NCBI RefSeq assembly: GCF_021026295.1 | Contig: NZ_JAJNDA010000014.1 | Coordinates: 96,684-160,683, forward strand | DNA: 64,000 nucleotides | From: Actinomycetospora soli | GTDB lineage: Bacteria; Actinomycetota; Actinomycetes; Mycobacteriales; Pseudonocardiaceae | Reading direction: 5' to 3' | In this document: positions 1 through 64,000 of the stretch, one piece after another | Numbering within the stretch: the first letter of the stretch is position 1 | How the letters are laid out: every line of letters begins with the position of its first letter | Translations under genes and position numbers: made by a program | Notes under the pieces: model-generated | Seen by the model: only the letters and a program-made list of their open reading frames with translations | Database searches by the model: none | Told to the model about the DNA's origin: nothing

Positions 1-85
1 ACGACGGGCCGCGCCGACTCGGCGCGTGACCCGTGCGGGTGAGGCACCCGGTGCCCGGGAGGCGCGTGGGGGACGATCGCCGGCG

Positions 86-562
86 ATGCGCGCCCTGCCG
101 ATGATCGTGTTGCTCGCCGTGACGTTGGTGCTCACCGCCGGGTGCGGCGGCGGCTCCGCGCCGTCCGGGGACCCGTCGCCGGCCACGGTGCCCACCGGCG
201 CCCCGCCGGGCGGGACGTCGACCCCGCCGGTGCCGGTCGACCCGCTCGTGGCCGCACCGCCACCGGGCGGCACCGCGCTCGACCCCGCGCGGGTCACGAC
301 GACGGGGCTGCCCGCCGGCTTCCCCACGCTGGTCTGGACCACCGGGCCGCGCACCCTCGGGGTCTACGGCCGGGCGGGAGGGTGCACCGAGGCGACGGCG
401 GCGATCGCCGCGCAGACGGCCGAGGAGGTGACGGTGCGGATCACGCAGACGTCGACCTCGACCGGGCCGTGCACCCGGGAGCTGCGCTACCCCGCGTTCG
501 ACCTGCCGCTGGACGCGGACCTCGGTCAGCGCCGGGTCGTGCTCACCGGCGAGACACGCTGA
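86..562 (+). CDS. Small secreted lipoprotein, function unknown
   Basis: The product is 158 aa. It starts with a short basic tip and a hydrophobic stretch that ends in the lipobox LTAGC, so it is probably lipidated and anchored outside the membrane. A Gly/Ser/Pro/Thr-rich linker of about 50 residues follows. The C-terminal half has two cysteines that could form a disulfide and no enzyme motif I recognise. I chose the ATG at 86, not the ATG-equivalent 60 bp upstream, because it puts the signal sequence at the N-terminus. It stands alone and is followed by a strong hairpin. Gene reality is fairly sure; function is unknown. Confidence 0.7.
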   Translation: MRALPMIVLLAVTLVLTAGCGGGSAPSGDPSPATVPTGAPPGGTSTPPVPVDPLVAAPPPGGTALDPARVTTTGLPAGFPTLVWTTGPRTLGVYGRAGGCTEATAAIAAQTAEEVTVRITQTSTSTGPCTRELRYPAFDLPLDADLGQRRVVLTGETR

Positions 563-575
563 GGGAGCCGAGGAA

Positions 576-600
576 CCGGGACGGCCCCCGGCCGTCCCGG
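576..600 (+). terminator. Terminator-like hairpin after the lipoprotein gene
   Basis: A perfect 10-bp GC stem (CCGGGACGGC with its complement) and a 5-nt loop sit 14 bp after the stop codon. There is no clear U-tract, as is common in high-GC actinobacteria. Confidence 0.6.
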
Positions 601-822
601 CCCCTCGTCGCGGGTGACCGGGCTGCGGTCACCGTGTCGGTGGCCGGGAGCGGTACCGCCGTCCCGGCGTGCATCGCGTCACACGCGCTGCGTCCAGAGG
701 AGCATGCGCCCGCCCGCTCGGAGGGGTCAAGCGGCCGAGAGAGCGGGTCGTCCGGGCCGGGACGACTCGATTCCGGAGCAGCGCGTCACCACGAGAGCGG
801 TTGCGCGACGACGAACGGCCGG

Positions 823-846
823 GCCGGACCCCGTCGGGGGTCCGGC
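823..846 (-). terminator. Terminator-like hairpin after sigB
   Basis: A perfect 10-bp stem (GCCGGACCCC with its complement) with a 4-nt loop lies about 26 bp downstream of the sigB stop codon on the minus strand. Confidence 0.6.
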
Positions 847-872
847 ACCGGCCGTCGGTGTCGCGCTGGGTG

Positions 873-1946
873 TCAGCTCGCGGCGTAGGCCTTGAGCCGC
901 CGGGCCCGGTCGCCCTCGCGCAGCTTGGACATGACCTCGCGCTCGATCTGGCGGACGCGCTCCCGGGAGAGCCCGAAGCGCTTGCCGATCTGGTCGAGCG
1001 TGCGGGGCTGGCCGTCGTCGAGGCCGTAGCGCAGCCGGATCACGTTCTGCTCGCGCTCGTCGAGCGTGGCGATGACCCGCCGCATGTCGTCGTGCAGGAG
1101 GCCGGAGATCACCGTGGACTCGGCGTCGGTGGCCTCGGCGTCCTCGATGAAGTCCCCGAGCGGAGCCTCCTCCTCGGAGCCGACCGGCATGTCGAGGCTC
1201 ACCGGGTCGCGGCTGTGGTCGAGCAGGTCGGCGACCTTCTCGACGGCCAGCCCGGACTCCTCGGCCAGCTCCTCGTTCGTGGCCTCACGCCCGAGGGTCT
1301 GGTGCAGGTCGCGCTTGATGCGGGCCAGCTTGTTGACCTGCTCGACCAGGTGGACGGGCAGGCGGATCGTGCGGGCCTGATCGGCCATGCCGCGGGTGAT
1401 GGCCTGGCGGATCCACCACGTCGCGTAGGTCGAGAACTTGAAGCCCTTGGCGTAGTCGAACTTCTCCACGGCCCGGATCAGGCCGAGGTTGCCCTCCTGG
1501 ATGAGGTCGAGGAGCGGCATCCCGCGGCCGGTGTAGCGCTTGGCCAGCGAGACCACGAGCCGCAGGTTCGCCTCGAGCAGGTGCGCGCGGGCCCGACGAC
1601 CGTCGCGCGCGACCATCCGCAGGTCCTTGGCCCGCTCCGCGTCGATCTCGGCGCCCGCGACCTCGAGCAGGTGCGCGGCGAAGACGCCGGCCTCGATGCG
1701 CTTGGCCAGCTCCACCTCGTCGGCGGCCGTCAGCAGGGCGGTCTTTCCGATACCGTTGAGGTAGACACGGACGAGATCGGCGGCCGGGCTCTGGGCGTCC
1801 AGGTCGCTCTGGATCTCGGCCTCGGTCTGCAACGCGGTGGTCTCGGTGCTCTCGGAGGTCTCGGCGCCGTCGGGGGTCGACTCGGGCAGGACGGCCTCAG
1901 CAGGTACGTCGCTGCGAGACGTCCGCGGGGCGAGTGTCGCCGTCAT
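873..1946 (-). CDS. sigB: RNA polymerase sigma factor SigB (group 2 sigma-70)
   Basis: The 357-aa protein is a principal-like sigma-70 with regions 1.2, 2, 3 and 4. The N-terminal segment [20 protein letters not shown] is nearly identical to mycobacterial SigB. Region 2 contains [19 protein letters not shown] and [10 protein letters not shown], region 3 [12 protein letters not shown], and region 4 ends in a helix-turn-helix with [10 protein letters not shown]. Factors of this group direct transcription in stationary phase and stress. The ATG at 1946 is preceded by GGGAGGA at good spacing, so the in-frame extension to 2093 is not used. In mycobacteria sigB lies close to sigA; here sigA is about 54 kb away. 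Confidence 0.95.
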
Positions 1947-2111
1947 GGAATCCTCCCTGCGCGGCGTGGGTCTGGCGCGCCGCGTCACATGGTCGAACGC
2001 GCGGTGGCGCGCGATCGTTCCCGCGCACCCGGCTCGCGTCGGGATAGCCGCTTGTGACGGTGCTGACGCGTGCTTCCGGTCATTCCGGGACAACCGGTCG
2101 GGCGGGATCGG

Positions 2112-2546
2112 TCAGACCTCGACCAGCACGGTGAAAGGTCCGTCGTTGACGGATGCCACCGCCATGTCCGCGCCGAACCTCCCGGTGGCCACCGTCGCGC
2201 CCCGCGCCCGCAGCGCGTCGACCACGGCCCCGACGACCCGCTCCGCCTCCTCGCCCGGCGCGGCCGCCGACCACGAGGGTCGCCGACCCCGGCGCGTCTC
2301 GCCGTAGAGCGTGAACTGACTCACCACGAGCAGTCCGGCGCCGGTGTCCGCGCAGCTCTGCTCGCCGTCGAGGATCCGCAGCTCGTGCAGCTTCCGGGCC
2401 ATCGTCGTCACCGGCTCGTCCCCGCGGGCGGGGTCGTCGCGGTGCACCCCGAGCAGCACGAGCAGCCCGGGCCCGTCGAGGGCGCCGACCACCTCGCCGG
2501 CCACGGTGACCGAGGCCTCGGTCACCCGGGCGACGACGGCCCTCAC
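2112..2546 (-). CDS. dtd: D-aminoacyl-tRNA deacylase
   Basis: The 144-aa protein has the full length of the Dtd family. It carries the catalytic SQFTLYGET motif near residue 80 and the NDGPF segment (family Gly-Pro motif) near the C-terminus. Dtd hydrolyses D-amino acids mischarged on tRNA and so protects translation. Its start overlaps the end of the upstream methyltransferase gene by 4 bp, which implies translational coupling. Confidence 0.95.
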
Positions 2547-4069
2547 ACCCCGTCCCGCGGCACCAGCAGGCCGTGCAGGAACAGGTCCCGGACGACGGGC
2601 AGGGCGGCCGCGGTGAGCTCCTCGGCGTCCCGGCCGTGGGCGACGGCGAGCAGCCCGAGCAGGTCGGCCAGGGGCAGGTGGCCCCGGCAGCCGGCGAGCA
2701 GGGACTCACCGAGCTCGTCGAGGTCGTGGCGCCACTGCGGGCCGTCGAGCCGCACGAGCGTGCCCCCGATCCGTCGCCAGCCCTCGTCGGACCCGGTGTA
2801 GCCGCGCTCCAGGGCCGTCGTGGGCGGGGCGACGAGCGGCTCGTCGCGCAGGTCGTGCGTGCGCAGCCACGCCACCCGGTCCAGCCACGCCTCGATCTCC
2901 GGCCCGAGCGGGTCGCCGATCGCCTGGCGCATGTCCTCGAACACCACCGTGCCCGGGACGTCGGGGCCGTCGGTCCGACGCACCGTGACGAACCCGAAGC
3001 CGATCCCCACCACGTCGTGCGCGGCGAAGAAGTCCAGCCACTCCGCGCTGCGCGCCCGGCCGGCGGGGGAGGCCGGGTCGACGCCGGCGTCGCGCAGCCA
3101 CGTGCCGACGTGCAGCGCCGGGTCGGCCACGTCGCGCTGCACCACCCAGGCGTCCAGCCCGCCCGGCGCGGCCGCCGCGGTCGCGTCCTCGATCCAGCGC
3201 CGTGGCCGGGTCGTCCAGCCGGTGCCGGGCTCCGCGGCCTCCAGGTCGGCGCCGGTGATCAGCCAGGACGCGAGCAGCTGGCCGACCCCACCCGGCGTCA
3301 GGAAGCCCGGGAGCGTGGACACCAGGAGGGCGGAGGCGCCGTCGCCGCCGAGCCCGGAGTCGCGGTAGACGTGCTCGACCGCGGGCGGGCCGGGCACGAA
3401 CGGCGGGTTGCAGACGACCTGGTCGAACCGGCGGCCCTCGACCGGCTCCCACCAGGGGCCGGTGCGCACCTCGACGTCGACGCCGGAGATCGCGAACGTC
3501 GCGCGGGCGAGGGTGTTCGCGCGGTCGGAGACGTCGGTCGCGGTCAGGGAGCCCGCGTGGCCCGACGCGTGCAGGGTCTGCACGCCGCAGCCGGCGCCGA
3601 GGTCGAGCAGGGTGGCCACCGGCCGCCGCACGGTCGCCCGGGCGAGCGACAGGGAGGCCGCCCCGGCGCCGAGCACGTGCTCGGTCGCCTTGCCGTCGCC
3701 GACGTCGAGGTCCGAGATCACCCACCAGGAGCCGTGCTCGTCGGCGTGGGGGCGCAGATCCAGCCCGGCGGCGACCCCGTCCGGCGTCCGGCGGAGCAGC
3801 TCGGTGTCGACCAGCTCGTCCACGGCGACCGGGGCGACGGCCGCGGCGGCCTCGTCGTCCGTGACCGGCTCGCCGAGCAGGAACAGGCGCACCAGGGTAC
3901 GGAAGGACCCGGCGTCGGGAAGGGAGCGGCGGGCGGGCTCCGGCTCGCCGCGGTCGAGGGCGGCCCCGGCCTCGGCGCCGAGCGCCTCCGCCACGCCCTC
4001 GACGGTGAAGCCGGCCGCGCGGAACACCGGGGCGAGCCGCGCGGCGACGGCGGGCAGTCGATCGATCAC
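2543..4069 (-). CDS. SAM-dependent methyltransferase of the PrmC/RlmG-like class
   Basis: This 508-aa protein has an N-terminal helical domain of about 130 residues, a Rossmann methyltransferase core with the SAM-binding motif DLGAGCGVQ and the catalytic NPPF motif, and a long C-terminal domain. NPPF/NPPY enzymes modify amide or amino nitrogens in rRNA, tRNA or release factors; the substrate here cannot be read from sequence. The start is GTG at 4069. It is cotranscribed with dtd, consistent with a translation-related role. Family assignment is sure; the target is open. Confidence 0.8.
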
Positions 4070-4281
4070 GGCGGACAGTCTGGCGTCCGGATCGGTACAC
4101 CGGCCGCGGCGTCACTGTGACGGGTTGCACTCCGGCTCGACGGGGAACACGCCGTCCGGACGAAGGGGACCTTGGCACGTCGATCGTGGCAGGGTTGCCC
4201 CACCGGGTCGGCGTCGTGACGCTGCGCACAGGGTCATGCCCGCCCGGCCAGTGGATAGAGCGAGGAACCGGAGGCCAGCGG

Positions 4282-6222
<1,941 letters not shown>

Positions 6223-6230
6223 GTCTCCGC

Positions 6231-6271
6231 CGACAGGGGCCCGGTGCGACGTCCGCACCGGGCCCCTGTCG
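6231..6271. terminator. Bidirectional terminator between acs and the acyltransferase gene
   Basis: A perfect 18-bp stem (CGACAGGGGCCCGGTGCG with its complement) and a 5-nt loop lie between two convergent genes that stop at 6222 and 6276. It can serve both strands. Confidence 0.85.
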
Positions 6272-6275
6272 TCGT

Positions 6276-7199
6276 TCAGGAGGTGGGAGGCGCCTCGCCC
6301 CGCAGGGTCGCCAACTCCTCCGTGACCCGGGACATGATCCGGTCGGTCGCCTCGCGCAGGGCGCTGCCGCGCTTCTGCTTCCCGACGAGGTCGGCGAGGT
6401 CCACCGGCTCGCCGGCGAGGACGCGCAGGGTGGCGCGGGGGACGAGGGTCCCGGCCTTCGCCTGCGGCGGCAGCAGGTGGTTCGACCCCCACTGGCCGAC
6501 CGGGACCACCGGGGCGCCGGTCTCCAGCGCCATGCGCGCGATCCCGGTGTGGGCCTTCTGCGGCCAGCCGTCGGACTCGTCGGGGAAGCCGCCCTCCGGG
6601 TAGACCACGACGCACTCGCCGCGGTTCACGGCGTCGACCGCCGCCCGGTAGGCCTCGATGCCCGAGGCCTTCCGGTCCACCGGGATGTGCCTGCCGCCGC
6701 GCAGCGGTGCGCCCACGACCCGCATGCCCCACAGCTCCTTCATCGCGAGGAAGCGCGGGATGCGGCCCTGCGCCATGCAGTAGGCGACGAGCACGATCGG
6801 GTCCACGTGCGAGAGGTGGTTGACCGCGAGCAGCACGCCGCCCTGCGGCGGCACGTGGCGCCCGCCCCGGAAGTCCCACCGCGCGACGGCCATGAGCACC
6901 GGCCACAGCAGGTCGATCGCGAAGCCGTACCAGAACCCGCGGTCGCGCCGCGCGTAGAGCACCCAGATCGCGAGCTTGCGCCACAGCCGCATCGGGCGTC
7001 CCGGCGGTCGCCGGTCGTGGCCCTGCGCGATGCGCCGCACCGTCGGGTGCGGGCGGGGCTGCTCGGCGTGCTGCGGGGCCTCCGGGGCGTTCCCGACGGC
7101 AGGTGCGGCCGCCGGTTCCGGCGGCGGGGCGGCCAGCGGGGACGGGCCCTCGTCGGGCAGGGGAGGCTGCGGCGCCTGGGAGGACATGCCCCGGATCAT
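6276..7199 (-). CDS. 1-acyl-sn-glycerol-3-phosphate acyltransferase (PlsC family)
   Basis: The 307-aa protein has a Pro/Ala-rich N-terminal tail of about 70 residues and then a PlsC domain with the catalytic NHLSHVD (HX4D) motif and the YPEGG substrate motif. Such enzymes transfer an acyl group to lysophosphatidate in phospholipid synthesis, at the inner face of the membrane. I place the start at ATG 7199 (MIRGMSS) because GGAGG lies 7 bp upstream; the next ATG at 7187 would be too far from it. It is divergent from a CFA-type lipid methyltransferase, so the intergenic region may coordinate membrane-lipid genes. Confidence 0.9.
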   Translation of the reverse strand: MIRGMSSQAPQPPLPDEGPSPLAAPPPEPAAAPAVGNAPEAPQHAEQPRPHPTVRRIAQGHDRRPPGRPMRLWRKLAIWVLYARRDRGFWYGFAIDLLWPVLMAVARWDFRGGRHVPPQGGVLLAVNHLSHVDPIVLVAYCMAQGRIPRFLAMKELWGMRVVGAPLRGGRHIPVDRKASGIEAYRAAVDAVNRGECVVVYPEGGFPDESDGWPQKAHTGIARMALETGAPVVPVGQWGSNHLLPPQAKAGTLVPRATLRVLAGEPVDLADLVGKQKRGSALREATDRIMSRVTEELATLRGEAPPTS

Positions 7200-7308
7200 G
7201 GCCTGTCCTCCGCCGTACCCGCATGAGTAGTTCTCCGCGCCGCCCGAACCGGGCGGGCGTCCGGCGCGATGATCCTGCCGAGGTCGGACGAACGGTGTGG
7301 GAGGACGG

Positions 7309-8655
7309 ATGGCAGGCGCAGCAGCACGGGTGGTCCGCGCGGCGAGCAGGTTCGTGGACGGGGCGCTCCCCGTGCGCATCCGCGCGTGGGACGGCAGCGA
7401 GGCGGGGGCGAGCCGCGCGTCCGGTGCCCCCGTCGTCGTCCTGGCGCACCGCCGGGCCCTGCGGCGCCTGCTGTGGCAGCCGGGCGAGATGGGCCTGGCC
7501 CACGCGTACGTCTCGGGCGACCTCGACGTCGAGGGCGACCTGCAGGAGGGCCTCACCGCGATCTGGGGCCTCGTCCGCGACGGCGCGGTGCGGCCCCGCC
7601 GGCCCGGCGTCACCGAGCTCCCCGCCGTCCTCGCGGGGGCGGCGACGCTCGGGCTGCTCGGTCCGCGGCCCGCGGCGCCGCCCGAGGCGATCCGGCTCCC
7701 GCGGTTCGCGAAGCTGCACTCCCAGCTGCGCGACCGGGCGGTGATCCACCACCACTACGACGCCGGCAACGACTTCTACGAGCTCATCCTCGACCGGAAC
7801 ATGGCGTACTCGTCGGGGTACTGGACCGACCTCGCCGCGCCGCTCACCGCGGAGAACCTCGTCGCCGCGCAGGACGCCAAGCTCGACATGATCTGCCGCA
7901 AGCTCGGGCTCGGTCCGGGCTCCACCCTGCTCGACGTGGGCTGCGGCTGGGGCTCCCTGCCCATCCACGCCGCGAAGCACTTCGGCGCCCACGTGCGGGG
8001 CGTGACCATCGCGACCGAGCAGCGCGACCACATCAACCAGCGGATCCGGGCCGAGGGCCTGGCCGACAAGGTGCAGGTCGACCTGATCGACTACCGCGAC
8101 GTGCCCACCCAGATCGAGGAGTACGGCGCGTTCGACGCGGTCTCGAGCATCGAGATGGGCGAGCACGTCGGCGACGGGAACTACCCGACGTTCGCCTCGA
8201 TCCTGTTCGGCGCGGTGCGCCCCGGTGGGCGCGCGCTCGTGCAGCAGATGTCCCGCCGTCCCGGCGACCACCCCGGCGGCGGGCCGTTCATCGAGACCTA
8301 CGTGACCCCGGACATGGTGATGCGCCCCGTCGGGGACACGCTCACGCTGCTCCAGCGGGCCGGCCTCGAGGTGCGCGACGTCCACGTCATGCGGGAGCAC
8401 TACGTGCCGACCTGCCGCGCCTGGATCGCCACGCTCGAGGCGAACTGGGACCGCGCGGTGGAGCTGGCGGGGGAGCGGGGCGCCCGGATGTGGCGGCTCT
8501 ACCTCGTGGGCGCCGCGCTCGCGTTCGAGGAGAACCGGATGGGCGTCGACCAGATCCTGCTGGCCCGCCCGACGGCGACCGGACGCTCGGGGATGCCCGC
8601 GACGCGCGCCACGTTCGAACCGTCGGCGCAGAACGTGGGTACTCCCGCGTCATGA
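7309..8655 (+). CDS. Cyclopropane-fatty-acyl-phospholipid synthase family methyltransferase
   Basis: The 448-aa protein has the N-terminal lipid-binding region and SAM-dependent methyltransferase domain of CFA synthases. It shows HHHYDAGNDFYELILD, the SAM motif LLDVGCGWGSL and the SIEMGEHVG segment. The reaction is methyl transfer from SAM to a double bond of a membrane phospholipid, giving a cyclopropane or a methyl-branched precursor. ATG 7309 follows GGGAGGA; an in-frame GTG at 7297 is less likely. It overlaps the next gene by 4 bp. The DUF1295 partner and the FAD/DUF1365 pair 5 kb away suggest methyl-branched or furan-type lipid formation rather than simple cyclopropanation. Confidence 0.9.
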   Translation: MAGAAARVVRAASRFVDGALPVRIRAWDGSEAGASRASGAPVVVLAHRRALRRLLWQPGEMGLAHAYVSGDLDVEGDLQEGLTAIWGLVRDGAVRPRRPGVTELPAVLAGAATLGLLGPRPAAPPEAIRLPRFAKLHSQLRDRAVIHHHYDAGNDFYELILDRNMAYSSGYWTDLAAPLTAENLVAAQDAKLDMICRKLGLGPGSTLLDVGCGWGSLPIHAAKHFGAHVRGVTIATEQRDHINQRIRAEGLADKVQVDLIDYRDVPTQIEEYGAFDAVSSIEMGEHVGDGNYPTFASILFGAVRPGGRALVQQMSRRPGDHPGGGPFIETYVTPDMVMRPVGDTLTLLQRAGLEVRDVHVMREHYVPTCRAWIATLEANWDRAVELAGERGARMWRLYLVGAALAFEENRMGVDQILLARPTATGRSGMPATRATFEPSAQNVGTPAS

Positions 8656-9476
8656 GCTTCGACTGGGCGGCCGCCGGCATCCTGCTGGCGGTCGCGGTCG
8701 GCGTCGTCGTCGTGACCTTCGCGGTGACGCTGCTGGTGGCACGCGCGGTGGGGAAGCACTCGGTCGTCGACGTGACGTGGGGGCTGGGGTTCGCCCTCGT
8801 CGCCGTGTCCGCGTACGTGACGTCGGGCCTGCTCGGGGTCGGGAACGACACGGTGCGGCTCGTGGCCCTGCTGCTGCCGGTGATCTGGGGCCTGCGGCTC
8901 GCGATCTACATCGGGTGGCGCAACCACGGGAAGGGCGAGGACCCGCGCTACACGGAGATGCTCGGGGAGGGGCACGCGCCGGGCGCGACGACGTGGACCG
9001 TCGTCCGCAAGGTCTACCTCACCCAGGCCTGCGTGCAGCTCGTGGTCGTGCTGCCCGTGCTCGCGGCGATGGTGCGCGCCTCGACGGTCCCCGTGCTGCT
9101 GGTCCTCGGCGCGCTCGTCTGGCTCGTCGGGTTCTTCTTCGAGTCGGTCGGCGACGCCCAGCTCGCGCGGTTCAAGGCGAACCCGGAGAACCGGGGCCGC
9201 ATCCTCGACTCGGGACTCTGGCGCTACACGCGGCACCCGAACTACTTCGGCGACTTCTGCGTCTGGTGGGGCATCTTCCTGGTGGCGGTCGGACACCCGG
9301 CGGGGCTCGTCACCGTCGTCGGGCCGCTGCTGATGAGCTATCTGCTCGTCAACGTGACCGGCAAGGAGCTGACGGAGAAGGGGATGTCCGACCGGCCCGG
9401 ATACGCCGAGTACGTCGAGCGCACCAGCGGGTTCTTCCCGCTGCCGCCCGGTTCCGCCCCCGCCCGCGCGACCTGA
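8652..9476 (+). CDS. DUF1295 membrane protein (steroid 5-alpha-reductase-like)
   Basis: This 274-aa protein has about seven hydrophobic segments and the C-terminal signature YTRHPNYFGDF, shared by DUF1295 and isoprenylcysteine methyltransferase/steroid reductase folds. It starts inside the stop of the CFA gene (ATGA overlap), so the two are translated together. DUF1295 genes commonly travel with CFA-type methyltransferases, FAD amine-oxidase-like proteins and DUF1365. A role in reducing or otherwise processing the methylated acyl chain is an inference. Confidence 0.85.
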   Translation: MSFDWAAAGILLAVAVGVVVVTFAVTLLVARAVGKHSVVDVTWGLGFALVAVSAYVTSGLLGVGNDTVRLVALLLPVIWGLRLAIYIGWRNHGKGEDPRYTEMLGEGHAPGATTWTVVRKVYLTQACVQLVVVLPVLAAMVRASTVPVLLVLGALVWLVGFFFESVGDAQLARFKANPENRGRILDSGLWRYTRHPNYFGDFCVWWGIFLVAVGHPAGLVTVVGPLLMSYLLVNVTGKELTEKGMSDRPGYAEYVERTSGFFPLPPGSAPARAT

Positions 9477-9486
9477 GGAGTCACCC

Positions 9487-9686
9487 GTGACCTTGCTCCC
9501 CGACGCCCTCGTCGAGCTGCTGCGCCGCCCGGCGCCGTGCTCCATCGCCACGCTCATGACCGACGGTTCGCCGCAGACTCGCAGCGCTACCTCGGCCGGC
9601 CCTACCCGGTCTTCTCCGGCAACCCCGACGAGACGCGGGTGATCCTGCGGATCGCCGCGGACTCGATCCACGCGCCGATGGGCTGA
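9487..9686 (+). pseudogene. Internally deleted, frameshifted FMN/F420 split-barrel gene
   Basis: A GTG at 9487 with GAGGAG upstream begins a typical N-terminus of the pyridoxamine-5-phosphate-oxidase-like split-barrel family, running to DGSPQ near 9575. At about 9576 the homology jumps, in another frame, to the family C-terminus: SQRYLGRPYPVF and VILRIAADSIH, ending at TGA 9684. The central part (roughly 70 residues, FMN/F420 contacts) is missing. The start signals are intact and only 10 bp follow the DUF1295 stop, so it was once the third gene of this operon. Confidence 0.8.
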
Positions 9687-9700
9687 ACCCGGCCCCGGAA

Positions 9701-9753
9701 CGAGCGAAGGGCACCTCCGGTCGATCTACGTGACCGGAGGTGCCCTTCGCTCG
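9701..9753. terminator. Bidirectional terminator before the peroxiredoxin gene
   Basis: A perfect 22-bp stem (left arm from 9701, right arm ending at 9753) with a 9-nt loop separates the lipid operon and its pseudogene from the convergent peroxiredoxin gene that stops at 9764. Confidence 0.85.
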
Positions 9754-9763
9754 GAACGACGGC

Positions 9764-10225
9764 TCAGTTCTCGCGGCGCTTGCGCAGCACGGCGAGCGCG
9801 GAGTCGGCGTGCTCGTCGAACTTCATCTCGCCGGTGATCACCTCGAGCACGGTGCGGTCGGTGTCGATCACGAAGGTCCTGCGCTTGATCGGCAGCACCG
9901 GCAGCCACGAGCGCTTCGCGTCGAACTGCTTCGCGACCTCGCCCTTCGGGTCCGAGAGCAGCGGGTAGTCGAACGAGTTCGCCTGCGAGAACGTGTGCTG
10001 CTTCTCCACCGAGTCGGCGCTGATCCCGACGCGCTGCGCCCCGACCTCGGCGAACTCCTGCGCGAGGTCCCGGAAGTGGCAGCTCTCCTGCGTGCAGCCG
10101 CCGGAGCTCGCGAGCGGGTAGAAGAACAGGACCACGGGCCCGTTCGTCAGCAGCTCCGACAGGGTGCGGGTGGCCCCGCTGTCGTCGGCGAGCGAGAAGT
10201 CGGGCGCGGTGTCTCCGGCCTTCAT
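9764..10225 (-). CDS. Peroxiredoxin, BCP/PrxQ type
   Basis: The 153-aa protein is a thioredoxin-fold peroxidase. The peroxidatic cysteine lies in GGCTQESC near residue 47, with a second cysteine five residues on as in two-Cys PrxQ enzymes. It reduces hydroperoxides and is recycled by thioredoxin. The family often has PGCT; here Pro is replaced by Gly. The ATG at 10225 has AAAGGA upstream. It is monocistronic, with the bidirectional terminator after it. Confidence 0.9.
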   Translation of the reverse strand: MKAGDTAPDFSLADDSGATRTLSELLTNGPVVLFFYPLASSGGCTQESCHFRDLAQEFAEVGAQRVGISADSVEKQHTFSQANSFDYPLLSDPKGEVAKQFDAKRSWLPVLPIKRRTFVIDTDRTVLEVITGEMKFDEHADSALAVLRKRREN

Positions 10226-10341
10226 GGGGGAGTGTCCTTTCGCGGACGGCAGGTGTCGGTCCGATCTTCGCGTGGGCGCCCGGCTCGGTTCGGCACGACG
10301 CACCTGTTGATAGTCGATAGATAGAGCGCGATACTCGACCG

Positions 10342-10821
10342 ATGTCGCTCGATCGTCGTGTGGTGGCCCTGCTCCGGGCGATGCTCGTCGCCCTGTTCGC
10401 GCTCCTGCTCGTGCTCCAGACGTTCTCGCTCCCGGGCGAGTTCGCCCATCTCGCGGCCGAGGAGCCGTCCGCGGCGCCGTGGCGGTGGCCCCTCACGGCG
10501 CTGGCGGTGTTCTGGGTGCTGTGCCTGCAGGTCGTCGTCGTGAGCACCTGGCGCCTGCTCGGGCTCGTCCGCGACGACCGGATCTTCCGCCCGGCCTCGC
10601 TCCCGTGGGTCGACGCGATGATCGTCGCGGTCGCCGCCGGGTGGGTGGTGCTGCTCGGGGTGGGCGGCGTGGCGGTGTGGCGCGGCGACGACCCGGGCGA
10701 CGCGCTCGCGTTCCTCGTGGTCCTGCTCCTCGGCGCGGTCGTCGGGCTGCTGCTGGTCGTCATGCGCGGGCTGCTGCGCGACGCGACCGTCCTGCGGGCC
10801 GACCTCGAGGCGGTCATCTGA
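10342..10821 (+). CDS. DUF2975 four-helix membrane protein
   Basis: The 159-aa protein has four predicted transmembrane helices and fits the DUF2975 family. It overlaps the start of a small Cro/CI-type regulator by one base (TGATG). DUF2975 genes are usually paired with such YozG-like regulators; a membrane sensor or anti-repressor role is often supposed but unproven. Confidence 0.8.
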   Translation: MSLDRRVVALLRAMLVALFALLLVLQTFSLPGEFAHLAAEEPSAAPWRWPLTALAVFWVLCLQVVVVSTWRLLGLVRDDRIFRPASLPWVDAMIVAVAAGWVVLLGVGGVAVWRGDDPGDALAFLVVLLLGAVVGLLLVVMRGLLRDATVLRADLEAVI

Positions 10822-11057
10822 TGGCGATCGTCGTGCGCATCGACGTGGAACTGGCCCGGCGCAAGATGAGCGTCGGGGAGTTCGCCGAGCGGGTCGGGCT
10901 CACGCCGGCGAACGTCGCGGTGCTCAAGAACGGCCGGGCGAAGGCGGTGCGGTTCTCGACGCTGGAGGCGATGTGCCGCGTCCTGGAGTGCCAGCCCGGC
11001 GACCTGCTGGAGTTCGTCGACGAGGAGTCGATCGCCGATCAGCCCGCGCGGCGGTAG
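10821..11057 (+). CDS. Small XRE-family (YozG-like) transcriptional regulator
   Basis: The 78-aa protein is a single helix-turn-helix domain; VGEFAERVGLTPANVAVLKNG covers recognition helices of the Cro/CI fold. The C-terminus LECQPGDLLEF is typical of YozG-like regulators. It is translationally coupled to the DUF2975 gene. Its 3' end overlaps the convergent NrtR-like gene by 19 bp. Confidence 0.85.
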   Translation: MAIVVRIDVELARRKMSVGEFAERVGLTPANVAVLKNGRAKAVRFSTLEAMCRVLECQPGDLLEFVDEESIADQPARR

Positions 11058-11671
11058 AGCCGCGCCGGCTTCCCGACGGTGCCCGTGCGGACCCCGCCGG
11101 TCGGTTCCAGGTCGGCGAGCACGTGGCGGCGGAAGGTGTCCTTCGGCAGCGGGGCGCCCAGCACGGCCTCGTGCAGCCCCTGCAGCTCGGCGAGCGTGAA
11201 CGCGGCGCCGAGCAGCCCGGCCGGGTCGGGGTCGCGCCGGTACCGCGCCCGCACGTGCTCCGCCGCCGCGGCGACCATCGCGTCGTGGTCGAACGTCAGG
11301 CGCGGCCGGCGGTCGACGGCGACCAGGCCGACGTCGTCGTCGAGCACGTCGCGCGGCACCAGGTCGACGTGGGCGATCGCGAGGACGCGCCCGCGGTCGT
11401 CCCGGTCGGGATCGTCGAACACGCGCAGCTGCTCGGGGGACCGGCCGGTGACGCCGATGTGCTCCCGCAGCGCCCGCAGGGCGGCCGCGGCCAGGGTCTC
11501 GTCGATCCGGACGAACGTGCCGGGCAAGGCGAGCTCGCCCGCGGCGTGGCCCGCGCGGCGGTGCACGGCGACCTGCAGGGCCCCGTCGACGACGGTCAGC
11601 AGGGCCACGTCCACGGCGACCGACGGGTGCGGGTAGTCCGCGAGGCTTCGTCCGGTCTCGTCGCGCCACAC
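11039..11671 (-). CDS. NrtR-like regulator: Nudix domain plus winged helix
   Basis: The 210-aa protein has an N-terminal Nudix-fold domain (about 20-140; LALPGTFVRIDETLAAAALRAL corresponds to a degenerate Nudix box) and a C-terminal winged-helix region with GAAFTLAELQGLHEAVLG. This architecture is that of NrtR regulators, which bind ADP-ribose in the Nudix domain and repress NAD-metabolism genes. The start is GTG 11671. It is divergent from an ADP-ribosylglycohydrolase gene, with two palindromes between them, so ADP-ribose sensing and removal appear to be linked. Confidence 0.85.
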   Translation of the reverse strand: MWRDETGRSLADYPHPSVAVDVALLTVVDGALQVAVHRRAGHAAGELALPGTFVRIDETLAAAALRALREHIGVTGRSPEQLRVFDDPDRDDRGRVLAIAHVDLVPRDVLDDDVGLVAVDRRPRLTFDHDAMVAAAAEHVRARYRRDPDPAGLLGAAFTLAELQGLHEAVLGAPLPKDTFRRHVLADLEPTGGVRTGTVGKPARLYRRAG

Positions 11672-11681
11672 GCCGCCCAGG

Positions 11682-11723
11682 TTAGCGCAATTCTGCGCTA
11701 TGGTTGGCGCAGAAGTGAGCTAA
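11682..11723. promoter_or_regulatory. Tandem palindromes, likely NrtR-like operator
   Basis: Two related, partly AT-rich inverted repeats of about 20 bp occupy the 64-bp divergent region: 11682-11700 (TTAGCGCA..TGCGCTA) and 11704-11723 (TTGGCGCA..TGAGCTAA). The second ends 12 bp before the glycohydrolase ATG, next to its GGGAGG ribosome site. The position and symmetry suit a repressor acting on both genes. Confidence 0.65.
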
Positions 11724-11735
11724 TAGGGAGGCGAC

Positions 11736-12671
11736 ATGTCGCTGGAGCAGCACGTGGACCGGGTGATCGGCACGCTGCAGGGCGGGGCGATCGGCGACGC
11801 GCTCGGCGTGCCGTACGAGTACGGCTCGCGCCGCCTCGACGGCGAGCCGGCGATGGTGGGCGGCGGGCTCGGGCACTACGCGCCCGGGCAGTGGAGCGAC
11901 GACACCGAGATGGCGGCGGTCATCGCACGGGTCGCCGCGACCAGGGCCGACCTGCGCACCGAGGAGGCCCTCGACGCGATCGCCGACGGCTTCGTCGACT
12001 GGTACCGCGGCGGGCCCGCCGACGTGGGCTCCCAGACGGCGACCGTGCTGAGCGCGCAGGAGCCGGGTCCCGGCTCGGCGGCGCGGCTGCGGGCGGCGGC
12101 GACGGCGGTGCACCGGCGGACGGGCCGCAGCGGGGGCAACGGGTCGCTGATGCGGACGGGGCCGGTCGCCCTCGCCCACCTCGGGGACCGCGACGCGATC
12201 ACGACCGCGGCGCGCGCGGTCAGCGAGCTCACCCACCACGACCCGCAGGCCGGCGACGCCTGCGTCCTCTGGTGCCTCGCGATCGACCACGCGATCGCCA
12301 CCGGCCGCGCCGACGCGCGGGTCGGCCTCTCCCACCTGCCCGACGACGAGGCGCGGCGCTGGGACGCGCTGCTCGACGCGGCCGAGGCGTCCGGGCCGGG
12401 CGCCTTCGCGGGCACCAACGGCTGGGTGGTCGCGGCGCTGCAGGGGGCGTGGGCGGCGGTGGCCGGCGCGGCCGACGCCGAGGCCGGTCTGGTCGCGGCG
12501 GTGCGCGGCGGCGGGGACACGGACACGGTCGCGGCGATCGCCGGGGCCCTGCTCGGGGCCGCGTCCGGGGCCTCCGCGTTCCGCGCGGAGTGGCGCGACC
12601 GGGTGCACGGCTGGCCCGGCCTGCGCGCCTCCGACCTCGCCGACCTGGCCACGGCGGCCACCCGGCCGTGA
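11736..12671 (+). CDS. ADP-ribosylglycohydrolase family protein
   Basis: The 311-aa protein has the ARH/DraG all-helical fold motifs: GAIGDALG near residue 20, the metal-binding SDDTEM near 54 and GGDTDT near 250. These enzymes use a dinuclear Mg/Mn centre to release ADP-ribose from proteins or small molecules. The ATG at 11736 follows GGGAGG. The neighbouring NrtR-like regulator may respond to the ADP-ribose it makes. Confidence 0.92.
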   Translation: MSLEQHVDRVIGTLQGGAIGDALGVPYEYGSRRLDGEPAMVGGGLGHYAPGQWSDDTEMAAVIARVAATRADLRTEEALDAIADGFVDWYRGGPADVGSQTATVLSAQEPGPGSAARLRAAATAVHRRTGRSGGNGSLMRTGPVALAHLGDRDAITTAARAVSELTHHDPQAGDACVLWCLAIDHAIATGRADARVGLSHLPDDEARRWDALLDAAEASGPGAFAGTNGWVVAALQGAWAAVAGAADAEAGLVAAVRGGGDTDTVAAIAGALLGAASGASAFRAEWRDRVHGWPGLRASDLADLATAATRP

Positions 12672-12727
12672 CCAGGACCTCCCGACCGGCACCGACCTGA
12701 CGTCGGGAACGCACCGAAGATGGGGAC

Positions 12728-13435
12728 GTGACCCTTCCTCGCCTCGAAGCCGCGTCCCCGCCCGGGGACGGCAGCGCCGGTGTCGTCCTCGTGCTGCACG
12801 GCGGACGTCCCGACGGGCACCAGGGCGCCGGCGGGTTCCTGCTCTCGCACGTGCGGATGGTGCCGTTCGGGCAGGCCGTCGCGAAGGCCGGCGCCCGACG
12901 CGGGGTGGCGACCGATCTGCTGCGGTACCGGGTGCGGGGCTGGAACGCGCCCGATCTCGACCCGGTGGTCGACGCCCGCTGGGCCCTCGACGAGCTCCGG
13001 CGTCGGCACTCCGACGACGTGCGGGTCGTGCTGGTCGGGCACTCGATGGGCGCCCGGGCGGCGCTGCGGGTGGGGGACGACCCGAACGTCGTCGGGATCG
13101 CGGCCCTGGCGCCGTGGATCGAGCGGAACGAGCCGTGGGAGCACCTGCGCGGACGGACGCTGCTCGTGGCGCACGGCGACCGGGAGCGGATGACCGACCC
13201 GCGTGCGTCGCTGTGGTTCGCCCGGCAGGTGTCGACGATCTCCGACCGGGTGGCCCGGTTCGACGTGCACGGCGACGGCCACGCCATGCTGCGCCGCGCG
13301 GGGGAGTGGCACCGGCTGACCGCCCGCTTCGCACTCGCGGCGCTTGGGCTCGAACCGTTCGAACCCGCCGTCGCGAACGCGATGGCGGTCGGTGCCCCCG
13401 AGGGGCTGTCCGTCCCGCTGACCGCCGGAGCCTGA
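12728..13435 (+). CDS. Alpha/beta hydrolase
   Basis: The 235-aa protein has the serine nucleophile elbow GHSMG near residue 104, an oxyanion region VLHGGRPDGHQG near 22, and a late acid/His pair (HGD, then DGHAML). Substrate is unknown; these are esterases or lipases in general. The GTG at 12728 has only a weak ribosome site. It lies 10 bp before the FAD oxidoreductase gene and may be cotranscribed with it, which would suit acyl-lipid chemistry. Confidence 0.85.
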   Translation: MTLPRLEAASPPGDGSAGVVLVLHGGRPDGHQGAGGFLLSHVRMVPFGQAVAKAGARRGVATDLLRYRVRGWNAPDLDPVVDARWALDELRRRHSDDVRVVLVGHSMGARAALRVGDDPNVVGIAALAPWIERNEPWEHLRGRTLLVAHGDRERMTDPRASLWFARQVSTISDRVARFDVHGDGHAMLRRAGEWHRLTARFALAALGLEPFEPAVANAMAVGAPEGLSVPLTAGA

Positions 13436-13445
13436 GGAGTCGCCC

Positions 13446-14690
13446 GTGTCCCGTGACCGTGTCGCCGTGATCGGGGCCGGGGTGTCCGGCCTGACGGCCG
13501 CCTACGTCCTGCAGCGGGCCCACGACGTCACGCTCTTCGAGGCCGAGTCCCGGCTCGGCGGGCACGCGCACACCCACGACCTGCCGACCGTCAGCGTCGA
13601 CTCGGGCTTCATCGTCCACAACCACGCGACCTACCCGAACCTCATCCGGCTGTTCGGCGAGCTCGGCGTCGCCACGCAGGACTCCGAGATGTCGATGAGC
13701 GTGCGCGACGAGTCGACCGGGCTCGAGTACGCCGGGGCCCGCGGGGCGGCCGGACTGTTCGCCCAGAGGCGGAACCTCGCGAACCCGCGCCACCTCGCGA
13801 TGCTCGCCGAGGTGCTGCGCTTCCATCGCGCCGCCCGCCGGGTGCTCGCGGGGCACACCGACCTGGACGACGAGGTCACGCTCGGCGAGTTCCTGCGCCG
13901 GCACCGCTTCTCGCGCTACTTCGTGGACACGTTCGCGGTGCCGGTGGTGTCGGCGGTGTGGTCCTCGGGCGCGGAGCTGTCGATGCAGTACCCGGCGCGC
14001 TACCTGTTCGCCTTCCTGGCGAACCACGGGCTGCTCTCCGTGGGCGGCTCGCACCAATGGAAGACCGTGGTCGGCGGGTCGGCGCGCTACGTGGAGAAGG
14101 CCGCGAAGGGGCTGTCGGCGGTCGAGGTGTCGACGCCGGTGCGTGCCGTGGCGCGGGTCGGGGAGGGCTTCGAGGTCCGTGACGACGCGGACGTGGCCCA
14201 CGCGTTCGACCGGGTCGTGATCGCCACGCACGCGCCGACCGCCCTGTCGATGCTGGCCGCGCCGACCGCGGACGAGACCGCCGTGCTGGGTGCCTTCGAG
14301 TACTCGGCCAACGAGACGTGGCTGCACACCGACACCTCGATCCTCCCGACCGCCCCGGATGCGCGGGCGTCGTGGAACCTGCTGCGGGTGCCCGGCGACG
14401 ACCGCGTGCTGGTCAGCTACGACATGACGCGCCTGATGCGGCTCGACACCCCCGAGACCTACGTCGTCACCCTCAACGCGACCGACCGGGTCGACCCGTC
14501 GACGGTGATCGCGCGGATGGACTACGAGCACCCCGCCTACACGCCCGCGTCGGTGGCGGCGCAGAAGCGGCTGCCCGGGCTGAACGACGGCCGGATCGCC
14601 TTCGCCGGGGCCTACCACGGCTGGGGCTTCCACGAGGACGGCTGTGCCTCGGGGGTGCGGGCCGCCGCCTCGCTCGGGGTGACGTGGTGA
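13446..14690 (+). CDS. FAD-dependent amine-oxidase-like oxidoreductase (lipid-cluster type)
   Basis: The 414-aa flavoprotein begins with the dinucleotide-binding motif VIGAGVSGLTAAY and the flavin motif ESRLGGHAHTH, and ends with FAGAYHGWGFHEDGC. It belongs to the NAD(P)/FAD amine-oxidase-like group that pairs with DUF1365, CFA-type methyltransferases and DUF1295. Relatives act in unsaturated, cyclopropane or furan fatty-acid modification; the exact step here is inferred. GTG 13446 follows GAGGAG. It overlaps the next gene by 4 bp. Confidence 0.88.
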   Translation: MSRDRVAVIGAGVSGLTAAYVLQRAHDVTLFEAESRLGGHAHTHDLPTVSVDSGFIVHNHATYPNLIRLFGELGVATQDSEMSMSVRDESTGLEYAGARGAAGLFAQRRNLANPRHLAMLAEVLRFHRAARRVLAGHTDLDDEVTLGEFLRRHRFSRYFVDTFAVPVVSAVWSSGAELSMQYPARYLFAFLANHGLLSVGGSHQWKTVVGGSARYVEKAAKGLSAVEVSTPVRAVARVGEGFEVRDDADVAHAFDRVVIATHAPTALSMLAAPTADETAVLGAFEYSANETWLHTDTSILPTAPDARASWNLLRVPGDDRVLVSYDMTRLMRLDTPETYVVTLNATDRVDPSTVIARMDYEHPAYTPASVAAQKRLPGLNDGRIAFAGAYHGWGFHEDGCASGVRAAASLGVTW

Positions 14691-15421
14691 CGTCCCTCTA
14701 CGACGTCCTGGTGGAGCACCGGCGGTCGCAGACGCTGCAGGACGCCTTCACCCACCGCATGTACCTGTGGCTGGTCGACCTGGACGATCTGCCGTCGTAC
14801 CCGGGCGTGTCCTTCCGAGGCGCCGACCACCTCGGCGACCCCGACCGCTCCATCCGCGAGAACCTCGACGCGTTCCTCGCCGCGCAGGGCCGCGAGCGCC
14901 CGGCGCGGGTGCTGATGCTCGCCCACCCGCGGACGTTCGGGTACGTGTTCAACCCGATCTCGTTGTACTGGGCGTACGCGGCGACGGGGGAGCTGTCCGC
15001 GGTCGTCGCCGAGGTCCACAACACCTACGGCGGCCGGCACCACTACCTGCTCGACGTGGACGGGGCCGGCCGCGCGCGGGTGGACAAGGACTTCTACGTC
15101 TCGCCGTTCTTCCCGGTCGACGGGGAGTACCGGATGAAGGTGCCGGAGCCGGGCGGGACGCTGGCGGCCACCGTGGTGCTGCGGCGGTCGGCGCCCGAGG
15201 GCGGGCTCGCGACGGCGTTCGTCGCGACGATGCGGGGGACCCGCCGTCCGGCCACCCGCCGGGCGGTGCTCCGCGCCGTGCTGCGGCACCCGTTCGTCAC
15301 GCACCGGGTCTCGCTCGCCATCCGTCGTCGCGGGATCGCGCTGTACCTGCGCGGGCTGCCCGTCGTGACCCGCACGGCCGCGGACGTCGACCGCGGGCTG
15401 GGTCAGCTCGAGCGGGTCTGA
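14687..15421 (+). CDS. DUF1365 family protein
   Basis: The 244-aa protein carries family signatures HRMYLWLVDLDDL near the N-terminus, PRTFGYVFNPISLYW in the middle and KDFYVSPFFPVDG further on. It starts in the stop codon of the FAD gene (GTGA overlap). DUF1365 proteins accompany CFA-type methyltransferases and FAD oxidoreductases in many phyla. No biochemical function is established to my knowledge. Confidence 0.88.
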   Translation: MTSLYDVLVEHRRSQTLQDAFTHRMYLWLVDLDDLPSYPGVSFRGADHLGDPDRSIRENLDAFLAAQGRERPARVLMLAHPRTFGYVFNPISLYWAYAATGELSAVVAEVHNTYGGRHHYLLDVDGAGRARVDKDFYVSPFFPVDGEYRMKVPEPGGTLAATVVLRRSAPEGGLATAFVATMRGTRRPATRRAVLRAVLRHPFVTHRVSLAIRRRGIALYLRGLPVVTRTAADVDRGLGQLERV

Positions 15422-15739
15422 ACCCTTCCCGACGGCGGGTGGTGCGCGTCGCGCACACAGTCGTGCCGGTGGCCACGCTGGTCCCGGGGAGACTTGGGCG
15501 TCGCGCACACACACCGGGATGCGGGGCGGCGTGCCGACGATCGATCGTGGTGCGGGACGTGGCGGCGGCGATGTCAGCCGTGTGCCACCGCTGACGTCGG
15601 ACGTCAGCAGGTCGCCACACCGCTGGCTCCCGCCGACCGCGCGTGGCCGCCCCCGCTCCCGGCGGCGCGGGGACCACGGGCCCCGCCCGGCACGACCCGA
15701 CGGTGTCCGCGACCCGACGGCGGGCGCACACTGCGGGAC
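15422..15739. other. 318-bp gene-free stretch with short repeats
   Basis: No convincing ORF is present. There are two direct copies of GCGTCGCGCACACA (15446-15459 and 15498-15511) and a perfect inverted repeat GCTGACGT-cgg-ACGTCAGC (15590-15608) that could be an operator for the acetyltransferase gene downstream. Confidence 0.5.
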
Positions 15740-16267
15740 GTGACCAGTGCCCCGCTCACGATCCGTCCCGCCGTCGCCGAGGACGTCGACGCCCTGCTCG
15801 ACCTCGTCCACGCCGCCTACCGGGGGGTGGGCGGACAGGTCGGCTGGACCACCGAGGCCGAGCTGATCGACGGCCCGCGCACCACCCGCGACCTGCTCGC
15901 CGCCGACGTCGCCGACCCGTCGATCCACCTCATGATCGCCGGGGACCACGACGGGTGCTGCGCCGTGACCCACCGTGCCGGCGAGGAGACCGCCGTGTTC
16001 GGGATGTTCGCGGTGCGCCCGGGGATGCAGGGGAGCGGGCTGGGCAAGGCCCTGCAGGCGGCGGCCGAGCAGTACGCGCGCACCGCGGGGGCCACGACGA
16101 TGGAGCTGCACGTCATCGACCGGCGCTCCGACCTCATCGCCTGGTACGAGCGGCGCGGGTACGTGCGCACGGAGGAGACCAAGCCGTTCCCGTACGGCGA
16201 GCCCGGCGTCGGCTTCCCGCGCGGCGACGACTTCCGGTTCGCCGTGCTGCGCAAGCCCCTAGGCTGA
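15740..16267 (+). CDS. GNAT family N-acetyltransferase
   Basis: The 175-aa protein has the GNAT acetyl-CoA-binding motif with GMQGSGLGKALQ near residue 100 and the C-terminal YERRGYVRTEE segment. It transfers an acetyl group to an unknown amine. The GTG at 15740 lacks a good ribosome site. The downstream HhH-GPD gene starts 5 bp after its stop, so the two are likely cotranscribed. Confidence 0.85.
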   Translation: MTSAPLTIRPAVAEDVDALLDLVHAAYRGVGGQVGWTTEAELIDGPRTTRDLLAADVADPSIHLMIAGDHDGCCAVTHRAGEETAVFGMFAVRPGMQGSGLGKALQAAAEQYARTAGATTMELHVIDRRSDLIAWYERRGYVRTEETKPFPYGEPGVGFPRGDDFRFAVLRKPLG

Positions 16268-16272
16268 GCGCC

Positions 16273-16860
16273 GTGGCACCGCAGCTGACCCTCGCCCAGG
16301 ACCCGGAGGCCGACGAGGTCCTCTCGCAGAACCCGCTCGCGCTGCTCATCGGGATGGTGCTCGACCAGCAGTTCCCGATGGAACGCGCGTTCGCCGGACC
16401 GGCGCTGCTGACCGACCGGATCGGCGAGATCACCGCCGAGAAGATCGCGGACTACGACCACGACGCGCTCGTCGCGGCGTTCACCGGCCCGCCCGCGCTG
16501 CACCGGTACCCGAGGTCGATGGCCGAGCGGGTCCAGGCGGTGTGCCGGGCCATCGTCGAGGACTACGGCGGCGACGTCACCCGGATCTGGACCGAGGCCG
16601 CCGACGGGCGCGACGTCTTCCGACGCCTCAACGCCCTCCCCGGCTGGGGGAAGATGAAGGCGCAGATCTTCACGGCGCTGCTCGGCAAGCAGCTCGGGCT
16701 CGACGCCGAGGGCTGGCGCGAGGCGGCCGGGAGCTACGGCGACGAGGGCTCGCGGCGCTCGATCGCCGACGTCGTCGACCAGACCACGCTCGCCGAGGTG
16801 CGCGACTTCAAGCAGGCCCAGAAGAAGGCCGCCAAGGAGAAGGCCGCCGCGCAGGACTGA
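16273..16860 (+). CDS. HhH-GPD-type base-excision repair protein
   Basis: The 195-aa protein matches the actinobacterial HhH-GPD-like family: the N-terminal PLALLIGMVLDQQFPMERAF segment and the helix-hairpin-helix region LNALPGWGKMKAQIF near residue 130. The C-terminus is a Lys/Ala-rich tail. Related glycosylases remove damaged bases, but activity and lesion are unknown here. A catalytic aspartate is not obvious at the usual position. Confidence 0.8.
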   Translation: MAPQLTLAQDPEADEVLSQNPLALLIGMVLDQQFPMERAFAGPALLTDRIGEITAEKIADYDHDALVAAFTGPPALHRYPRSMAERVQAVCRAIVEDYGGDVTRIWTEAADGRDVFRRLNALPGWGKMKAQIFTALLGKQLGLDAEGWREAAGSYGDEGSRRSIADVVDQTTLAEVRDFKQAQKKAAKEKAAAQD

Positions 16861-16867
16861 GCACAAG

Positions 16868-16887
16868 TTGACACCAAGTCGTGTCAA
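16868..16887. promoter_or_regulatory. Operator-like palindrome before the LinD-like operon
   Basis: TTGACAC-N6-GTGTCAA is a perfect 7-bp inverted repeat 8 bp before the small ORF that starts the operon. An almost identical element with the same N6 spacing sits at 19598-19617 in front of the TetR gene. I infer a shared TetR binding site. Confidence 0.7.
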
Positions 16888-16895
16888 CTACGAGC

Positions 16896-17045
16896 ATGCC
16901 CGTCGTGGCGTGCTGCGTGGCTCTGGGTCTGGTGGTCGCGGTCGTCCGTGACGTCCTGCATCGGCTGGTCCCGGGCACGGCGCCCGTGCAGGTCGGCTTC
17001 GCCCCGCCGGCCCGGCGTCCGGCGCCGTCCGAGGGGGCCCGATGA
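16896..17045 (+). CDS. 49-aa hydrophobic small protein
   Basis: An ATG at 16896 opens a 49-aa frame: one hydrophobic segment (VVACCVALGLVVAVV) followed by a basic, Pro/Ala-rich tail. It overlaps the LinD-like gene by 4 bp (ATGA), a typical sign of translational coupling, and sits just after the operator-like palindrome. It may be a membrane partner or only a leader peptide that sets translation of the next gene. Confidence 0.55.
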   Translation: MPVVACCVALGLVVAVVRDVLHRLVPGTAPVQVGFAPPARRPAPSEGAR

Positions 17046-18958
17046 GCACCGCGACCGGCCGCACCACGACGGTCCTGCTGCCCGAGGTCCCCGCGTTCGC
17101 GCCCGTCACCGCCCGCCGGATGCGCCGCGCGCTCGCCGTGTACGGCGTGGTCTGGCTCGTCGGGTCTCTGCCGGGCTGGGTCGGCGCCGGGCCGGTCGTG
17201 ACGACGCTCGGGCTGGGGCTCGTCGTGCCCGGTGGCGGGTTCGTGGCGACCGGCTCGCCGGTGCTCGCCGCGGTCGCGGCGGCGGCGTTCGTGGTGTCGC
17301 TGCTGGTCTGGTGGTACGCGGGCCCGGTCGTCCTGCCGCCGCTGGTCTGGCTCCTGGCGGCGGGTGTCGCGCCGCTCGCGTCCGCGGGCGGCGTCGAGCC
17401 GTGGGCGCCGGTCGCGGTCCCGGCGGCGGTCGTCGTCGCGCCGGCGCTCGCCTTCGTCGTCCACCGGGTGCGGCACGCCGGGCAGCGCCGCCGTGGGCGG
17501 GCGATCAACGCCGAGCTCGCGCGCGTCCGGTTCGCGGTCGGGGGCCCTCCGGACCTCACGAGCGCGCTCCCCGTCGCCGAGAGCTCCCCGGAGGACCTCG
17601 CGCACCTGCGGTACTCCCTCGACGTCGCCCTCCAGCCGGTCGACGGCTTCGACGGGCTCGTGGTGCTCGAGCAGTACCGCGAGGGCGCGCTGCGCTACCA
17701 GCTGACGGCGCTCGGCGACGGCATCGCGATGTCGCAGTACACCCGCACCCCGGCGTTCTCCGGCTACGTCGCCGAGGCCCAGCGCAACGCGATCGAGAAG
17801 ATGCTGCTGCGCAGGGTCTGGGGCTACTGGCGCACCGAGAACCTGTGGGGCAACCTCTCGACGAACCGCGACCCGTTCGACACCGACGAGAACATCATGC
17901 TCACCGGGTGGCACGGGACGATGGTGGGCCTCTACGAGCTGCTCAACGACGACCGCTACTCGCGGCCGGGCGCCCTGACCTACCGCTGGTCCGACGACGA
18001 GGCCTACGCGCACGACTTCCCCGCGCTCGCCCGTCAGCTGCACGGCGGGATGTCCCGCTCGGACTACGCCCTGATCCCGTGCGAGCCGAACTGGATCTAC
18101 ACGGTCTGCAACGCCTTCGGGATCACCGCGCTGCTCGCGCACGACCGGGCGCGCGGCACGGCGTTGTTCGAGGACGTCCGGGACCGGCTGCACCACGCCT
18201 ACGAGCACGAGTTCCTGCGCCCGGACGGGCGGATCGTCGGCGTCCGGGCCCGGCACCTCGGCCTGTCGTGGAACTTCTGGGCGGGCGCGGCCGTCGCGCT
18301 CAACACCACCTACTGGCTCCACCCCGCGTTCCCCGACCTGGCCCAGCGCACCTGGTGGCTGCTGCGCCGCACCGGGCTCGCGCTGCGGGACGGACGACCG
18401 CAGCTGCCGCCCCGCCTGGTCAACCGCCTCGACCCGGGCTACTACACGCTGGGCCGGGACACGTTCGGCCAGGTCGCGATCACGATGGCCGCGCGGGAGA
18501 TCGGTGACGAGGAGATGGCGGACGCGGCCGCGACGCTGCTCGCCGAGCGGGAGGGCGTCGAGGAGAGCCACGGCGCCCGGCGGATCGCGGGCGTCTCCCC
18601 GATGGTGAACTTCTACGCCGTCCTCGGACGCTTCGGGCGTCCGCACGGGCTGCGGGACCTGGTCGGCCACGGCGCGGTCCCGGCGGCCTGGCGGACCGGA
18701 CCACGCCTGGCCGGGGCGGCGTATCCCGAGGTCCTCGTGGCCCGGGCGCTCACCGACGGCGACGCGCTCGACCTGGTGCTGCGGCCGGGCGCCGGACCCG
18801 TGCGCACCACGCTCGCCGTCGACCGGCTCGTGCCCGGCCGGTGCTACGCCGTCTCCGGGGCGGCCGCGGGGGAGGTCGTCGCGGACGACGCGGGCCGCGC
18901 ACACGTCGAGGTCGATCTCGGTGACCGGCGCGAGGTGCGCCTCCACCCGCGGGCGTGA
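17042..18958 (+). CDS. Linalool dehydratase/isomerase-like membrane enzyme
   Basis: The 638-aa protein has four hydrophobic helices in the first 150 residues and then a large domain resembling linalool dehydratase/isomerase (LinD), an (alpha/alpha)6-barrel. Visible signatures are NLSTNRDPF and ENIMLTGWHGTM (about 275-305) and PCEPNWIYTVCN with Cys347 and Cys356. Their nine-residue spacing equals that of the active-site Cys171 and Cys180 of Castellaniella LinD. Such enzymes hydrate or dehydrate terpenoid alcohols without a cofactor; substrate here is unknown. A TetR gene and a DUF2236 gene share its operator. A different alpha-barrel enzyme is possible but less likely. Confidence 0.75.
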   Translation: MSTATGRTTTVLLPEVPAFAPVTARRMRRALAVYGVVWLVGSLPGWVGAGPVVTTLGLGLVVPGGGFVATGSPVLAAVAAAAFVVSLLVWWYAGPVVLPPLVWLLAAGVAPLASAGGVEPWAPVAVPAAVVVAPALAFVVHRVRHAGQRRRGRAINAELARVRFAVGGPPDLTSALPVAESSPEDLAHLRYSLDVALQPVDGFDGLVVLEQYREGALRYQLTALGDGIAMSQYTRTPAFSGYVAEAQRNAIEKMLLRRVWGYWRTENLWGNLSTNRDPFDTDENIMLTGWHGTMVGLYELLNDDRYSRPGALTYRWSDDEAYAHDFPALARQLHGGMSRSDYALIPCEPNWIYTVCNAFGITALLAHDRARGTALFEDVRDRLHHAYEHEFLRPDGRIVGVRARHLGLSWNFWAGAAVALNTTYWLHPAFPDLAQRTWWLLRRTGLALRDGRPQLPPRLVNRLDPGYYTLGRDTFGQVAITMAAREIGDEEMADAAATLLAEREGVEESHGARRIAGVSPMVNFYAVLGRFGRPHGLRDLVGHGAVPAAWRTGPRLAGAAYPEVLVARALTDGDALDLVLRPGAGPVRTTLAVDRLVPGRCYAVSGAAAGEVVADDAGRAHVEVDLGDRREVRLHPRA

Positions 18959-18965
18959 GGTCCGG

Positions 18966-19586
18966 TCAGCGTCGCGGACGCAGCGGCGCGCAGGCCGCGA
19001 TGCCGACGGCCGCGAGGTGGGACACGAGGGCCTCGTCGGCGATCGGCAGGTCGTGCAGCGCCCGCCGGTCGACCACCTCGGTCACCCCGGCCACGAGCGT
19101 CAGCAGGGTGACGGCGGGGTCCTGCCCGCTGGCCGGATCGGCCGCGAGCTCGCCGGACAGGGCGGCCACGAACTCGTCGATCACCCCGTGCCGCCGCGAC
19201 CGCAGCGTCGCGTGGGCGGGCGCCTCGGCCCACAGACGCGCCCAGCCGCGGTCCGCCGCGAGGGCGGTGAGCACGGACCGCACGACGACGCGGATGCGGT
19301 CCTCGAGCTCCGGCGGCGCGTCGGCGAGGGCGGTCCGCAGTGCGGTGCGCAGTGCGGCCGTGGCGTCGTCGAACACCGCGACGAGCAGGGCGTCGAGCCC
19401 GGAGAAGCTCTCGTAGAAGTAGCGCTTGGTCAGCTCCGCCCGGGTGCACACGCCGTCGACCGACAGGCCCGTCGAGCCCTGCTCGGCGATCAGCCCCCGC
19501 GTCGCGTCCAGGAGCCGCGTCCGGCGCGCGGCCGTGCGTTCGGCCGCGCTCACCCCGCGATGCGGTCGTGTCACACCCGGTGCCAT
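18966..19586 (-). CDS. TetR family transcriptional repressor
   Basis: The 206-aa protein has an N-terminal TetR helix-turn-helix (ARRTRLLDATRGLIAEQG, then VDGVCTRAELTKRYFYESF) and a ligand-binding helical C-terminus. I chose ATG 19586; the in-frame GTG at 19604 lies inside the operator-like palindrome. It is transcribed toward the LinD-like gene and divergently from the DUF2236 gene, so it most likely controls both and itself. Confidence 0.88.
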   Translation of the reverse strand: MAPGVTRPHRGVSAAERTAARRTRLLDATRGLIAEQGSTGLSVDGVCTRAELTKRYFYESFSGLDALLVAVFDDATAALRTALRTALADAPPELEDRIRVVVRSVLTALAADRGWARLWAEAPAHATLRSRRHGVIDEFVAALSGELAADPASGQDPAVTLLTLVAGVTEVVDRRALHDLPIADEALVSHLAAVGIAACAPLRPRR

Positions 19587-19597
19587 CGGGAGCCATC

Positions 19598-19617
19598 TTG
19601 ACACGGCTCCGTGTCCG
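19598..19617. promoter_or_regulatory. Operator-like palindrome between tetR and the DUF2236 gene
   Basis: TTGACAC-N6-GTGTC repeats the element at 16868. Its inner 16 bp, GACACGG-ct-CCGTGTC, are a perfect palindrome. It sits 12 bp from the TetR start codon and about 50 bp from the DUF2236 start, fitting autoregulation plus control of the divergent gene. Confidence 0.7.
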
Positions 19618-19669
19618 GAGCAGGGTGCAAAGCTGACACGAAACCGTTCCTACTTTGTGCGGAGGCGGC

Positions 19670-20530
19670 ATGCGTTGGGTCCTGGGCGCGACGGAGCGCC
19701 ACCGGCTCACCACGCTCGACCCGGAGCGCGACCACACCGAGATCGCGCGGACGAGCCTGGAGACCCTGCACGGACACCGGGCGCTCGTGCTGGCGATGTT
19801 CACGGTGTCGTTCATGAAGCAGGTCGCCGTCCCGACCATGGGCCGCATCCTGTGGCGGCGGGGCACCGGCGACATCATCACGGACACCGCGGGTCGCAAC
19901 GACGACACCATCGTCTTCTTCGGCCGCTTCCTCGAGCACGGCCCGGACTCCCCGGAGGGCATCCGGTGGATCGAGCGGCTCAACGCGATCCACGCGCACT
20001 TCCCGATCCGGGACGAGGACTCGCTCTACACCCTCGGCACGCTCGCCCTCGACCCCGAGCAGATCGCGGCCGGCCTCGGGGCCCGCCCCTTCACCCGGGT
20101 CGAGCTCGAGGGACAGTGGCGGTTCTGGCGGGCGGTGGCCGTCCGGCAGCACCTGCGGGACATCCCGGGCAGCCGGGAGGAGCTCCGCACGTGGATGCAC
20201 CGGTACGAGGAGCAGGAGTTCGCGCCGAGCGAGGCCGGACGGGCGGTGGCGGACGCGCTCGTGGAGGACTTCTCGCGCCGGGTCCTGCCGGCGCCGCTGC
20301 GTCCCTTCGGGCCGGAGGTCCTGGCGGCGATCTCCCCGGAGAACCTCCGGGTCACGCACGGGCTGCCCCGACCCCGGCCGGCCGTCACCGCCGCCGTGCG
20401 GGCGGTCGGGCGGGCCTACCTCGACGGGGTCGCCGTGCGGCCGGTCCCGCGCGACCGCTCACTGGTCACCCTGTTCGACCGCCGCGGCGGCGCCTCCGGC
20501 CCCGACCGGCTCGGGTACCGCAGCGTCTGA
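19670..20530 (+). CDS. DUF2236 (MpaB/latex-clearing-like) oxygenase family protein
   Basis: The 286-aa protein has the DUF2236 pattern: an early ...TLHGHRALVLAMFTVSF helix region, the central NAIHAHFPIRDEDSLYTLGTLAL signature and WRFWRAVAVRQHL. Family members include MpaB (oxidative cleavage of a prenyl side chain) and the haem-containing rubber oxygenase Lcp. With a terpene-alcohol-type enzyme and a shared operator next door, an isoprenoid oxidation role is a reasonable inference. The ATG at 19670 follows GGAGG. Confidence 0.78.
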   Translation: MRWVLGATERHRLTTLDPERDHTEIARTSLETLHGHRALVLAMFTVSFMKQVAVPTMGRILWRRGTGDIITDTAGRNDDTIVFFGRFLEHGPDSPEGIRWIERLNAIHAHFPIRDEDSLYTLGTLALDPEQIAAGLGARPFTRVELEGQWRFWRAVAVRQHLRDIPGSREELRTWMHRYEEQEFAPSEAGRAVADALVEDFSRRVLPAPLRPFGPEVLAAISPENLRVTHGLPRPRPAVTAAVRAVGRAYLDGVAVRPVPRDRSLVTLFDRRGGASGPDRLGYRSV

Positions 20531-20574
20531 CCCGGGTCCGGGGCGGCCCGTCGTCGTGCGGTGGGATGGCGGGC

Positions 20575-21336
20575 ATGCGCACCGTCCTCGTCGTCGGCAT
20601 CGGAGCCGGCTCGCCCGGCCACCTCACGCTCGACGCCGTCGAGGCGCTCGCGTCGGTGGACGTCGTCCTGCTGCTGCACAAGCGCGGCGCCGCGGACGAG
20701 CTGACCGACGCGCGCACCGCGCTCGCCGAGCGCTTCGCCCCGCAGGCGCGGATCGTCCGTCGGCAGGACGCGCACCGCGAGCGCGGCACGACCGAGGAGG
20801 GCCGCTACCTGCAGACGACGCAGGAGTGGCGCGACGAGCGCCTCGCGCTCTACGAGGAGCTGATCGCCGGCGAGGTCCCCGACGGCGGGTCGGTCGCCCT
20901 GCTGGCCTGGGGGGACCCGGGCATCTACGACGGGACCGTCGACACCGTGGAGCGGATCGTCGAGCGCGGGAACGTCGACGTCGCGTGGACGGTGATCCCG
21001 GGGATCAGTGCCCCGGCGGCCCTGACCGCGGCGCACCGGGTGACGATGACCCGGACGGGACGACCCGCCGTCGTGACCCCCGCCCGGCAGGTCATCGCCG
21101 GCACCCCGGCCGAGCGTGCCGACCTCGTCGTCATGCTCGACGGGGCCGACCAGCACGGGGTCGACGCCCTGCCCGACGAGGCGACCGTCTACTGGGGCGC
21201 CTACCTGGGCACGCCCGACGAGACGCTGATCGGCGGGCGCCTCGGCGACGTGCGGGACGAGATCCTGTCGACCCGGGCCGAGCTGCGGGAGCGCAAGGGC
21301 TGGATCATGGACACCTACCTGGTCCGACGGGACTGA
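20575..21336 (+). CDS. cobF: Precorrin-6A synthase (deacetylating)
   Basis: The 253-aa protein is a tetrapyrrole methylase: N-terminal VVGIGAGSPGHLTLDAV, central LAWGDPGIYDGT, and VIPGISAPAALTA. The length and the HKRGAADEL and RQDAHRERGTTEEGRY segments are those of CobF, which methylates C1 of precorrin-5 and removes the acetyl group in aerobic cobalamin synthesis. The start (ATG 20575 or 20566) is not settled by a ribosome site. No other cob gene is nearby, but a nickel/cobalt permease is convergent with it. Confidence 0.92.
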   Translation: MRTVLVVGIGAGSPGHLTLDAVEALASVDVVLLLHKRGAADELTDARTALAERFAPQARIVRRQDAHRERGTTEEGRYLQTTQEWRDERLALYEELIAGEVPDGGSVALLAWGDPGIYDGTVDTVERIVERGNVDVAWTVIPGISAPAALTAAHRVTMTRTGRPAVVTPARQVIAGTPAERADLVVMLDGADQHGVDALPDEATVYWGAYLGTPDETLIGGRLGDVRDEILSTRAELRERKGWIMDTYLVRRD

Positions 21337-21339
21337 GAC

Positions 21340-22437
21340 ACTCCCCGTCGCCGCCGCTCGCCCCGCTCGCAGGCCCTGCTCCCAGCGCTCCTCCACCCGG
21401 CCGAACCGCCAGGTGGCGAGGGCGGCCGCCCAGGCGAGGACGAAGAGCCCGACGATCCAGAACCCGACGTCGTCGAGGGGCAGGGCAGCGAGCCGGGCGA
21501 GCGGTCCGTCGGTGATGCCGAGCTGGTCGACGACGATCGAGTTCAGCTCGATCAGGCCGACGACCAGCGCGACCACGACCGACAGCGACGTGATCGTGAT
21601 GTTGTAGAAGACCTTGCGCACCGGGCGCATGAAGGCCCAGCCGTAGGCGAAGCACATGAACGCGCCGTCGAGCGCGTCGAAGAGGCTCATGCCCGCGGCG
21701 AAGAGGACCGGCAGGACGAGCACGGCCCACCAGGGCAGGGTCGCGGCCGCGGCGCCGCCCGCGAGGACGAGCAGCGAGACCTCGGTGGCGGTGTCGAAAC
21801 CGAGCCCGAAGAGCACGCCCACCGGGTACATGTGGCCGGGCCGGCGCACCGCCCGCGTCACGCGGCCGAGGACGCGGTTCATGAAGCCGCGCTCGTCGAG
21901 GTGGCGCTCGAGCTCGGCCTCGTCGTAGTCGCCGTGGCGCATCCGCCGGAAGATCCGCACGATCCCGACCAGGACCACGAGGTTGATCACGCCGATCAGG
22001 ATCAGGAAGACGCCGCTCACGGCGGTGCCGACCAGGCCGCCGACGACCTTCAGCGGGGAGTCGTCGTCGCCGATCTGGCCGGCGACGGCGCGCACGCCGA
22101 GTCCGAGCAGCAGGACGAGGACGAACACGATCGTCGAGTGGCCGAGGGAGAACCAGAACCCGACCGTCAAGGGCCGGGGCCGGCTCCCGTCCTCGCCCCG
22201 ATCGGCCAGCAGCGCGCGGGTCGTGTTGTCGATCGCCGCGATGTGGTCGGCGTCGAAGGCGTGCCGCACGCCGAGGAGGTAGGCGGTCAGGCCCACCCCG
22301 AGGCCGAACACGCCCGCGTCGCCGAGGGCGTACCGGTTCGGCGCGATCACGATGGCGAGGACGCCCCAGCCGACGACGTGGAGCAGCAGCACGAACCCGG
22401 TCATCCCGGCGACGGAACGCTTCTCCGGCCACGACAT
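21340..22437 (-). CDS. NiCoT-family nickel/cobalt permease, 3' end uncertain
   Basis: The protein has eight or so membrane helices and the metal-recognition motif RHAFDADHIAAIDN (HX4DH) of HoxN/NixA/RcnA-type NiCoTs, plus LGHSTIVF and LFGLGFDTATE signatures. It takes up Ni(II) or Co(II). The start is ATG 22437 (GTG 22476 possible). The recognisable protein ends near 21380, yet the frame has no stop there: it stays open antisense through cobF to 20416. Only another frame stops close by, at 21315. The 3' coordinate given is therefore nominal. A Nur-box-like site lies upstream. Confidence 0.8.
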
Positions 22438-22507
22438 CGCGAAGCGACGGGCGTGGGCGGGCGCGGTGGCGGTCACGGGACGGGAGGGTCGCCCGGTCGG
22501 GTCGCAG

Positions 22508-22524
22508 ATGCAAGACGACTGCAG
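22508..22524 (-). promoter_or_regulatory. Nur-box-like element before the NiCoT gene
   Basis: ATGCAA-N5-CTGCAG resembles the nickel-regulator consensus TTGCAA-N5-TTGCAA (five and four matches of six). It lies about 70 bp upstream of the permease start. No Fur-family gene is in the window, so the regulator would be encoded elsewhere. Confidence 0.4.
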
Positions 22525-22619
22525 GTGGGCATGTCCGGCAATGACGCCCGGTGGGCGTCGGTGTCCGGAAATCCGCGGCCGCATCACCCGGTCGGCCCCT
22601 GCCCGACGGGCCAGTGACG

Positions 22620-23354
22620 TCAGCTGCCGAGATCGCGGGCCGAGCGTGCGCCCTGCGCCCGCAACCAGGCGACGAGGTCGTCGGCGCCCTCCTCCCGGGC
22701 GGCGTCGAGGGGCGTGCCGTCGGACCACGGCGGCACGTGGTCGGGGTCGGCGCCGGCGGCGAGGAGCAGTTCCGCGGTACTGCGGCGTCCGCCGTGGCAG
22801 GCGCCCCAGAGCGCGGCGCCGATCTCGTCGCCCGTCGCGCCGGCCGCGAGGGCGGCGTGGACCCGGTCGTCGAGGCCGAGCGTGGCGGCGTCGATCAGCG
22901 TCGTCGTCGCGCCGCGCTCGAGGAGGCGTCGGGCGGCCGCCCACTGCGCGAACCCCCGCGCGTCCGCGATCGGGGAGCCGCCGCCCAGGACGGCGCCGGG
23001 CGCCTCGATGTCCGCTCCCGCGTCGAGCAGCGCGTCGAGGGCCTCGACGTCGTCGCAGCTCGCGGCCCAGTGCAGCGGGGTCTCCTCGTGCGGGCCGGCG
23101 AAGCGGGCGTCGACGTCGGCACCGTGCTCGACGAGCAGCGCGATCGTCGCGGCGACCCGGGGGTGGTGTCCGGGCCAGTCGGTGGCCACGTGCAGGAGGG
23201 TGCGCGACGTCGGCTGCGGCGTCGACGCCTCGATCCGGTCCGCGGCGAGCCCGGGGTGCTCCTCCAGCAGCCGCCGGAGCGCGGTCAGGTCGCCGCGCCG
23301 CACGGCCTCGGTCGCCGCGACCGCGACCGGGTCGCCGGCGGGGATCGTCGTCAC
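22620..23354 (-). CDS. Ankyrin-repeat protein
   Basis: The 244-aa protein is built of about five ankyrin repeats, for example TPLHWAASCDDVEALDALLD and STAELLLAAGADPD. Such repeats bind proteins; no catalytic domain is present. GTG 23354 is the likely start. It is monocistronic and its partner is unknown. Confidence 0.85.
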   Translation of the reverse strand: MTTIPAGDPVAVAATEAVRRGDLTALRRLLEEHPGLAADRIEASTPQPTSRTLLHVATDWPGHHPRVAATIALLVEHGADVDARFAGPHEETPLHWAASCDDVEALDALLDAGADIEAPGAVLGGGSPIADARGFAQWAAARRLLERGATTTLIDAATLGLDDRVHAALAAGATGDEIGAALWGACHGGRRSTAELLLAAGADPDHVPPWSDGTPLDAAREEGADDLVAWLRAQGARSARDLGS

Positions 23355-23426
23355 GCGGGCAGCGTCCCACGGGCGGGGGCGGGCCGATCACCAATACTTC
23401 ACCACCTGCTGAGATGATCCTCGATC

Positions 23427-24923
23427 GTGAGAGCCCTCGCGCCGGTCGTCGTCGTCCTCGCCCTCCTGCTGTCCGCCTGCGGCGGGTCGCCCGCCGGGGA
23501 GGGCGGGACGGCCGTCGCCCTGCAGTTCCCGCCGCGCGCGGGCTACGCCTTCGACGCCGACGACGGCGGGTTGCTGACGAAGCTCGGGGTCGCCGAGCCG
23601 CTCGTGGCGCTCGACCCGCGCGGGAACCCGGTGCCGGGCCTCGCGACCTCCTGGGCCCAGGACGGCACCACGTGGCGGTTCGCGCTGCGCGAGGGCGTGC
23701 GGTTCCACGACGGTGCCGCACTCGACGCGAACGCCGTGGTCACGGCCCTGACCTACGTGCTCGGCCGCCCCGCCCCGCCGCGGGCGATCACCGACATCGG
23801 CCTGCAGGTCGCGGCCGACGGACCGATGACCGTCCGCGCCACCACGACCGCGCCCGACCCGGTCCTGCCCCTGCGGCTGAGCTCGGGGTCCACCTCGATC
23901 CTCTCGCCGGCGGCCTACCGGGGCGGCGGGCAGCCGTCGCCGGTGAACACGGCGACCGGGCCGCTGCGCATGACCGAGGCCCGCGGCACCGAGGGCGCGA
24001 CGCTGGAGCGGTTCGACGGCTACTGGGGCGAGCGGGCGCGCTCCGCGCGCGTCGACGTCCGGTACGTGGGCGATCCGCAGACCCGCGAGCTGGCCCTGCG
24101 CTCGGGCGACGTCGGGTACACCGAGGGCCTGCCGGAGACCTCCCGGGCCGGGCTCCGGGCCGACCCGTCGGTGACCTTCAGCGAGTTCCCGTCGGCGCGC
24201 ACGATCCTGCTGCAGCTCAACCAGTCCGCGGCGCCCTTCGCCGACGTGCGCGTGCGGCGCGCGGTGACCGCCGCGCTCGACCGGAACGTCCTCGCGCAGG
24301 CCCTCGGCGGGGCCGCCGCGCCGGCGTCCGACCTGTTCGGGCCCGCCGTGCCCTACGGGTCGACGCAGGCCCCGCCGCCCGCCGACGTGCCGGCGGCCCG
24401 CGCCCTGCTCGCCGAGGCCGGGCACGGCCCGCAGAACCCGCTGCGCGTGCGCCTCTGGACCTTCCCCAATCGCCCGGAGCTGCCGGTCCTCGCCCAGGCG
24501 ATCGCCGCGCAGTTGCAGGCTGCGGGCATCACCACCGACATCACGGTGGGGGAGTACGACGCGCAGGAGCCCGAGGTCCTCGCGGGTCGCTATGACATGT
24601 TCCTGAACTCGCGCAGCTACCTGTCCGACTACCCGGACGCCGCGAGCACGCTGACCTCGGACTACACCTCCGGCGGCGCCTACGCGATCGACCGGTACCG
24701 CTCGCCCGCCTTCGACGCCCTGATGGCGCAGCTGGGCGCCGTGACCGACACGGACGCGCGGGCGCGCATCTACCGACAGGCGGCGGCGATGCTGGTCACC
24801 GACGCCGTGGGCGTGCCGATCGTCCACCCGCGCAACACCGCCGTGGAGAAGGGCGTGACCGGCTTCGTCGCCGACCCGCTGGACCTCCGGCCCGTGCTCC
24901 CGGCCCTCGCCCCGGCCGGGTGA
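23427..24923 (+). CDS. ABC importer solute-binding lipoprotein (family 5)
   Basis: The 498-aa protein has a signal sequence with lipobox LLSAC and the family-5 solute-binding fold (WRFALREGVRFHDGAAL near residue 90; LQLNQSAAPFADVRVRRAV in the middle). Family 5 binds peptides, nickel chelates or opines; the ligand cannot be told. The start is GTG 23427. It overlaps the first permease gene by 4 bp. Confidence 0.9.
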   Translation: MRALAPVVVVLALLLSACGGSPAGEGGTAVALQFPPRAGYAFDADDGGLLTKLGVAEPLVALDPRGNPVPGLATSWAQDGTTWRFALREGVRFHDGAALDANAVVTALTYVLGRPAPPRAITDIGLQVAADGPMTVRATTTAPDPVLPLRLSSGSTSILSPAAYRGGGQPSPVNTATGPLRMTEARGTEGATLERFDGYWGERARSARVDVRYVGDPQTRELALRSGDVGYTEGLPETSRAGLRADPSVTFSEFPSARTILLQLNQSAAPFADVRVRRAVTAALDRNVLAQALGGAAAPASDLFGPAVPYGSTQAPPPADVPAARALLAEAGHGPQNPLRVRLWTFPNRPELPVLAQAIAAQLQAAGITTDITVGEYDAQEPEVLAGRYDMFLNSRSYLSDYPDAASTLTSDYTSGGAYAIDRYRSPAFDALMAQLGAVTDTDARARIYRQAAAMLVTDAVGVPIVHPRNTAVEKGVTGFVADPLDLRPVLPALAPAG

Positions 24924-25879
24924 CCGGACTCCTCCCGGTGGCTCACCCCGTCGCGGCGCTCGCCCTGAGGCGCCTGGCGCTCGTCCCGCCGGTCCTGCTC
25001 GTCGCGTCGGCGGTCGTGTTCTGCCTGCCGCGGCTGCTCGGCGGGAACGTCACGCGCTCGGTGATCCGGTCGCGCAGTCTCGCCTCGGCGCCCGACCCGG
25101 CCGCCGAGGCGCGGCTGGCCGCCGAGCTCGGCCTGGACCGGCCGCTGCGCGAGCAGTACCTCGCCTGGCTCGCCGGGGCGCTGCGCGGCGACCTCGGGCG
25201 GTCCTTCACGACGAGGGCGCCGGTCGCGCCGGACGTCCTCGGCGCGACCGGGGTCTCGGGGGTGCTCGCGCTGCTCGCGCTGGCGGTGGCCCTGGCCGTC
25301 GGTCTCCCGGCCGGGGTGCTGGCGGCCGACCGGCCGGGGCGGGTCGTCGACCGGGCCGTCGACCGGGTCGGCGCGGTCGCGCTCGCGGTCCCCGAGTTCG
25401 TGGTGGGGCCGGCCCTCGTGCTGGTGGTCGCGGTGTGGGCCGGGTGGTTGCCCGCGCTCGGCTGGGGCACGGCGGACCGCGCGGTGCTGCCCGTGCTGAC
25501 GCTCGCGCTCTTCCCGGCCGCGCTCGCCGCCCGCCTGGTCCGCGCCGAGACGCGGGTCGCCCTGGCGCACCCGTCGACCGCGACCGCGGTGGCCAAGGGA
25601 CTGTCCCGACGACGGGTGCTCGGGGTCCACGTGCTCCCGCGCTCGCTGACCGCGGTGCTGGCCGAGGCCGGGCCGTTCCTGACCGGCACGCTCGGCGGGG
25701 CCGTGGTGGTCGAGGTCGTGTTCGACGTCCCCGGGCTCGGCCGGACGCTCGCGGAGGCCATCGGCTCGCGGGACCTGCCGACGATCCAGGCGGGGCTCGT
25801 CGTCGTGCTCGCCGTGGCGATGCTCCTGACCCTCGCGACCGAGCTCGCGGGCCGGGCGCTGGACCCGAGGTCGCGGTGA
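24920..25879 (+). CDS. ABC importer permease, DppB/NikB type
   Basis: The 319-aa protein has six membrane helices, the N-terminal FCLPRLLGGN region of this class, and the EAA-like cytoplasmic loop around VAKGLSRRRVLGVHVLPRS. It pairs with the next permease to form the channel. GTGA overlaps join it to both neighbours. Confidence 0.88.
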   Translation: MTGLLPVAHPVAALALRRLALVPPVLLVASAVVFCLPRLLGGNVTRSVIRSRSLASAPDPAAEARLAAELGLDRPLREQYLAWLAGALRGDLGRSFTTRAPVAPDVLGATGVSGVLALLALAVALAVGLPAGVLAADRPGRVVDRAVDRVGAVALAVPEFVVGPALVLVVAVWAGWLPALGWGTADRAVLPVLTLALFPAALAARLVRAETRVALAHPSTATAVAKGLSRRRVLGVHVLPRSLTAVLAEAGPFLTGTLGGAVVVEVVFDVPGLGRTLAEAIGSRDLPTIQAGLVVVLAVAMLLTLATELAGRALDPRSR

Positions 25880-26649
25880 GGGTCCTGCTCGTCGTCGTGG
25901 TCGCGGCGCTCGGTGTGGTCGAGTGGCCCACGGACGCGACGGACGTCGCGAACCGGCTCGACCCGCCGTCGGGACGGCACCTGCTGGGGACCGACCAGCT
26001 GGGCCGGGACGTGCTGGCGCGGGTGCTGGGCGGCATCCGGTGGACGGTCGGGCTCGGGTTCGGCGCGGCCGTCGTCAGCCTCGTGATCGGGGTCGGGGTC
26101 GGGCTGCTGACGGGGTGGCTGGACGGGACGCGGGCGCGGATCGTGGGGACGCTCGTGCAGTCGGTGGTCGACCTCGTCGTCGCCGTGCCGACGCTGCTGG
26201 TGGGGCTGGTCGTGGCGGCGCTCCTCGGGCCGGGGCTGACGCCCGCGGTGCTCGCGCTCGTGGTCCTGGGGTGGGCGCCGTTCGCGCGGCTGGCGCACCG
26301 GCTCACCGTCGCGGCGCGGGCCGAGGGCTGGGTGCTGGCGGCACGCTCGCTCGGGGCCGGACCGACGTGGATCCTGCGGGTGCACGTGCTGCCCGCGATC
26401 GCCGAGCCGCTCCGCGCGGCGTTCACCGCCCGCTTCGTGGGCGCGATGCTGACGCTCGCGGGCCTGTCGTTCCTGGGGCTGGGGGTGCAGCCGCCGACCC
26501 CGGAGTGGGGCGCCATGCTCGCCGAGGGGCGGACGGCCGTGTTCTCGGCGCCGTGGCTCGTGGTGGCGCCGGCCGGGGCGTTGGTGCTGGTGGCCGGACT
26601 GGTCAGCCGACCTCGCCGCGTCGTCGGGCCCGGATCAGCCGGGCGATGA
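25876..26649 (+). CDS. ABC importer permease, DppC/NikC type, probably 3'-truncated
   Basis: The 257-aa protein carries the class signature LLGTDQLGRDVLARVLGG near residue 38, the EAA loop AARSLGAGPTWILRVHVLP and FLGLGVQPPTPEWGAML. The usual C-terminus of this family (a helix ending in ...LRDALDPR) is absent: after LVLVAGL the protein ends in a short basic tail. That tail is the antisense of a FecCD permease remnant. No ATPase genes follow, so the operon is incomplete; the ATPases at 40716-42295 might serve it, or the system is dead. Confidence 0.8.
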   Translation: MRVLLVVVVAALGVVEWPTDATDVANRLDPPSGRHLLGTDQLGRDVLARVLGGIRWTVGLGFGAAVVSLVIGVGVGLLTGWLDGTRARIVGTLVQSVVDLVVAVPTLLVGLVVAALLGPGLTPAVLALVVLGWAPFARLAHRLTVAARAEGWVLAARSLGAGPTWILRVHVLPAIAEPLRAAFTARFVGAMLTLAGLSFLGLGVQPPTPEWGAMLAEGRTAVFSAPWLVVAPAGALVLVAGLVSRPRRVVGPGSAGR

Positions 26650-26692
26650 GCAGCGGCGCCCCGGAGACCGCCGTGACCACCCCGACCGGCCA
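26603..26692 (-). pseudogene. C-terminal remnant of a FecCD-type ABC permease
   Basis: On the minus strand, about 29 codons ending in TGA at 26603 read WPVGVVTAVSGAPLLIARLI followed by a basic tail. This matches the conserved end of FecCD siderophore/cobalamin permeases (PVGVVTA..GAPFF). No start or upstream homology remains; the amidohydrolase gene begins 100 bp away. The rest of the gene was probably lost in the deletion that also removed the ATPase genes of the ABC operon. Confidence 0.6.
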
Positions 26693-26789
26693 CACCGGCA
26701 CCGGCCGAGCCGGGCCGTGACCGGCCGGACGAAACACGGCGTCATCCGGACGCAGCCATCGGGAAACACGCGCTTGCCAGGGTCGACGC

Positions 26790-27617
26790 GTGCCCGAACT
26801 CCCCGTCGCCGACGCCCACCGCCATCTCGGCGTGCTGCCCTCCTACCCGTTCTACGGCGGCCCGCCCGTCAATCCGGACATCGGCGCGCGGGAGACGATC
26901 GACCAGCTGCGCGAGGACCTCGACGCGGAGGGGACCGAGCTCGCCGTCGTCATCCCGAACTACGGCGTGCCCGACCCCGGTCCGTCGTTCGCGCTGAACG
27001 AGCTCGTGCTCGAGGCGGCGGCCAAGGACGACCGCCTCCGGGCCGGTATCTGGGCCTCGCCCCGCCCGCAGGACGCGGCCGAGACCGCGAAGGCGCTCGA
27101 GCTGGCCGCCGAGGACCCGGTCCGTGTCATCAAGATCAGTTTCCTGCTCGGCGGGTCCGCGACGGACCCGGCGTGCAGTCCGCAGCTCGACGCGATCTTC
27201 GAGACCGCCCGGCGCCACGACCGCGTGGTCCACGTCCACACCTCGCCCGGTGCGGCCTCCGACATCGACCAGGTCGGCGAGCTGGTCGAGCGCTACGCCG
27301 ACGACGTGAAGCTGCACCTGGTGCACCTCGGCGGCGGGATGAGTGGCCACATCAAGCTGGTCGGCGGCCGGTTCTTCGAGTGGATCGCGGCCGGCAAGCA
27401 GGTCTACACCGACACCAGCTGGGCCATCGGGTTCGCCCCGCGGTGGCTCGCCGCCGAGATCGAGCGCCGGGGGACCGGGCACGACCGCGTGCTGTTCGCG
27501 AGCGACGAGCCCTGGGGCGACCGGATCGGCGAGCTGGTGCGCCTGCAGGCCGCCATGGGCGACGGCGAGCTGGGCCGGCTCACGCTCGCGGAGAACGCGC
27601 GGGCGCTCTACGCGTGA
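26790..27617 (+). CDS. Amidohydrolase-family TIM-barrel protein
   Basis: The 275-aa protein fits the Amidohydro_2 group: DAHRHLG near residue 8 supplies the first metal-binding histidine pair, HVHTSPG near 149 and HLVHLGGGM near 173 further histidines, and FASDEPWGD near 233 the conserved aspartate. Members hydrolyse or decarboxylate cyclic or aromatic acids; substrate unknown. The canonical HxH is replaced by HRH. GTG 26790 has a weak ribosome site. Confidence 0.82.
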   Translation: MPELPVADAHRHLGVLPSYPFYGGPPVNPDIGARETIDQLREDLDAEGTELAVVIPNYGVPDPGPSFALNELVLEAAAKDDRLRAGIWASPRPQDAAETAKALELAAEDPVRVIKISFLLGGSATDPACSPQLDAIFETARRHDRVVHVHTSPGAASDIDQVGELVERYADDVKLHLVHLGGGMSGHIKLVGGRFFEWIAAGKQVYTDTSWAIGFAPRWLAAEIERRGTGHDRVLFASDEPWGDRIGELVRLQAAMGDGELGRLTLAENARALYA

Positions 27618-27630
27618 CGGGGAGAGGCCG

Positions 27631-28311
27631 TCAGGCCGCGTCCTGCCGGCGGGCGTCCTCGGGGAGACGCTCCCGGCCGTCGGGGGCGCGCGACGGCGGC
27701 CGGTCCGCCGCCGGACGCGGAGCGGGAGCGGGCCGGCGGCCCAGGTGGAGCGCCAGCACGAACCCCACGACGACGAGGCCGTGCGCGAGGATGCGGGCGG
27801 GCTCGACCCGGCCGGCGAGCAGGTCGACGGCGCTGAGCGTGCCGAGCACGAGGATGAACGCCCCGAGCACCGGCAGCAGCCCCGCGACGTGCCGGACCCA
27901 CCGCGCGCCCGCGAGGAAGGCGACCCCGAGGGCGAGGTTCCACGCCGCGGACTCGTGGCCCATGTGCGCCACGTCCGCACCGAGCATGGCGGCGTCCCCG
28001 TGTCCGGTGGTGCCGGTCAGCGCGAGGACCCCGAGGACCAGCTGCGCGACCCCGACCGCCGCGAGACCGACCCGGGCCGCCCACGGGCCGACGCGGCGGC
28101 GGGGTGCGGCCGGGAGCACGAGCGCGACGAGGTCGGGTCCCGGGTCGGCGGGGGCGGTACGTGCCGAGCGCGTGACCACGACGGCGCCCTCCCGCCAGGC
28201 CCGGCACCCGGGGCAGGTCCCGAGGTGGGCCTCGACGGCGGCGCGGCCGTCGGCGTCGCTCTCGCCGTCGAGGTCGGCCGAGATCTCCTCGCGGCAGTCC
28301 TCGCAGGTCAT
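27631..28311 (-). CDS. Zinc-finger anti-sigma-like membrane protein, partner of the ECF sigma
   Basis: The 226-aa protein starts with a zf-HC2 module (CEDCREEISADLDGE, then HLGTCPGCRAW) and continues with four hydrophobic helices and a basic Pro/Arg-rich tail. It overlaps the sigma gene by 4 bp, the classic arrangement of an anti-sigma factor. The membrane part contains a MGHE motif seen in copper-linked relatives. The finger is paralogous to the protein at 29713. Confidence 0.8.
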   Translation of the reverse strand: MTCEDCREEISADLDGESDADGRAAVEAHLGTCPGCRAWREGAVVVTRSARTAPADPGPDLVALVLPAAPRRRVGPWAARVGLAAVGVAQLVLGVLALTGTTGHGDAAMLGADVAHMGHESAAWNLALGVAFLAGARWVRHVAGLLPVLGAFILVLGTLSAVDLLAGRVEPARILAHGLVVVGFVLALHLGRRPAPAPRPAADRPPSRAPDGRERLPEDARRQDAA

Positions 28312-28877
28312 CCCCGGGTCTCCCGCACGGCGGCGCCCGGCGCCGCGCCGAGCGCCTCGACGAGATCCGCCCGGGCCCGGGCGACGCGTGAGCGGATCGT
28401 GCCGATCGGGCAGTCGCACACCGCTGCGGCCTCCGCGTACCCGAGGCCCACGACCTGGGTGAGGACGAAGGCCTCGCGGCGGTCGGGGTCGAGGGCGTCC
28501 ACCGCGGCGCGCAGCACCACGCCCTCGGCGACGTCGCCGTGGCGCGGCCGCCCGAGCGGTTCGTCGGCGTCGTGCAGCTCCATGGGCGTGGCGGGTCGGC
28601 GGGCGGTGCGCCGGAGGTGGTCGGCGGCGACCCGTCGGGCGATCGAGAGCAGCCAGGTCCGGGCCGGTGCCTCGCCGCGGAAGGAGGGCAGCGAGCGGAA
28701 GGCCCGCTCGTAGGTCTCCTGCGCGAGGTCCTGGGCGACGCCGCGGTCCGAGAGATGGGTCAGCAGCCGCCAGACCTGCTGCTGGGTGAGCTCGACGAAG
28801 CGCGCGGCCGCGGCCCGGTCGCCGTCCCGGGCGAGCTCGGCGGCCCGGGTCACGGCGGCGTCGTCCACGCCCCGCAC
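28308..28877 (-). CDS. ECF sigma factor, SigC-like
   Basis: The 189-aa protein has only sigma regions 2 and 4. Region 2 includes DLAQETYERAFRSLPSFRG and ARTWLLSIARRVAADHLRR, resembling mycobacterial SigC; region 4 has the helix-turn-helix GYAEAAAVCDCPIGTIRSRVARAR. It probably drives a small extracytoplasmic or metal-stress regulon with its zinc-finger partner. GTG 28877 or GTG 28868 may be the start. Confidence 0.88.
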   Translation of the reverse strand: MRGVDDAAVTRAAELARDGDRAAAARFVELTQQQVWRLLTHLSDRGVAQDLAQETYERAFRSLPSFRGEAPARTWLLSIARRVAADHLRRTARRPATPMELHDADEPLGRPRHGDVAEGVVLRAAVDALDPDRREAFVLTQVVGLGYAEAAAVCDCPIGTIRSRVARARADLVEALGAAPGAAVRETRG

Positions 28878-28959
28878 GGTAGCCCCGTGCTCCCGGGCGA
28901 CGCCGTGAGCACCCTCGCACGGTCGCCCGGGAACTCCCGGGCCGTCCCCGGCGACCCCG

Positions 28960-29640
28960 TCACATCACGAGGAGCATGACCGCCATGCCCGCGCTCATCA
29001 CGAGGTGACAGCCGGCGTCCAGGCGCGGTCCGACCGCCGCACGCACGGTCGCGACCGACGGTCGGGTCGCCAGCGCGACCCGGCCCGGCCCGTCGTCGGG
29101 GACCGCCGGCGCGGGGCCGCAGCCCCCGCCGGGGACCCGCCGCACGACCCGGACCAGCCAGAACGCCAGGGCCGCCAGCGAGACGACGGCGAGGATCTCG
29201 GTCACCCCGGTGACCCAGCCGGGCGGGCCGCCCACCGCCGCCCCACCGCCGTGGTGGTGGCCCCCGGAGGCGCCGTCCGGGGCGCCCATCAGTGCGGGCA
29301 TCGCCGCGACCATCCACGCCATCGCCGCGCACATCGCCGCGTGGTAGCCCTCGACGTGGCGCTCGTGCCCCGCCGGCGGCCACACGATCCGTCGCACGAA
29401 CCACACCGTCAGCACCGCGAAGACGACGATCTGGAGGGCCCCGCCCGGGCTGGACGGGGCGCCGGTGAGACCCCACGTCATGGCGAGCATCGCGAGGCTC
29501 ATCAGCAGGTGCGCCAGCTCCCCGACCCGGCTGCCGCCGCGGTCGCCGGTGGCGAGCAGTGCGACCAGGCGCACGAGCGAGTAGCCCGCGGTGGCGAGGA
29601 AGGCGACCGTGAACAGCAGGGTCAGGGCGGGGGAGAACAC
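28960..29640 (-). CDS. DUF5134 membrane protein
   Basis: The 226-aa protein has six or seven hydrophobic segments with several Met and His residues (MLAMTWGL, YHAAMCAAMAWMVAAMP, GGHHHGGG). It fits DUF5134. The Met/His-rich helices and loop suggest, but do not prove, metal (copper) handling. The GTG at 29640 has no ribosome site and may be leaderless. It lies upstream of sigC on the same strand. Confidence 0.75.
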   Translation of the reverse strand: MFSPALTLLFTVAFLATAGYSLVRLVALLATGDRGGSRVGELAHLLMSLAMLAMTWGLTGAPSSPGGALQIVVFAVLTVWFVRRIVWPPAGHERHVEGYHAAMCAAMAWMVAAMPALMGAPDGASGGHHHGGGAAVGGPPGWVTGVTEILAVVSLAALAFWLVRVVRRVPGGGCGPAPAVPDDGPGRVALATRPSVATVRAAVGPRLDAGCHLVMSAGMAVMLLVM

Positions 29641-29712
29641 GTGAGCACAGTCGTCGCGCGGCTCCCGCGGGTTCCCGGGAACTCCGGCGGCGCCGGCGAC
29701 GACCTGACCGTC

Positions 29713-30018
29713 GTGGACTGCGAGCGATGTCGTGAGGCGATCTCCGCCGGTCTCGACGGCGAGGCGGGGGTGCGGGAGACCGCGCGGGCCGAGGCGCACC
29801 TCGCCGGGTGCGCGGCCTGCCGGACGTGGGCGCAGCTGGCCGCCGTCGTCACGCGACGGGTGCGGACCCGACCGGCCGACCCCGCGCCCGACCTCGTCTC
29901 CGTGCTCTTCGGCCCCGACCCGACCGGGCACCTGCGGCCGGCCTGCGGGTGCGCCGCGAGCTGCGGCTGCGGCTGCCAGCAGGGCCTCGCCTGCCGGTGC
30001 GCCCCACGGGTGGCCTGA
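29713..30018 (+). CDS. Small Cys-rich zf-HC2 zinc-finger protein
   Basis: The 101-aa protein begins with CERCREAISAGLDGE and HLAGCAACRTW, closely matching the anti-sigma-like finger at 28311, so they are paralogues. It ends in a Cys-rich tail (ACGCAASCGCGCQQG) that could bind metal. I chose GTG 29713 because it aligns with the paralogue start and lies 8 bp after an ECF-promoter-like pair; GTG 29641 would add 24 residues. Confidence 0.75.
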   Translation: MDCERCREAISAGLDGEAGVRETARAEAHLAGCAACRTWAQLAAVVTRRVRTRPADPAPDLVSVLFGPDPTGHLRPACGCAASCGCGCQQGLACRCAPRVA

Positions 30019-30023
30019 CCGAC

Positions 30024-30812
30024 TCAGCGCAGCCCCGGCACCCGGCGCAGCGCGGCGGCGATCCCGGCGACCGTGCGCCGGTGCGCCTCGAACGGCGCCC
30101 GGGCCGGCTGGGTCTGCACGACGAGCATCGTCGCCCACGCGCGGGCGGGGTCGGTGTCCCAGCGCGCGAGGGCGTCCGCCGGGTCCTCGTCGACGCCCAC
30201 GGTCCGCGACACCGCCACGCGCGGGGCGTCCATCCGGGAGCGGGTCCAGTACCGGCCGAGCTCGCCCTCCATGCCGGGCCGACCCGAGATCAGCCCGATC
30301 CCGCGGGCGGCCGCGGCGTCGACGCCGGCGCGCGACGACGTCGCCCACCAGAGCCGACGTCGCAGCGACGCCGCCGCCGGGACCAGCGCGTCGCCGCCGA
30401 GCAGGTCGCACAGCGCGTCCGCCACCGCGCCGCAGTCGTCGTGCCGCCACCCGTGGTCGCGCCCGAACGCCGCGGCCGCCCGGGCGTCGGCGCCCGCCCC
30501 GATCCCGAGCTCCAGCCGACCACCGGAGAGGACGTCGAGCGTGGCCGCGTCCTCGGCGAGCCGCCGCGGGTCCTCCAGCGGCGCGGCGACGACCGCGGTG
30601 CCCAGCCGCAGGGTCGTCGTCCGCGCGGCGACGGCCGCGAGCAGCACGAGCGGGGAGGGCAGCAGCCCCTCGAGCGCCCCGCCGTGGTGCTGGGCCACCC
30701 AGAACGTGTCGACGCCGTGCGCCTCCGCCGTCACCGCCAGCTCCACGGTCTCGCGGAACACCTCGCGGACCGGCCGGTCGCCCGCCACGTGCGTCAGGTA
30801 GCCGAGCTCCAC
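30024..30812 (-). CDS. Luciferase-like (LLM) flavin-dependent oxidoreductase
   Basis: The 262-aa protein has the TIM-barrel pattern of the family: EAHGVDTFWVAQHHG near residue 35, TTLRLGTAVV near 70 and DVLSGGRLELGIGAG near 100. It uses FMN or F420 as cosubstrate; the substrate is unknown. It is about 50 residues shorter than typical LLM enzymes. The start is GTG 30812. Its stop is 5 bp from that of the convergent zinc-finger gene. Confidence 0.85.
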   Translation of the reverse strand: MELGYLTHVAGDRPVREVFRETVELAVTAEAHGVDTFWVAQHHGGALEGLLPSPLVLLAAVAARTTTLRLGTAVVAAPLEDPRRLAEDAATLDVLSGGRLELGIGAGADARAAAAFGRDHGWRHDDCGAVADALCDLLGGDALVPAAASLRRRLWWATSSRAGVDAAAARGIGLISGRPGMEGELGRYWTRSRMDAPRVAVSRTVGVDEDPADALARWDTDPARAWATMLVVQTQPARAPFEAHRRTVAGIAAALRRVPGLR

Positions 30813-31028
30813 GTGGCAGAACGTAGCCAGGCGGTCGCGTGGCGTGATGGTCGGGGCTGCGGCGACATCCCACGTGTCGGTCGGGCGCAGGGTCGGGTAC
30901 GACCGCGCACGGGTCGGGATGTCGGCCCGCCGGAGCCTTCTGTTTCGGTTCACCGAAACCAGGGTGCCCAACGATCGAAATCCCTGTTTAGGATGGCCCC
31001 CGACCACTTCCGACGGACGGAGTCCACG

Positions 31029-31562
31029 GTGACCGAGCGCCTCACGCGGGGAGCCCACCCCGGCGCGGAGTCGGGGACCTGTCTCATGGAGCAGGTCGCC
31101 CTGACGGCGGGCGAGCCGTTCTCCGACCGTCCCCGCTGCACCGCGCCGGCGCTCGCGGCGCTGGCCCAGCAGGTCAACGACCGCGTCTCGGACGCCGCGC
31201 GGGACCGGCTCCTGCCGCTGGTCCCCGCCCTGGCTGCGGCGGGCAGCTGCGATCCGCGCGCCGCGTGGGAGCTCGTCGCCGTGTGCGCCCGGGCCGCCCT
31301 CGCCGTGCAGCCCGACGACGCGCTCGCCGGCCGGCTGCTGGCCCGGGCCGCGCGGGCGCAGCGCCGCTGGAGCCGGGTGCGGCTCGACGGCACCGCCGGG
31401 TACGTCGTCGGCCTCCGGGTCCTGCCGCACCTCACGGCCGCGTTCCACCGCGCCGCGGTGCTCGCGGGACCGGTGGGCTCGCCGGAGCGCGACGACCGGC
31501 TGGTCGCCCTGCTCCACGACGCCGTCGGCGTCCCCGCGCCCGAGGTCGCCGCGCTCGCCTGA
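31029..31562 (+). CDS. Conserved actinobacterial protein of unknown function
   Basis: The 177-aa protein has a recurrent actinobacterial N-terminal pattern (CLMEQVALTAGEPFSDRPRC) followed by Ala-rich helices. GGAG lies 6 bp before GTG 31029, which I prefer over an upstream in-frame ATG. Its stop is next to that of the convergent ArsR gene. I do not recognise a biochemical function. Confidence 0.75.
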   Translation: MTERLTRGAHPGAESGTCLMEQVALTAGEPFSDRPRCTAPALAALAQQVNDRVSDAARDRLLPLVPALAAAGSCDPRAAWELVAVCARAALAVQPDDALAGRLLARAARAQRRWSRVRLDGTAGYVVGLRVLPHLTAAFHRAAVLAGPVGSPERDDRLVALLHDAVGVPAPEVAALA

Positions 31563-31901
31563 TCAGGGGTCGGTCCGACCCGACGTCAGGTGCTCGACGT
31601 GGAAGACGGCCTCGTCGAGCAACTGGGCCACGTGGTCGTCGTGCAGCCGGTAGCGGATCTGGCGTCCGACCCGCTCGCCGACCACGAGCCCGAGGTGGCG
31701 CAGCACCCGCAGCTGGTGCGACACCGCCGACTGCTCCATGCCGACGTCGGAGACCAGCTCGCCCACCGTGCGCGGCTCGTCGCGCAGGCGCAGCAACAGG
31801 TGGACCCGGCTCGGCGTCGACAACGCGTGCATGGTGCGGGCGACGGCGTCGACGGCGTCGTTCGACAGCGTCGGGGTGCTGCCGTCGGTCCCGTGCCCCA
31901 T
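31563..31901 (-). CDS. ArsR/SmtB-family metal-sensing repressor
   Basis: The 112-aa winged-helix protein has the DNA-recognition segment DVGMEQSAVSHQLRVLRHLGL. The last helix carries DDHVAQLLDEAVFHVEH, close to the SmtB/ZiaR alpha-5 site DxHx10Hx2E, with the final Glu replaced by His. These repressors release DNA on binding Zn, Co or Ni. It is divergent from a P1B-4 ATPase with a palindrome between them. Confidence 0.9.
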   Translation of the reverse strand: MGHGTDGSTPTLSNDAVDAVARTMHALSTPSRVHLLLRLRDEPRTVGELVSDVGMEQSAVSHQLRVLRHLGLVVGERVGRQIRYRLHDDHVAQLLDEAVFHVEHLTSGRTDP

Positions 31902-31946
31902 GGCCCGGGAGCCTACTCACCTCAGCGGTTGGTCAGGCATGAAAGT

Positions 31947-31962
31947 ATGAACCAGCGTTCAT
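31947..31962. promoter_or_regulatory. ArsR/SmtB operator-like palindrome
   Basis: ATGAAC-N4-GTTCAT is a perfect inverted repeat 20 bp before the ATPase start and 46 bp from the repressor start. ArsR/SmtB sites usually have TGAA...TTCA half-sites of this kind. Confidence 0.7.
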
Positions 31963-31981
31963 CTGTGTGTACCGTGTCGGC

Positions 31982-33943
31982 GTGACCGCTCTCGACGCCC
32001 GTCCCGTCACGACCCCGGACCGCGCCCCCCGGCGTGCGCTCCTGCTGCGCCTGCCCGAGGCGCGGTGGGCCGGCCTCGCCCTCGCCGCGTTCGCCGTCGG
32101 TGGGCTGCTGGTGCTCGTCGGCGCCCCGGCCTGGACCTGGGGCCCGGTCCTCGCGCTCTGCTACGCGGCCGGCGGGTGGGAGCCCGCCCTCGAGGGACTG
32201 CGCGCCCTGCGCGAGCGGCGGCTCGACGTCGACCTGCTGATGGTCGTCGCGGCGCTCGGCGCGGCCGCGATCGGCCAGGTGGTCGACGGCGCGCTGCTCA
32301 TCGTCATCTTCGCGACGTCGGGTGCCCTCGAGGCCTGGGCCACGGCCCGGACCGAGGAGTCGGTGGGCGGGCTGCTCGACCTCGCGCCGACCCGCGCGAC
32401 GCGACTCGTCGACGGCGGGGCCGGTGCCGAGGAGGAGGTCCGCGCCGAGGACCTGGAGGTCGACGACGTCGTCCTGGTCCGGCCCGGCGACGGGATCCCC
32501 GCCGACGGCGTCGTCGTCGACGGGGCGGCGGAGGTCGACCGGTCGAGCATCACGGGGGAGCCGCTGCCCGTCCCCGCCCGCACCGGGAGCGAGGTCTACG
32601 CGGGGACGGTCGCGGCCGGCGGCGCGCTGCGGGTGCGCGTGACCCGCCCCGCCGCCGAGTCGGTCGTGGCCCGGATCGCGGAGCTCGTCGAGGAGGCGTC
32701 GCGGACGAAGGCGCGCACCCAGCTGTTCATCGAGAAGGTCGAGCAGCGCTACTCGATCGGCCTCGTCGTCGCCACCCTCGCGATCTTCGCGGTCCCGCTC
32801 GCCCTCGGTACGACCCTCGACGACGCCCTGCTCCGGGCCATGACGTTCATGATCGTCGCCTCGCCGTGCGCCCTCGTGCTCGCGACGATGCCGCCCCTGC
32901 TCGCCGCGGTGGCCAACGCCGGGCGGCGCGGCCTGCTGGTGCGGTCGGCGCAGGTGATGGAACGCCTCGGGGCGGTCGACGCGGTCGTGCTGGACAAGAC
33001 CGGGACCGTCACGGTGGGCGCCCCCCGCGTCGTCGGGGAGCCCGCCGCCGAGGTGCTCGCCCTCGCGGCCGCCGTCGAGGTTCGCAGCGAGCACCCGCTC
33101 GGGCGGGCCGTCGTCGCGGCGGCACGGGGCCGTGGGCTCGCCGTCGCGGAGGTCGTCGACTTCGTCGCCGAGCCCGGTGTGGGCGTGCGCGGCACGGTGG
33201 GCGGCCGGCGGATCGGGGTGGGGCGGGCCGCCTCCCCGTCGCGCGAGGGGAACATCCGCCCTCCCCGGCCGCACGAGGGGTCCCCTCACGAGGGTGGGGC
33301 GGGCGAATCCTCCCCTCACGAGCACGCCGACGACGCCGCGATCACGTGGGTGGACGTGACCGACCTCGACACCGGCCGCGTGCTGGGCACCCTCGGGATC
33401 GCCGACGCCCTCCGGGATGACGCCGCCGCGACCGTCGCCGACCTGACCGCCCGCACCGCCGTCCCGCCGGTCCTCGCCACCGGTGACCGGGCGCGCGCCG
33501 CCGGGGTCGTGGCCGGGCGGCTCGGGGTGACCGACGTCCGGGCCGACCTGCTGCCCGAGGACAAGGTGACCGTCGTGGAGGAGCTGCGGGCCGACGGGCG
33601 CACCGTCGCGGTGGTCGGGGACGGCGTCAACGACGCCCCGGCGCTCGCCCGCGCCGACGTCGGGGTGGCGATGGGGAGCCGCGAACTGACGGTGCGGGCC
33701 GCCGACGTCGTGGTGCTCGGCGACGACCTGCGACGCCTGCCCTGGCTGCTCGACCTGGGCCGGCGCGCCCGACGCACCGTGGTCGCGAACCTGGTCGTCG
33801 CGGGGACGATCATCGTGGGCCTGGTGACGTGGGACCTCGTCGGGCACCTGCCGCTGGCCCTCGGGGTGGCCGGCCACGAGGGGTCGACGATGCTCGTGGC
33901 GCTCAACGGGCTGCGGCTGCTCCGGGGGCCGCGTCGTCCCTGA
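31982..33943 (+). CDS. P1B-4-type metal-export ATPase with a His-rich insertion
   Basis: The 653-aa pump has the actuator motif SSITGEP near residue 185, the transport motif SPC at 294-296, the phosphorylated Asp338 in DKTGT, GDGVNDAP, and HEGS at 632 in the last helix. SPC plus HEG(G/S) is the P1B-4 signature (CtpD/CtpJ/CoaT; Co, Ni or Fe export). No N-terminal metal-binding domain is present. In the nucleotide-binding region, residues about 420-447 form a PHEGSPHEGG-type stretch encoded by a palindromic DNA repeat also found at 46584. GTG 31982 is the likely start (GTG 31967 possible). Confidence 0.88.
   Translation: MTALDARPVTTPDRAPRRALLLRLPEARWAGLALAAFAVGGLLVLVGAPAWTWGPVLALCYAAGGWEPALEGLRALRERRLDVDLLMVVAALGAAAIGQVVDGALLIVIFATSGALEAWATARTEESVGGLLDLAPTRATRLVDGGAGAEEEVRAEDLEVDDVVLVRPGDGIPADGVVVDGAAEVDRSSITGEPLPVPARTGSEVYAGTVAAGGALRVRVTRPAAESVVARIAELVEEASRTKARTQLFIEKVEQRYSIGLVVATLAIFAVPLALGTTLDDALLRAMTFMIVASPCALVLATMPPLLAAVANAGRRGLLVRSAQVMERLGAVDAVVLDKTGTVTVGAPRVVGEPAAEVLALAAAVEVRSEHPLGRAVVAAARGRGLAVAEVVDFVAEPGVGVRGTVGGRRIGVGRAASPSREGNIRPPRPHEGSPHEGGAGESSPHEHADDAAITWVDVTDLDTGRVLGTLGIADALRDDAAATVADLTARTAVPPVLATGDRARAAGVVAGRLGVTDVRADLLPEDKVTVVEELRADGRTVAVVGDGVNDAPALARADVGVAMGSRELTVRAADVVVLGDDLRRLPWLLDLGRRARRTVVANLVVAGTIIVGLVTWDLVGHLPLALGVAGHEGSTMLVALNGLRLLRGPRRP
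33241..33322. repeat. Palindromic repeat inside the P1B-4 ATPase gene
   Basis: About 80 bp form an imperfect inverted repeat: left arm GCGAGGGGAACATCCGCCC (33243-33261), right arm GGGCGAATCCTCCCCTCACG (33301-33320), with an inner GAGGGG-t-CCCCTC palindrome. Nineteen bases (33304-33322) are identical to 46616-46634. It keeps the ATPase frame open. Confidence 0.65.
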
Positions 33944-33976
33944 CGTTCTTCATGAGCGGGACGCGCCGTGTCGCGT

Positions 33977-33994
33977 CTGTAGTCTGTGATACAG
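33977..33994. promoter_or_regulatory. Inverted repeat upstream of the MHS symporter gene
   Basis: CTGTA-N8-TACAG lies about 60 bp before the TTG start in an AT-richer patch. It could be an operator; the regulator is unknown. Confidence 0.35.
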
Positions 33995-34054
33995 ATCCCT
34001 GCCCGATTCCTCCCGATACTGCGCGTGACAGCACGCTTGACCGGGAGGGACCCG

Positions 34055-35383
34055 TTGACCACTTCGGACCACACGTCATTACCGAGCGCGCCGCCGATGC
34101 GCCGCATCGCGCTCGCGAGCATGACGGGCACCGTCATCGAGTTCTACGACTTCTTCATCTACGGCACGGCCGCCGCGCTCGTCTTCAACAAGGTGTTCTT
34201 CCCGGAGCTCGGAGCGGCCGCCGGGACCGCGCTGGCGCTCGCGACCTTCGGCGTCGCGTTCGTCGCGCGGCCCTTCGGCTCGGTCCTGTTCGGTCACTAC
34301 GGTGACAAGCTCGGCCGCAAGCGCACGCTGGTCACCACGCTGCTGCTCATGGGTCTGTCGACCCTCGCGATCGGCCTGCTGCCCTCGACGGGCGTCATCG
34401 GCTGGGTGGCCCCCGCGCTGCTCGTGCTGCTGCGCATCCTGCAGGGCCTCGCGGTCGGCGGCGAGTGGGCCGGCGCCACGCTGCTCACCGCCGAGAACGC
34501 CCCGGCGAAGGTCCGCGGCAAGTACGCGCTCTACCCGCAGCTCGGCCCGTCGGTCGCGTTCGCCCTCGCCAGCGCCACCTTCCTGACGACCGCGCTGACG
34601 ATGTCGAACGAGGCCTTCCTCGCCTGGGGCTGGCGCATCCCGTTCATCGGCAGCGTCGTCCTCGTCGCCCTCGGCCTCTACGTGCGCCTGGCGATCACCG
34701 AGACCGCCGCGTTCGCGAAGCGCAACGAGGCCCAGGTCGCGAAGAAGCTGCCGGTGGCCGACGTGCTCACCCGCCAGCCGAAGGAGGTCCTCCTCGGGGC
34801 CGGCTCGACGATGGCCGTGTTCGCCTTCTTCTACATCGGCGTCACCTACCTGACGAGCTACGGCACCCAGCAGCTCGGCCTGCCCCGCCCGACCGTCCTG
34901 GCCATGGGCATCGTCGGCGGCCTCGTGTTCGCCGGGACCACGATCGCCGGCGCGATCCTGTCCGACCGGGTCGGCCGCCGGAAGATGGTGATCATCGGCA
35001 ACGCCGTGTCGGTGGTCGGCGGTCTCATCGCGTTCCCGATCATCGACCTGGGCACCGCGGCCTCGTTCGGCCTCGGCCTCGCCATCGTGCTCGGCGTCGT
35101 CGGCATCGCCTACGGCCCGATCGGCGCCCAGCTGCCGGAGCTCTTCCCGACCCGCTACCGCTACACCGGCGCCGGGATGGCCTACAACCTGGCCGGCGTC
35201 CTGGGCGGCGGCGTCGTCCCGCTGATCGCCACCGCCCTCGTCGCGACCTACGCGTCGAGCATGGCGATCGGGTTCCTGCTCGCCGGTCTCTCGGTGATCA
35301 GCCTGGCGTGCACGCTGCTGCTGCCCGACTCGGCCGACGAGACCATCAGCGCCGAGGCCCCCGCCCCGGTCGCGGCGGCCTGA
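34055..35383 (+). CDS. MFS transporter, metabolite:H+ symporter (MHS) type
   Basis: The 442-aa protein has 12 membrane helices, the N-terminal MTGTVIEFYDFFIYG signature and GHYGDKLGRKRTL loop of the MHS subfamily (ShiA, ProP, KgtP). It imports a small organic acid or osmolyte by proton symport; the substrate is unknown. I start it at TTG 34055 because GGGAGGG lies at ideal distance; the in-frame upstream GTG at 33986 has none. Confidence 0.9.
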   Translation: MTTSDHTSLPSAPPMRRIALASMTGTVIEFYDFFIYGTAAALVFNKVFFPELGAAAGTALALATFGVAFVARPFGSVLFGHYGDKLGRKRTLVTTLLLMGLSTLAIGLLPSTGVIGWVAPALLVLLRILQGLAVGGEWAGATLLTAENAPAKVRGKYALYPQLGPSVAFALASATFLTTALTMSNEAFLAWGWRIPFIGSVVLVALGLYVRLAITETAAFAKRNEAQVAKKLPVADVLTRQPKEVLLGAGSTMAVFAFFYIGVTYLTSYGTQQLGLPRPTVLAMGIVGGLVFAGTTIAGAILSDRVGRRKMVIIGNAVSVVGGLIAFPIIDLGTAASFGLGLAIVLGVVGIAYGPIGAQLPELFPTRYRYTGAGMAYNLAGVLGGGVVPLIATALVATYASSMAIGFLLAGLSVISLACTLLLPDSADETISAEAPAPVAAA

Positions 35384-35414
35384 ACCTGGAAAGCGGTGGT
35401 CGTGCACGACTAAT

Positions 35415-35451
35415 CTCCGTCCCGACCCGGGATCTCCGGGTCGGGACGGAG
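35415..35451 (+). terminator. Strong hairpin that also covers the Crp-gene ribosome site
   Basis: A perfect 16-bp stem (arms 35415-35430 and 35436-35451) with a 5-nt loop follows the symporter gene by 31 bp. Its right arm contains most of the GGAGG (35448-35452) that serves GTG 35458. It can act as terminator for the symporter and hide the ribosome site in read-through transcripts. Confidence 0.65.
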
Positions 35452-35457
35452 GTGCTC

Positions 35458-36177
35458 GTGGCGCAGTCGCTCGCCCGCGCGGTGCCCCGGGAGACCCCCG
35501 AGCTCGCCGTGTCCCCGTTCCTGCTCGCCGAGACCGGGCCCGTCGCGGTTCGGCTCGCCGCCCTCGGCGTGCCCCGGCGCCTGCGCGCCGGCGACCTCGT
35601 CATGCGACAGGGCGAGATCTCCGGCTCGCTCTACATCGTGGCGTCGGGCCGGCTGCGGCTCTCGCTGCTGCGTCCCGATGGCGGGGAGCGCGTCCTCGGG
35701 TACGCCGAGCCCGGCGCGAGCGTGGGGGAGACCGCCTGCGTCGACCGGGCCGCCCGGGCCGCGACGGCCGTCGCCGTGATCGACTCCGAGGTGCTCGCCG
35801 TCTCCCGCGAGGTCCTCCTCGCCGCCGCGCGCACCGACCCGGAGCTGCTCCTCGAGGTCGCGCGCCGCGTCGCGCACAAGCAGCACGTGCTGCACCTGCA
35901 CCTCGCCCTGGACGCGTTGTCCGCCCGCGAGCGCATGGTCCTGCTGCTCACCCACCTCGCCGACGCCCACGGCGAGCCCGGCCCCGACGGCCTCGTCCGC
36001 CTGCGTCTGCAGCTCGGCGTCGACGACCTCGCGGCCATCGTCGGGCTCACCCGCGTCACCGCGTCGCGCGAGCTCTCCCGCCTGGTCGCCGAGGGCGTGC
36101 TGCTCAAGCAGCGGCGCTCGTTCGTCGTGCGCGACCGCCCGGCGCTGCGGCGGCTCACCGCCGCCGTCGCCGTGTAG
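35458..36177 (+). CDS. Crp/Fnr-family transcriptional regulator
   Basis: The 239-aa protein has an N-terminal cyclic-nucleotide-binding-like beta barrel (DLVMRQGEISGSLYIVASGRL) and a C-terminal Crp-type helix-turn-helix (DDLAAIVGLTRVTASRELSRL). No Fnr-type cysteine cluster is seen, so oxygen sensing by Fe-S is unlikely. The effector is unknown. The ribosome site is inside a hairpin arm. Confidence 0.88.
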   Translation: MAQSLARAVPRETPELAVSPFLLAETGPVAVRLAALGVPRRLRAGDLVMRQGEISGSLYIVASGRLRLSLLRPDGGERVLGYAEPGASVGETACVDRAARAATAVAVIDSEVLAVSREVLLAAARTDPELLLEVARRVAHKQHVLHLHLALDALSARERMVLLLTHLADAHGEPGPDGLVRLRLQLGVDDLAAIVGLTRVTASRELSRLVAEGVLLKQRRSFVVRDRPALRRLTAAVAV

Positions 36178-36391
36178 GGGCGCTCTCGCTCCCCATCCGC
36201 CCGCGAGGTCCACGTGGGACAGGTTCGGCGGCCGGTCGGCCTGCCTGACGTGCACCTCGCGAGGCGGTCGTTTGCCGACCGCGGCCGGCCGGGCTCCCCA
36301 CCGCACGATCGCGCCCCCGGGACCGGAGCCGTCCCCGCCGGCGTCGGTGAGGTTTCGACGCCACCGGTTCGGGGTTGCCTGCATCTGTCAG

Positions 36392-36408
36392 CTGCAGCAA
36401 GATCGCAA
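36392..36408 (+). promoter_or_regulatory. Nur-box-like element before the sod gene
   Basis: CTGCAG-N5-TCGCAA resembles TTGCAA-N5-TTGCAA (four and five matches of six) and lies 32 bp before the start codon. In Streptomyces the nickel regulator Nur controls superoxide dismutase and nickel uptake genes. The match is weak and could be chance. Confidence 0.3.
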
Positions 36409-36440
36409 CAAGACTCGATCACCGAGGAGACGTGCGAGCG

Positions 36441-37055
36441 ATGGCGGAGTACTCCCTGCCCGACCTGCCCTACGACTACGGCGCTCTCGAGCCCCACATC
36501 TCGGGCAAGATCATGGAGCTGCACCACGACAAGCACCACAACACCTACGTCACCGGTCTGAACACCGCGATCGACGCCCTCGCCGAGGCCCGCGAGAAGG
36601 ACACGATCGGGACGACGGCGCTGCTGTGGGAGAAGAACCTCGCCTTCAACTACGGCGGGCACATCAACCACACCGTGTTCTGGCAGAACCTCTCCCCGGA
36701 CGGCGGCGACAAGCCCACCGGTGAGCTCGCGTCGGCGATCGACCGCGACTTCGGCTCCTTCGAGCTGTTCCAGAAGCACTTCACGTCGGTCGCGACGACG
36801 ATCCAGGGCTCCGGCTGGTCGATCCTCGGGTTCGACACCCTCGCCCAGAAGCTGCGCATCTTCCAGCTCTACGACCAGCAGGCGAACGTGCCGCTCGGGA
36901 TCATCCCCGTGGTCATGCTCGACATGTGGGAGCACGCCTTCTACCTGGACTACCTCAACGTGAAGCCGGACTACGTGAAGGCCTGGTGGAACGTCGTGAA
37001 CTGGGCCGACGCCGCCAAGCGCTTCGAGTCGGCGCAGGGCACCCAGCTCGTCTGA
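36441..37055 (+). CDS. Superoxide dismutase, Fe/Mn family
   Basis: The 204-aa enzyme has metal ligands His28 (ELHHDKHH), His77 (GGHINH), and the Asp and His of [14 protein letters not shown] supplies the outer-sphere Gln position typical of Mn-type enzymes, but metal use cannot be settled by eye. It dismutates superoxide in the cytoplasm. GAGGAG lies upstream and a strong terminator downstream, so it is monocistronic. Confidence 0.95.
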
Positions 37056-37104
37056 CCCCCCGACCCGCGGTGGTCGTTCCGACCAATTCGATCCACCGCG
37101 CCGG

Positions 37105-37139
37105 CGACGGCCCCCGTGGGACTCCCGCGGGGGCCGTCG
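37105..37139 (+). terminator. Terminator after the sod gene
   Basis: A 16-bp stem with one G-U pair (CGACGGCCCCCG..CGGGGGCCGTCG) and a 3-nt loop lies 50 bp after the stop codon. Confidence 0.8.
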
Positions 37140-37212
37140 TGCGTCTAGCGCAGCACGCATGCAGAAGCTAGATCTTGTTCCTGCCACGAAGTGGTGATTA
37201 CTGTCCCGCCCC

Positions 37213-38802
37213 GTGATCGCCGCCCGTTTCGTCCCGGTCGTCCTCGCGGCCGCGCTGGCCCTGCTGGTCGGCGCCTGCGCCGCGCCGACGTCCGGCCCCG
37301 CCGCCGATCCCACCAGCATGGTGCTGGCCGACGGCTACGAGCCCGACGACCTCAACCCGCTGATGGGCTACGGCGAGGAGGGCGCGTCGAAGATCTACGA
37401 CGGGCTGACCGCGCTGGACGCGCAGCGGCAGCCGCAGCCCGCGCTGGCCGCGGGCGCGCCCGTCGCCGCCCCCGACGGCCTGTCGTGGACCGTGCCGCTG
37501 CGCCAGGGCGTGACGTTCCACGACGGCACCGCGTTCGACGCCGCCGACGTCGTGGCCACGTACCGGGCCGTGCTCGACCCGGCCAAGGCCGCCACCGTCG
37601 CCTCCGGTCTCTCGATGGTGCGCGACGTGGTCGCCGTCGACCCCGGCACCGTCCGGTTCGACCTCGTCCGGCCGTTCCTGCTCTTCCCGGGACGGCTCAC
37701 GCTGCCGATCGTCCCGTCGGAGGCGGTGGCCGCCCCCGGCCCGGCGTCGGACATGCCGCTGGGCACGAAGCCGGTCGGCACCGGGCCGTACCGGCTGGTC
37801 GAGTGGCGCCAGGGGTCGTCGATGGTCCTCGAGGCGAACCCGACCCACCACGGCGGCACACCCGCCGTCCGGCGGATCACCATCGTCTTCGCGACCGACG
37901 ACAACACCCGCGCGCAGCGGGTCGCGGCCGGCGAGTTCGACGGCACCGTGCTCCCCCCCGCGCTCGCGCGCGGCATCGCCGGCCAGGCGCAGGGCATGGT
38001 GCTGCGCGAGCACAGCAGTGCGGACTACCGCACGATCACGATGCCGTTCGCGAACCCGGTGACGGCCGACCCGGCGATCCGCCAGGCGCTCAACCGCGCC
38101 GTGAACCGCCAGGGGATGATCGACGCGCTCCTGGCCGGGCAGGGCACGCCCGCGAGCACGCCGATCCCGCCGGTGCTGCCGGAGGAGGTCGAGCCGGCGG
38201 CCCAGTTCCCGTTCGATCCCGCGGCCGCGAACGCGGTGCTCGACGCGGCCGGGTGGGTGCGCGGAGCCGACGGCGTCCGGGTCCGTGGTGCGCAGCCGGC
38301 CCGCTTCACGCTCATGTACAACCCGGCCGACACGGTCCGGCGTGACCTCGCGCAGGCGTTCGCCTCCGACGCGCGGGCGATCGGCGTCGACGTCCGGCTG
38401 GAGGGGCTGGGCTGGGACGCGATCGAGCCGCGGATGGGCACCGACGCCGTCGTCCTCGGCGGGGGCAACCCGTTCGACACGGCCTTCAAGTCCTGGCAGC
38501 TCCTCGCCTCCGCGAACGCCGCCGACGGCTTCAACAACCCGGGGTCGTACCGCAACGCCGCGGTCGACCAGGCGCTCGGCGCCGCGCTCGCCGCGCCCGA
38601 CCGGGCGACGCGCGCCGCGGAGCTGCGCCGCTTCCAGCTCGCCTACGCGGCCGACCCGGGAATGGTGTTCCTGACCTTCCTCGGCCACAGCTACCTGACC
38701 CGGGACCGCTTCGACGGCTACCGGCCCGTCGTCGAGCCGCACACCCACGGCACGACGTGGGGCCCGTGGTGGAACGTCGAGCGCTGGACCCCGCGCACGT
38801 GA
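37213..38802 (+). CDS. ABC importer solute-binding lipoprotein (family 5)
   Basis: The 529-aa protein has a signal sequence with lipobox LVGAC and a family-5 fold: LSWTVPLRQGVTFHDGTAF near residue 95, GTGPYRLVEW near 195. Ligand (peptide, nickel complex or other) is not readable. GTG 37213 has no strong ribosome site. It is the first of five genes joined by 4-8 bp overlaps, a complete importer. Confidence 0.9.
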   Translation: MIAARFVPVVLAAALALLVGACAAPTSGPAADPTSMVLADGYEPDDLNPLMGYGEEGASKIYDGLTALDAQRQPQPALAAGAPVAAPDGLSWTVPLRQGVTFHDGTAFDAADVVATYRAVLDPAKAATVASGLSMVRDVVAVDPGTVRFDLVRPFLLFPGRLTLPIVPSEAVAAPGPASDMPLGTKPVGTGPYRLVEWRQGSSMVLEANPTHHGGTPAVRRITIVFATDDNTRAQRVAAGEFDGTVLPPALARGIAGQAQGMVLREHSSADYRTITMPFANPVTADPAIRQALNRAVNRQGMIDALLAGQGTPASTPIPPVLPEEVEPAAQFPFDPAAANAVLDAAGWVRGADGVRVRGAQPARFTLMYNPADTVRRDLAQAFASDARAIGVDVRLEGLGWDAIEPRMGTDAVVLGGGNPFDTAFKSWQLLASANAADGFNNPGSYRNAAVDQALGAALAAPDRATRAAELRRFQLAYAADPGMVFLTFLGHSYLTRDRFDGYRPVVEPHTHGTTWGPWWNVERWTPRT

Positions 38803-39803
38803 CCACCCTGACGACGCCTGCCCGCCGCCGGGGTCGCGAGATCGGCATCCTGGTGGCCTGGCGGCTCGGGGTGGCGGTGCCCGTGGTGGCCGTGGTGGCC
38901 ACCGGGGTGTTCCTGCTCGCCGCCTGGTCGCCCTTCGACCCGATCTACCAGTACTTCGGCGCGGGCGTGTTCTCCGCGAGCGACGCCACGATCGCGAACG
39001 CCCGCGAGCAGCTCGGGCTGGACGACTCGGTGTGGAGCCAGCTGGGCCGGTGGTCGGGCGGCGTGTTCTCCGGCGAGCTCGGGCAGAGCCTGTCGTTCCG
39101 CCAGCCGGTGTCGACGGTGATCGCCCAACGGCTGCCGTGGACGCTGCTGCTGGTGACGCTGGGCCTCGTCGTGGCCGTCGTGCTCTCCCTGGTCGCCGGG
39201 GTGATCGCAGCGTGGCGCCAGGGCGGCTGGGTCGACCGGCTGGTCACCGCGGTCGGCCACACCCTGGAGGGGCTGCCGCCGTTCGTGCTCGCACTGGGGG
39301 CGATCGCGGTGTTCGCCGTCGCGTGGCCGGTGCTGCCGGTCGCGGGGCTCACCGACGCGGGGGCGGCCCCGACAGTCGACCAGGTGACCCGTCACCTGGT
39401 GCTGCCGGCCGTCGTCCTCGGTGTCTCGCAGACCCCCTGGCTCGTGCTGCACGTGCGGTCGTCGCTGCTCGGCGCGCTCGACGAGGACCACGTCACCGGG
39501 GCCCGGTCCCGTGGGCTGCCCGAGCGGGTCGTGGTGCTGCGCCACGCGCTGCCGACCGCGCTGCTGCCGTTCGTGACGGTGCTGGGCAACCGGCTCCCCG
39601 AACTGGTCACCGGCGCGGTGCTCGTCGAGACGGTCTTCTCCTGGCCCGGGATCGCGGCGGCCGTGGTGACCGCCGCGCTCTCGGTCGACTTCCCGCTGCT
39701 CGCGGCCCTGACCCTGTTGACGACGGCCGCCGTGCTCGCGGGTGCGCTGCTGGCCGACGTCGCCGTGCTCCTGCTGGACCCGCGGGTGAGCGCCGATGGC
39801 TGA
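38799..39803 (+). CDS. ABC importer permease, DppB/NikB type
   Basis: The 334-aa protein has six helices, the conserved ANAREQLGLDDSVWSQ region near residue 65 and the EAA loop (GARSRGLPERVVVLRHALP). GTGA overlap with the binding-protein gene. Confidence 0.9.
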   Translation: MTTLTTPARRRGREIGILVAWRLGVAVPVVAVVATGVFLLAAWSPFDPIYQYFGAGVFSASDATIANAREQLGLDDSVWSQLGRWSGGVFSGELGQSLSFRQPVSTVIAQRLPWTLLLVTLGLVVAVVLSLVAGVIAAWRQGGWVDRLVTAVGHTLEGLPPFVLALGAIAVFAVAWPVLPVAGLTDAGAAPTVDQVTRHLVLPAVVLGVSQTPWLVLHVRSSLLGALDEDHVTGARSRGLPERVVVLRHALPTALLPFVTVLGNRLPELVTGAVLVETVFSWPGIAAAVVTAALSVDFPLLAALTLLTTAAVLAGALLADVAVLLLDPRVSADG

Positions 39804-40719
39804 GCTCGATCTCCGTCGACCCGCCGTCCGGCCCGGAGAGCCGTGGCGACCGGCCGGACGCCGACGCCCCGGGACGCTGCGGGCCCGGCGGACCTGGGCC
39901 GGGCGCGGCCGGCTGACGGCCGGGCTCGTCGGGCTCGGCCTGCTCGTCGCGGGGGCCGTCCTCATCCCGTGGCTCGGCGGGCTCGACCAGGGCGCGGTGG
40001 ACTACACGGCGGTCCGGCAGCCGCCGTCGCTCGCGCACCCGTTCGGCACCGACGCCGTCGGTCGCGACCTGTTCCTGCGCTCCTTCGCGGGGCTCGGGGT
40101 CTCGCTGACCGTCGCGGCGTCCTGCGCGGTGATCTCGACCGTGATCGGCACGCTCTACGGGGCGCTGTCCGGTCTGCTCGGCGGCTGGCCGGATCGCATC
40201 CTCATGCGCGCCGTCGACGGGGTGAACGCCGTGCCGCACCTGCTGCTCGGCATCGTCATCGTGGCGCTCTACCGCGGCAGCGTGCTCGCGGTGATCGCGT
40301 CGATCGGGCTGACCCACTGGACCACGGTCGCGCGGGTGGTGCGCTCCGAGGTCCTCTCGCTGCGCGGTCGGCCCTTCGTCGACGCCGCGATCAGCGGTGG
40401 GGCGACCCGTCGGCGGGTCCTCGGTCGCCACCTGCTCCCGGCGGTGGTCCCGCCCGCCGTGCTCTCCAGCGTGCTGATCCTGCCGCACGCGGTGTGGCAC
40501 GAGACGGCGCTCTCGTTCCTCGGCCTGGGGCTCCCGCCGCACCTGGCGAGCCTGGGCAACATCCTCGCGGAAGGACGGCAGGCGGTGCTGCTCGGCAGCT
40601 GGTGGATCGTCGTGTTCCCGTCGGCGCTCCTGGCGGCGACGACGCTCGCGGTCGCGGGGATCGCGGCCTGGTGGCGGGACCGCGCCCGGCCGCGACGACG
40701 CTCGGAGCTGGCGCTGTGA
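39796..40719 (+). CDS. ABC importer permease, DppC/NikC type
   Basis: The 307-aa protein has an Arg/Pro-rich cytoplasmic N-terminus, the PFGTDAVGRDLFLRSFAG signature near residue 80, an EAA loop (ISGGATRRRVLGRHLLP) and SFLGLGLPPHLASLGNIL. It overlaps its upstream partner by 8 bp and the next gene by 4. Confidence 0.9.
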   Translation: MAELDLRRPAVRPGEPWRPAGRRRPGTLRARRTWAGRGRLTAGLVGLGLLVAGAVLIPWLGGLDQGAVDYTAVRQPPSLAHPFGTDAVGRDLFLRSFAGLGVSLTVAASCAVISTVIGTLYGALSGLLGGWPDRILMRAVDGVNAVPHLLLGIVIVALYRGSVLAVIASIGLTHWTTVARVVRSEVLSLRGRPFVDAAISGGATRRRVLGRHLLPAVVPPAVLSSVLILPHAVWHETALSFLGLGLPPHLASLGNILAEGRQAVLLGSWWIVVFPSALLAATTLAVAGIAAWWRDRARPRRRSELAL

Positions 40720-41648
40720 GCGCCGCCCTGGAGGTCACGGGGCTCGACGTCCGCTTCCGGCTGCGGGGCGGTCGGACGGTGCGGGCCGCGAGCGAGGTCG
40801 ACCTCACCCTGGCCCGTGGCCGGCTGCTCGCGCTGGTGGGGGAGTCGGGGTGCGGCAAGTCGGTGCTCACCGAGGCGCTGACCGGCCTCCTGCCGGGCAA
40901 CGCCGAGACCCGGGGCCGCGCGGTCCTGCACCCGGGGCCCGACCTGCTCACCGCGCCCGAGGCGGTGCTGCGGGACGAGGTGCGGGGCCGGCGGATCGGC
41001 CTGGTGGGCCAGTCGGCGGGCACCTTCCTCACCCCGACCCGCACCGTCGGCGCCCAGCTGCGCGAGGCGGTACGCCACCTGGGCGGCACCGCGTCGGTCG
41101 CCGAGCTCGCCGACCGGGCGGGCCTGCCCGGCGCCGCACTCGAGCTCTACCCGCACGAGCTCTCCGGCGGCACCGCACAGCGGGCGGGCCTGGCCGGGGC
41201 GCTCGCCGGCGACCCCGACGTGCTCCTCGCCGACGAGCCCACGGCGGGGCTCGACCGGCCGCTCGTGGAGCACACGACCGACCTGCTCGTCGCCCTCGCC
41301 CGGTCCGGCGTGGCGGTCCTGCTCATCACCCACGACCTCCGGGCCGTCCAGCGGCTCGCCGACGAGGGACCGGTCGACCTCGCCGTGATGTACGCGAGCC
41401 GGATCGTCGAGACCGGGCCCGCCGCCGCGGTGTTCGCGCGGCCGTGGCACCCGTACACCGCCGGGCTGGTCGACGCGCTGCCCGGCGAGCGCTTCGCGCC
41501 GATCCCGGGGCACCCGCCGGAGCTGACCGACCTGCCGTCGGGGTGTCCGTTCCGGCCCCGGTGCGGCCGTGCCGACTGCTCCGACGACCCGGACCTGGTC
41601 GCCCACGGCGACCGCGCCGTCGCCTGTGCCCCGGCGGAGGCGTCGTGA
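40716..41648 (+). CDS. ABC importer ATPase, DppD/NikD type
   Basis: The 310-aa ATPase has Walker A GESGCGKS near residue 42, signature LSGGTAQR near 150 (Thr replaces the usual Met/Gln), Walker B VLLADEPTAGLD, and the C-terminal Cys-containing oligopeptide-transporter extension (CPFRPRCGRADC). It energises the adjacent permeases. Confidence 0.92.
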   Translation: MSAALEVTGLDVRFRLRGGRTVRAASEVDLTLARGRLLALVGESGCGKSVLTEALTGLLPGNAETRGRAVLHPGPDLLTAPEAVLRDEVRGRRIGLVGQSAGTFLTPTRTVGAQLREAVRHLGGTASVAELADRAGLPGAALELYPHELSGGTAQRAGLAGALAGDPDVLLADEPTAGLDRPLVEHTTDLLVALARSGVAVLLITHDLRAVQRLADEGPVDLAVMYASRIVETGPAAAVFARPWHPYTAGLVDALPGERFAPIPGHPPELTDLPSGCPFRPRCGRADCSDDPDLVAHGDRAVACAPAEAS

Positions 41649-42295
41649 GCCTCGTCGGGGAGGGCCTGGTCGGCGGGTGGCGGCGGGGACACGCCGTGGT
41701 CGACGGGCTGACCGTGCGCGTCGAACCCGGGCGGGTGCTCGGCGTGGCCGGGCCGAGCGGGTGCGGGAAGTCGACGCTGGTGCGGATGCTCGCGCTGCTG
41801 CACGACCCGTGGCGCGGGGTCGTGTCGGTCGACGGCACCGCGGTGCCGCGGACCCGCTACCGGGCGCCCGCCGCGCTGCGCCGCCGGATCGGCGTGGTCT
41901 TCCAGGCGCCGCGGGCCGCGGCCGACCCGCGGCTGACCCTCGAGCAGGTGCTCACCGAGCCGCTGCGCGCGGGCGGCGAGCGGGACCGGACGGTGCTCGC
42001 CGCCCGGGCGGAGGAGCTGTGCGACCGGGTCGGGCTGACGCGCGACCTGCGCTCGCGGCGCCCGCACGAGGTCTCCGACGGCCAGCTCCAGCGGGCCTGC
42101 CTGGCCCGCGCCCTCGCCGGCGGACCCGACTACCTGCTCTGCGACGAGATGACCGCGATGCTCGACGCGTCGACCACCGCCGCCCTCGTGGCGGTGCTCG
42201 GCGCGGAGGTGGGACGGGGCCTCGGTGTGCTCACGGTCTCGCACGACGAACCGCTGCTCGCGGCCTGGGCGGACGAGGTCCTGCGCCCCTGGTGA
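41645..42295 (+). CDS. ABC importer ATPase, DppF/NikE type
   Basis: The 216-aa ATPase has Walker A GPSGCGKST, Q-loop VFQAPRAAADP, signature VSDGQLQRACLARAL (non-canonical SDGQ) and Walker B YLLCDEMTAMLD. It is short and lacks the C-terminal extension of its partner, as NikE-like subunits often do. Confidence 0.9.
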   Translation: MSLVGEGLVGGWRRGHAVVDGLTVRVEPGRVLGVAGPSGCGKSTLVRMLALLHDPWRGVVSVDGTAVPRTRYRAPAALRRRIGVVFQAPRAAADPRLTLEQVLTEPLRAGGERDRTVLAARAEELCDRVGLTRDLRSRRPHEVSDGQLQRACLARALAGGPDYLLCDEMTAMLDASTTAALVAVLGAEVGRGLGVLTVSHDEPLLAAWADEVLRPW

Positions 42296-42361
42296 GCCCG
42301 GATGATTGCCCGCCATGCCACGGGGGACCCGGGATGGGACAGTGGACATGGAGGTGGTGGC

Positions 42362-42784
42362 GTGAAGCGGCGTCACGACGACGAGCCGGTGCTGATCACC
42401 GAGGCCGCCGTCTCGTTCGAGGACGAGTTCGCAGCGCGCAAGAAGCGGTACTCGCTGATCATGGCGTTCCGCATCCCGTGCCTCGTGCTCGCCGGCATCT
42501 TCGGCATCGGGTTCAACTGGCCCTGGGTGGCGGTCGCCTTCATCGTGCTGTCGGTGCCCCTGCCGTGGGTCGCCGTGCTGATCGCGAACGACCGTCCGCC
42601 GAAGAAGTCGCAGAAGGTCAACCGCTACCGGTCCGACCGGACGGCGCTGCCGAAGGTCAGCGAGGCCCGGATCATCGAGGCCGCCGAGGCGCTCGACGCG
42701 CGGGCCCACCGCACCGACGGTCCGCGCCAGGCGCAGCAGGACGGCCCCGACCACGCCCCACCGCGGACCGGGACCGACGGCTGA
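42362..42784 (+). CDS. DUF3099 membrane protein
   Basis: The 140-aa protein has the DUF3099 N-terminal pattern (VLITEAAVSFEDEFAARKKRY), two hydrophobic helices, and a charged cytoplasmic tail. GGAGG lies 8 bp before GTG 42362. Function is unknown; it is common in actinobacteria near the DUF3039 gene that follows. Confidence 0.85.
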   Translation: MKRRHDDEPVLITEAAVSFEDEFAARKKRYSLIMAFRIPCLVLAGIFGIGFNWPWVAVAFIVLSVPLPWVAVLIANDRPPKKSQKVNRYRSDRTALPKVSEARIIEAAEALDARAHRTDGPRQAQQDGPDHAPPRTGTDG

Positions 42785-42815
42785 CGGGTCCCGGCCCCTG
42801 GGTCACAATGGAGCC

Positions 42816-43067
42816 ATGAGCCAGACCGCGGTCCTCCCCGACGTCCGCCCGGACGCCACGGATCGGACGAACGACGACGATCCGAAGATGTTCCACTACG
42901 TCCGCAAGGACAAGGTGGCCGAGAGCGCCGTCATGGGGAACATGGTCGTGGCGCTGTGCGGGGAGACCTTCCCGGTCACGCGCTCGCCGAAGCCCGGCTC
43001 GCCGGTCTGCCCGGCGTGCAAGGAGATCTTCAACAAGCTGCCGCGTGGCGGCGGGGACGACGAGTAG
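42816..43067 (+). CDS. DUF3039 small zinc-ribbon-like protein
   Basis: The 83-aa protein has an actinobacterial DUF3039 core (KMFHYVRKDKVAESAVMG) with cysteines in ALCGE and VCPACK that may bind zinc. It is next to a helicase gene, a recurrent pairing in actinobacteria, but no function is established. Confidence 0.88.
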   Translation: MSQTAVLPDVRPDATDRTNDDDPKMFHYVRKDKVAESAVMGNMVVALCGETFPVTRSPKPGSPVCPACKEIFNKLPRGGGDDE

Positions 43068-43139
43068 GTCACCGTCCCCCGAGGGCCTCCCACCGACGGA
43101 GGCCGGTGCCGTCCTGCCCACCAGCTCCCCGGAGGGTCC

Positions 43140-44915
43140 TTGACCACGCGCGCGCCCGGACGTCCCGGCTCGACGACCGCCACGGACACGCCCTCGGCCC
43201 CGCCCCTGCGGCAGTGGCAGCGACGGGCCCTGACCCGCTACCTCGCGGAGCGCCCGAAGGACTTCCTCGCGGTCGCGACGCCGGGCGCGGGGAAGACGAC
43301 GTTCGCGCTGCGGGTCGCGGCCGAGCTCCTGGGCGACCGCACGGTCGACACGGTGACGATCGTCTGCCCGACCGAGCACCTCAAGCACCAGTGGGCGGGC
43401 GCCGCGACGCGCGCCGGGATCGCGATCGACCCGGAGTACTCGAACTCGGTCGGGAAGCTCTCGGCGGACTTCCACGGCGTCGCCGTCACGTACGCGCAGG
43501 TCGCGGCGCACCCGATGCTGCACATGAACCGCACCGAGTCGCGGCGCACGCTGGTGATCTTCGACGAGATCCACCACGCCGGGGACGCGAAGTCCTGGGG
43601 CGAGGCCACCCGGGAGGCCTTCGGCGGTGCGACGCGCCGGCTCGCCCTCACCGGGACGCCGTTCCGCTCCGACGACAGCCCGATCCCGTTCATCACCTAC
43701 GAGCCCGACTCCGCCGGCGCCCTGCGCTCGAAGGCCGACCACTCCTACGGCTACTCCGACGCGCTCGCCGACGGCGTCGTGCGGCCCGTGGTGTTCCTGG
43801 CCTACTCCGGGCAGGCCTCGTGGCGCACGAGCGCCGGGGAGGAGATGACGGCCCGGCTCGGGGAACCGCTCACCGCCGAGCAGACGTCGCGGGCCTGGAA
43901 GACGGCGCTCGACCCCAAGGGCGACTGGATGCCCGCGGTGCTCCAGGCCGCCGACACCCGCCTCACGCAGCTCCGGCAGGGCGGCATGCCCGACGCCGGG
44001 GGCCTCGTCATCGCGACCGACCACACCACCGCCAAGGCCTACGCGAAGATCCTCGGCCGGCTCTCCGGCGAGGAGCCCGTCGTCGTGCTCTCCGACGACC
44101 CCAAGGCCTCCGGGCGGATCGCGACCTTCTCCGCGTCGAACGACCGCTGGCTCGTGGCCGTCCGCATGGTCAGCGAGGGCGTCGACGTCCCGCGCCTCGC
44201 CGTCGGGGTCTACGCCACGAGCGCCTCGACGCCGCTGTTCTTCGCCCAGGCGGTCGGCCGCTTCGTGCGGTCGCGGCGCTCGGGGGAGACGGCGTCGGTC
44301 TTCCTGCCCAGCGTGCCGACCCTGCTGGGGCTGGCGAGCGAGCTCGAACTGCAGCGCGACCACGTGCTCGGCGAGCCGCACCGGCCGAAGGAGGGGCTCG
44401 ACGACGAGCTCCTCGAGCAGGCGAACCGCACCGAGGACGAGCCGGGCGAGCAGGAGAAGAGCTTCGAGGCGCTCTCGGCCGAGGCGGAGCTCGACCAGCT
44501 GATCTACGACGGGGCCTCGTTCGGGACGGCGGCGGGCGCCGGCAGCGACGAGGAGCAGGACTACCTTGGGCTGCCGGGCCTGCTCGACCCCGACCAGGTG
44601 CGGGCGCTGCTGCGCAAGCGGCAGAGCGACCAGCTCGACGAGGAGGCGCGGCGGACCCGGGAGGCCCCACCGGAGCCGGCCGCCCCGCCGCCCGCGCGAC
44701 TGAAGCCGTCCGCGGCGGAGAAGCTCAAGGAGCTGCGCCGCGAGCTCAACACGCTCGTCGCCGCGCACCACCACCGCACCGGGCAGCCGCACGGCGTGAT
44801 CCACGGCGACCTGCGCAAGGCGTGCGGTGGACCGGCGACCCCGGTCGCGACGGCGGAGCAGATCGAGGAGCGCATCACGACCCTGCGGTCGTGGCGGTCG
44901 CAGCCGGGGCGCTGA
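43140..44915 (+). CDS. Superfamily 2 DEAD/DEAH-like helicase
   Basis: The 591-aa protein has helicase motif I TPGAGKTT near residue 48, motif II DEIHH near 140, motif III LTGTPFR, and motif VI AVGRFVRSRR near 375. The last 150 residues are acidic and coiled. It may unwind or translocate on DNA or RNA; the substrate is unknown. GGAGGG lies 3 bp before TTG 43140, an unusual start codon. Confidence 0.88.
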   Translation: MTTRAPGRPGSTTATDTPSAPPLRQWQRRALTRYLAERPKDFLAVATPGAGKTTFALRVAAELLGDRTVDTVTIVCPTEHLKHQWAGAATRAGIAIDPEYSNSVGKLSADFHGVAVTYAQVAAHPMLHMNRTESRRTLVIFDEIHHAGDAKSWGEATREAFGGATRRLALTGTPFRSDDSPIPFITYEPDSAGALRSKADHSYGYSDALADGVVRPVVFLAYSGQASWRTSAGEEMTARLGEPLTAEQTSRAWKTALDPKGDWMPAVLQAADTRLTQLRQGGMPDAGGLVIATDHTTAKAYAKILGRLSGEEPVVVLSDDPKASGRIATFSASNDRWLVAVRMVSEGVDVPRLAVGVYATSASTPLFFAQAVGRFVRSRRSGETASVFLPSVPTLLGLASELELQRDHVLGEPHRPKEGLDDELLEQANRTEDEPGEQEKSFEALSAEAELDQLIYDGASFGTAAGAGSDEEQDYLGLPGLLDPDQVRALLRKRQSDQLDEEARRTREAPPEPAAPPPARLKPSAAEKLKELRRELNTLVAAHHHRTGQPHGVIHGDLRKACGGPATPVATAEQIEERITTLRSWRSQPGR

Positions 44916-45293
44916 CCGTCGGTCAGTGCTGTGTCCGACATCACACTGTCGAGTGACGTGTGCCGACCGTGGCGATCACGTCGCGAAACGTGGCCGTCAT
45001 GGGCGACACGTGCTCGTCACGCACCGTCGCGACGGCCCCGCCCGGCCGACGACCGCCCCCGGACCCCGGGTCACGCCACGGGGTGAGGGCGCGAACCACC
45101 CGTCCGTGCGCGTCATCGCGCGCGCCCGCGCGTGTCGCCGCGGGCCGGCGGACACGGCCCGACAGCGACCCGCCGTCGGGACGGGCGGACGGGCCCGGAC
45201 ACGACGACGGCGGGCGGGGACCGTCCTGGTCCCCGCCCGCCGTGGTCTCGAGCCTTCTGGCGGCGATCGGCGTCGCCGCAGGTCAGCGGGCCG
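44916..45293. other. 378-bp gene-free stretch
   Basis: It holds a short palindrome CTGACC-gtc-GGTCAG at the helicase stop (44912-44926) and the terminator at 45207-45243. I see no coding frame with normal amino-acid composition and no RNA gene. Confidence 0.5.
45207..45243. terminator. Bidirectional terminator between helicase and zinc-ribbon genes
   Basis: A perfect 16-bp stem (ACGGCGGGCGGGGACC with its complement) and 5-nt loop lie about 50 bp from the minus-strand gene stop at 45294. Confidence 0.8.
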
Positions 45294-45482
45294 TCAGGCC
45301 GACTCCCCGGCCTGCACGTCGATGGAGAGCTCCTTCATCTTCGCCTCGTGCGTGCGGGCGTGGTGCCCGCAGAAGAGGAGTTCCCCGCCGGAGGGCAGGA
45401 TGGCGCGGACCTTCGCCGCTGCACCGCAGCGGTCGCAACGGTCCGAGGCGGTGAGTTCTGGCCGGGTCAGGGTTCCGGGCAT
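45294..45482 (-). CDS. DUF7455-like small zinc-ribbon protein
   Basis: The 62-aa protein has two CxxC/CxxH pairs (CDRCGAAA and FCGHHARTH) that should bind one zinc ion. Proteins of this kind are conserved in actinobacteria. I prefer ATG 45482, 8 bp from GGAGGG, over ATG 45488. Function unknown. Confidence 0.8.
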   Translation of the reverse strand: MPGTLTRPELTASDRCDRCGAAAKVRAILPSGGELLFCGHHARTHEAKMKELSIDVQAGESA

Positions 45483-45673
45483 CGTCATCTCCCTCCGTTC
45501 GGAGACCGGTGTGGGAACCGGTCCCGCAGGCTCCGGCCGAGTGACCGTCGCCCCTCCACTGTGTCAGACCGGAGCGACGACCGCTCGTGTTCACACGCTG
45601 CTTTGTCCTCGGTCACGTACCGCTCATCGACGGATTGCGACCGTTGTTATCCGGGAAGGGGTCGGACCACACG

Positions 45674-46588
45674 ATGGTGAGTCGATCTTCGACGACGAGC
45701 GGTCCCCCCGCGCCGTTACTCTTCGTGCTCGGCGGCGCGTCGATGTACGTGGGCGCGGCGCTCGCCGTCGGCCTGTTCGAGCGGGTGTCGCCCGCCGGGG
45801 TCGCGTGGCTGCGCCTCGCCGGCGCGGCGGTCGTGCTCGCGGTGTGGCGCCTCGCGGCCCGGCGCTGGTCCCGGGCCGCCCGGGGCGGGCGGGTGCGCTG
45901 GTCCCGACGCCGGGTCGCGCTGGCCGGGGCCTTCGGGCTCGTGACGGCGGGCATGAACATCGTCTTCTACGAGGCGATCGCACGGTTGCCGCTGGGCACC
46001 GCGGTCGCCGTCGAGTTCGCCGGCCCGGTCCTCGTCGCGGCCCTCGGGTCCCGGAGCCGGCGCGACTGGTCGGCGCTGGCGCTCGTCGTCGTCGGGGTCG
46101 CCCTGATCGCGGACGTGCGCCTCGAGGGCTCGCCCGCGGGCGTCGTGTTCGCGCTGCTCGCCGCGCTCCTGTGGGCCGGCTACATCGTGCTCGGCGCGCG
46201 CGTGTCGAGCGGCTCGGGGTCGACGGGGGAGGGGATCGACGGGCTCGCGATCGGCTTCGTCGTCGCCGCCGTCGTGCTCTCGCCGCTGGCCCTGACGGCG
46301 GGCCCGATCGCCGGGGAACCGCTGCTGCTCGGCTCCGCGCTGGCGCTGGGCGTGCTGTCGTCGGTCGTGCCCTACGTGCTCGACCAGGTCGTGCTGCGCC
46401 GCGTCGGCCGCGCCCGCTTCGCGCTGCTCCTCGCCCTGCTGCCCCTGACCGCCACGGTGGTGGGCCTCGTCGGGCTCGCCCAGATCCCGGCACCGCTCGA
46501 GGCGGTCGGGATCGCGGCCGTCGTCGTCGGGGTGGCACTGCGGCGGGAGCCGGCCGCCGATCCACCGGCCGGCGACCCACCCGCGTGA
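45674..46588 (+). CDS. EamA-family exporter (RhtA-like)
   Basis: The 304-aa protein has ten helices in two EamA repeats; GTAVAVEFAGPVLVAALGSR is typical of RhtA-like threonine/homoserine or metabolite exporters. The ribosome site before ATG 45674 is poor and the start could be GTG 45677. Its stop codon lies within a palindromic repeat. Confidence 0.85.
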   Translation: MVSRSSTTSGPPAPLLFVLGGASMYVGAALAVGLFERVSPAGVAWLRLAGAAVVLAVWRLAARRWSRAARGGRVRWSRRRVALAGAFGLVTAGMNIVFYEAIARLPLGTAVAVEFAGPVLVAALGSRSRRDWSALALVVVGVALIADVRLEGSPAGVVFALLAALLWAGYIVLGARVSSGSGSTGEGIDGLAIGFVVAAVVLSPLALTAGPIAGEPLLLGSALALGVLSSVVPYVLDQVVLRRVGRARFALLLALLPLTATVVGLVGLAQIPAPLEAVGIAAVVVGVALRREPAADPPAGDPPA

Positions 46589-46634
46589 GGGGAACCCTCG
46601 TGCCACGAGAGCGCTCGAATCCTCCCCTCACGAG
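46584..46634. repeat. Second copy of the palindromic repeat, intergenic
   Basis: CGTGAGGGGA (46584-46593) and TCCCCTCACG (46623-46632) form a perfect 10-bp inverted repeat around a CTCGTG-c-CACGAG core. Nineteen bases (46616-46634) are identical to 33304-33322 inside the P1B-4 ATPase gene. It could also end transcription of the exporter gene, whose stop it overlaps. Confidence 0.65.
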
Positions 46635-46756
46635 GGGGCGCCGCCGACGGTGGGCGCCCACGGTCGACGAGATCGACCGAAGGTGCCCGTCGCTCCATCC
46701 GGGGGTGCGGTGCTGACTAGCCTGACCTGCGCTGTCGTCGACGAGGGGTGGGGAAC

Positions 46757-48136
46757 GTGACCGAGGAGCTGCGCGAGCGCGGCCGGGAGCTGGCGGCCGC
46801 GCTGGCCGCCGACGGGGTGGCCGGGCTGATGGTCGTCTGGGCCGACAACAACGGCATCCCGCGCTCGCGGACGGTCCCGGTGTCGGCGCTGCCCCAGGTG
46901 GCGGTGAGCGGGGTCGGGGTCACCCACCTGTTCGCCGTCTTCGACACGAACGACGCCATCGCGTTCGGCTCGCCCGGCATGGAGAACGCCTCCGGCGACG
47001 TCCGGCTCGTCCCGCAGCTCGACCGGATCACCCGCCTCGCCGGTCAGCCCGCCTTCGCCTGGGCGCCCGGGAAGCAGCTCGCCGCCGACGGCGGGCCGTG
47101 GGCGTTCGACCAGCGGTCGGTGCTCGAGCGGGTCGTCGAGGGCCTCGCCGCCGACGGCTGCTCCGCCCTGGTCGGCTACGAGATGGAGTTCGGCGTCTTC
47201 GAGCCGGAGACCGACCCGGACGACTCCGAGCTGCTCCCCGCCCACCACGGTCCCGCCTACAGCCCGCACGCCCTGCTGCCCATCGACGGCTTCGTCGCCT
47301 CGGTGATGCGCGACGCCGAGGCCAACGGCCTGCGGCTGGGGCAGATCCACGCCGAGTACGGGCCGGCCCAGGTGGAGCTCTCGCTCGCCGCGGCCGACCC
47401 GCTGACCGCCGCCGACCAGCAGCTCCTGGCCCGCCAGACGGTGCTGGCGGCCGCCGAGGCGCACGGCCTGCGGGTGTCCTTCGCGCCGCTGCCCACGCTC
47501 AGCGGGGCCGGCAACGGCTGGCACGTGCACACGTCGCTGTGGCGCGGCGGCGAGAACCTCCTCGCGGGCGGTCCGGAGGGCCCACGCGGTACCGCCGGCG
47601 CGGGCTACGTCGCCGGGCTCCTGCGCGACCTGCCCGCGCTCGCCGCGGTCACCGCCCCCTCGCAGGGCTCGCTCGCCCGGCTGCGCCCCGGCTTCTTCGC
47701 GGGCGCGTTCTCCGGCTTCTGGGGCGTGGAGAACCGCGAGGCGCCGCTGCGCTACGTGCCCGGCTCGGCCCTGCTCGGCGAGGACCACGCCAACGTCGAG
47801 CTCAAGACCTCCGACGCCTCCGCCAACCCCTACCTCGCCCTGGCGGCCATCCTGACGGCGGGTGCGGCCGGGGTCGAGGAGAACCTCGTCCCGCCGCCCC
47901 CGACCGCCGCGGACCCGGGCACCTGGAAGAAGAAGGAGCGCGCCGCCGCGGGGATCGAGAAGCTGCCGACCACCCAGGCCGAGCAGGAGGAGGCGCTGCG
48001 CGCGAACCCGCGGATCGCGGGCGTGCTCGGCGACGAGCTCCTCGAGGCGTTCCTCGCCGTCCGCCGCGCCGACGCGGCGTGGGCCGCGGAGAAGGACACC
48101 GAGGAGGTCCTCGCGGCCTGGCGCTGGCGGTACTGA
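46757..48136 (+). CDS. Glutamine synthetase family protein (GlnA3/GlnA4-like)
   Basis: The 459-aa protein has the GS fold: N-terminal DNNGIPRSRTV, catalytic EMEFG and EYGPAQVEL, GNGWHVHTSLW ammonia/glutamate region and ENREAPLRYVPG. The adenylylation loop of GlnA1 is not seen. Relatives in actinobacteria ligate glutamate to polyamines or other amines; true glutamine synthesis is doubtful. GTG 46757 fits GAGGGG upstream better than GTG 46748. Confidence 0.88.
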   Translation: MTEELRERGRELAAALAADGVAGLMVVWADNNGIPRSRTVPVSALPQVAVSGVGVTHLFAVFDTNDAIAFGSPGMENASGDVRLVPQLDRITRLAGQPAFAWAPGKQLAADGGPWAFDQRSVLERVVEGLAADGCSALVGYEMEFGVFEPETDPDDSELLPAHHGPAYSPHALLPIDGFVASVMRDAEANGLRLGQIHAEYGPAQVELSLAAADPLTAADQQLLARQTVLAAAEAHGLRVSFAPLPTLSGAGNGWHVHTSLWRGGENLLAGGPEGPRGTAGAGYVAGLLRDLPALAAVTAPSQGSLARLRPGFFAGAFSGFWGVENREAPLRYVPGSALLGEDHANVELKTSDASANPYLALAAILTAGAAGVEENLVPPPPTAADPGTWKKKERAAAGIEKLPTTQAEQEEALRANPRIAGVLGDELLEAFLAVRRADAAWAAEKDTEEVLAAWRWRY

Positions 48137-48175
48137 GCGGCCTCGCAGCGATCCGACGGCAGCGGGGCGATCATC

Positions 48176-49177
48176 GTGGGCGTGGGACGTCCCGGGTACC
48201 GCAGCGCGGCGAGCGCACTCCTGACCGCGGCCGTCCTGCTGCCCGAGGTCATCGGGGTCGACCGGACGGCGCCGTGGCCGATCGTCACCGCGTTCCGCCG
48301 CCGGCTCGCGCTCGGGGCCGCCGGGGTCGCCGGGATCGCGGCGGCCCGGCCGGGAGCGCGACGCGACGTCGGGCTGGGCGTCGGTGCGGTCGCCGCGGCG
48401 GCCCTCGCCGTCTCGACCGTGCGGCACCGTCGCCGCCCGGGCGGCACCCGGGTCGGGGAGCCGCTCGCCGTGCTCGGCGCCAACGTGTGGATCGGGCGGG
48501 CGGACCCGGTCGCGCTCGCCGCGACGATCCGCCGGGGACGCCCCGACGTCGTCGTGCTGCTCGAGGCCGGCGACCGCTTCCGGCACGCGCTCGCCGTCGA
48601 GATCGACGACCTGGGCTACCGCGGCTGGTCGTGCGCCCCCGGGCGGGCCGAGGTGGAGGCGGCCGGCGCCGGGGACCACGCGTGCACGTCGGTGCTCGCC
48701 GCCCCCGCGCTCGGCGCCGTCACGGTGCGGGCGGTCACCCGGGACACCGCGTCCGGCTGGATCGAGCTCACCGGCGGGGCGCTCGGCGACACGCGGGTCC
48801 TGGCCGTGCACCCCGCGGTGCTGCTGCCGAGCCGCACCCACGAGTGGCGCCGCGAGCTGGACCGCCTCGCGGGACTCGTCGCCGACGACCCGCGGCCGAC
48901 GGTGGTCGTCGGCGACCTCAACGCGACGCTGGAGCACCGGGCCCTGCAGCGCGTGCTGCGGGGGATGCGCTCGGCGGCCGCCGAGGTGGGCCGGGCCCGC
49001 GAGGGGACCTGGCCCGCGCAGCGCCCGCGCCGGCTCGGCGTCGCGATCGACCACGTCCTCGTGTCGGACGCGGTGGGCGTCGGGTCCGTCGAGGTCCTCG
49101 ACGTGCCCGGCAGCGACCACCGCGCCCTGCTCGCCCGCCTCAGGCGGCCGAGAGCCGCCGCAGCTCGTCGTCGCTGA
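48176..49177 (+). CDS. Endonuclease/exonuclease/phosphatase-fold membrane protein
   Basis: The 333-aa protein has two or three hydrophobic segments in the first 90 residues, then an EEP domain: LGANVWIG, VVLLEAG, VVGDLNAT, IDHVLVSD and GSDHRALL. These are the metal and phosphate ligands of the fold. Substrate (nucleic acid or phosphoester) unknown. It runs 38 bp into the convergent aldo/keto reductase gene. Confidence 0.85.
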   Translation: MGVGRPGYRSAASALLTAAVLLPEVIGVDRTAPWPIVTAFRRRLALGAAGVAGIAAARPGARRDVGLGVGAVAAAALAVSTVRHRRRPGGTRVGEPLAVLGANVWIGRADPVALAATIRRGRPDVVVLLEAGDRFRHALAVEIDDLGYRGWSCAPGRAEVEAAGAGDHACTSVLAAPALGAVTVRAVTRDTASGWIELTGGALGDTRVLAVHPAVLLPSRTHEWRRELDRLAGLVADDPRPTVVVGDLNATLEHRALQRVLRGMRSAAAEVGRAREGTWPAQRPRRLGVAIDHVLVSDAVGVGSVEVLDVPGSDHRALLARLRRPRAAAARRR

Positions 49178-50078
49178 GCCGCAGCGAGACCGCGGGCAGG
49201 ATCTCGCCCAGCTGCGCCAGGGTGCGCCCCGAGGCGATCGGCGCGCCCACCGTCGGCTGTGCGGCGAGCCAGGCCAGCGACACCGCGGCCACGGGCACGT
49301 CGTGGGCCGCCGCGATCTCGTCGAGCACGCCGAGGACGGCGACGCCGTGGTCGTCGAGGTAGGCGCGGGCGCCCTCGGCGCGGGCGCTCGCCATGGCCCC
49401 GGATGAGGCCCCGGAGTCGACCTGGTCCGATCCCGGCCGGTACTTCCCGGTCAGGAAGCCCTTCGCGAGCCCGAAGTACGGGTAGCAGACGAGGCCCTCG
49501 CGCTCGACCAGCGGCGCCAGGTCCCGCTCGTAGTCCCGCTCGACGAGGTTGTAGTGCGGCTGCACCGCGCTGAACCGGGTCAGGTCGTGCTTGTCGGCGA
49601 GCTCCAGCGCGCACGCGAGCCGGTCGGCGTCGAAGTTGGACGCCCCGACCGCCCGGACCTTCCCGGCGCGGACGAGCTCGTCGAACGCGCCGACGTAGTC
49701 CTCCTGCGGGGTGTCGGGGTCGTCGCGGTGGGCGTAGTAGAGGTCGATGTGGTCGGTCTGCAGGCGACGCAGCGAGTCGTCGCACGCGGCACGGATGTTC
49801 TCCGGGCGCAGGCCCTTGCGCTGCTCCCAGGAGCCGACCTTCGTCGCGATGACCACGTCGTCGCGGCGCCCGGTGCGCGCCAGCCAGTTCCCGATCACGG
49901 TCTCGGACTCGCCGCCGGAGTTGCCCTCGGCGCGCGCCATGTAGGAGTCGGCGGTGTCGATCATGCGGCCGCCGGCGTCGACGAAGGCGTCGAGCAGCGC
50001 GTGGGAGGTCGGCTCGTCGGCGGTCCAGCCGAAGACGTTCCCACCCAGGCACAACCCGTCGTCAGGAAGAGCAGTCAT
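49140..50078 (-). CDS. Aldo/keto reductase
   Basis: The 312-aa TIM-barrel reductase has the catalytic set Asp and Tyr in IDTADSY, Lys in IATKVG, and His in LYYAHRDDP. It reduces carbonyls with NADPH; the substrate is unknown. It has the KGFLTGKYRPG segment of the YajO/Tas-like group. Confidence 0.92.
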   Translation of the reverse strand: MTALPDDGLCLGGNVFGWTADEPTSHALLDAFVDAGGRMIDTADSYMARAEGNSGGESETVIGNWLARTGRRDDVVIATKVGSWEQRKGLRPENIRAACDDSLRRLQTDHIDLYYAHRDDPDTPQEDYVGAFDELVRAGKVRAVGASNFDADRLACALELADKHDLTRFSAVQPHYNLVERDYERDLAPLVEREGLVCYPYFGLAKGFLTGKYRPGSDQVDSGASSGAMASARAEGARAYLDDHGVAVLGVLDEIAAAHDVPVAAVSLAWLAAQPTVGAPIASGRTLAQLGEILPAVSLRLSDDELRRLSAA

Positions 50079-50140
50079 GCCCCCGGTCTACCCCGCCCGA
50101 CGGGGGCAGACCCTGCACGCGTCGCGCGGATCTTGGTCGG

Positions 50141-50638
50141 GTGATCGGCGTGGTGGCAGGGTCGGCGACCGTGGAGGAACTGCTCGGTGAGGTGGCCGCC
50201 CTCGGGGACGCGCCGACCCTGCTCGTGGCCTGCGGCTTCGACGGCGCGCTCGCCCCGCTCGGGGACGACCGGGCGCTGCAGCAGTCGTCCGAGGCGCTGA
50301 ACGTGCTGCTCGCCCTGCCCGGGACCACCGTGGCGGTCGTCTCCCGACGGCCCGCCGACGAGATCGCCGAGCTGATGTTCCTCTCCGGGGCCAAGGGCGG
50401 GCTGCGGATGCTCGACCCCGACGCGGTGGAGCCGCTGCGCCGGGAGCTCGGCGCGGTGGCCCTCGTCGTCGACACCGACCCCGCCACCCTCGCCGGGCTG
50501 GGCGCGGGCGACCTCGGCGTCCTCGTGGACGCCGACGCCGATCCCGACGCCGACCCCGAGCACGGCGTCTACCGCGTCGCGGAGGCCGAGGACGTCGTCG
50601 ACGTGCTCGAGGAGCTGGTCGGCGCCCGGCGTCACTGA
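50141..50638 (+). CDS. Degenerate HAD / trehalose-phosphatase-like protein
   Basis: The 165-aa protein resembles the N-terminal half of OtsB-like HAD phosphatases: LLVACGFDGALAPL matches motif I (LDFDGTLAP) and VAVVSRRPADEI matches motif II. The nucleophile Asp of motif I is Gly, so catalysis by the usual route is unlikely. It may be a pseudoenzyme or a regulatory domain. The gene overlaps cysQ convergently by 7 bp. Confidence 0.7.
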   Translation: MIGVVAGSATVEELLGEVAALGDAPTLLVACGFDGALAPLGDDRALQQSSEALNVLLALPGTTVAVVSRRPADEIAELMFLSGAKGGLRMLDPDAVEPLRRELGAVALVVDTDPATLAGLGAGDLGVLVDADADPDADPEHGVYRVAEAEDVVDVLEELVGARRH

Positions 50639-51408
50639 CCCGCGAGCGCCGCCAGCACCGCCGCGTGGACGGTCGGCCGGGCGATGAGCAGGTCGGGGGA
50701 GTACGGGTCGTCCTGCCCGTAGGGCACGGGCGAGCCGTCGACACGCGTGGCGAGCAGACCCGCGGCCATCGCGACCGCCATCGGCGCGGCGTTGTCCCAC
50801 TCGTACTGCCCGCCGGAGTGCAGGTAGACGTCGGCCTCGCCGTCGAGCACCGCCAGCGTCTTCACCCCGGCCGCGGAGCGCTTGACCAGCCGCACCGCGA
50901 ACGCGCGCTCGACCGCGCGGAGCTCGTGCGGGGGGCGCGAGCGGCTCACCGTGACCGCCAGCTCGTCGCCGATCGGGTCGTCGGGGACGGGCGCGACGGT
51001 GCCGGAGTCGACGAGGGCGTCGCGCCCCGGGATCGCGACCGCGCCCGCGGCCAGCTGCCCGTCGACCACGAGGGCCACGTGCACGCCCCACTCGTCGGTG
51101 CCGCGGCCGAACCCGGAGGAACCGTCCAGCGGGTCGACGATCCACAGCCGGTGGGCGCCCCGGCGCCCGCGCGGGTCGAGCGAGCCCTCCTCGGAGAGCA
51201 CCGCGTCGTCGGGCCGGCGCCGGGCGAGCTCGGCGGTGAGGTACTCGTGCGCCCGCTCGTCGCCGGCGTATTCGCGGTCGCGGCCGGGCGACGTCGCGTC
51301 GCGCAGGTCGAGCAGCAGACGTCCGGTGGCATCGGCCAGCTCCCGGGCCAGCGCGGCGTCCTCCGCGTAGGCGGGGCTGCCGGGTATGACGGTGTCGGGG
51401 GAGCTCAC
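50632..51408 (-). CDS. cysQ: 3'(2'),5'-bisphosphate nucleotidase, CysQ-like
   Basis: The 258-aa protein has the Li+-sensitive phosphatase motifs EEG, DPLDGSSGF and WDNAAPMAV, which bind the catalytic Mg ions. CysQ removes phosphate from PAP made in sulfate assimilation; inositol-phosphatase activity is also possible. GTG 51408 is preferred; GTG 51426 is possible. Confidence 0.85.
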   Translation of the reverse strand: MSSPDTVIPGSPAYAEDAALARELADATGRLLLDLRDATSPGRDREYAGDERAHEYLTAELARRRPDDAVLSEEGSLDPRGRRGAHRLWIVDPLDGSSGFGRGTDEWGVHVALVVDGQLAAGAVAIPGRDALVDSGTVAPVPDDPIGDELAVTVSRSRPPHELRAVERAFAVRLVKRSAAGVKTLAVLDGEADVYLHSGGQYEWDNAAPMAVAMAAGLLATRVDGSPVPYGQDDPYSPDLLIARPTVHAAVLAALAGQ

Positions 51409-51461
51409 CCCCCGATCTTCGCCCACGACGCCGGGTGGGTGCGCGGTGGCAGGGTGGTGAC

Positions 51462-51872
51462 GTGCTCGGTGTGGTGACCGCGGTGGCGTGGGTGTGGCTC
51501 GGGATGGTGCTGGCGATCTCGTTCCTGGAGGCGCCGCTGAAGTTCCGCGCCCCCGGCGTCACCCTCCCGGTCGGCCTCGGCATCGGCCGGGTCGTCTTCC
51601 GCGCCCTCAACGCCGTCGAGGTGGTGTTCGCGGTCGTCGTGGTGGTCGGCCTGGTCCTCGGTCCCGTCCGGACGGCGGGGGTGGTCGCCGTGGGGCTGCT
51701 GGCGGTCCAGCTCGTGGCGGTGCGCCCCGTGCTGACGCGCCGGTCCGACCGCGTCCTCGCGGGCGGGGACACCGGCCGGCGCAGCCACGCGCACCTGGTC
51801 TACGTCGCGCTCGAGGTGGCGAAGGTGGCTGCGCTGGTGTGGCTCGGGGTGGCCGCCACGGCCGCGCCGTGA
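51462..51872 (+). CDS. Conserved four-helix membrane protein
   Basis: The 136-aa protein has four hydrophobic helices and the conserved segment ISFLEAPLKFRAPGVTLPVG. I have no function for it. The downstream region is cut by an IS481-family insertion 30 bp after its stop. Confidence 0.7.
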   Translation: MLGVVTAVAWVWLGMVLAISFLEAPLKFRAPGVTLPVGLGIGRVVFRALNAVEVVFAVVVVVGLVLGPVRTAGVVAVGLLAVQLVAVRPVLTRRSDRVLAGGDTGRRSHAHLVYVALEVAKVAALVWLGVAATAAP

Positions 51873-51901
51873 GGTCGGGCGTCGCGCCGGACCCGTCCGG
51901 T

Positions 51902-51907
51902 CCTAGG
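51902..51907. repeat. Left target-site duplication of the IS481-family element
   Basis: CCTAGG directly flanks the left inverted repeat and is repeated at 53021-53026. It fits the NCTAGN target preference known for IS481. Confidence 0.85.
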
Positions 51908-53020
51908 TGTACTGACCGGACACGTTGGTTGAACCGGTGTGACGACACGGTCTGAATGATCTTGAGGGGAGGACCTCTCGGGAGTGCTGTGGAGCTGTCT
52001 GACGGCACCCACTCACGACCGGGAGGTCCTCCGTGGCCCACGCTAACGCGGCGCTGACCCCGCGCGGCCGATTGAAGCTCGCGCGTCTGATCGTCGAGCA
52101 GAACTGGCCGATCGCGCAGGCCGCGATCCGCTTCCAGGTCTCGTGGCCGACCGCCAAGCGCTGGTCGCAGCGCTACCGCGAACTCGGCGAGGCCGGCATG
52201 GTCGACCGGTCCTCACGCCCGCACCGCATGCCGCGCACGACCCCGCGGCCGGTGATCCGCAAGATGGTGCACCTGCGCTGGAAGCAGCGCCTGGGCCAGC
52301 TCGAGATCGCCGCCCGGCTCGGGGTGGCGGCCTCCACGGTGCACCTGTGGCTACGCCGCTGCGGCATCAGCCGACTCGGTCACCTCGACCGGGCCACCGG
52401 GGAACCCGTGCGCCGCTACGAACACCCCCACCCCGGAGCGATGATCCACGTCGACGTGAAGAAGCTCGGGAACATCCCCGACCAGGGCGGATGGCGCTAC
52501 GTCGGCCGCGCCCAGGGCAAGCGCAACCGGGCCGCCACCGCGCACCGTGGCCGCAGCGCCCGACGCGCCCCGCTGATCGGGACCGCCTATGTCCATACCG
52601 TCATCGACGACCACTCCCGCGTCGCCTACGCCGAGATCCACGACGACGAGAAAGCCGTCACCGCCATCGGGGTCCTGGTGCGCGCCGTGGCCTGGTTCGC
52701 CGCCCGCAACGTGACCGTCGAGCGGGTGCTCTCCGACAACGGGTCGGCCTACAAGTCCCACGCCTGGCGCGAGGCCTGCGCCGAGCTCGGCGTCGTGCAC
52801 AAGCGGACCCGGCCCTACCGGCCCCAGACCAACGGCAAGATCGAACGGTTCCACCGCACCATGACCGCCGGGTGGGCCTTCCGACGGCTCTATCTGAGCG
52901 AATCCCAGCGCCGCAAAGCGCTCCCGGGGTGGCTGCACGAGTACAACCACCACCGGCCCCACAGCGCCATCGGCAGACAGGCCCCGATCACCCGCTTGAC
53001 CAACCTGTCCGGTCAGTACA
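51908..53020 (+). mobile_element. IS481-family insertion sequence (1113 bp)
   Basis: The terminal inverted repeats are 22 bp (TGTACTGACCGGACA then GTTGGT, one mismatch between ends) at 51908-51929 and 52999-53020. One transposase fills the interior. The perfect duplication CCTAGG on both sides and the intact transposase suggest a recent, possibly still active insertion. Confidence 0.93.
51968..52032 (+). promoter_or_regulatory. Fold-back hairpin covering the transposase ribosome site
   Basis: A 14-bp inverted repeat (51968-51981 and 52019-52032; one G-U pair) has the transposase GGGAGG in its right arm, directly before GTG 52033. Transcripts entering from outside would fold and block translation, a known protective design in some insertion sequences. 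Confidence 0.6.
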
Positions 53021-53025
53021 CCTAG
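52033..53025 (+). CDS. IS481-family DDE transposase
   Basis: The 330-aa protein has an N-terminal helix-turn-helix region (LTPRGRLKLARLIVEQ, WPTAKRWSQRYRELG) and an rve integrase core with the DDE triad: MIHVDVKKLG near 140, LSDNGSAYKS near 235 and NGKIERFHRT near 275. The stop codon TAG (53023-53025) is not in the element: it is supplied by the CTAG of the target duplication. Confidence 0.95.
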   Translation: MAHANAALTPRGRLKLARLIVEQNWPIAQAAIRFQVSWPTAKRWSQRYRELGEAGMVDRSSRPHRMPRTTPRPVIRKMVHLRWKQRLGQLEIAARLGVAASTVHLWLRRCGISRLGHLDRATGEPVRRYEHPHPGAMIHVDVKKLGNIPDQGGWRYVGRAQGKRNRAATAHRGRSARRAPLIGTAYVHTVIDDHSRVAYAEIHDDEKAVTAIGVLVRAVAWFAARNVTVERVLSDNGSAYKSHAWREACAELGVVHKRTRPYRPQTNGKIERFHRTMTAGWAFRRLYLSESQRRKALPGWLHEYNHHRPHSAIGRQAPITRLTNLSGQYT

Positions 53026-53026
53026 G
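53021..53026. repeat. Right target-site duplication of the IS481-family element
   Basis: CCTAGG after the right inverted repeat. Its CTAG core gives the stop codon of the transposase on the plus strand and of the next gene on the minus strand. Confidence 0.85.
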
Positions 53027-53312
53027 GCGTCTCCGCGGCGATCAGGACGCGGGCGAGCTCGTCGAGCACCGCGCCCCGGGCCTCGTCGCGTTCCGGGGCG
53101 GTCTGCGGGTTCTGGTCGAGCAGCAGACGCGCGAGGCTCGCGAGGCTGACCACCTGGGCGCCGAACTCCTCGGGCCCGCCGAGCTCGCCGAGCAGCTCGC
53201 CGACGGCGCGCAGGTCCCCGGCGTCCATGGCCCGGATGACGGCCACGCTGCGCTGGTGGACGTCGGCCGGGTCGGGGCCCGGGAGGTCGTCGGCCTCGGG
53301 GTGCTGGGTCAT
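53022..53312 (-). CDS. Small hypothetical helical protein
   Basis: The 96-aa acidic protein is rich in Leu, Ala, Glu and Asp and probably all-helical; the N-terminus is MTQHPEADDLPGPDP. No family recognised. Its stop codon lies in the duplicated CCTAGG, so the insertion left it exactly full-length. The start could also be at 53327. Confidence 0.65.
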   Translation of the reverse strand: MTQHPEADDLPGPDPADVHQRSVAVIRAMDAGDLRAVGELLGELGGPEEFGAQVVSLASLARLLLDQNPQTAPERDEARGAVLDELARVLIAAETP

Positions 53313-53346
53313 GGCACGGAGCATCACAGACCCGGTGCGGGCGGGC

Positions 53347-53760
53347 TCAGCGGAGGGCGATCACGGACTTGGTGATCTGGCTGCGCGCCACGAGCCGGTC
53401 GCCGACGGTCGCGGTGGCGCTCACGAACCCCAGACGCCGGGTGCGGCGTTCCAGGACCGCCGTCACCAGCACCTCCTCGTCGCGCTGCCCGGGGCTGAGC
53501 AGCTGCGTCGAGATGTGGTGGGTGACGGCGTGCTCGTCGTCGGCGAGTTCCGGGAGCAGCGTGAGGAAGCCCTGCAGCTCGAGGATCGCGCCGAGCGCCC
53601 CGGCGTGCAGGGTCCCGCCGGGGTTGAGGGCCAGGTCGCGCACCGGGAACACCAGCCCGCCGGTAGGCGCCGCCGGTTCCGCGGGGCGGGCCCCCAACGC
53701 CTCCTGCAGCGGGATGGCCAGGGCGGCCGCGGCCCTGGCCCCGAGCGACGCCGCGTTCAG
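53347..53760 (-). CDS. PaaI-like hotdog thioesterase
   Basis: The 137-aa product has a hotdog domain: NPGGTLHAGALGAILELQG carries the HAGA region and SATATVGDRLVARSQI the last strand. It probably cleaves an acyl-CoA. No ATG, GTG or TTG with a good ribosome site opens the full domain. The frame can start at CTG 53760, overlapping the stop of the upstream gene; a GTG inside LVFPV would trim the first helix. Confidence 0.72.
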   Translation of the reverse strand: MNAASLGARAAAALAIPLQEALGARPAEPAAPTGGLVFPVRDLALNPGGTLHAGALGAILELQGFLTLLPELADDEHAVTHHISTQLLSPGQRDEEVLVTAVLERRTRRLGFVSATATVGDRLVARSQITKSVIALR

Positions 53761-53957
53761 CGGATGCCCTCGCGGCGCAGCACCGAGAGCGCCCAGGCGG
53801 CGAGACCGCCGAGCACGATGCACACGGCGAGCAGGGCGGCGAACCACCAGACGCCGGTGACGATCAGCCCGACCAGCCACACCAGGCCGAACACCACGTT
53901 GAAGCCCAGCAGGAACACGTAACGGCGGCGTTCGTCGGGGCGGACCCGCTCCTCCAT
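53757..53957 (-). CDS. Small two-helix membrane protein
   Basis: The 66-aa protein has an acidic/basic N-terminus (EERVRPDERRR) and two hydrophobic helices. It is joined to the thioesterase gene by stop overlap. Function unknown; the start may be ATG 53957 or GTG 53963. Confidence 0.7.
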   Translation of the reverse strand: MEERVRPDERRRYVFLLGFNVVFGLVWLVGLIVTGVWWFAALLAVCIVLGGLAAWALSVLRREGIR

Positions 53958-53980
53958 CGGCACGGGTCCACGCTAGCGCC

Positions 53981-55084
53981 TCAGAAGCGGAGCACCGGCT
54001 TGATGGTCCGCCCCTGCGCGGAGTCGGTGAACGCCTGCTCGATGTCCGCGAAGTCGTAGTGGCGGACGAGCTTGTCGAACGGGAAGCGCCCGGCGCGCCA
54101 GAGCTCGATCAGACGCGGGATGAACAGGCGCGGCACCGCGTCGCCCTCGATGATCGTCGTGAGGGTCCAGCCCTTGAGCAGCGAGGCCGCCGTCTCCAGC
54201 GGGACCTCCGTGCCGATCGGCGCCTGGCCGAGCAGGCCCGCCACGCCGCGGACGGCGAGCGAGTCCACGCACTGGCGCAGCACCGACCCGACGCCGGTGG
54301 TCTCGAGCGCGTAGTCGACGCCGCGGCCGCCGGTGATCTCCAGGATGCGCGCCACCGGGTCCTCGCGGGACGCGTCGACGCCGTGGGTGGCGCCCAGCTC
54401 GTCGCGGGCGAAGGCGATGCGGTCGGCGACCGTGTCCACCGCGATGATCGTCGAGCAGCCCGCCACGACCGCGGCGAGGATCGCGGCGTCGCCCACCGCA
54501 CCCGCGCCGTAGACCGCGATGGTGGAGCCGGCCTCCGGGTCGAGGCTGTTCAGCACCGCGCCCGCACCGGTCTGGATGCCGCAGCCCAGCGGGCCCAGCA
54601 TGTCCAGCGGCAGGTCCCGGTCGACCACCACGAGGCTGCGCGCCGAGACCACCGAGTGGGCGGCGAACGACGACTGCCCGAAGAAGTGCGAGGACACCGA
54701 CGTCGAGCCGTCGCGGAAGGCGGTGCTGCCGTCCGGGCGGGTGCCGCCGATGTTGCGGGCGGCGAACTCGGCGCAGTAGCCCGGCGCCCCGGAGTCGCAC
54801 TGGGCGCAGTGCCCGCAGGAGTTGAACGAGAGCACCACGTGGTCACCGACCTCGACGGTGGTCACGCCCGGGCCGACCGCCTCGACGACCCCCGCGCCCT
54901 CGTGGCCCAGGACCGCGGGCAGCGGGATCGGGACGAGCTGCTCGCGCAGCACCTGGTCGGTGTGGCAGACCCCGCTGGCCACCATCCGCACCACGACCTC
55001 GTCGGGCCCGGGGTCGTCGAGTTCCAGCTCGCGCATCTCGAACGGGGCGTTGGTGCTCGGTACGACGGCGGCCGTGGTCCTCAT
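53981..55084 (-). CDS. Zinc-dependent NAD(P) alcohol dehydrogenase (aryl-alcohol type)
   Basis: The 367-aa MDR enzyme has catalytic zinc ligands Cys in SGVCHTD, His in GHEGAG and Cys in GPLGCGIQTG, the structural zinc set CGHCAQCDSGAPGYC, and the NAD-binding VYGAGAVGDAA. It resembles aryl- or S-hydroxymethyl-type alcohol dehydrogenases. It overlaps the upstream EamA gene by 4 bp, so an alcohol or aldehyde and its exporter may be linked. Confidence 0.9.
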   Translation of the reverse strand: MRTTAAVVPSTNAPFEMRELELDDPGPDEVVVRMVASGVCHTDQVLREQLVPIPLPAVLGHEGAGVVEAVGPGVTTVEVGDHVVLSFNSCGHCAQCDSGAPGYCAEFAARNIGGTRPDGSTAFRDGSTSVSSHFFGQSSFAAHSVVSARSLVVVDRDLPLDMLGPLGCGIQTGAGAVLNSLDPEAGSTIAVYGAGAVGDAAILAAVVAGCSTIIAVDTVADRIAFARDELGATHGVDASREDPVARILEITGGRGVDYALETTGVGSVLRQCVDSLAVRGVAGLLGQAPIGTEVPLETAASLLKGWTLTTIIEGDAVPRLFIPRLIELWRAGRFPFDKLVRHYDFADIEQAFTDSAQGRTIKPVLRF

Positions 55085-56010
55085 GGATGCATCGAACCAG
55101 AACGGGTGACCGGTGACACGTCATCGCGACGGCGGCGGAGGCGGGGCCACGCGCCCAGCCCGACGAACATCCCGACCAGGGCGACGAGGAGCCCGACCAC
55201 GGCCCGCCCGGTCAGCGGCTCGGCGAGCAGCGGCACCGCGAGGAGAGCGGTCGTCGCGGGGGAGAGGTTCATCAGCGCGGACACGTGCACCGTCGAGCGC
55301 CGCCGCAGGAGCACGAACATCACCGCGAAGGTCCCGGCGGAGTTGATCACGCCCAACCAGGCCACCGCGACCCACCCACCGGCCCCGGTGGGGAGCCACT
55401 GCGGGGCGAGGAATGGCATGGCCACGAGCAGGACCAGCATCGACGTCACCATCTGCACCGCGACGCCGGACGCGACGGGCGTGTCGTCGTTGAAGCGCTT
55501 CTGGTAGAGCGTGCCCGCCGTCAGGAACGCCATCCCGAGCACGGGCAGCAGCACCGGGCCGACCGGTCCGCCGGCGGAGAGGCCGCCGGAGGCCACGATG
55601 TACACCCCACCCGCCCCGATGATCAGCCCGATCGCCGGGGCGGCGCCGAGCCGGGTGGAGAGCACCAGCGGGGTGAGCAGCCCGACCAGCAGCGGGGCCA
55701 GCCCGACGACGAGGCTGGTCAGCCCGGCGGGCACGCCGCGGGCGAGACCCGTGAACACCGCCGAGAACACACCGACCTGCAGCAGCAGCGCGGTGACGAC
55801 GAGATGCACGAGCGACCGACCCCGCGGCATCGCCGGCCGCAGCCAGGCCGCTGCCACGCCCGTGGCCGCCGCCGCGATGACGAACCGCCAGAACAGCACC
55901 GTCGGGACGTCGGTGGTGCGGGTGGCGAGCTTCGCCGCGATGAACCCCGACGCCCACAGCAGCACGAACAGCACGCTGAGCAGCGGGACGGTCCACCGCG
56001 ACGACGTCAC
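55081..56010 (-). CDS. EamA-family (DMT) transporter
   Basis: The 309-aa protein has ten helices in two EamA domains (LWASGFIAAKLA at the start, GTFAVMFVLLRRRSTVHVSALMNLSP in the second half). It exports an unknown metabolite. GTG 56010 or GTG 56043 may be the start; the latter would sit next to the sigA terminator. Confidence 0.85.
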   Translation of the reverse strand: MTSSRWTVPLLSVLFVLLWASGFIAAKLATRTTDVPTVLFWRFVIAAAATGVAAAWLRPAMPRGRSLVHLVVTALLLQVGVFSAVFTGLARGVPAGLTSLVVGLAPLLVGLLTPLVLSTRLGAAPAIGLIIGAGGVYIVASGGLSAGGPVGPVLLPVLGMAFLTAGTLYQKRFNDDTPVASGVAVQMVTSMLVLLVAMPFLAPQWLPTGAGGWVAVAWLGVINSAGTFAVMFVLLRRRSTVHVSALMNLSPATTALLAVPLLAEPLTGRAVVGLLVALVGMFVGLGAWPRLRRRRDDVSPVTRSGSMHP

Positions 56011-56049
56011 GGGAGCAGAGCCAACGCGAGATCGATGTCCCACGCAAAC

Positions 56050-56087
56050 GACGACGGCCCCCGGGCCGGAGCTCGGGGGCCGTCGTC
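56050..56087 (-). terminator. Terminator after sigA
   Basis: A 14-bp perfect stem (GACGACGGCCCCCG with its complement), extendable inward, lies 10 bp after the sigA stop on the minus strand and separates it from the EamA gene. Confidence 0.8.
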
Positions 56088-56096
56088 GGTGGAGAC

Positions 56097-57479
56097 CTAG
56101 TCCAGGTAGTCGCGCAGCACCTGGGAGCGCGACGGGTGGCGCAGCTTCGACATCGTCTTCGACTCGATCTGGCGGATGCGCTCGCGCGTCACGCCGTAGA
56201 CCTGGCCGATCTCGTCGAGGGTGCGCGGCTGGCCGTCGGTGAGCCCGAAGCGCAGCCGGACCACGCCGGCCTCGCGCTCGGAGAGCGTCGCGAGGACCGA
56301 CTGCAGCTGGTCCTGCAGCAGCGTGAAGGACACCGCGTCGACCGCGACGACCGCCTCGGAGTCCTCGATGAAGTCACCGAGCTGCGAGTCGCCCTCGTCG
56401 CCGATGGTCTGGTCCAGCGAGATGGGCTCCCGGGCGTACTGCTGGATCTCCAGCACCTTGTCCGGGGTGATGTCCATCTCCTTGGCGAGCTCCTCCGGGG
56501 TGGGCTCACGGCCCAGGTCCTGGAGCAGCTCGCGCTGGATGCGGCCGAGCTTGTTGATGACCTCGACCATGTGCACCGGGATGCGGATGGTGCGCGCCTG
56601 GTCGGCCATCGCGCGGGTGATGGCCTGGCGGATCCACCACGTCGCGTAGGTCGAGAACTTGTAGCCCTTGGTGTAGTCGAACTTCTCGACCGCACGGATC
56701 AGACCGAGGTTGCCCTCCTGGATCAGGTCCAGGAACGCCATGCCGCGGCCGGTGTAGCGCTTGGCCAGCGAGACGACGAGGCGGAGGTTCGCCTCGAGCA
56801 GGTGGGACTTGGCGCGCTCGCCGTCGCGGACGATCCAGCGCAGGTCGCGACGCATCTGCGTCTGCAGCTCCTGCTGGGTCTCCGCGACCTTGCGCAGCCG
56901 CTCCGCCGCGTAGAGGCCGGCCTCGATCCGCTTGGCGAGCTCGACCTCCTCCTCGGCGTTGAGCAGCGCCACCTTGCCGATCTGCTTGAGGTAGGCGCGG
57001 ACCGAGTCGGCGGAGGCGGTGAGCTCGGCGTCCTTGCGCGCCTGGCGCAGCGCCTCGGACTCCTCCTCGTCCCAGACGAAGTCGCCGGACTTCTTGTCCT
57101 CCTCGGTGGGCTCCTCGGTCTCGACCTCCTCGACGACGACCTCGGCCCCGAGGGCCTCGACCTCCTCGGTGAGGTCGGCGTCGCCGGGGGCGTCCTCGAG
57201 CTCGCCCTCCGGCGCCTCGCCGTCGGCGCCCTCGCCGCCCTCGGTCTTCGCGCCCTTCTTGGCGGGCGCGGCCTTCTTCGCGGGGGCCTTCTTGGCCGGC
57301 GCCTTCGTCGCGGCGGCGCCCTTGGGGCCGGCCTTCGTGGCGGTCCGCGCCCGGGTCGTCTTCGGGGCCGCGGCGGGCGCGGCGGCGTCGGCGTCCTCGG
57401 TGACCACCCCGAGCGGGCCCGAGGGCTGCTCCGCCGTGGCGGTGGTGGCGCGACGGCGGGCGGAATCTGCGGCTGCCAC
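56097..57479 (-). CDS. sigA: Principal RNA polymerase sigma factor SigA (HrdB type)
   Basis: The 460-aa protein has an N-terminal tail of Lys/Ala/Pro repeats ([20 protein letters not shown]) and an acidic segment, as in other actinobacterial SigA proteins. Regions 1.2 to 4 follow: [55 protein letters not shown] and [20 protein letters not shown]. It drives housekeeping transcription. GTG 57479 is preceded by AAAGG. A TACAAT -10-like hexamer lies at 57624-57629. Confidence 0.96.
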
Positions 57480-57623
57480 AAACGACCTTTCGCGACGATC
57501 TACTGCAGGGGCGAGGAGGCGGACACCGGATCGACGGACCCGGGGCCGGGGCGATCTCGACGCGGAGTGGTCGGGAAGGTTTGGGCTCCGGCTCCGGCGG
57601 TGAACCGCCGCAAGCTGACAGCC

Positions 57624-57629
57624 ATTGTA
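57624..57629 (-). promoter_or_regulatory. Likely -10 element of the sigA promoter
   Basis: TACAAT on the minus strand, 145 bp before the sigA start, in a locally AT-rich spot between sigA and ppgK. No good -35 hexamer is seen. Confidence 0.4.
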
Positions 57630-57706
57630 ACGACGCCGGGTGACCGGCGCCCGTACCTCACAGGCAGGCGGCGCGTGGCGACCCGTCGTCGGGAAGGAAC
57701 CGCAGG

Positions 57707-58453
57707 TCAGGGGCTCGTGTCCTCGGCCGCGGCCATCGCCGCCCCGACGATCCCGGCCTGGTTCTGCAGCTGGGCGACCACGATCTCGGTCCGCGCCTCC
57801 AGCAGCGGCAGCCACTTGTCCGGCTTCTTGCTCACCCCGCCACCGAGGATGAACAGGTCGGGCCAGATCAGGTCCTCGAGCACCTGCAGGTAGCGGGAGA
57901 ACCGCTTGGCCCACTTGCCCCACGACAGCTCCTCGCGCTCGCGGGCGGAGGCCGAGGCGCGGGTCTCGGCGTCGTGGCCGTCGACCTGGAGGTGCCCGAA
58001 CTCGGTGGAGGGCAGCAGACGCCCGTCGAGGAAGAGCGCCGAGCCGATCCCGGTGCCGATGGTGAGCATGCACACCACGCCGCGGCGGCCGGCGCCCGCG
58101 CCGAAGCGCACCTCGGCGAGCCCGGCCGCGTCGGCGTCGTTCAGGACGAACACCGGACGACGTCCCAGGCGCTCGCCGAAGAGGGTCACCGCGTCGGTGC
58201 CGGGCCAGGCCGGGTCGATGTTGGCCGCGGTGTGCGCGATGCCGGTCTTGACCACCGAGGGCAGCGTGATGCCCACCGGGCCGTCGTAGGCGTGCGCCTC
58301 GACCACGGCCGCGACGGTGTCGGCGACGGCCTCCGGCGTGGCCGGGTGCGGGGTCTCGATCCGGACCCGGTCGGCCAGCAGCTCCCCGGTCCCGGTGTCG
58401 ACCACGTTGCCCTTCACGCCGGTGCCGCCGACGTCGATTCCCAGCCGTCGCAT
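57707..58453 (-). CDS. ppgK: Polyphosphate glucokinase
   Basis: The 248-aa ROK-family kinase has the phosphate loop [20 protein letters not shown] and [11 protein letters not shown], and the Lys-rich [14 protein letters not shown] region that in PpgK binds polyphosphate. It phosphorylates glucose with polyphosphate or ATP. ATG 58453 (or GTG 58462) starts it. Placement next to sigA and suhB is as in mycobacteria. Confidence 0.93.
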
Positions 58454-58501
58454 CCCGTTCACACCCCGTCCCCTCGTGCGATATCGGGCGAGCCTAGCCA
58501 G

Positions 58502-59368
58502 ATGTGGTCGGATGGGGACGTGGACGACCGGGACCGCTCCGAACTCGCCGTCGGCCTGGAGAAGATCGCCGTGGAGGTGGCGCGGGAGACCGCCGAGCTG
58601 GCCCTCGCGGTGCGCGACCGGGTGGTCGGCGACCGCTCCGTCGCGGACATGACCACCAAGAGCTCCGCCACCGACGTCGTCACCGCGGGCGACCGCGAGT
58701 GCGAGGCGCTCGTGCGCGAGCGCCTCGCCGTGCTGCGCCCCGACGACGCGGTGCTCGGCGAGGAGGAGGGCGGCGCCACCTCGCCGCGCCCCGGGCAGGT
58801 CCGCTGGGTGGTCGACCCGATCGACGGCACCGTGAACTACACGCACGGCCTGCCCTGGTTCTCGGTGTCGCTGGGCGCCGAGGTGGACGGGCGGGCCGTC
58901 GCCGGCGCGGTGGTCGAGCCCGTGTCGCGCCGGGTGTGGAGCGCCGCCGTGGGACAGGGTGCGCGCCTGGACGGCCGTCTCCTGCGCGCGTCGTCCCTCG
59001 CGCGGGTCGAGCTCGCCGTCGTCGGGACCGGTCTCGCCTACGACCCCGACCGGCGCGCCCGCCAGGCCGCCCTGCTCGGCCGGGTCGCGGGCTCGATCGG
59101 CGACGTCCGGCGGCAGGGCTGCGCCTCGCTGGACCTCTGCTCGGTGGCGGCGGGCTGGATCGACGGCTTCTACGAGCACGGCCTCAAGCCGTGGGACTGG
59201 TGCGCGGGCGCCCTGATCGCCGAGGAGGCGGGGGCGGTGGTGCGCCGACCGTCGTCCGGGGCCGGTCCCGACGACGGGTGGGGCCCGGAGGCGACGTTCG
59301 CCGCCGGTCCCGCGCTGGCGGGACCGCTGGCCGACCTGCTGCGCGCGGCCGGGGCGGCGCAGCTGTAG
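58502..59368 (+). CDS. suhB: Inositol monophosphatase family protein (SuhB-like)
   Basis: The 288-aa protein has metal-binding motifs EEEGG, DPIDGTVNYTHG and WDWCAGALI of inositol phosphatases. It probably dephosphorylates inositol-1-phosphate for inositol lipid or mycothiol-type synthesis; relatives also act on NADP or fructose bisphosphate. It is divergent from ppgK. ATG 58502 is only 48 bp from ppgK; GTG 58520 is possible. Confidence 0.88.
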   Translation: MWSDGDVDDRDRSELAVGLEKIAVEVARETAELALAVRDRVVGDRSVADMTTKSSATDVVTAGDRECEALVRERLAVLRPDDAVLGEEEGGATSPRPGQVRWVVDPIDGTVNYTHGLPWFSVSLGAEVDGRAVAGAVVEPVSRRVWSAAVGQGARLDGRLLRASSLARVELAVVGTGLAYDPDRRARQAALLGRVAGSIGDVRRQGCASLDLCSVAAGWIDGFYEHGLKPWDWCAGALIAEEAGAVVRRPSSGAGPDDGWGPEATFAAGPALAGPLADLLRAAGAAQL

Positions 59369-60004
59369 CTACTGCGAGCAGTCCACGTCGCGGAGCGTGG
59401 ACAGCGAGGTGGGGTCGGTGCCGGGCACCGGCGCGCCGGACTCGGAGCCGCGGGCGAGCGCCTTGAGGGCGTCGTTCACGCCCGCCCCCGGGGTGATGTC
59501 CCGGAAGTCGCTGCCCAGGGCGAGGTCGACCGCCGACCCCTGCCGCCCGTCGTCGACCAGCTCCGCGCACGGCACCACGAGCGAGAGGGTGCGGGCGGCG
59601 GAGGCGCCGTCCGCCCCGTAGCGGATCTGCCCGACGCAGCTGAGGTCCTGCGCGGGGTAGAGCGGGTCGTTGTCGGGCTGCGCGGCCTCGGGCATGCCGA
59701 GCTCGCCGAGCTCCACGGCCGCGAGCTGGGCCTGGCCGCGCTGGCCGGCACCGTTGAGCACCCGCACGGCGACCGCGGACGGCGCGGCCGCGGCCGTCTG
59801 GTCCAGGGCGGTGCGGGCCTGCACGGTGCCGCCGCCCGAGGGCGGGGTGTTGCAGGAGGTGACCGACTGGGCCGTCGAGTTCACGAACACCACGATCCAG
59901 GTGAGGAGGCTCGCGACGGCCAGGACGATCACCAGCAGGGCCATCGGCAGCAGGTGTCGCCGCCGGTACCCGCCGGCGCGCGGGAGGGAGGACGAGGCGG
60001 CCAC
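59369..60004 (-). CDS. cei: Envelope integrity protein Cei
   Basis: The 211-aa protein has a basic N-terminal tip, one transmembrane helix (MALLVIVLAVASLLTWIVVF) and an extracytoplasmic LytR-C-terminal-like domain (VRVLNGAGQRGQAQLAAVEL), with cysteines that may pair. Position between suhB and the DUF4193 gene equals Rv2700 (Cei), which supports envelope integrity. Its stop abuts that of suhB. Confidence 0.88.
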   Translation of the reverse strand: MAASSSLPRAGGYRRRHLLPMALLVIVLAVASLLTWIVVFVNSTAQSVTSCNTPPSGGGTVQARTALDQTAAAAPSAVAVRVLNGAGQRGQAQLAAVELGELGMPEAAQPDNDPLYPAQDLSCVGQIRYGADGASAARTLSLVVPCAELVDDGRQGSAVDLALGSDFRDITPGAGVNDALKALARGSESGAPVPGTDPTSLSTLRDVDCSQ

Positions 60005-60324
60005 GGCGGCGAGCGTAGACGCCCCGCCGTGGCGTCGGCGTGTCCGCCGCACCGACGTCCCGTCCACGTCCGGTCGTGCGCGATCGGATTGTCGGGCGGA
60101 CCACACGGATGGACGAGCCGACCCGTGGGCATCCGTCTGCGCGGTCGGCTACCCTTCCGCCGCTCCACGGCACGGTCGAGCAGGTGCGGGCCCCTCCGGG
60201 CCGGTCTCCGACACCCGTGCCGGTGAGATCCGGGTCACTCCGGCGACCGGCACAAACCGTGGACGTCCCGCGTTGTGCGGGCGCACGACCGAGAACTCCG
60301 CATGACGAGGGTGGGACACACCAT
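60005..60324. other. 320-bp divergent intergenic region
   Basis: It should contain the promoters of cei and the DUF4193 gene. I see a small GGCCC-ctcc-GGGCC hairpin but no clear promoter hexamers and no ORF. Confidence 0.45.
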
Positions 60325-60627
60325 ATGGCGACCGACTACGACGCCCCGCGCCGCAACGAGTCCGACGAACTCGGGGAGGACTCGCTCGAGGAACTGAAGG
60401 CCCGGCGGAACGAGGCGCAGTCCGCGGCCGTCGACGTCGACGAGACCGACACGGCCGAGAGCTTCGAGCTCCCGGGCGCCGACCTCTCCGGGGAGGAGCT
60501 GACGGTCCGGGTGCTGCCGAAGCAGGCGGACGAGTTCACCTGCGGCAGCTGCTTCCTGGTCCATCACCGCAGCCGCCTCGCCGAGACCCGCGGCAACGCG
60601 TTCATCTGCCGCGACTGCGCGGCCTGA
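60325..60627 (+). CDS. DUF4193 zinc-ribbon protein
   Basis: The 100-aa protein is acidic in its first 60 residues and ends in a zinc ribbon (CGSCFLVHH and ICRDC). It is the counterpart of Rv2699c by position and sequence type. It probably binds a protein partner; function unknown. GAGGGTGGG lies before ATG 60325. Confidence 0.92.
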   Translation: MATDYDAPRRNESDELGEDSLEELKARRNEAQSAAVDVDETDTAESFELPGADLSGEELTVRVLPKQADEFTCGSCFLVHHRSRLAETRGNAFICRDCAA

Positions 60628-60642
60628 CACACCGTTTCCTCC

Positions 60643-60670
60643 GCCCGGTCCGGGACTCCCCGGGCCGGGC
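60643..60670. terminator. Bidirectional terminator between DUF4193 and DUF3093 genes
   Basis: A 12-bp stem with one G-U pair (GCCCGGTCCGGG with its partner) and a 4-nt loop lies between the convergent stops at 60627 and 60685. Confidence 0.65.
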
Positions 60671-60684
60671 TTCTCCGTCCGGCG

Positions 60685-61167
60685 TCACTCCCCGCGGATC
60701 TGGGCGAGCAGACGCTCGGGGTGCCGGGTGGAGACGACCCAGTAGGGCGTGGGGTCGTCGGGGTCGACGACCTCGAGCCGCACCGCGCTCGGGACCCACG
60801 GCCGGTGCAGGACGAAGGCCGCCGGGTCGAGCTGCGGGCCGAGGGCCCGCTGCTTGCTCTCCCCGCGCACCACGTCGGCGCGCCCCACGAAGCGGGTCGG
60901 CAGGTGGGCCGGGCCGGCCCACACCTCGCGCTCGCCGTCGGCACCCGGGGCCACCCCGACCCGCGTGCGGCCGACCCGCGCCAGGATCAGCACCGCGAGC
61001 GGCAGCAGCACCACGTAGGGCAGCCAGGAGCGCACCCCGGGGAACCCCATGTGGACCTCCGCGGCGAGCAGCCCGGCCATCAGCAGCGACGGCGGCCACG
61101 CCCACCAGGGCAGACGGAGGCGCTCGAGGCCGGCCGGGGACGCGCTCGGGGCGGGTGCTCGGGTCAC
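60685..61167 (-). CDS. DUF3093 membrane protein
   Basis: The 160-aa protein has two helices near the N-terminus (WAWPPSLLMAGLLAAEVHMG, LPYVVLLPLAVLILARVG) and a soluble C-terminal domain ending in YWVVSTRHPERLLAQI. It matches Rv2698 by position. Function unknown. It is divergent from dut. Confidence 0.88.
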   Translation of the reverse strand: MTRAPAPSASPAGLERLRLPWWAWPPSLLMAGLLAAEVHMGFPGVRSWLPYVVLLPLAVLILARVGRTRVGVAPGADGEREVWAGPAHLPTRFVGRADVVRGESKQRALGPQLDPAAFVLHRPWVPSAVRLEVVDPDDPTPYWVVSTRHPERLLAQIRGE

Positions 61168-61246
61168 GACCCCAGGGTAGGACGAGCGGCGCAGGCGCCG
61201 GGGAGGGCTGCGGCCGGCCGGTGCCCCGCGGCTACCCTCGTGCGTC

Positions 61247-61780
61247 GTGTCCGAGCTCGATCTGGTCCGTCTCGACCCGGGGCTGCCGCCGCCCGAGCGC
61301 GCGCACCCGGACGACGCGGGCCTCGACCTGCGGACCACCGTCGACGTCCGGATCGACCCGGGGGAGCGGGTGCTCGTGGGCACCGGGGTGGCGATCGCGC
61401 TGCCGCCGGGACACGTCGGCCTCGTCTGCGCCCGCTCCGGGCTCGCGGCCCGGCACGGGATCGGGCTGGTCAACGCCCCCGGGGTGGTCGACGCCGGGTA
61501 CCGCGGCGAGATCCGGGTCTGCCTGGTCAACCACGACCGGCACGCGCCGGTCGAGCTGCACCGCGGCGACCGGGTGGCCCAGCTGCTCGTGCAACGGGTG
61601 GAGCTGCCGACGGTCCGGGTGGTGGACGCCCTGCCTGGGTCCACCCGGGGTGCGGGTGGCTTCGGGTCGACCGGGTCGGGTGACAACCTGCGTGACCCTC
61701 GCCCGTTTACATCACGAGAAGGTCACGGGCAGGGTATTGAGTACACGGCGGGTTCCGCCGATGGACAGATCGACGCATGA
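61247..61780 (+). CDS. dut: dUTP diphosphatase with a C-terminal extension
   Basis: The 177-aa trimeric-type dUTPase has all five motifs: DAGLDL, RSGLAA, GVVDAGYRGEI, RGDRVAQLLV and GGFGSTG. It converts dUTP to dUMP. Family proteins usually end about five residues after motif V; here about 28 residues follow, encoded by a less GC-rich stretch that may be the promoter of the next gene. GTG 61247. Confidence 0.93.
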   Translation: MSELDLVRLDPGLPPPERAHPDDAGLDLRTTVDVRIDPGERVLVGTGVAIALPPGHVGLVCARSGLAARHGIGLVNAPGVVDAGYRGEIRVCLVNHDRHAPVELHRGDRVAQLLVQRVELPTVRVVDALPGSTRGAGGFGSTGSGDNLRDPRPFTSREGHGQGIEYTAGSADGQIDA

Positions 61781-61798
61781 CCGGGACGGCCACGACGC

Positions 61799-62560
61799 GT
61801 GGCCGGTGACGAGGGAGCTCTGAAGGCAGTGGTCGCGACCGAGCCGGCGCGCGGGCGCCACCGCAAGGGCCGTATCGCCCAGGTGCCCGGGCACGGTGAG
61901 CCCGCGGGCCGCCGGCACCACCAGCACCACGGGCCGTGGGACGCCGAGAACGCCCCGCGGGACGGTCGCCTGCGCCTCGACCTCGGGTCGGTGCAGCTCC
62001 CCGTGCCGCCCGGCGCCACCCTGGTCGCGGAGCCGGACCCGTCGGGCCCGCTGCGCGCGGTGCACGTCATGGTCCCCGAGGGCCGGCTGACGGTGAGCGC
62101 CTTCGCGGCGCCCCGGACGGGCGGGCTGTGGACCGAGCTGGTCGAGGAGCTGGCCGCCCAGCTGCACAACGAGGGCGCCACCATCCGGCGCGACCGCGGC
62201 GAGTGGGGCCGCGAGCTCGTCGCGCGCAACGGGGACGTCGTCGCCCGCGTCGTCGCCGTCGAGGGGCCCCGCTGGCTGCTGCGCGGCGTCGGCACCGGGC
62301 CCGCCCAGCACGCCCTGACGCTGCACGGGATGCTGCGCGACATGGTCCGCGGCACCGTGATCGTCCGGTCGCCCGACCCGCTGCCGGTGCGCTCGCTGCT
62401 GCCCCTCGAGGTGCCCGACGACGTGCCGGAGCCGTTCCGCGACACGCTCTACCAGACCCTGCCGACGCGCCCCCGCCAGATCGCGGGCCAGGACGGGCCC
62501 GTGATCCCCATGATGCTGCCGCAGAAGGCGGATTCCGGGACGTCCCCCGGGCGTTCCTGA
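61799..62560 (+). CDS. DUF3710 family protein
   Basis: The 253-aa protein has a His/Arg-rich N-terminus and the DUF3710 core (LRLDLGSVQLPVP; GLWTELVEELAAQL; GPRWLLRGVGTGPA). It corresponds to Rv2696c. Function unknown. The start may be GTG 61799 or GTG 61829; GAGGGAG lies between them and favours the latter. Confidence 0.88.
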   Translation: MAGDEGALKAVVATEPARGRHRKGRIAQVPGHGEPAGRRHHQHHGPWDAENAPRDGRLRLDLGSVQLPVPPGATLVAEPDPSGPLRAVHVMVPEGRLTVSAFAAPRTGGLWTELVEELAAQLHNEGATIRRDRGEWGRELVARNGDVVARVVAVEGPRWLLRGVGTGPAQHALTLHGMLRDMVRGTVIVRSPDPLPVRSLLPLEVPDDVPEPFRDTLYQTLPTRPRQIAGQDGPVIPMMLPQKADSGTSPGRS

Positions 62561-62640
62561 TGGCGTTATCCTGACGACGGGTCCGCCGAAGGGCCGAGTG
62601 GCAGCCGGGTGCCCGGCTGCCTGCAGCGAGGAGCAGCCGG

Positions 62641-63018
62641 ATGGGCAAGAGCCCCGGGTTCATGTCGCGGATGGTCAAGAAGCTCACCTCCGACGTGTCC
62701 GACCTGGACGCGGAGGACCTCTCCGCCGAGGTCGAGCGCTCCGGGTGCCAGAAGGCCAGCGAGTGCTCGGGCACGGGTGAGGCGATCACCGTGAAGGGCC
62801 GTCTGCGGTCGGTGGAGATCTGTCCGCGGGACTCGGTGGCCACGTTGGAGGCCGAGCTCTTCGACGGGACCGACGGTGTCACCCTGGTGTGGATGGGCCG
62901 TCGCCGGATCCCCGGCATCGAGCCGGGCCGCACGCTGCGCGCGAGCGGGCGGGTGGCGGTCCGCGACGGCCGCAAGGTCATCTACAACCCGTACTACGAG
63001 CTGCAGCGAGCCCCCTGA
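62641..63018 (+). CDS. OB-fold nucleic-acid-binding-type protein
   Basis: The 125-aa protein has a basic N-terminal helix (FMSRMVKKLTSDV) and an OB-fold (VKGRLRSVEICPRD, GVTLVWMGRRRIPGI, VAVRDGRKVIYNPYYEL). It corresponds to Rv2694c. It may bind single-stranded nucleic acid, which is not shown. GAGGAG lies before the ATG. Confidence 0.9.
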   Translation: MGKSPGFMSRMVKKLTSDVSDLDAEDLSAEVERSGCQKASECSGTGEAITVKGRLRSVEICPRDSVATLEAELFDGTDGVTLVWMGRRRIPGIEPGRTLRASGRVAVRDGRKVIYNPYYELQRAP

Positions 63019-63117
63019 CGGGGCTGACAGGAGCGCGTCATCACCCCCCGACACTCCGCCGGCCGTCCGACCGACCAGCCGGGTCCCGCCGAGCCCCCCA
63101 CCGTCGCCTTCGCCCCG

Positions 63118-63861
63118 GTGCGGCCGGACGCCCCGACCGCACCGGTCGCCGGGCCGGCGGGGGTGGAGCCGGCGGCGGATCCGTCGGACGGGGCGGAGGA
63201 GCGTGCGGAGCGGGCACCCACGCTGCTCGAGCAGATGGGCGGGGTGGCCGGGGTGGTGACCTCGGCGGTCCCCGTCGTCGTGTTCGTGCTCGTCCAGGCG
63301 GTGTTCTCGAACCTCGTCGCCTCGATCGTCGCGGCCGTCGCCTCCGCCGTGGCGGTCGCGGTCTGGCGGCTGGTGCGCGGTGAGAAGGTGCAGCCGGCCC
63401 TGTCGGGGCTGTTCGGCGTCGCCGTCTGCGCCCTGATCGCCTGGCGCACCGGCGAGGCCAAGGGCTTCTTCCTGCTCGGCATCTGGACGAGCCTGGTCTA
63501 CGGCGGCGTGTTCCTCGTGTCGGTGCTGGTCCGCCGGCCGCTGGTCGGGGTGTTGTGGCACCTGGTCAACGGCGACGGGCAGGGCTGGCGCTCCTCCCCG
63601 GCACTCCTGCGGGCCTACGACCTCGCCACCCTGGCCTGGGTCGTCGTGTTCGGCGCCCGGTTCGTGGTGCAGCGCTGGCTATACGACTCGGCGTACGCCG
63701 AGACCTGGCTGGGCTGGGTGCGGCTCGCCATGGGCGTCCCGCTCGCCCTGCTCGCCGCCGCCGTGACCGTGTGGGCGATCCGGCGGGCCACCGAGGCCGC
63801 GAAGGAGCAGGCCGAGCAGGCCGAGCACGCGGAGCAGTCCGGGGGTCCGGCCCCGGCCTGA
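63118..63861 (+). CDS. DUF3159 membrane protein
   Basis: The 247-aa protein has a Pro/Ala-rich cytoplasmic N-terminus, the DUF3159 start LLEQMGGVAGVV and five or six helices, and ends in a Gln/Glu/Ala-rich tail. It corresponds to Rv2693c. GTG 63118 lacks a ribosome site. AGGAG at 63030-63034 instead faces an in-frame ATC at 63040, so the true start is unsure. Confidence 0.85.
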   Translation: MRPDAPTAPVAGPAGVEPAADPSDGAEERAERAPTLLEQMGGVAGVVTSAVPVVVFVLVQAVFSNLVASIVAAVASAVAVAVWRLVRGEKVQPALSGLFGVAVCALIAWRTGEAKGFFLLGIWTSLVYGGVFLVSVLVRRPLVGVLWHLVNGDGQGWRSSPALLRAYDLATLAWVVVFGARFVVQRWLYDSAYAETWLGWVRLAMGVPLALLAAAVTVWAIRRATEAAKEQAEQAEHAEQSGGPAPA

Positions 63862-64000
63862 GCTCACTGCTAAACCCTGGTACTGCAGGGAGGTGGTGAC
63901 ACCTTGCTGCGGCACCCCGGTGCCGTTGGTGCATCGCCAAGCTGAGCGAGCTCGTTGAGGGCCTGCCTGAGAGTTCGCGAGCCCGACGGCCCGGGGCGTG
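63862..64000. other. Window end, no feature recognised
   Basis: The last 139 bp contain a short CCCTG-N6-CAGGG hairpin and no coding frame I can support. Confidence 0.4.

Follow-up and report, generated by a model that had tools for sequence, protein, structure and literature searches.

The window analysed here is a stretch of 64,000 nucleotides of contig NZ_JAJNDA010000014.1 from Actinomycetospora soli. The locus described below begins with operator 1 (16868..16887), a perfect palindrome (TTGACACCAAGTCGTGTCAA) and predicted TetR site that lies 8 nt upstream of an ORF for a dicysteine (M-x-C-C) microprotein (16896..17045, + strand). The microprotein has 49 aa if translated from ATG 16896 or 46 aa from GTG 16905, the latter being the start that aligns with its relatives. 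Its stop codon overlaps the start of the next gene as ATGA; that gene (17042..18958, + strand) encodes a membrane-anchored homologue, 638 aa long, of the Lis-type linalool isomerases. A TetR-family regulator is encoded on the other strand (18966..19604, − strand), and operator 2 (19598..19617, TTGACACGGCTCCGTGTCCG) is found between tetR and a gene of the DUF2236/MpaB-Lcp family (19670..20530, + strand; start ATG 19670 or TTG 19655), whose product is a predicted haem oxygenase. The earlier note on this DNA had overlooked the microprotein ORF, which separates the first palindrome from the enzyme gene. DUF5134 genes adjoin the unit in several Pseudonocardiaceae loci and are not part of the unit in the window.

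The comparison covered 84 loci. In 39 of them the isomerase reaches 44% identity or more (38 carry Actinomycetota names, the other is L112), and 45 are more distant, mostly from Pseudomonadota, with seven named as actinobacterial. Locus L070, which is the same as L082, was left out of the 84-locus microprotein count and included in the 40-row module and 82-row upstream counts. The tree comprised 78 rows, L070 again being left out and six loci dropped because of internal stops or lengths below 500 aa.

The isomerase and its relation to Lis and LinD

The isomerase matches the Pfam family Ldi (PF18566) with an E-value of 7.4e-82 (275.8 bits, cut-off 26.1) over positions 1–314 of the 318 in the profile. 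The earlier note had called this protein LinD-like from two cysteines spaced nine residues apart, as are Cys171 and Cys180 of linalool dehydratase/isomerase, and had named a profile search and structure prediction as checks; the results of both agree with Ldi membership. In a HMMER alignment, C347 (codon 18080) and C356 (codon 18107) fall on residues 171 and 180 of LinD chain 5g1u, and the pair is invariant in all 78 aligned Lis-like rows, Thauera included. The AlphaFold model (pLDDT 92.0), with helices between residues 21 and 159, contains a LinD-like barrel: its 27 best Foldseek matches are all LinD chains (E-values 4e-11 to 7e-10, TM 0.68–0.79 when normalised to LinD). Chance spacing of cysteines as the source of the motif is ruled out by the profile match, the aligned cysteines and the fold match. 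An NCBIfam search assigned no family to either the isomerase or the DUF2236 protein, and a database search found 424 isomerase homologues with E-values of at most 0.001.

Family and cysteines apart, the enzyme is nearer to Lis of Thauera linaloolentis 47Lol (ENO87364, locus L137) than to LinD. The two proteins are 36% identical across residues 21–636, are of similar length and have both catalytic cysteines as well as an N-terminal membrane domain followed by a catalytic domain; most of the scanned loci align from about residue 21 of the isomerase, i.e. with the membrane domain kept. Unlike lis of T. linaloolentis, the window gene, known here from its sequence, sits in a TetR/DUF2236 unit and overlaps its own microprotein gene.

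LinD of Castellaniella defragrans (PDB 5g1u and others) shares with the window enzyme the Ldi domain, the predicted barrel fold and the cysteine pair 171/180. Its His129, a residue with a catalytic role, corresponds in the sequence alignment to Trp290, and W, Y or F occupies this position in 78/78 Lis-like rows, Thauera Lis included. Furthermore, LinD is periplasmic (PMC6600392), whereas the window enzyme has an extra N-terminal membrane domain and a C-terminal beta domain. The second cysteine pair of LinD (48/101), described as capping its channel (PMC6600392), is absent from the window enzyme, in which C101 is aligned with Leu256 and the only cysteines are C347, C356 and C601. Given Trp290 in place of His129 and the missing capping pair, the chemistry of the isomerase pocket may differ from that of LinD.

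As judged by its sequence, the protein is a Lis-type enzyme for which isomerisation of linalool/geraniol is predicted, an activity described for two enzymes only in the literature surveyed. The earlier note had the locus hydrating or dehydrating its substrate; 'isomerises, perhaps dehydrates' is the better wording, given the reported difference in dehydratase activity between Lis and LinD (PMC4791888).

The TetR regulator, the DUF2236 protein and the conserved module

The regulator has a match to TetR_N (E-value 1.3e-6, 28.5 bits, cut-off 24), and ATG 19586 is its likelier start because GTG 19604 falls inside the second palindrome. The palindrome had been described in the earlier note as TTGACAC-N6-GTGTC, occurring twice. 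With two mismatches allowed, this 18-bp pattern is at chance level in the window (five found, 3.5 expected), but the 20-bp symmetric form, TTGACAC-N6-GTGTCAA, is well above it, the window having two with at most two mismatches against 0.03 expected: a perfect one at 16868 and one with two mismatches at 19598. The only perfect 20-bp site in the whole genome (6.5 Mb) is the one at the window promoter, and four places, this locus contributing two, have no more than two mismatches, as against one place for the reversed control pattern. These counts rule out a chance origin of the 20-bp form, and a wide regulon is rejected given that the genome has just two other such places. Among the six distinct Pseudonocardiaceae loci with DUF2236, all have an equivalent of operator 1 ahead of the isomerase unit (at most one mismatch to TGACAC-N6-GTGTCA) and five have an equivalent of operator 2 at the same threshold; the sixth, L026, has only a three-mismatch site. 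Palindromes between tetR and the microprotein gene (arms of 6–10, at most one mismatch) were present in 22 of 25 intervals and absent from three, an uncontrolled and only suggestive count; two of the 27 loci taken had intervals too long to be included. TetR is predicted from the sequence to bind both palindromes of the window.

The DUF2236 protein matches MPAB_Lcp_cat (PF09995) with an E-value of 6.7e-13 (49.6 bits, cut-off 23). Its closest known relative, both in sequence (profile E-value 1.1e-26) and in fold (Foldseek E-value 1.4e-10, TM 0.84, with a model of pLDDT 92.5), is the trans-anethole oxygenase of Stenotrophomonas maltophilia (PDB 8s1j), although their identity is about 20%; our literature search found no report of this oxygenase paired with an Ldi-family enzyme. 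The next fold matches are Lcp structures, with TM merely 0.54–0.59. Residues R76 (19895), T80 (19907) and H108 (19991) correspond to R164, T168 and H198 of Lcp, the Arg/Thr/His set placed near the haem in this family, and are invariant in 21/21 rows; the spacing in LcpK30 (PDB 5o1l), which is extracellular and larger, is likewise four between R and T, and 30 between T and H as compared to 28 here. The Lcp counterparts are reported to be essential or nearly so (further literature drawn on: PMC5522427, PMC6311187); the residue names were also searched for in PMC12455561 and none was found there. By analogy, the DUF2236 protein is predicted to be an oxygenase that binds haem b and cleaves C=C bonds with O2. 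A trans-anethole oxygenase was termed a flavoprotein in a 2013 abstract (PMC3774712), so haem in the nearest relative is less than certain.

Homologues of the DUF2236 protein accompany the isomerase in 21 of the 39 distinct loci with at least 44% isomerase identity, from Pseudonocardiaceae to Nocardia, Rhodococcus and Aeromicrobium, and TetR homologues in 35 of the 39, one of them a weak partial match. No DUF2236 homologue was found in the 45 more distant loci, the seven named as actinobacterial included. The pairing of an Ldi-family enzyme with DUF2236, which the earlier note had drawn from a single locus, is thus real and more strongly supported than that note could know, and the TetR-unit architecture is supported too.

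A reading to which we give roughly even credence is that the locus represents a conserved, mainly actinobacterial module, consisting of TetR, a membrane relative of Lis, the predicted haem oxygenase and the dicysteine microprotein as likely partner of the isomerase, and that the likely role of this module is to isomerise a prenyl (terpene) alcohol before cutting it at its double bond. TetR, sitting on both palindromes, would keep the two promoters silent as long as no terpenoid is bound to it. With its N-terminal helices as anchor, the isomerase would use the invariant cysteine pair to turn tertiary allylic alcohols into primary ones and back, on substrates such as linalool and geraniol or perhaps longer ones; this chemistry is modelled on Lis and LinD. 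With haem and O2, the DUF2236 protein would break an alkene of the alcohol into carbonyl fragments, in the way that Lcp attacks rubber.

The module could instead serve detoxification, which we consider possible if rather unlikely: TetR would sense toxic monoterpenols, and the isomerase and oxygenase would turn them into less harmful products with no carbon gained. A small TetR-linked unit without conserved catabolic neighbours is what one would expect here, and the gene communities shared by more than 10 of the 40 rows are limited to TetR, DUF2236 and the isomerase (among ORFs of at least 90 aa); that no conserved terpene-degradation gene stands beside the module also counts against the main reading. 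It has also been suggested that LinD may confer detoxification of monoterpene alcohols (PMC6600392), and a transposon screen of T. linaloolentis, directed at linalool degradation, produced mutants impaired in their defence against this alcohol (PMC4847356). However, some homologues from Pseudomonadota lie in catabolic clusters, namely the Thauera atu/lis cluster (L137) and L115, which has carboxylase-, ALDH-, ADH- and acyl-CoA-ligase-like genes nearby (named by eye or by paper), and the isomerase paralogue in the same genome as the window has an acetoacetyl-CoA-synthetase-like gene (named by eye) past its tetR and DUF5134 genes. Near some homologues there are also two gene communities that by eye resemble monooxygenases (community 10) and P450s; their position was inconsistent, and they were not used as evidence.

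We similarly doubt, while taking it seriously, that the substrate is a long or cellular isoprenoid (phytol/isophytol, farnesol, polyprenol or a hopanoid side chain) rather than a monoterpenol. This would explain both the membrane anchor, kept in most of the scanned loci, and the Lcp-like oxygenase, Lcp being a DUF2236 relative that cuts polyisoprene; yet the characterised Lis, which shares this membrane domain, is reported to act on linalool/geraniol, and the enzyme behind the nearest solved DUF2236 structure takes its name from trans-anethole, a small substrate. Finally, the isomerase and DUF2236 genes might be mere neighbours that share a regulator and act on unrelated substrates, as the absence of DUF2236 from 18 of the 39 loci would allow. 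This we find improbable: the pair persists across Pseudonocardiaceae, Nocardiaceae, Nocardioidaceae and Jatrophihabitans while the identity of the paired DUF2236 copies to the window copy ranges from 39 to 86%, and the two genes are consecutive on one strand, isomerase first, in 14 of 21 loci, with alignment edges no more than 42 nt apart (tetR intervenes in six, and DUF2236 is upstream in one).

The dicysteine microprotein

The microprotein of the window (46–49 aa) is hydrophobic, carries two adjacent cysteines and has no Pfam match. In 67 of the 84 distinct loci such an ORF shares the strand of the isomerase gene and is no more than 700 nt away from it, compared with about 0.6 expected from a background of 13 in 2672 strand-kb. 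An upstream test gave 63 of 82 rows (one locus counted twice) versus 20 of 1116 other genes. The ORFs were selected by CC, and control genes and background DNA were filtered alike; the invariance of CC is thus circular and no evidence by itself. Several of the control matches look like true members of the microprotein family. Of the 17 loci with no microprotein ORF within 700 nt, four have one within about 10 kb at the same locus, L130 and L127 have one elsewhere in the genome, that of L130 beside a second Lis gene, and in the remaining 11 none was found.

A search of 390 genomes of the family with the microprotein profile returned 10 strong matches (E-values of at most 8e-10; the next was 7.7e-4), six of which had contributed rows to the profile, while G368, G000:C55, G278 and G005 had not. 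These matches pair off with the 10 isomerase genes that have 62% identity or more (in nine genomes), each lying next to one of them; G002 has a 96-residue isomerase remnant (69%) without the microprotein. Among 150 genomes of the Thauera family, Lis is encoded in three and the microprotein in the same three, two found by the search and one by an ORF scan. Two more genomes of that family gave weak matches (4e-4 and 9e-4) that leave the CC end uncovered.

We regard it as very improbable that the small ORF serves the isomerase gene as a leader peptide with a regulatory role, or as a translational coupler, and does not encode an acting protein. Its usual place just before that gene, whose start it overlaps in some loci, would fit such a role, but dN/dS is below 1 in 36/36 pairs (0.15–0.79), some relatives are 100–209 aa long, and a leader could not act from downstream (L119, L150, L206, L075/L076), from 8 kb away in Thauera or, in the genome of L127, with no Lis gene in 1.4 kb on either side.

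A proposed two-component isomerase and its implications

We predict that the microprotein is a partner of the Lis-type isomerases. From the ATGA overlap, the two window genes are probably on one transcript and coupled in translation. The microprotein, its adjacent thiols heading a short hydrophobic stretch, would assemble with the membrane domain of the isomerase and keep the cysteine pair reduced and active. Expressed alone in Escherichia coli, lis gave a membrane protein that was inactive, and native Lis requires a reductant (PMC4791888); no established reason for the inactivity is given in that source, whose authors suggest wrong folding. In T. linaloolentis a microprotein ORF of the same kind lies on the contig of lis, 8 kb upstream; the E. 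coli construct lacked it, which is just one of the possible reasons for the inactivity. Our literature search found no paper with both 'linalool' and 'small membrane protein', and none of the papers listed covered both linalool and DUF2236/latex subjects.

A bolder version, offered tentatively and with the balance somewhat against it, is that Lis-type isomerases are two-component membrane enzymes, each needing an M-x-C-C microprotein, overlooked as mostly tiny and unannotated, that supplies the redox-active thiols which LinD obtains from its own second cysteine pair. In Actinobacteria a single TetR would control these components together with a DUF2236 haem oxygenase, in a previously undescribed O2-dependent isomerise-and-cleave route.

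The microprotein accompanies the isomerase gene across at least three phyla, and its absence may account for the inactive recombinant Lis. If true, the two-component reading would add a new subunit family, provide a likely use for a subfamily of DUF2236 proteins and make the hundreds of homologues found here (the 424 noted above) usable for making or breaking terpene alcohols.

Gene order and type of the isomerase

The locus opens with a perfect 20-bp palindrome (predicted operator 1, 16868–16887), followed by a dicysteine microprotein ORF of 46–49 aa (16896 or 16905 to 17045), the Ldi-family isomerase gene (17042–18958), tetR on the opposite strand (18966–19604, with 19586 the likelier start), a second palindrome (operator 2, 19598–19617) and the DUF2236 gene (19655 or 19670 to 20530). 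The enzyme, tetR, DUF2236 gene and two palindromes reported in the earlier note are all where it placed them, but it overlooked the microprotein ORF between operator 1 and the isomerase gene. Upstream of the locus, 13446–15421 holds a gene that by eye resembles FAD-dependent oxidoreductases and an overlapping downstream ORF; a comparison of neighbourhoods across the genus found homologues of neither, and they are seemingly unrelated to the isomerase locus.

The likeness to LinD suggested in that note was borne out by the Pfam Ldi match (E 7.4e-82), the HMMER alignment of C347 and C356 with LinD residues 171 and 180, and the AlphaFold model (pLDDT 92.0), whose top 27 Foldseek matches are all LinD chains. 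Among relatives that bear a name, the closest belongs to Actinomycetospora corticicola (85%). Scanning named genomes for relatives gave 79 loci, including that of Thauera linaloolentis 47Lol (L137), the source strain of the characterised membrane-anchored linalool isomerase Lis (PMC4791888). This Lis matches the isomerase at 36% over residues 21–636, with the membrane domain covered, whereas the alignment with LinD is confined to the catalytic domain. Across 78 aligned Lis-like proteins C347, E348, P349, W351 and C356 are invariant. The position aligned with LinD His129, which we take to have a catalytic role in LinD, is aromatic in all 78. The isomerase also lacks the second cysteine pair, described as capping the channel in LinD (PMC6600392). 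Because the Lis match spans the membrane domain and two LinD features are missing, the isomerase is, as judged from its sequence, of the Lis type within the Ldi family rather than LinD proper.

The genome that holds the window has a second Lis-type gene (locus L023, G000:C55, 9406–14906), broken by an internal stop, which may make it a pseudogene or reflect an error of assembly. It has its own microprotein and, as neighbours, a different TetR gene, a DUF5134 gene and (by eye) an acetoacetyl-CoA-synthetase-like gene. A second Ldi subfamily is common in the genus (loci L009–L015 of genomes G017, G012, G015, G007, G009, G001 and G016), scores 366–376 bits to Pfam Ldi, above the isomerase of the window, and in several genomes lies near acyl-CoA-ligase-like genes (by eye); the microprotein had no match in these seven genomes. 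In locus L034 (G013:C6) about 1.6 kb separates two Ldi-family genes, of which one is highly divergent (47 bits); G005 and G006 have similarly divergent copies, adjoining the same small conserved genes.

The predicted DUF2236 oxygenase and the predicted operators

The DUF2236 protein scores above the Pfam cut-off, and its R76, T80 and H108, invariant in 21 homologues (all from isomerase loci), are the counterparts of the haem and active-site residues R164, T168 and H198 of LcpK30; the R-to-T spacing is 4 in both, and T-to-H is 28 versus 30 in LcpK30. The top fold match of its predicted model (pLDDT 92.5) is trans-anethole oxygenase (TM 0.84; profile E 1.1e-26). It is predicted to bind haem and to cleave alkenes.

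Among 39 distinct loci with an isomerase at least 44% identical to that of the window (the window, its own-genome paralogue, three loci from family genomes and 34 from the scan), 35 have a TetR homologue, one of them a weak partial match, and 21 a DUF2236 homologue, which is absent from all 45 more distant loci. The pairing proposed in the earlier note is real and widespread, occurring in genera that include Actinomycetospora, Saccharopolyspora, Pseudonocardia, Nocardia, Rhodococcus, Williamsia, Aeromicrobium and Jatrophihabitans; the DUF2236 gene directly follows the isomerase gene in 14 loci, is separated from it by tetR in six and lies upstream in one. Its distribution on the tree needs 4 gains or losses versus a shuffled mean of 17.9. 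The literature searched contained no earlier description of this pairing, and we know of none.

With at most one mismatch, the operator precedes the isomerase unit in all six distinct Pseudonocardiaceae loci with DUF2236. Five of the six also have it in the interval from tetR to the DUF2236 gene, where the sixth (L026) has only a 3-mismatch site. Other groups have different palindromes in the tetR-microprotein interval, e.g. TCAGGAACTG-N8-CAGTTCCTGA in loci of Rhodococcus and Williamsia, a suggestive pattern that would fit co-evolution of TetR with its operator.

The microprotein

The microprotein is the most valuable new fact of this analysis. Read from GTG 16905, it is short and hydrophobic, starting M-A-C-C and continuing into an Arg/Pro-rich part (FAPPARR), and its ORF overlaps the isomerase start by ATGA. 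It matches no Pfam family, and those of its 26 database relatives that are named are hypothetical or uncharacterised proteins; dN/dS is 0.15–0.79 in 36/36 pairs.

In 63 of 82 rows an ORF of this build immediately precedes the isomerase gene, versus 20 of 1116 other genes of the same loci. When the search was narrowed to hydrophobic ORFs with exactly M-x-C-C, on the strand of the isomerase gene and at most 700 nt up- or downstream, 67 of 84 distinct loci had one, with ∼ 0.6 expected from a background of 13 ORFs in 2672 strand-kb elsewhere in the same DNA, several of which look like true members. Four of the 17 loci missed (L115, L132, L137, L146) carry the ORF within ∼ 10 kb, still inside the locus. 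For two more it is elsewhere in the genome, directly ahead of a second Lis gene (L130) or with no Lis gene in 1.4 kb either side (L127); none was found for the remaining 11, three of which start at a contig end. The M-x-C-C microprotein of the L127 genome (L165, 1501–1833) lies between sensor-like and HAD-phosphatase-like genes (by eye), in a 3.3-kb stretch free of Lis genes; that genome's Lis gene is the one at L127.

Across the window's family (390 genomes) the microprotein profile gave 10 strong matches (six being rows of the profile itself), each adjoining one of the 10 isomerase genes at least 62% identical; the eleventh-ranked match was six orders of magnitude weaker. A 96-residue isomerase remnant in G002 has no microprotein, and the profile had no match in eight genomes of the genus with only other Ldi-family genes. 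Among 150 genomes of the Thauera family, an independent lineage, three have Lis; the microprotein search finds two of them, and an ORF scan places the microprotein directly downstream of lis in the third. Two other genomes of that family gave weak matches that leave out the CC end.

In eight loci of Nocardioides, Aeromicrobium and Pseudonocardia eucalypti (L085, L086, L089, L090, L095, L097, L107, L139) the upstream microprotein is lengthened to 180–209 aa with further hydrophobic segments. A single cluster in Mycolicibacter sinensis (L147) contains two Lis-type genes separated by an ALDH-like gene, and both have an M-x-C-C microprotein of their own in front.

Proposed partner of the isomerase and proposed mechanism

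In L119, L150, L206 and L075/L076 the isomerase gene comes first and the microprotein ORF is downstream of it. In T. linaloolentis the ORF shares a contig with lis but stands 8 kb upstream, flanked by acyl-CoA-ligase-like and carboxylase-like genes; their length and order suggest that these are atuH and atuC. The published account of the cluster mentions genes in between that were annotated as hypothetical proteins (PMC4847356). As described by Marmulla and colleagues, lis alone in E. coli yielded a membrane-located, inactive product, and native Lis required a reductant (PMC4791888). One explanation joining these observations is that the dicysteine microprotein was what the isomerase lacked, be it as a subunit or as a keeper of thiols. 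Wrong folding in E. coli, suggested by the Lis authors (PMC4791888), is a possible cause of the inactivity. A leader peptide of the isomerase gene is the less favoured reading, since it could not work from downstream or from 8 kb away.

The analysis establishes the family memberships, the conserved residues, the order of the genes, the conservation of the operator and the linkage of the microprotein; the mechanism is a proposal. With the microprotein as partner, a terpenoid would lift TetR from its predicted operators, and microprotein and isomerase would assemble in the membrane. The predicted substrate is an allylic prenyl alcohol, whose hydroxyl group the isomerase would shift, and the DUF2236 enzyme would cut a double bond with O2 to give the predicted products.
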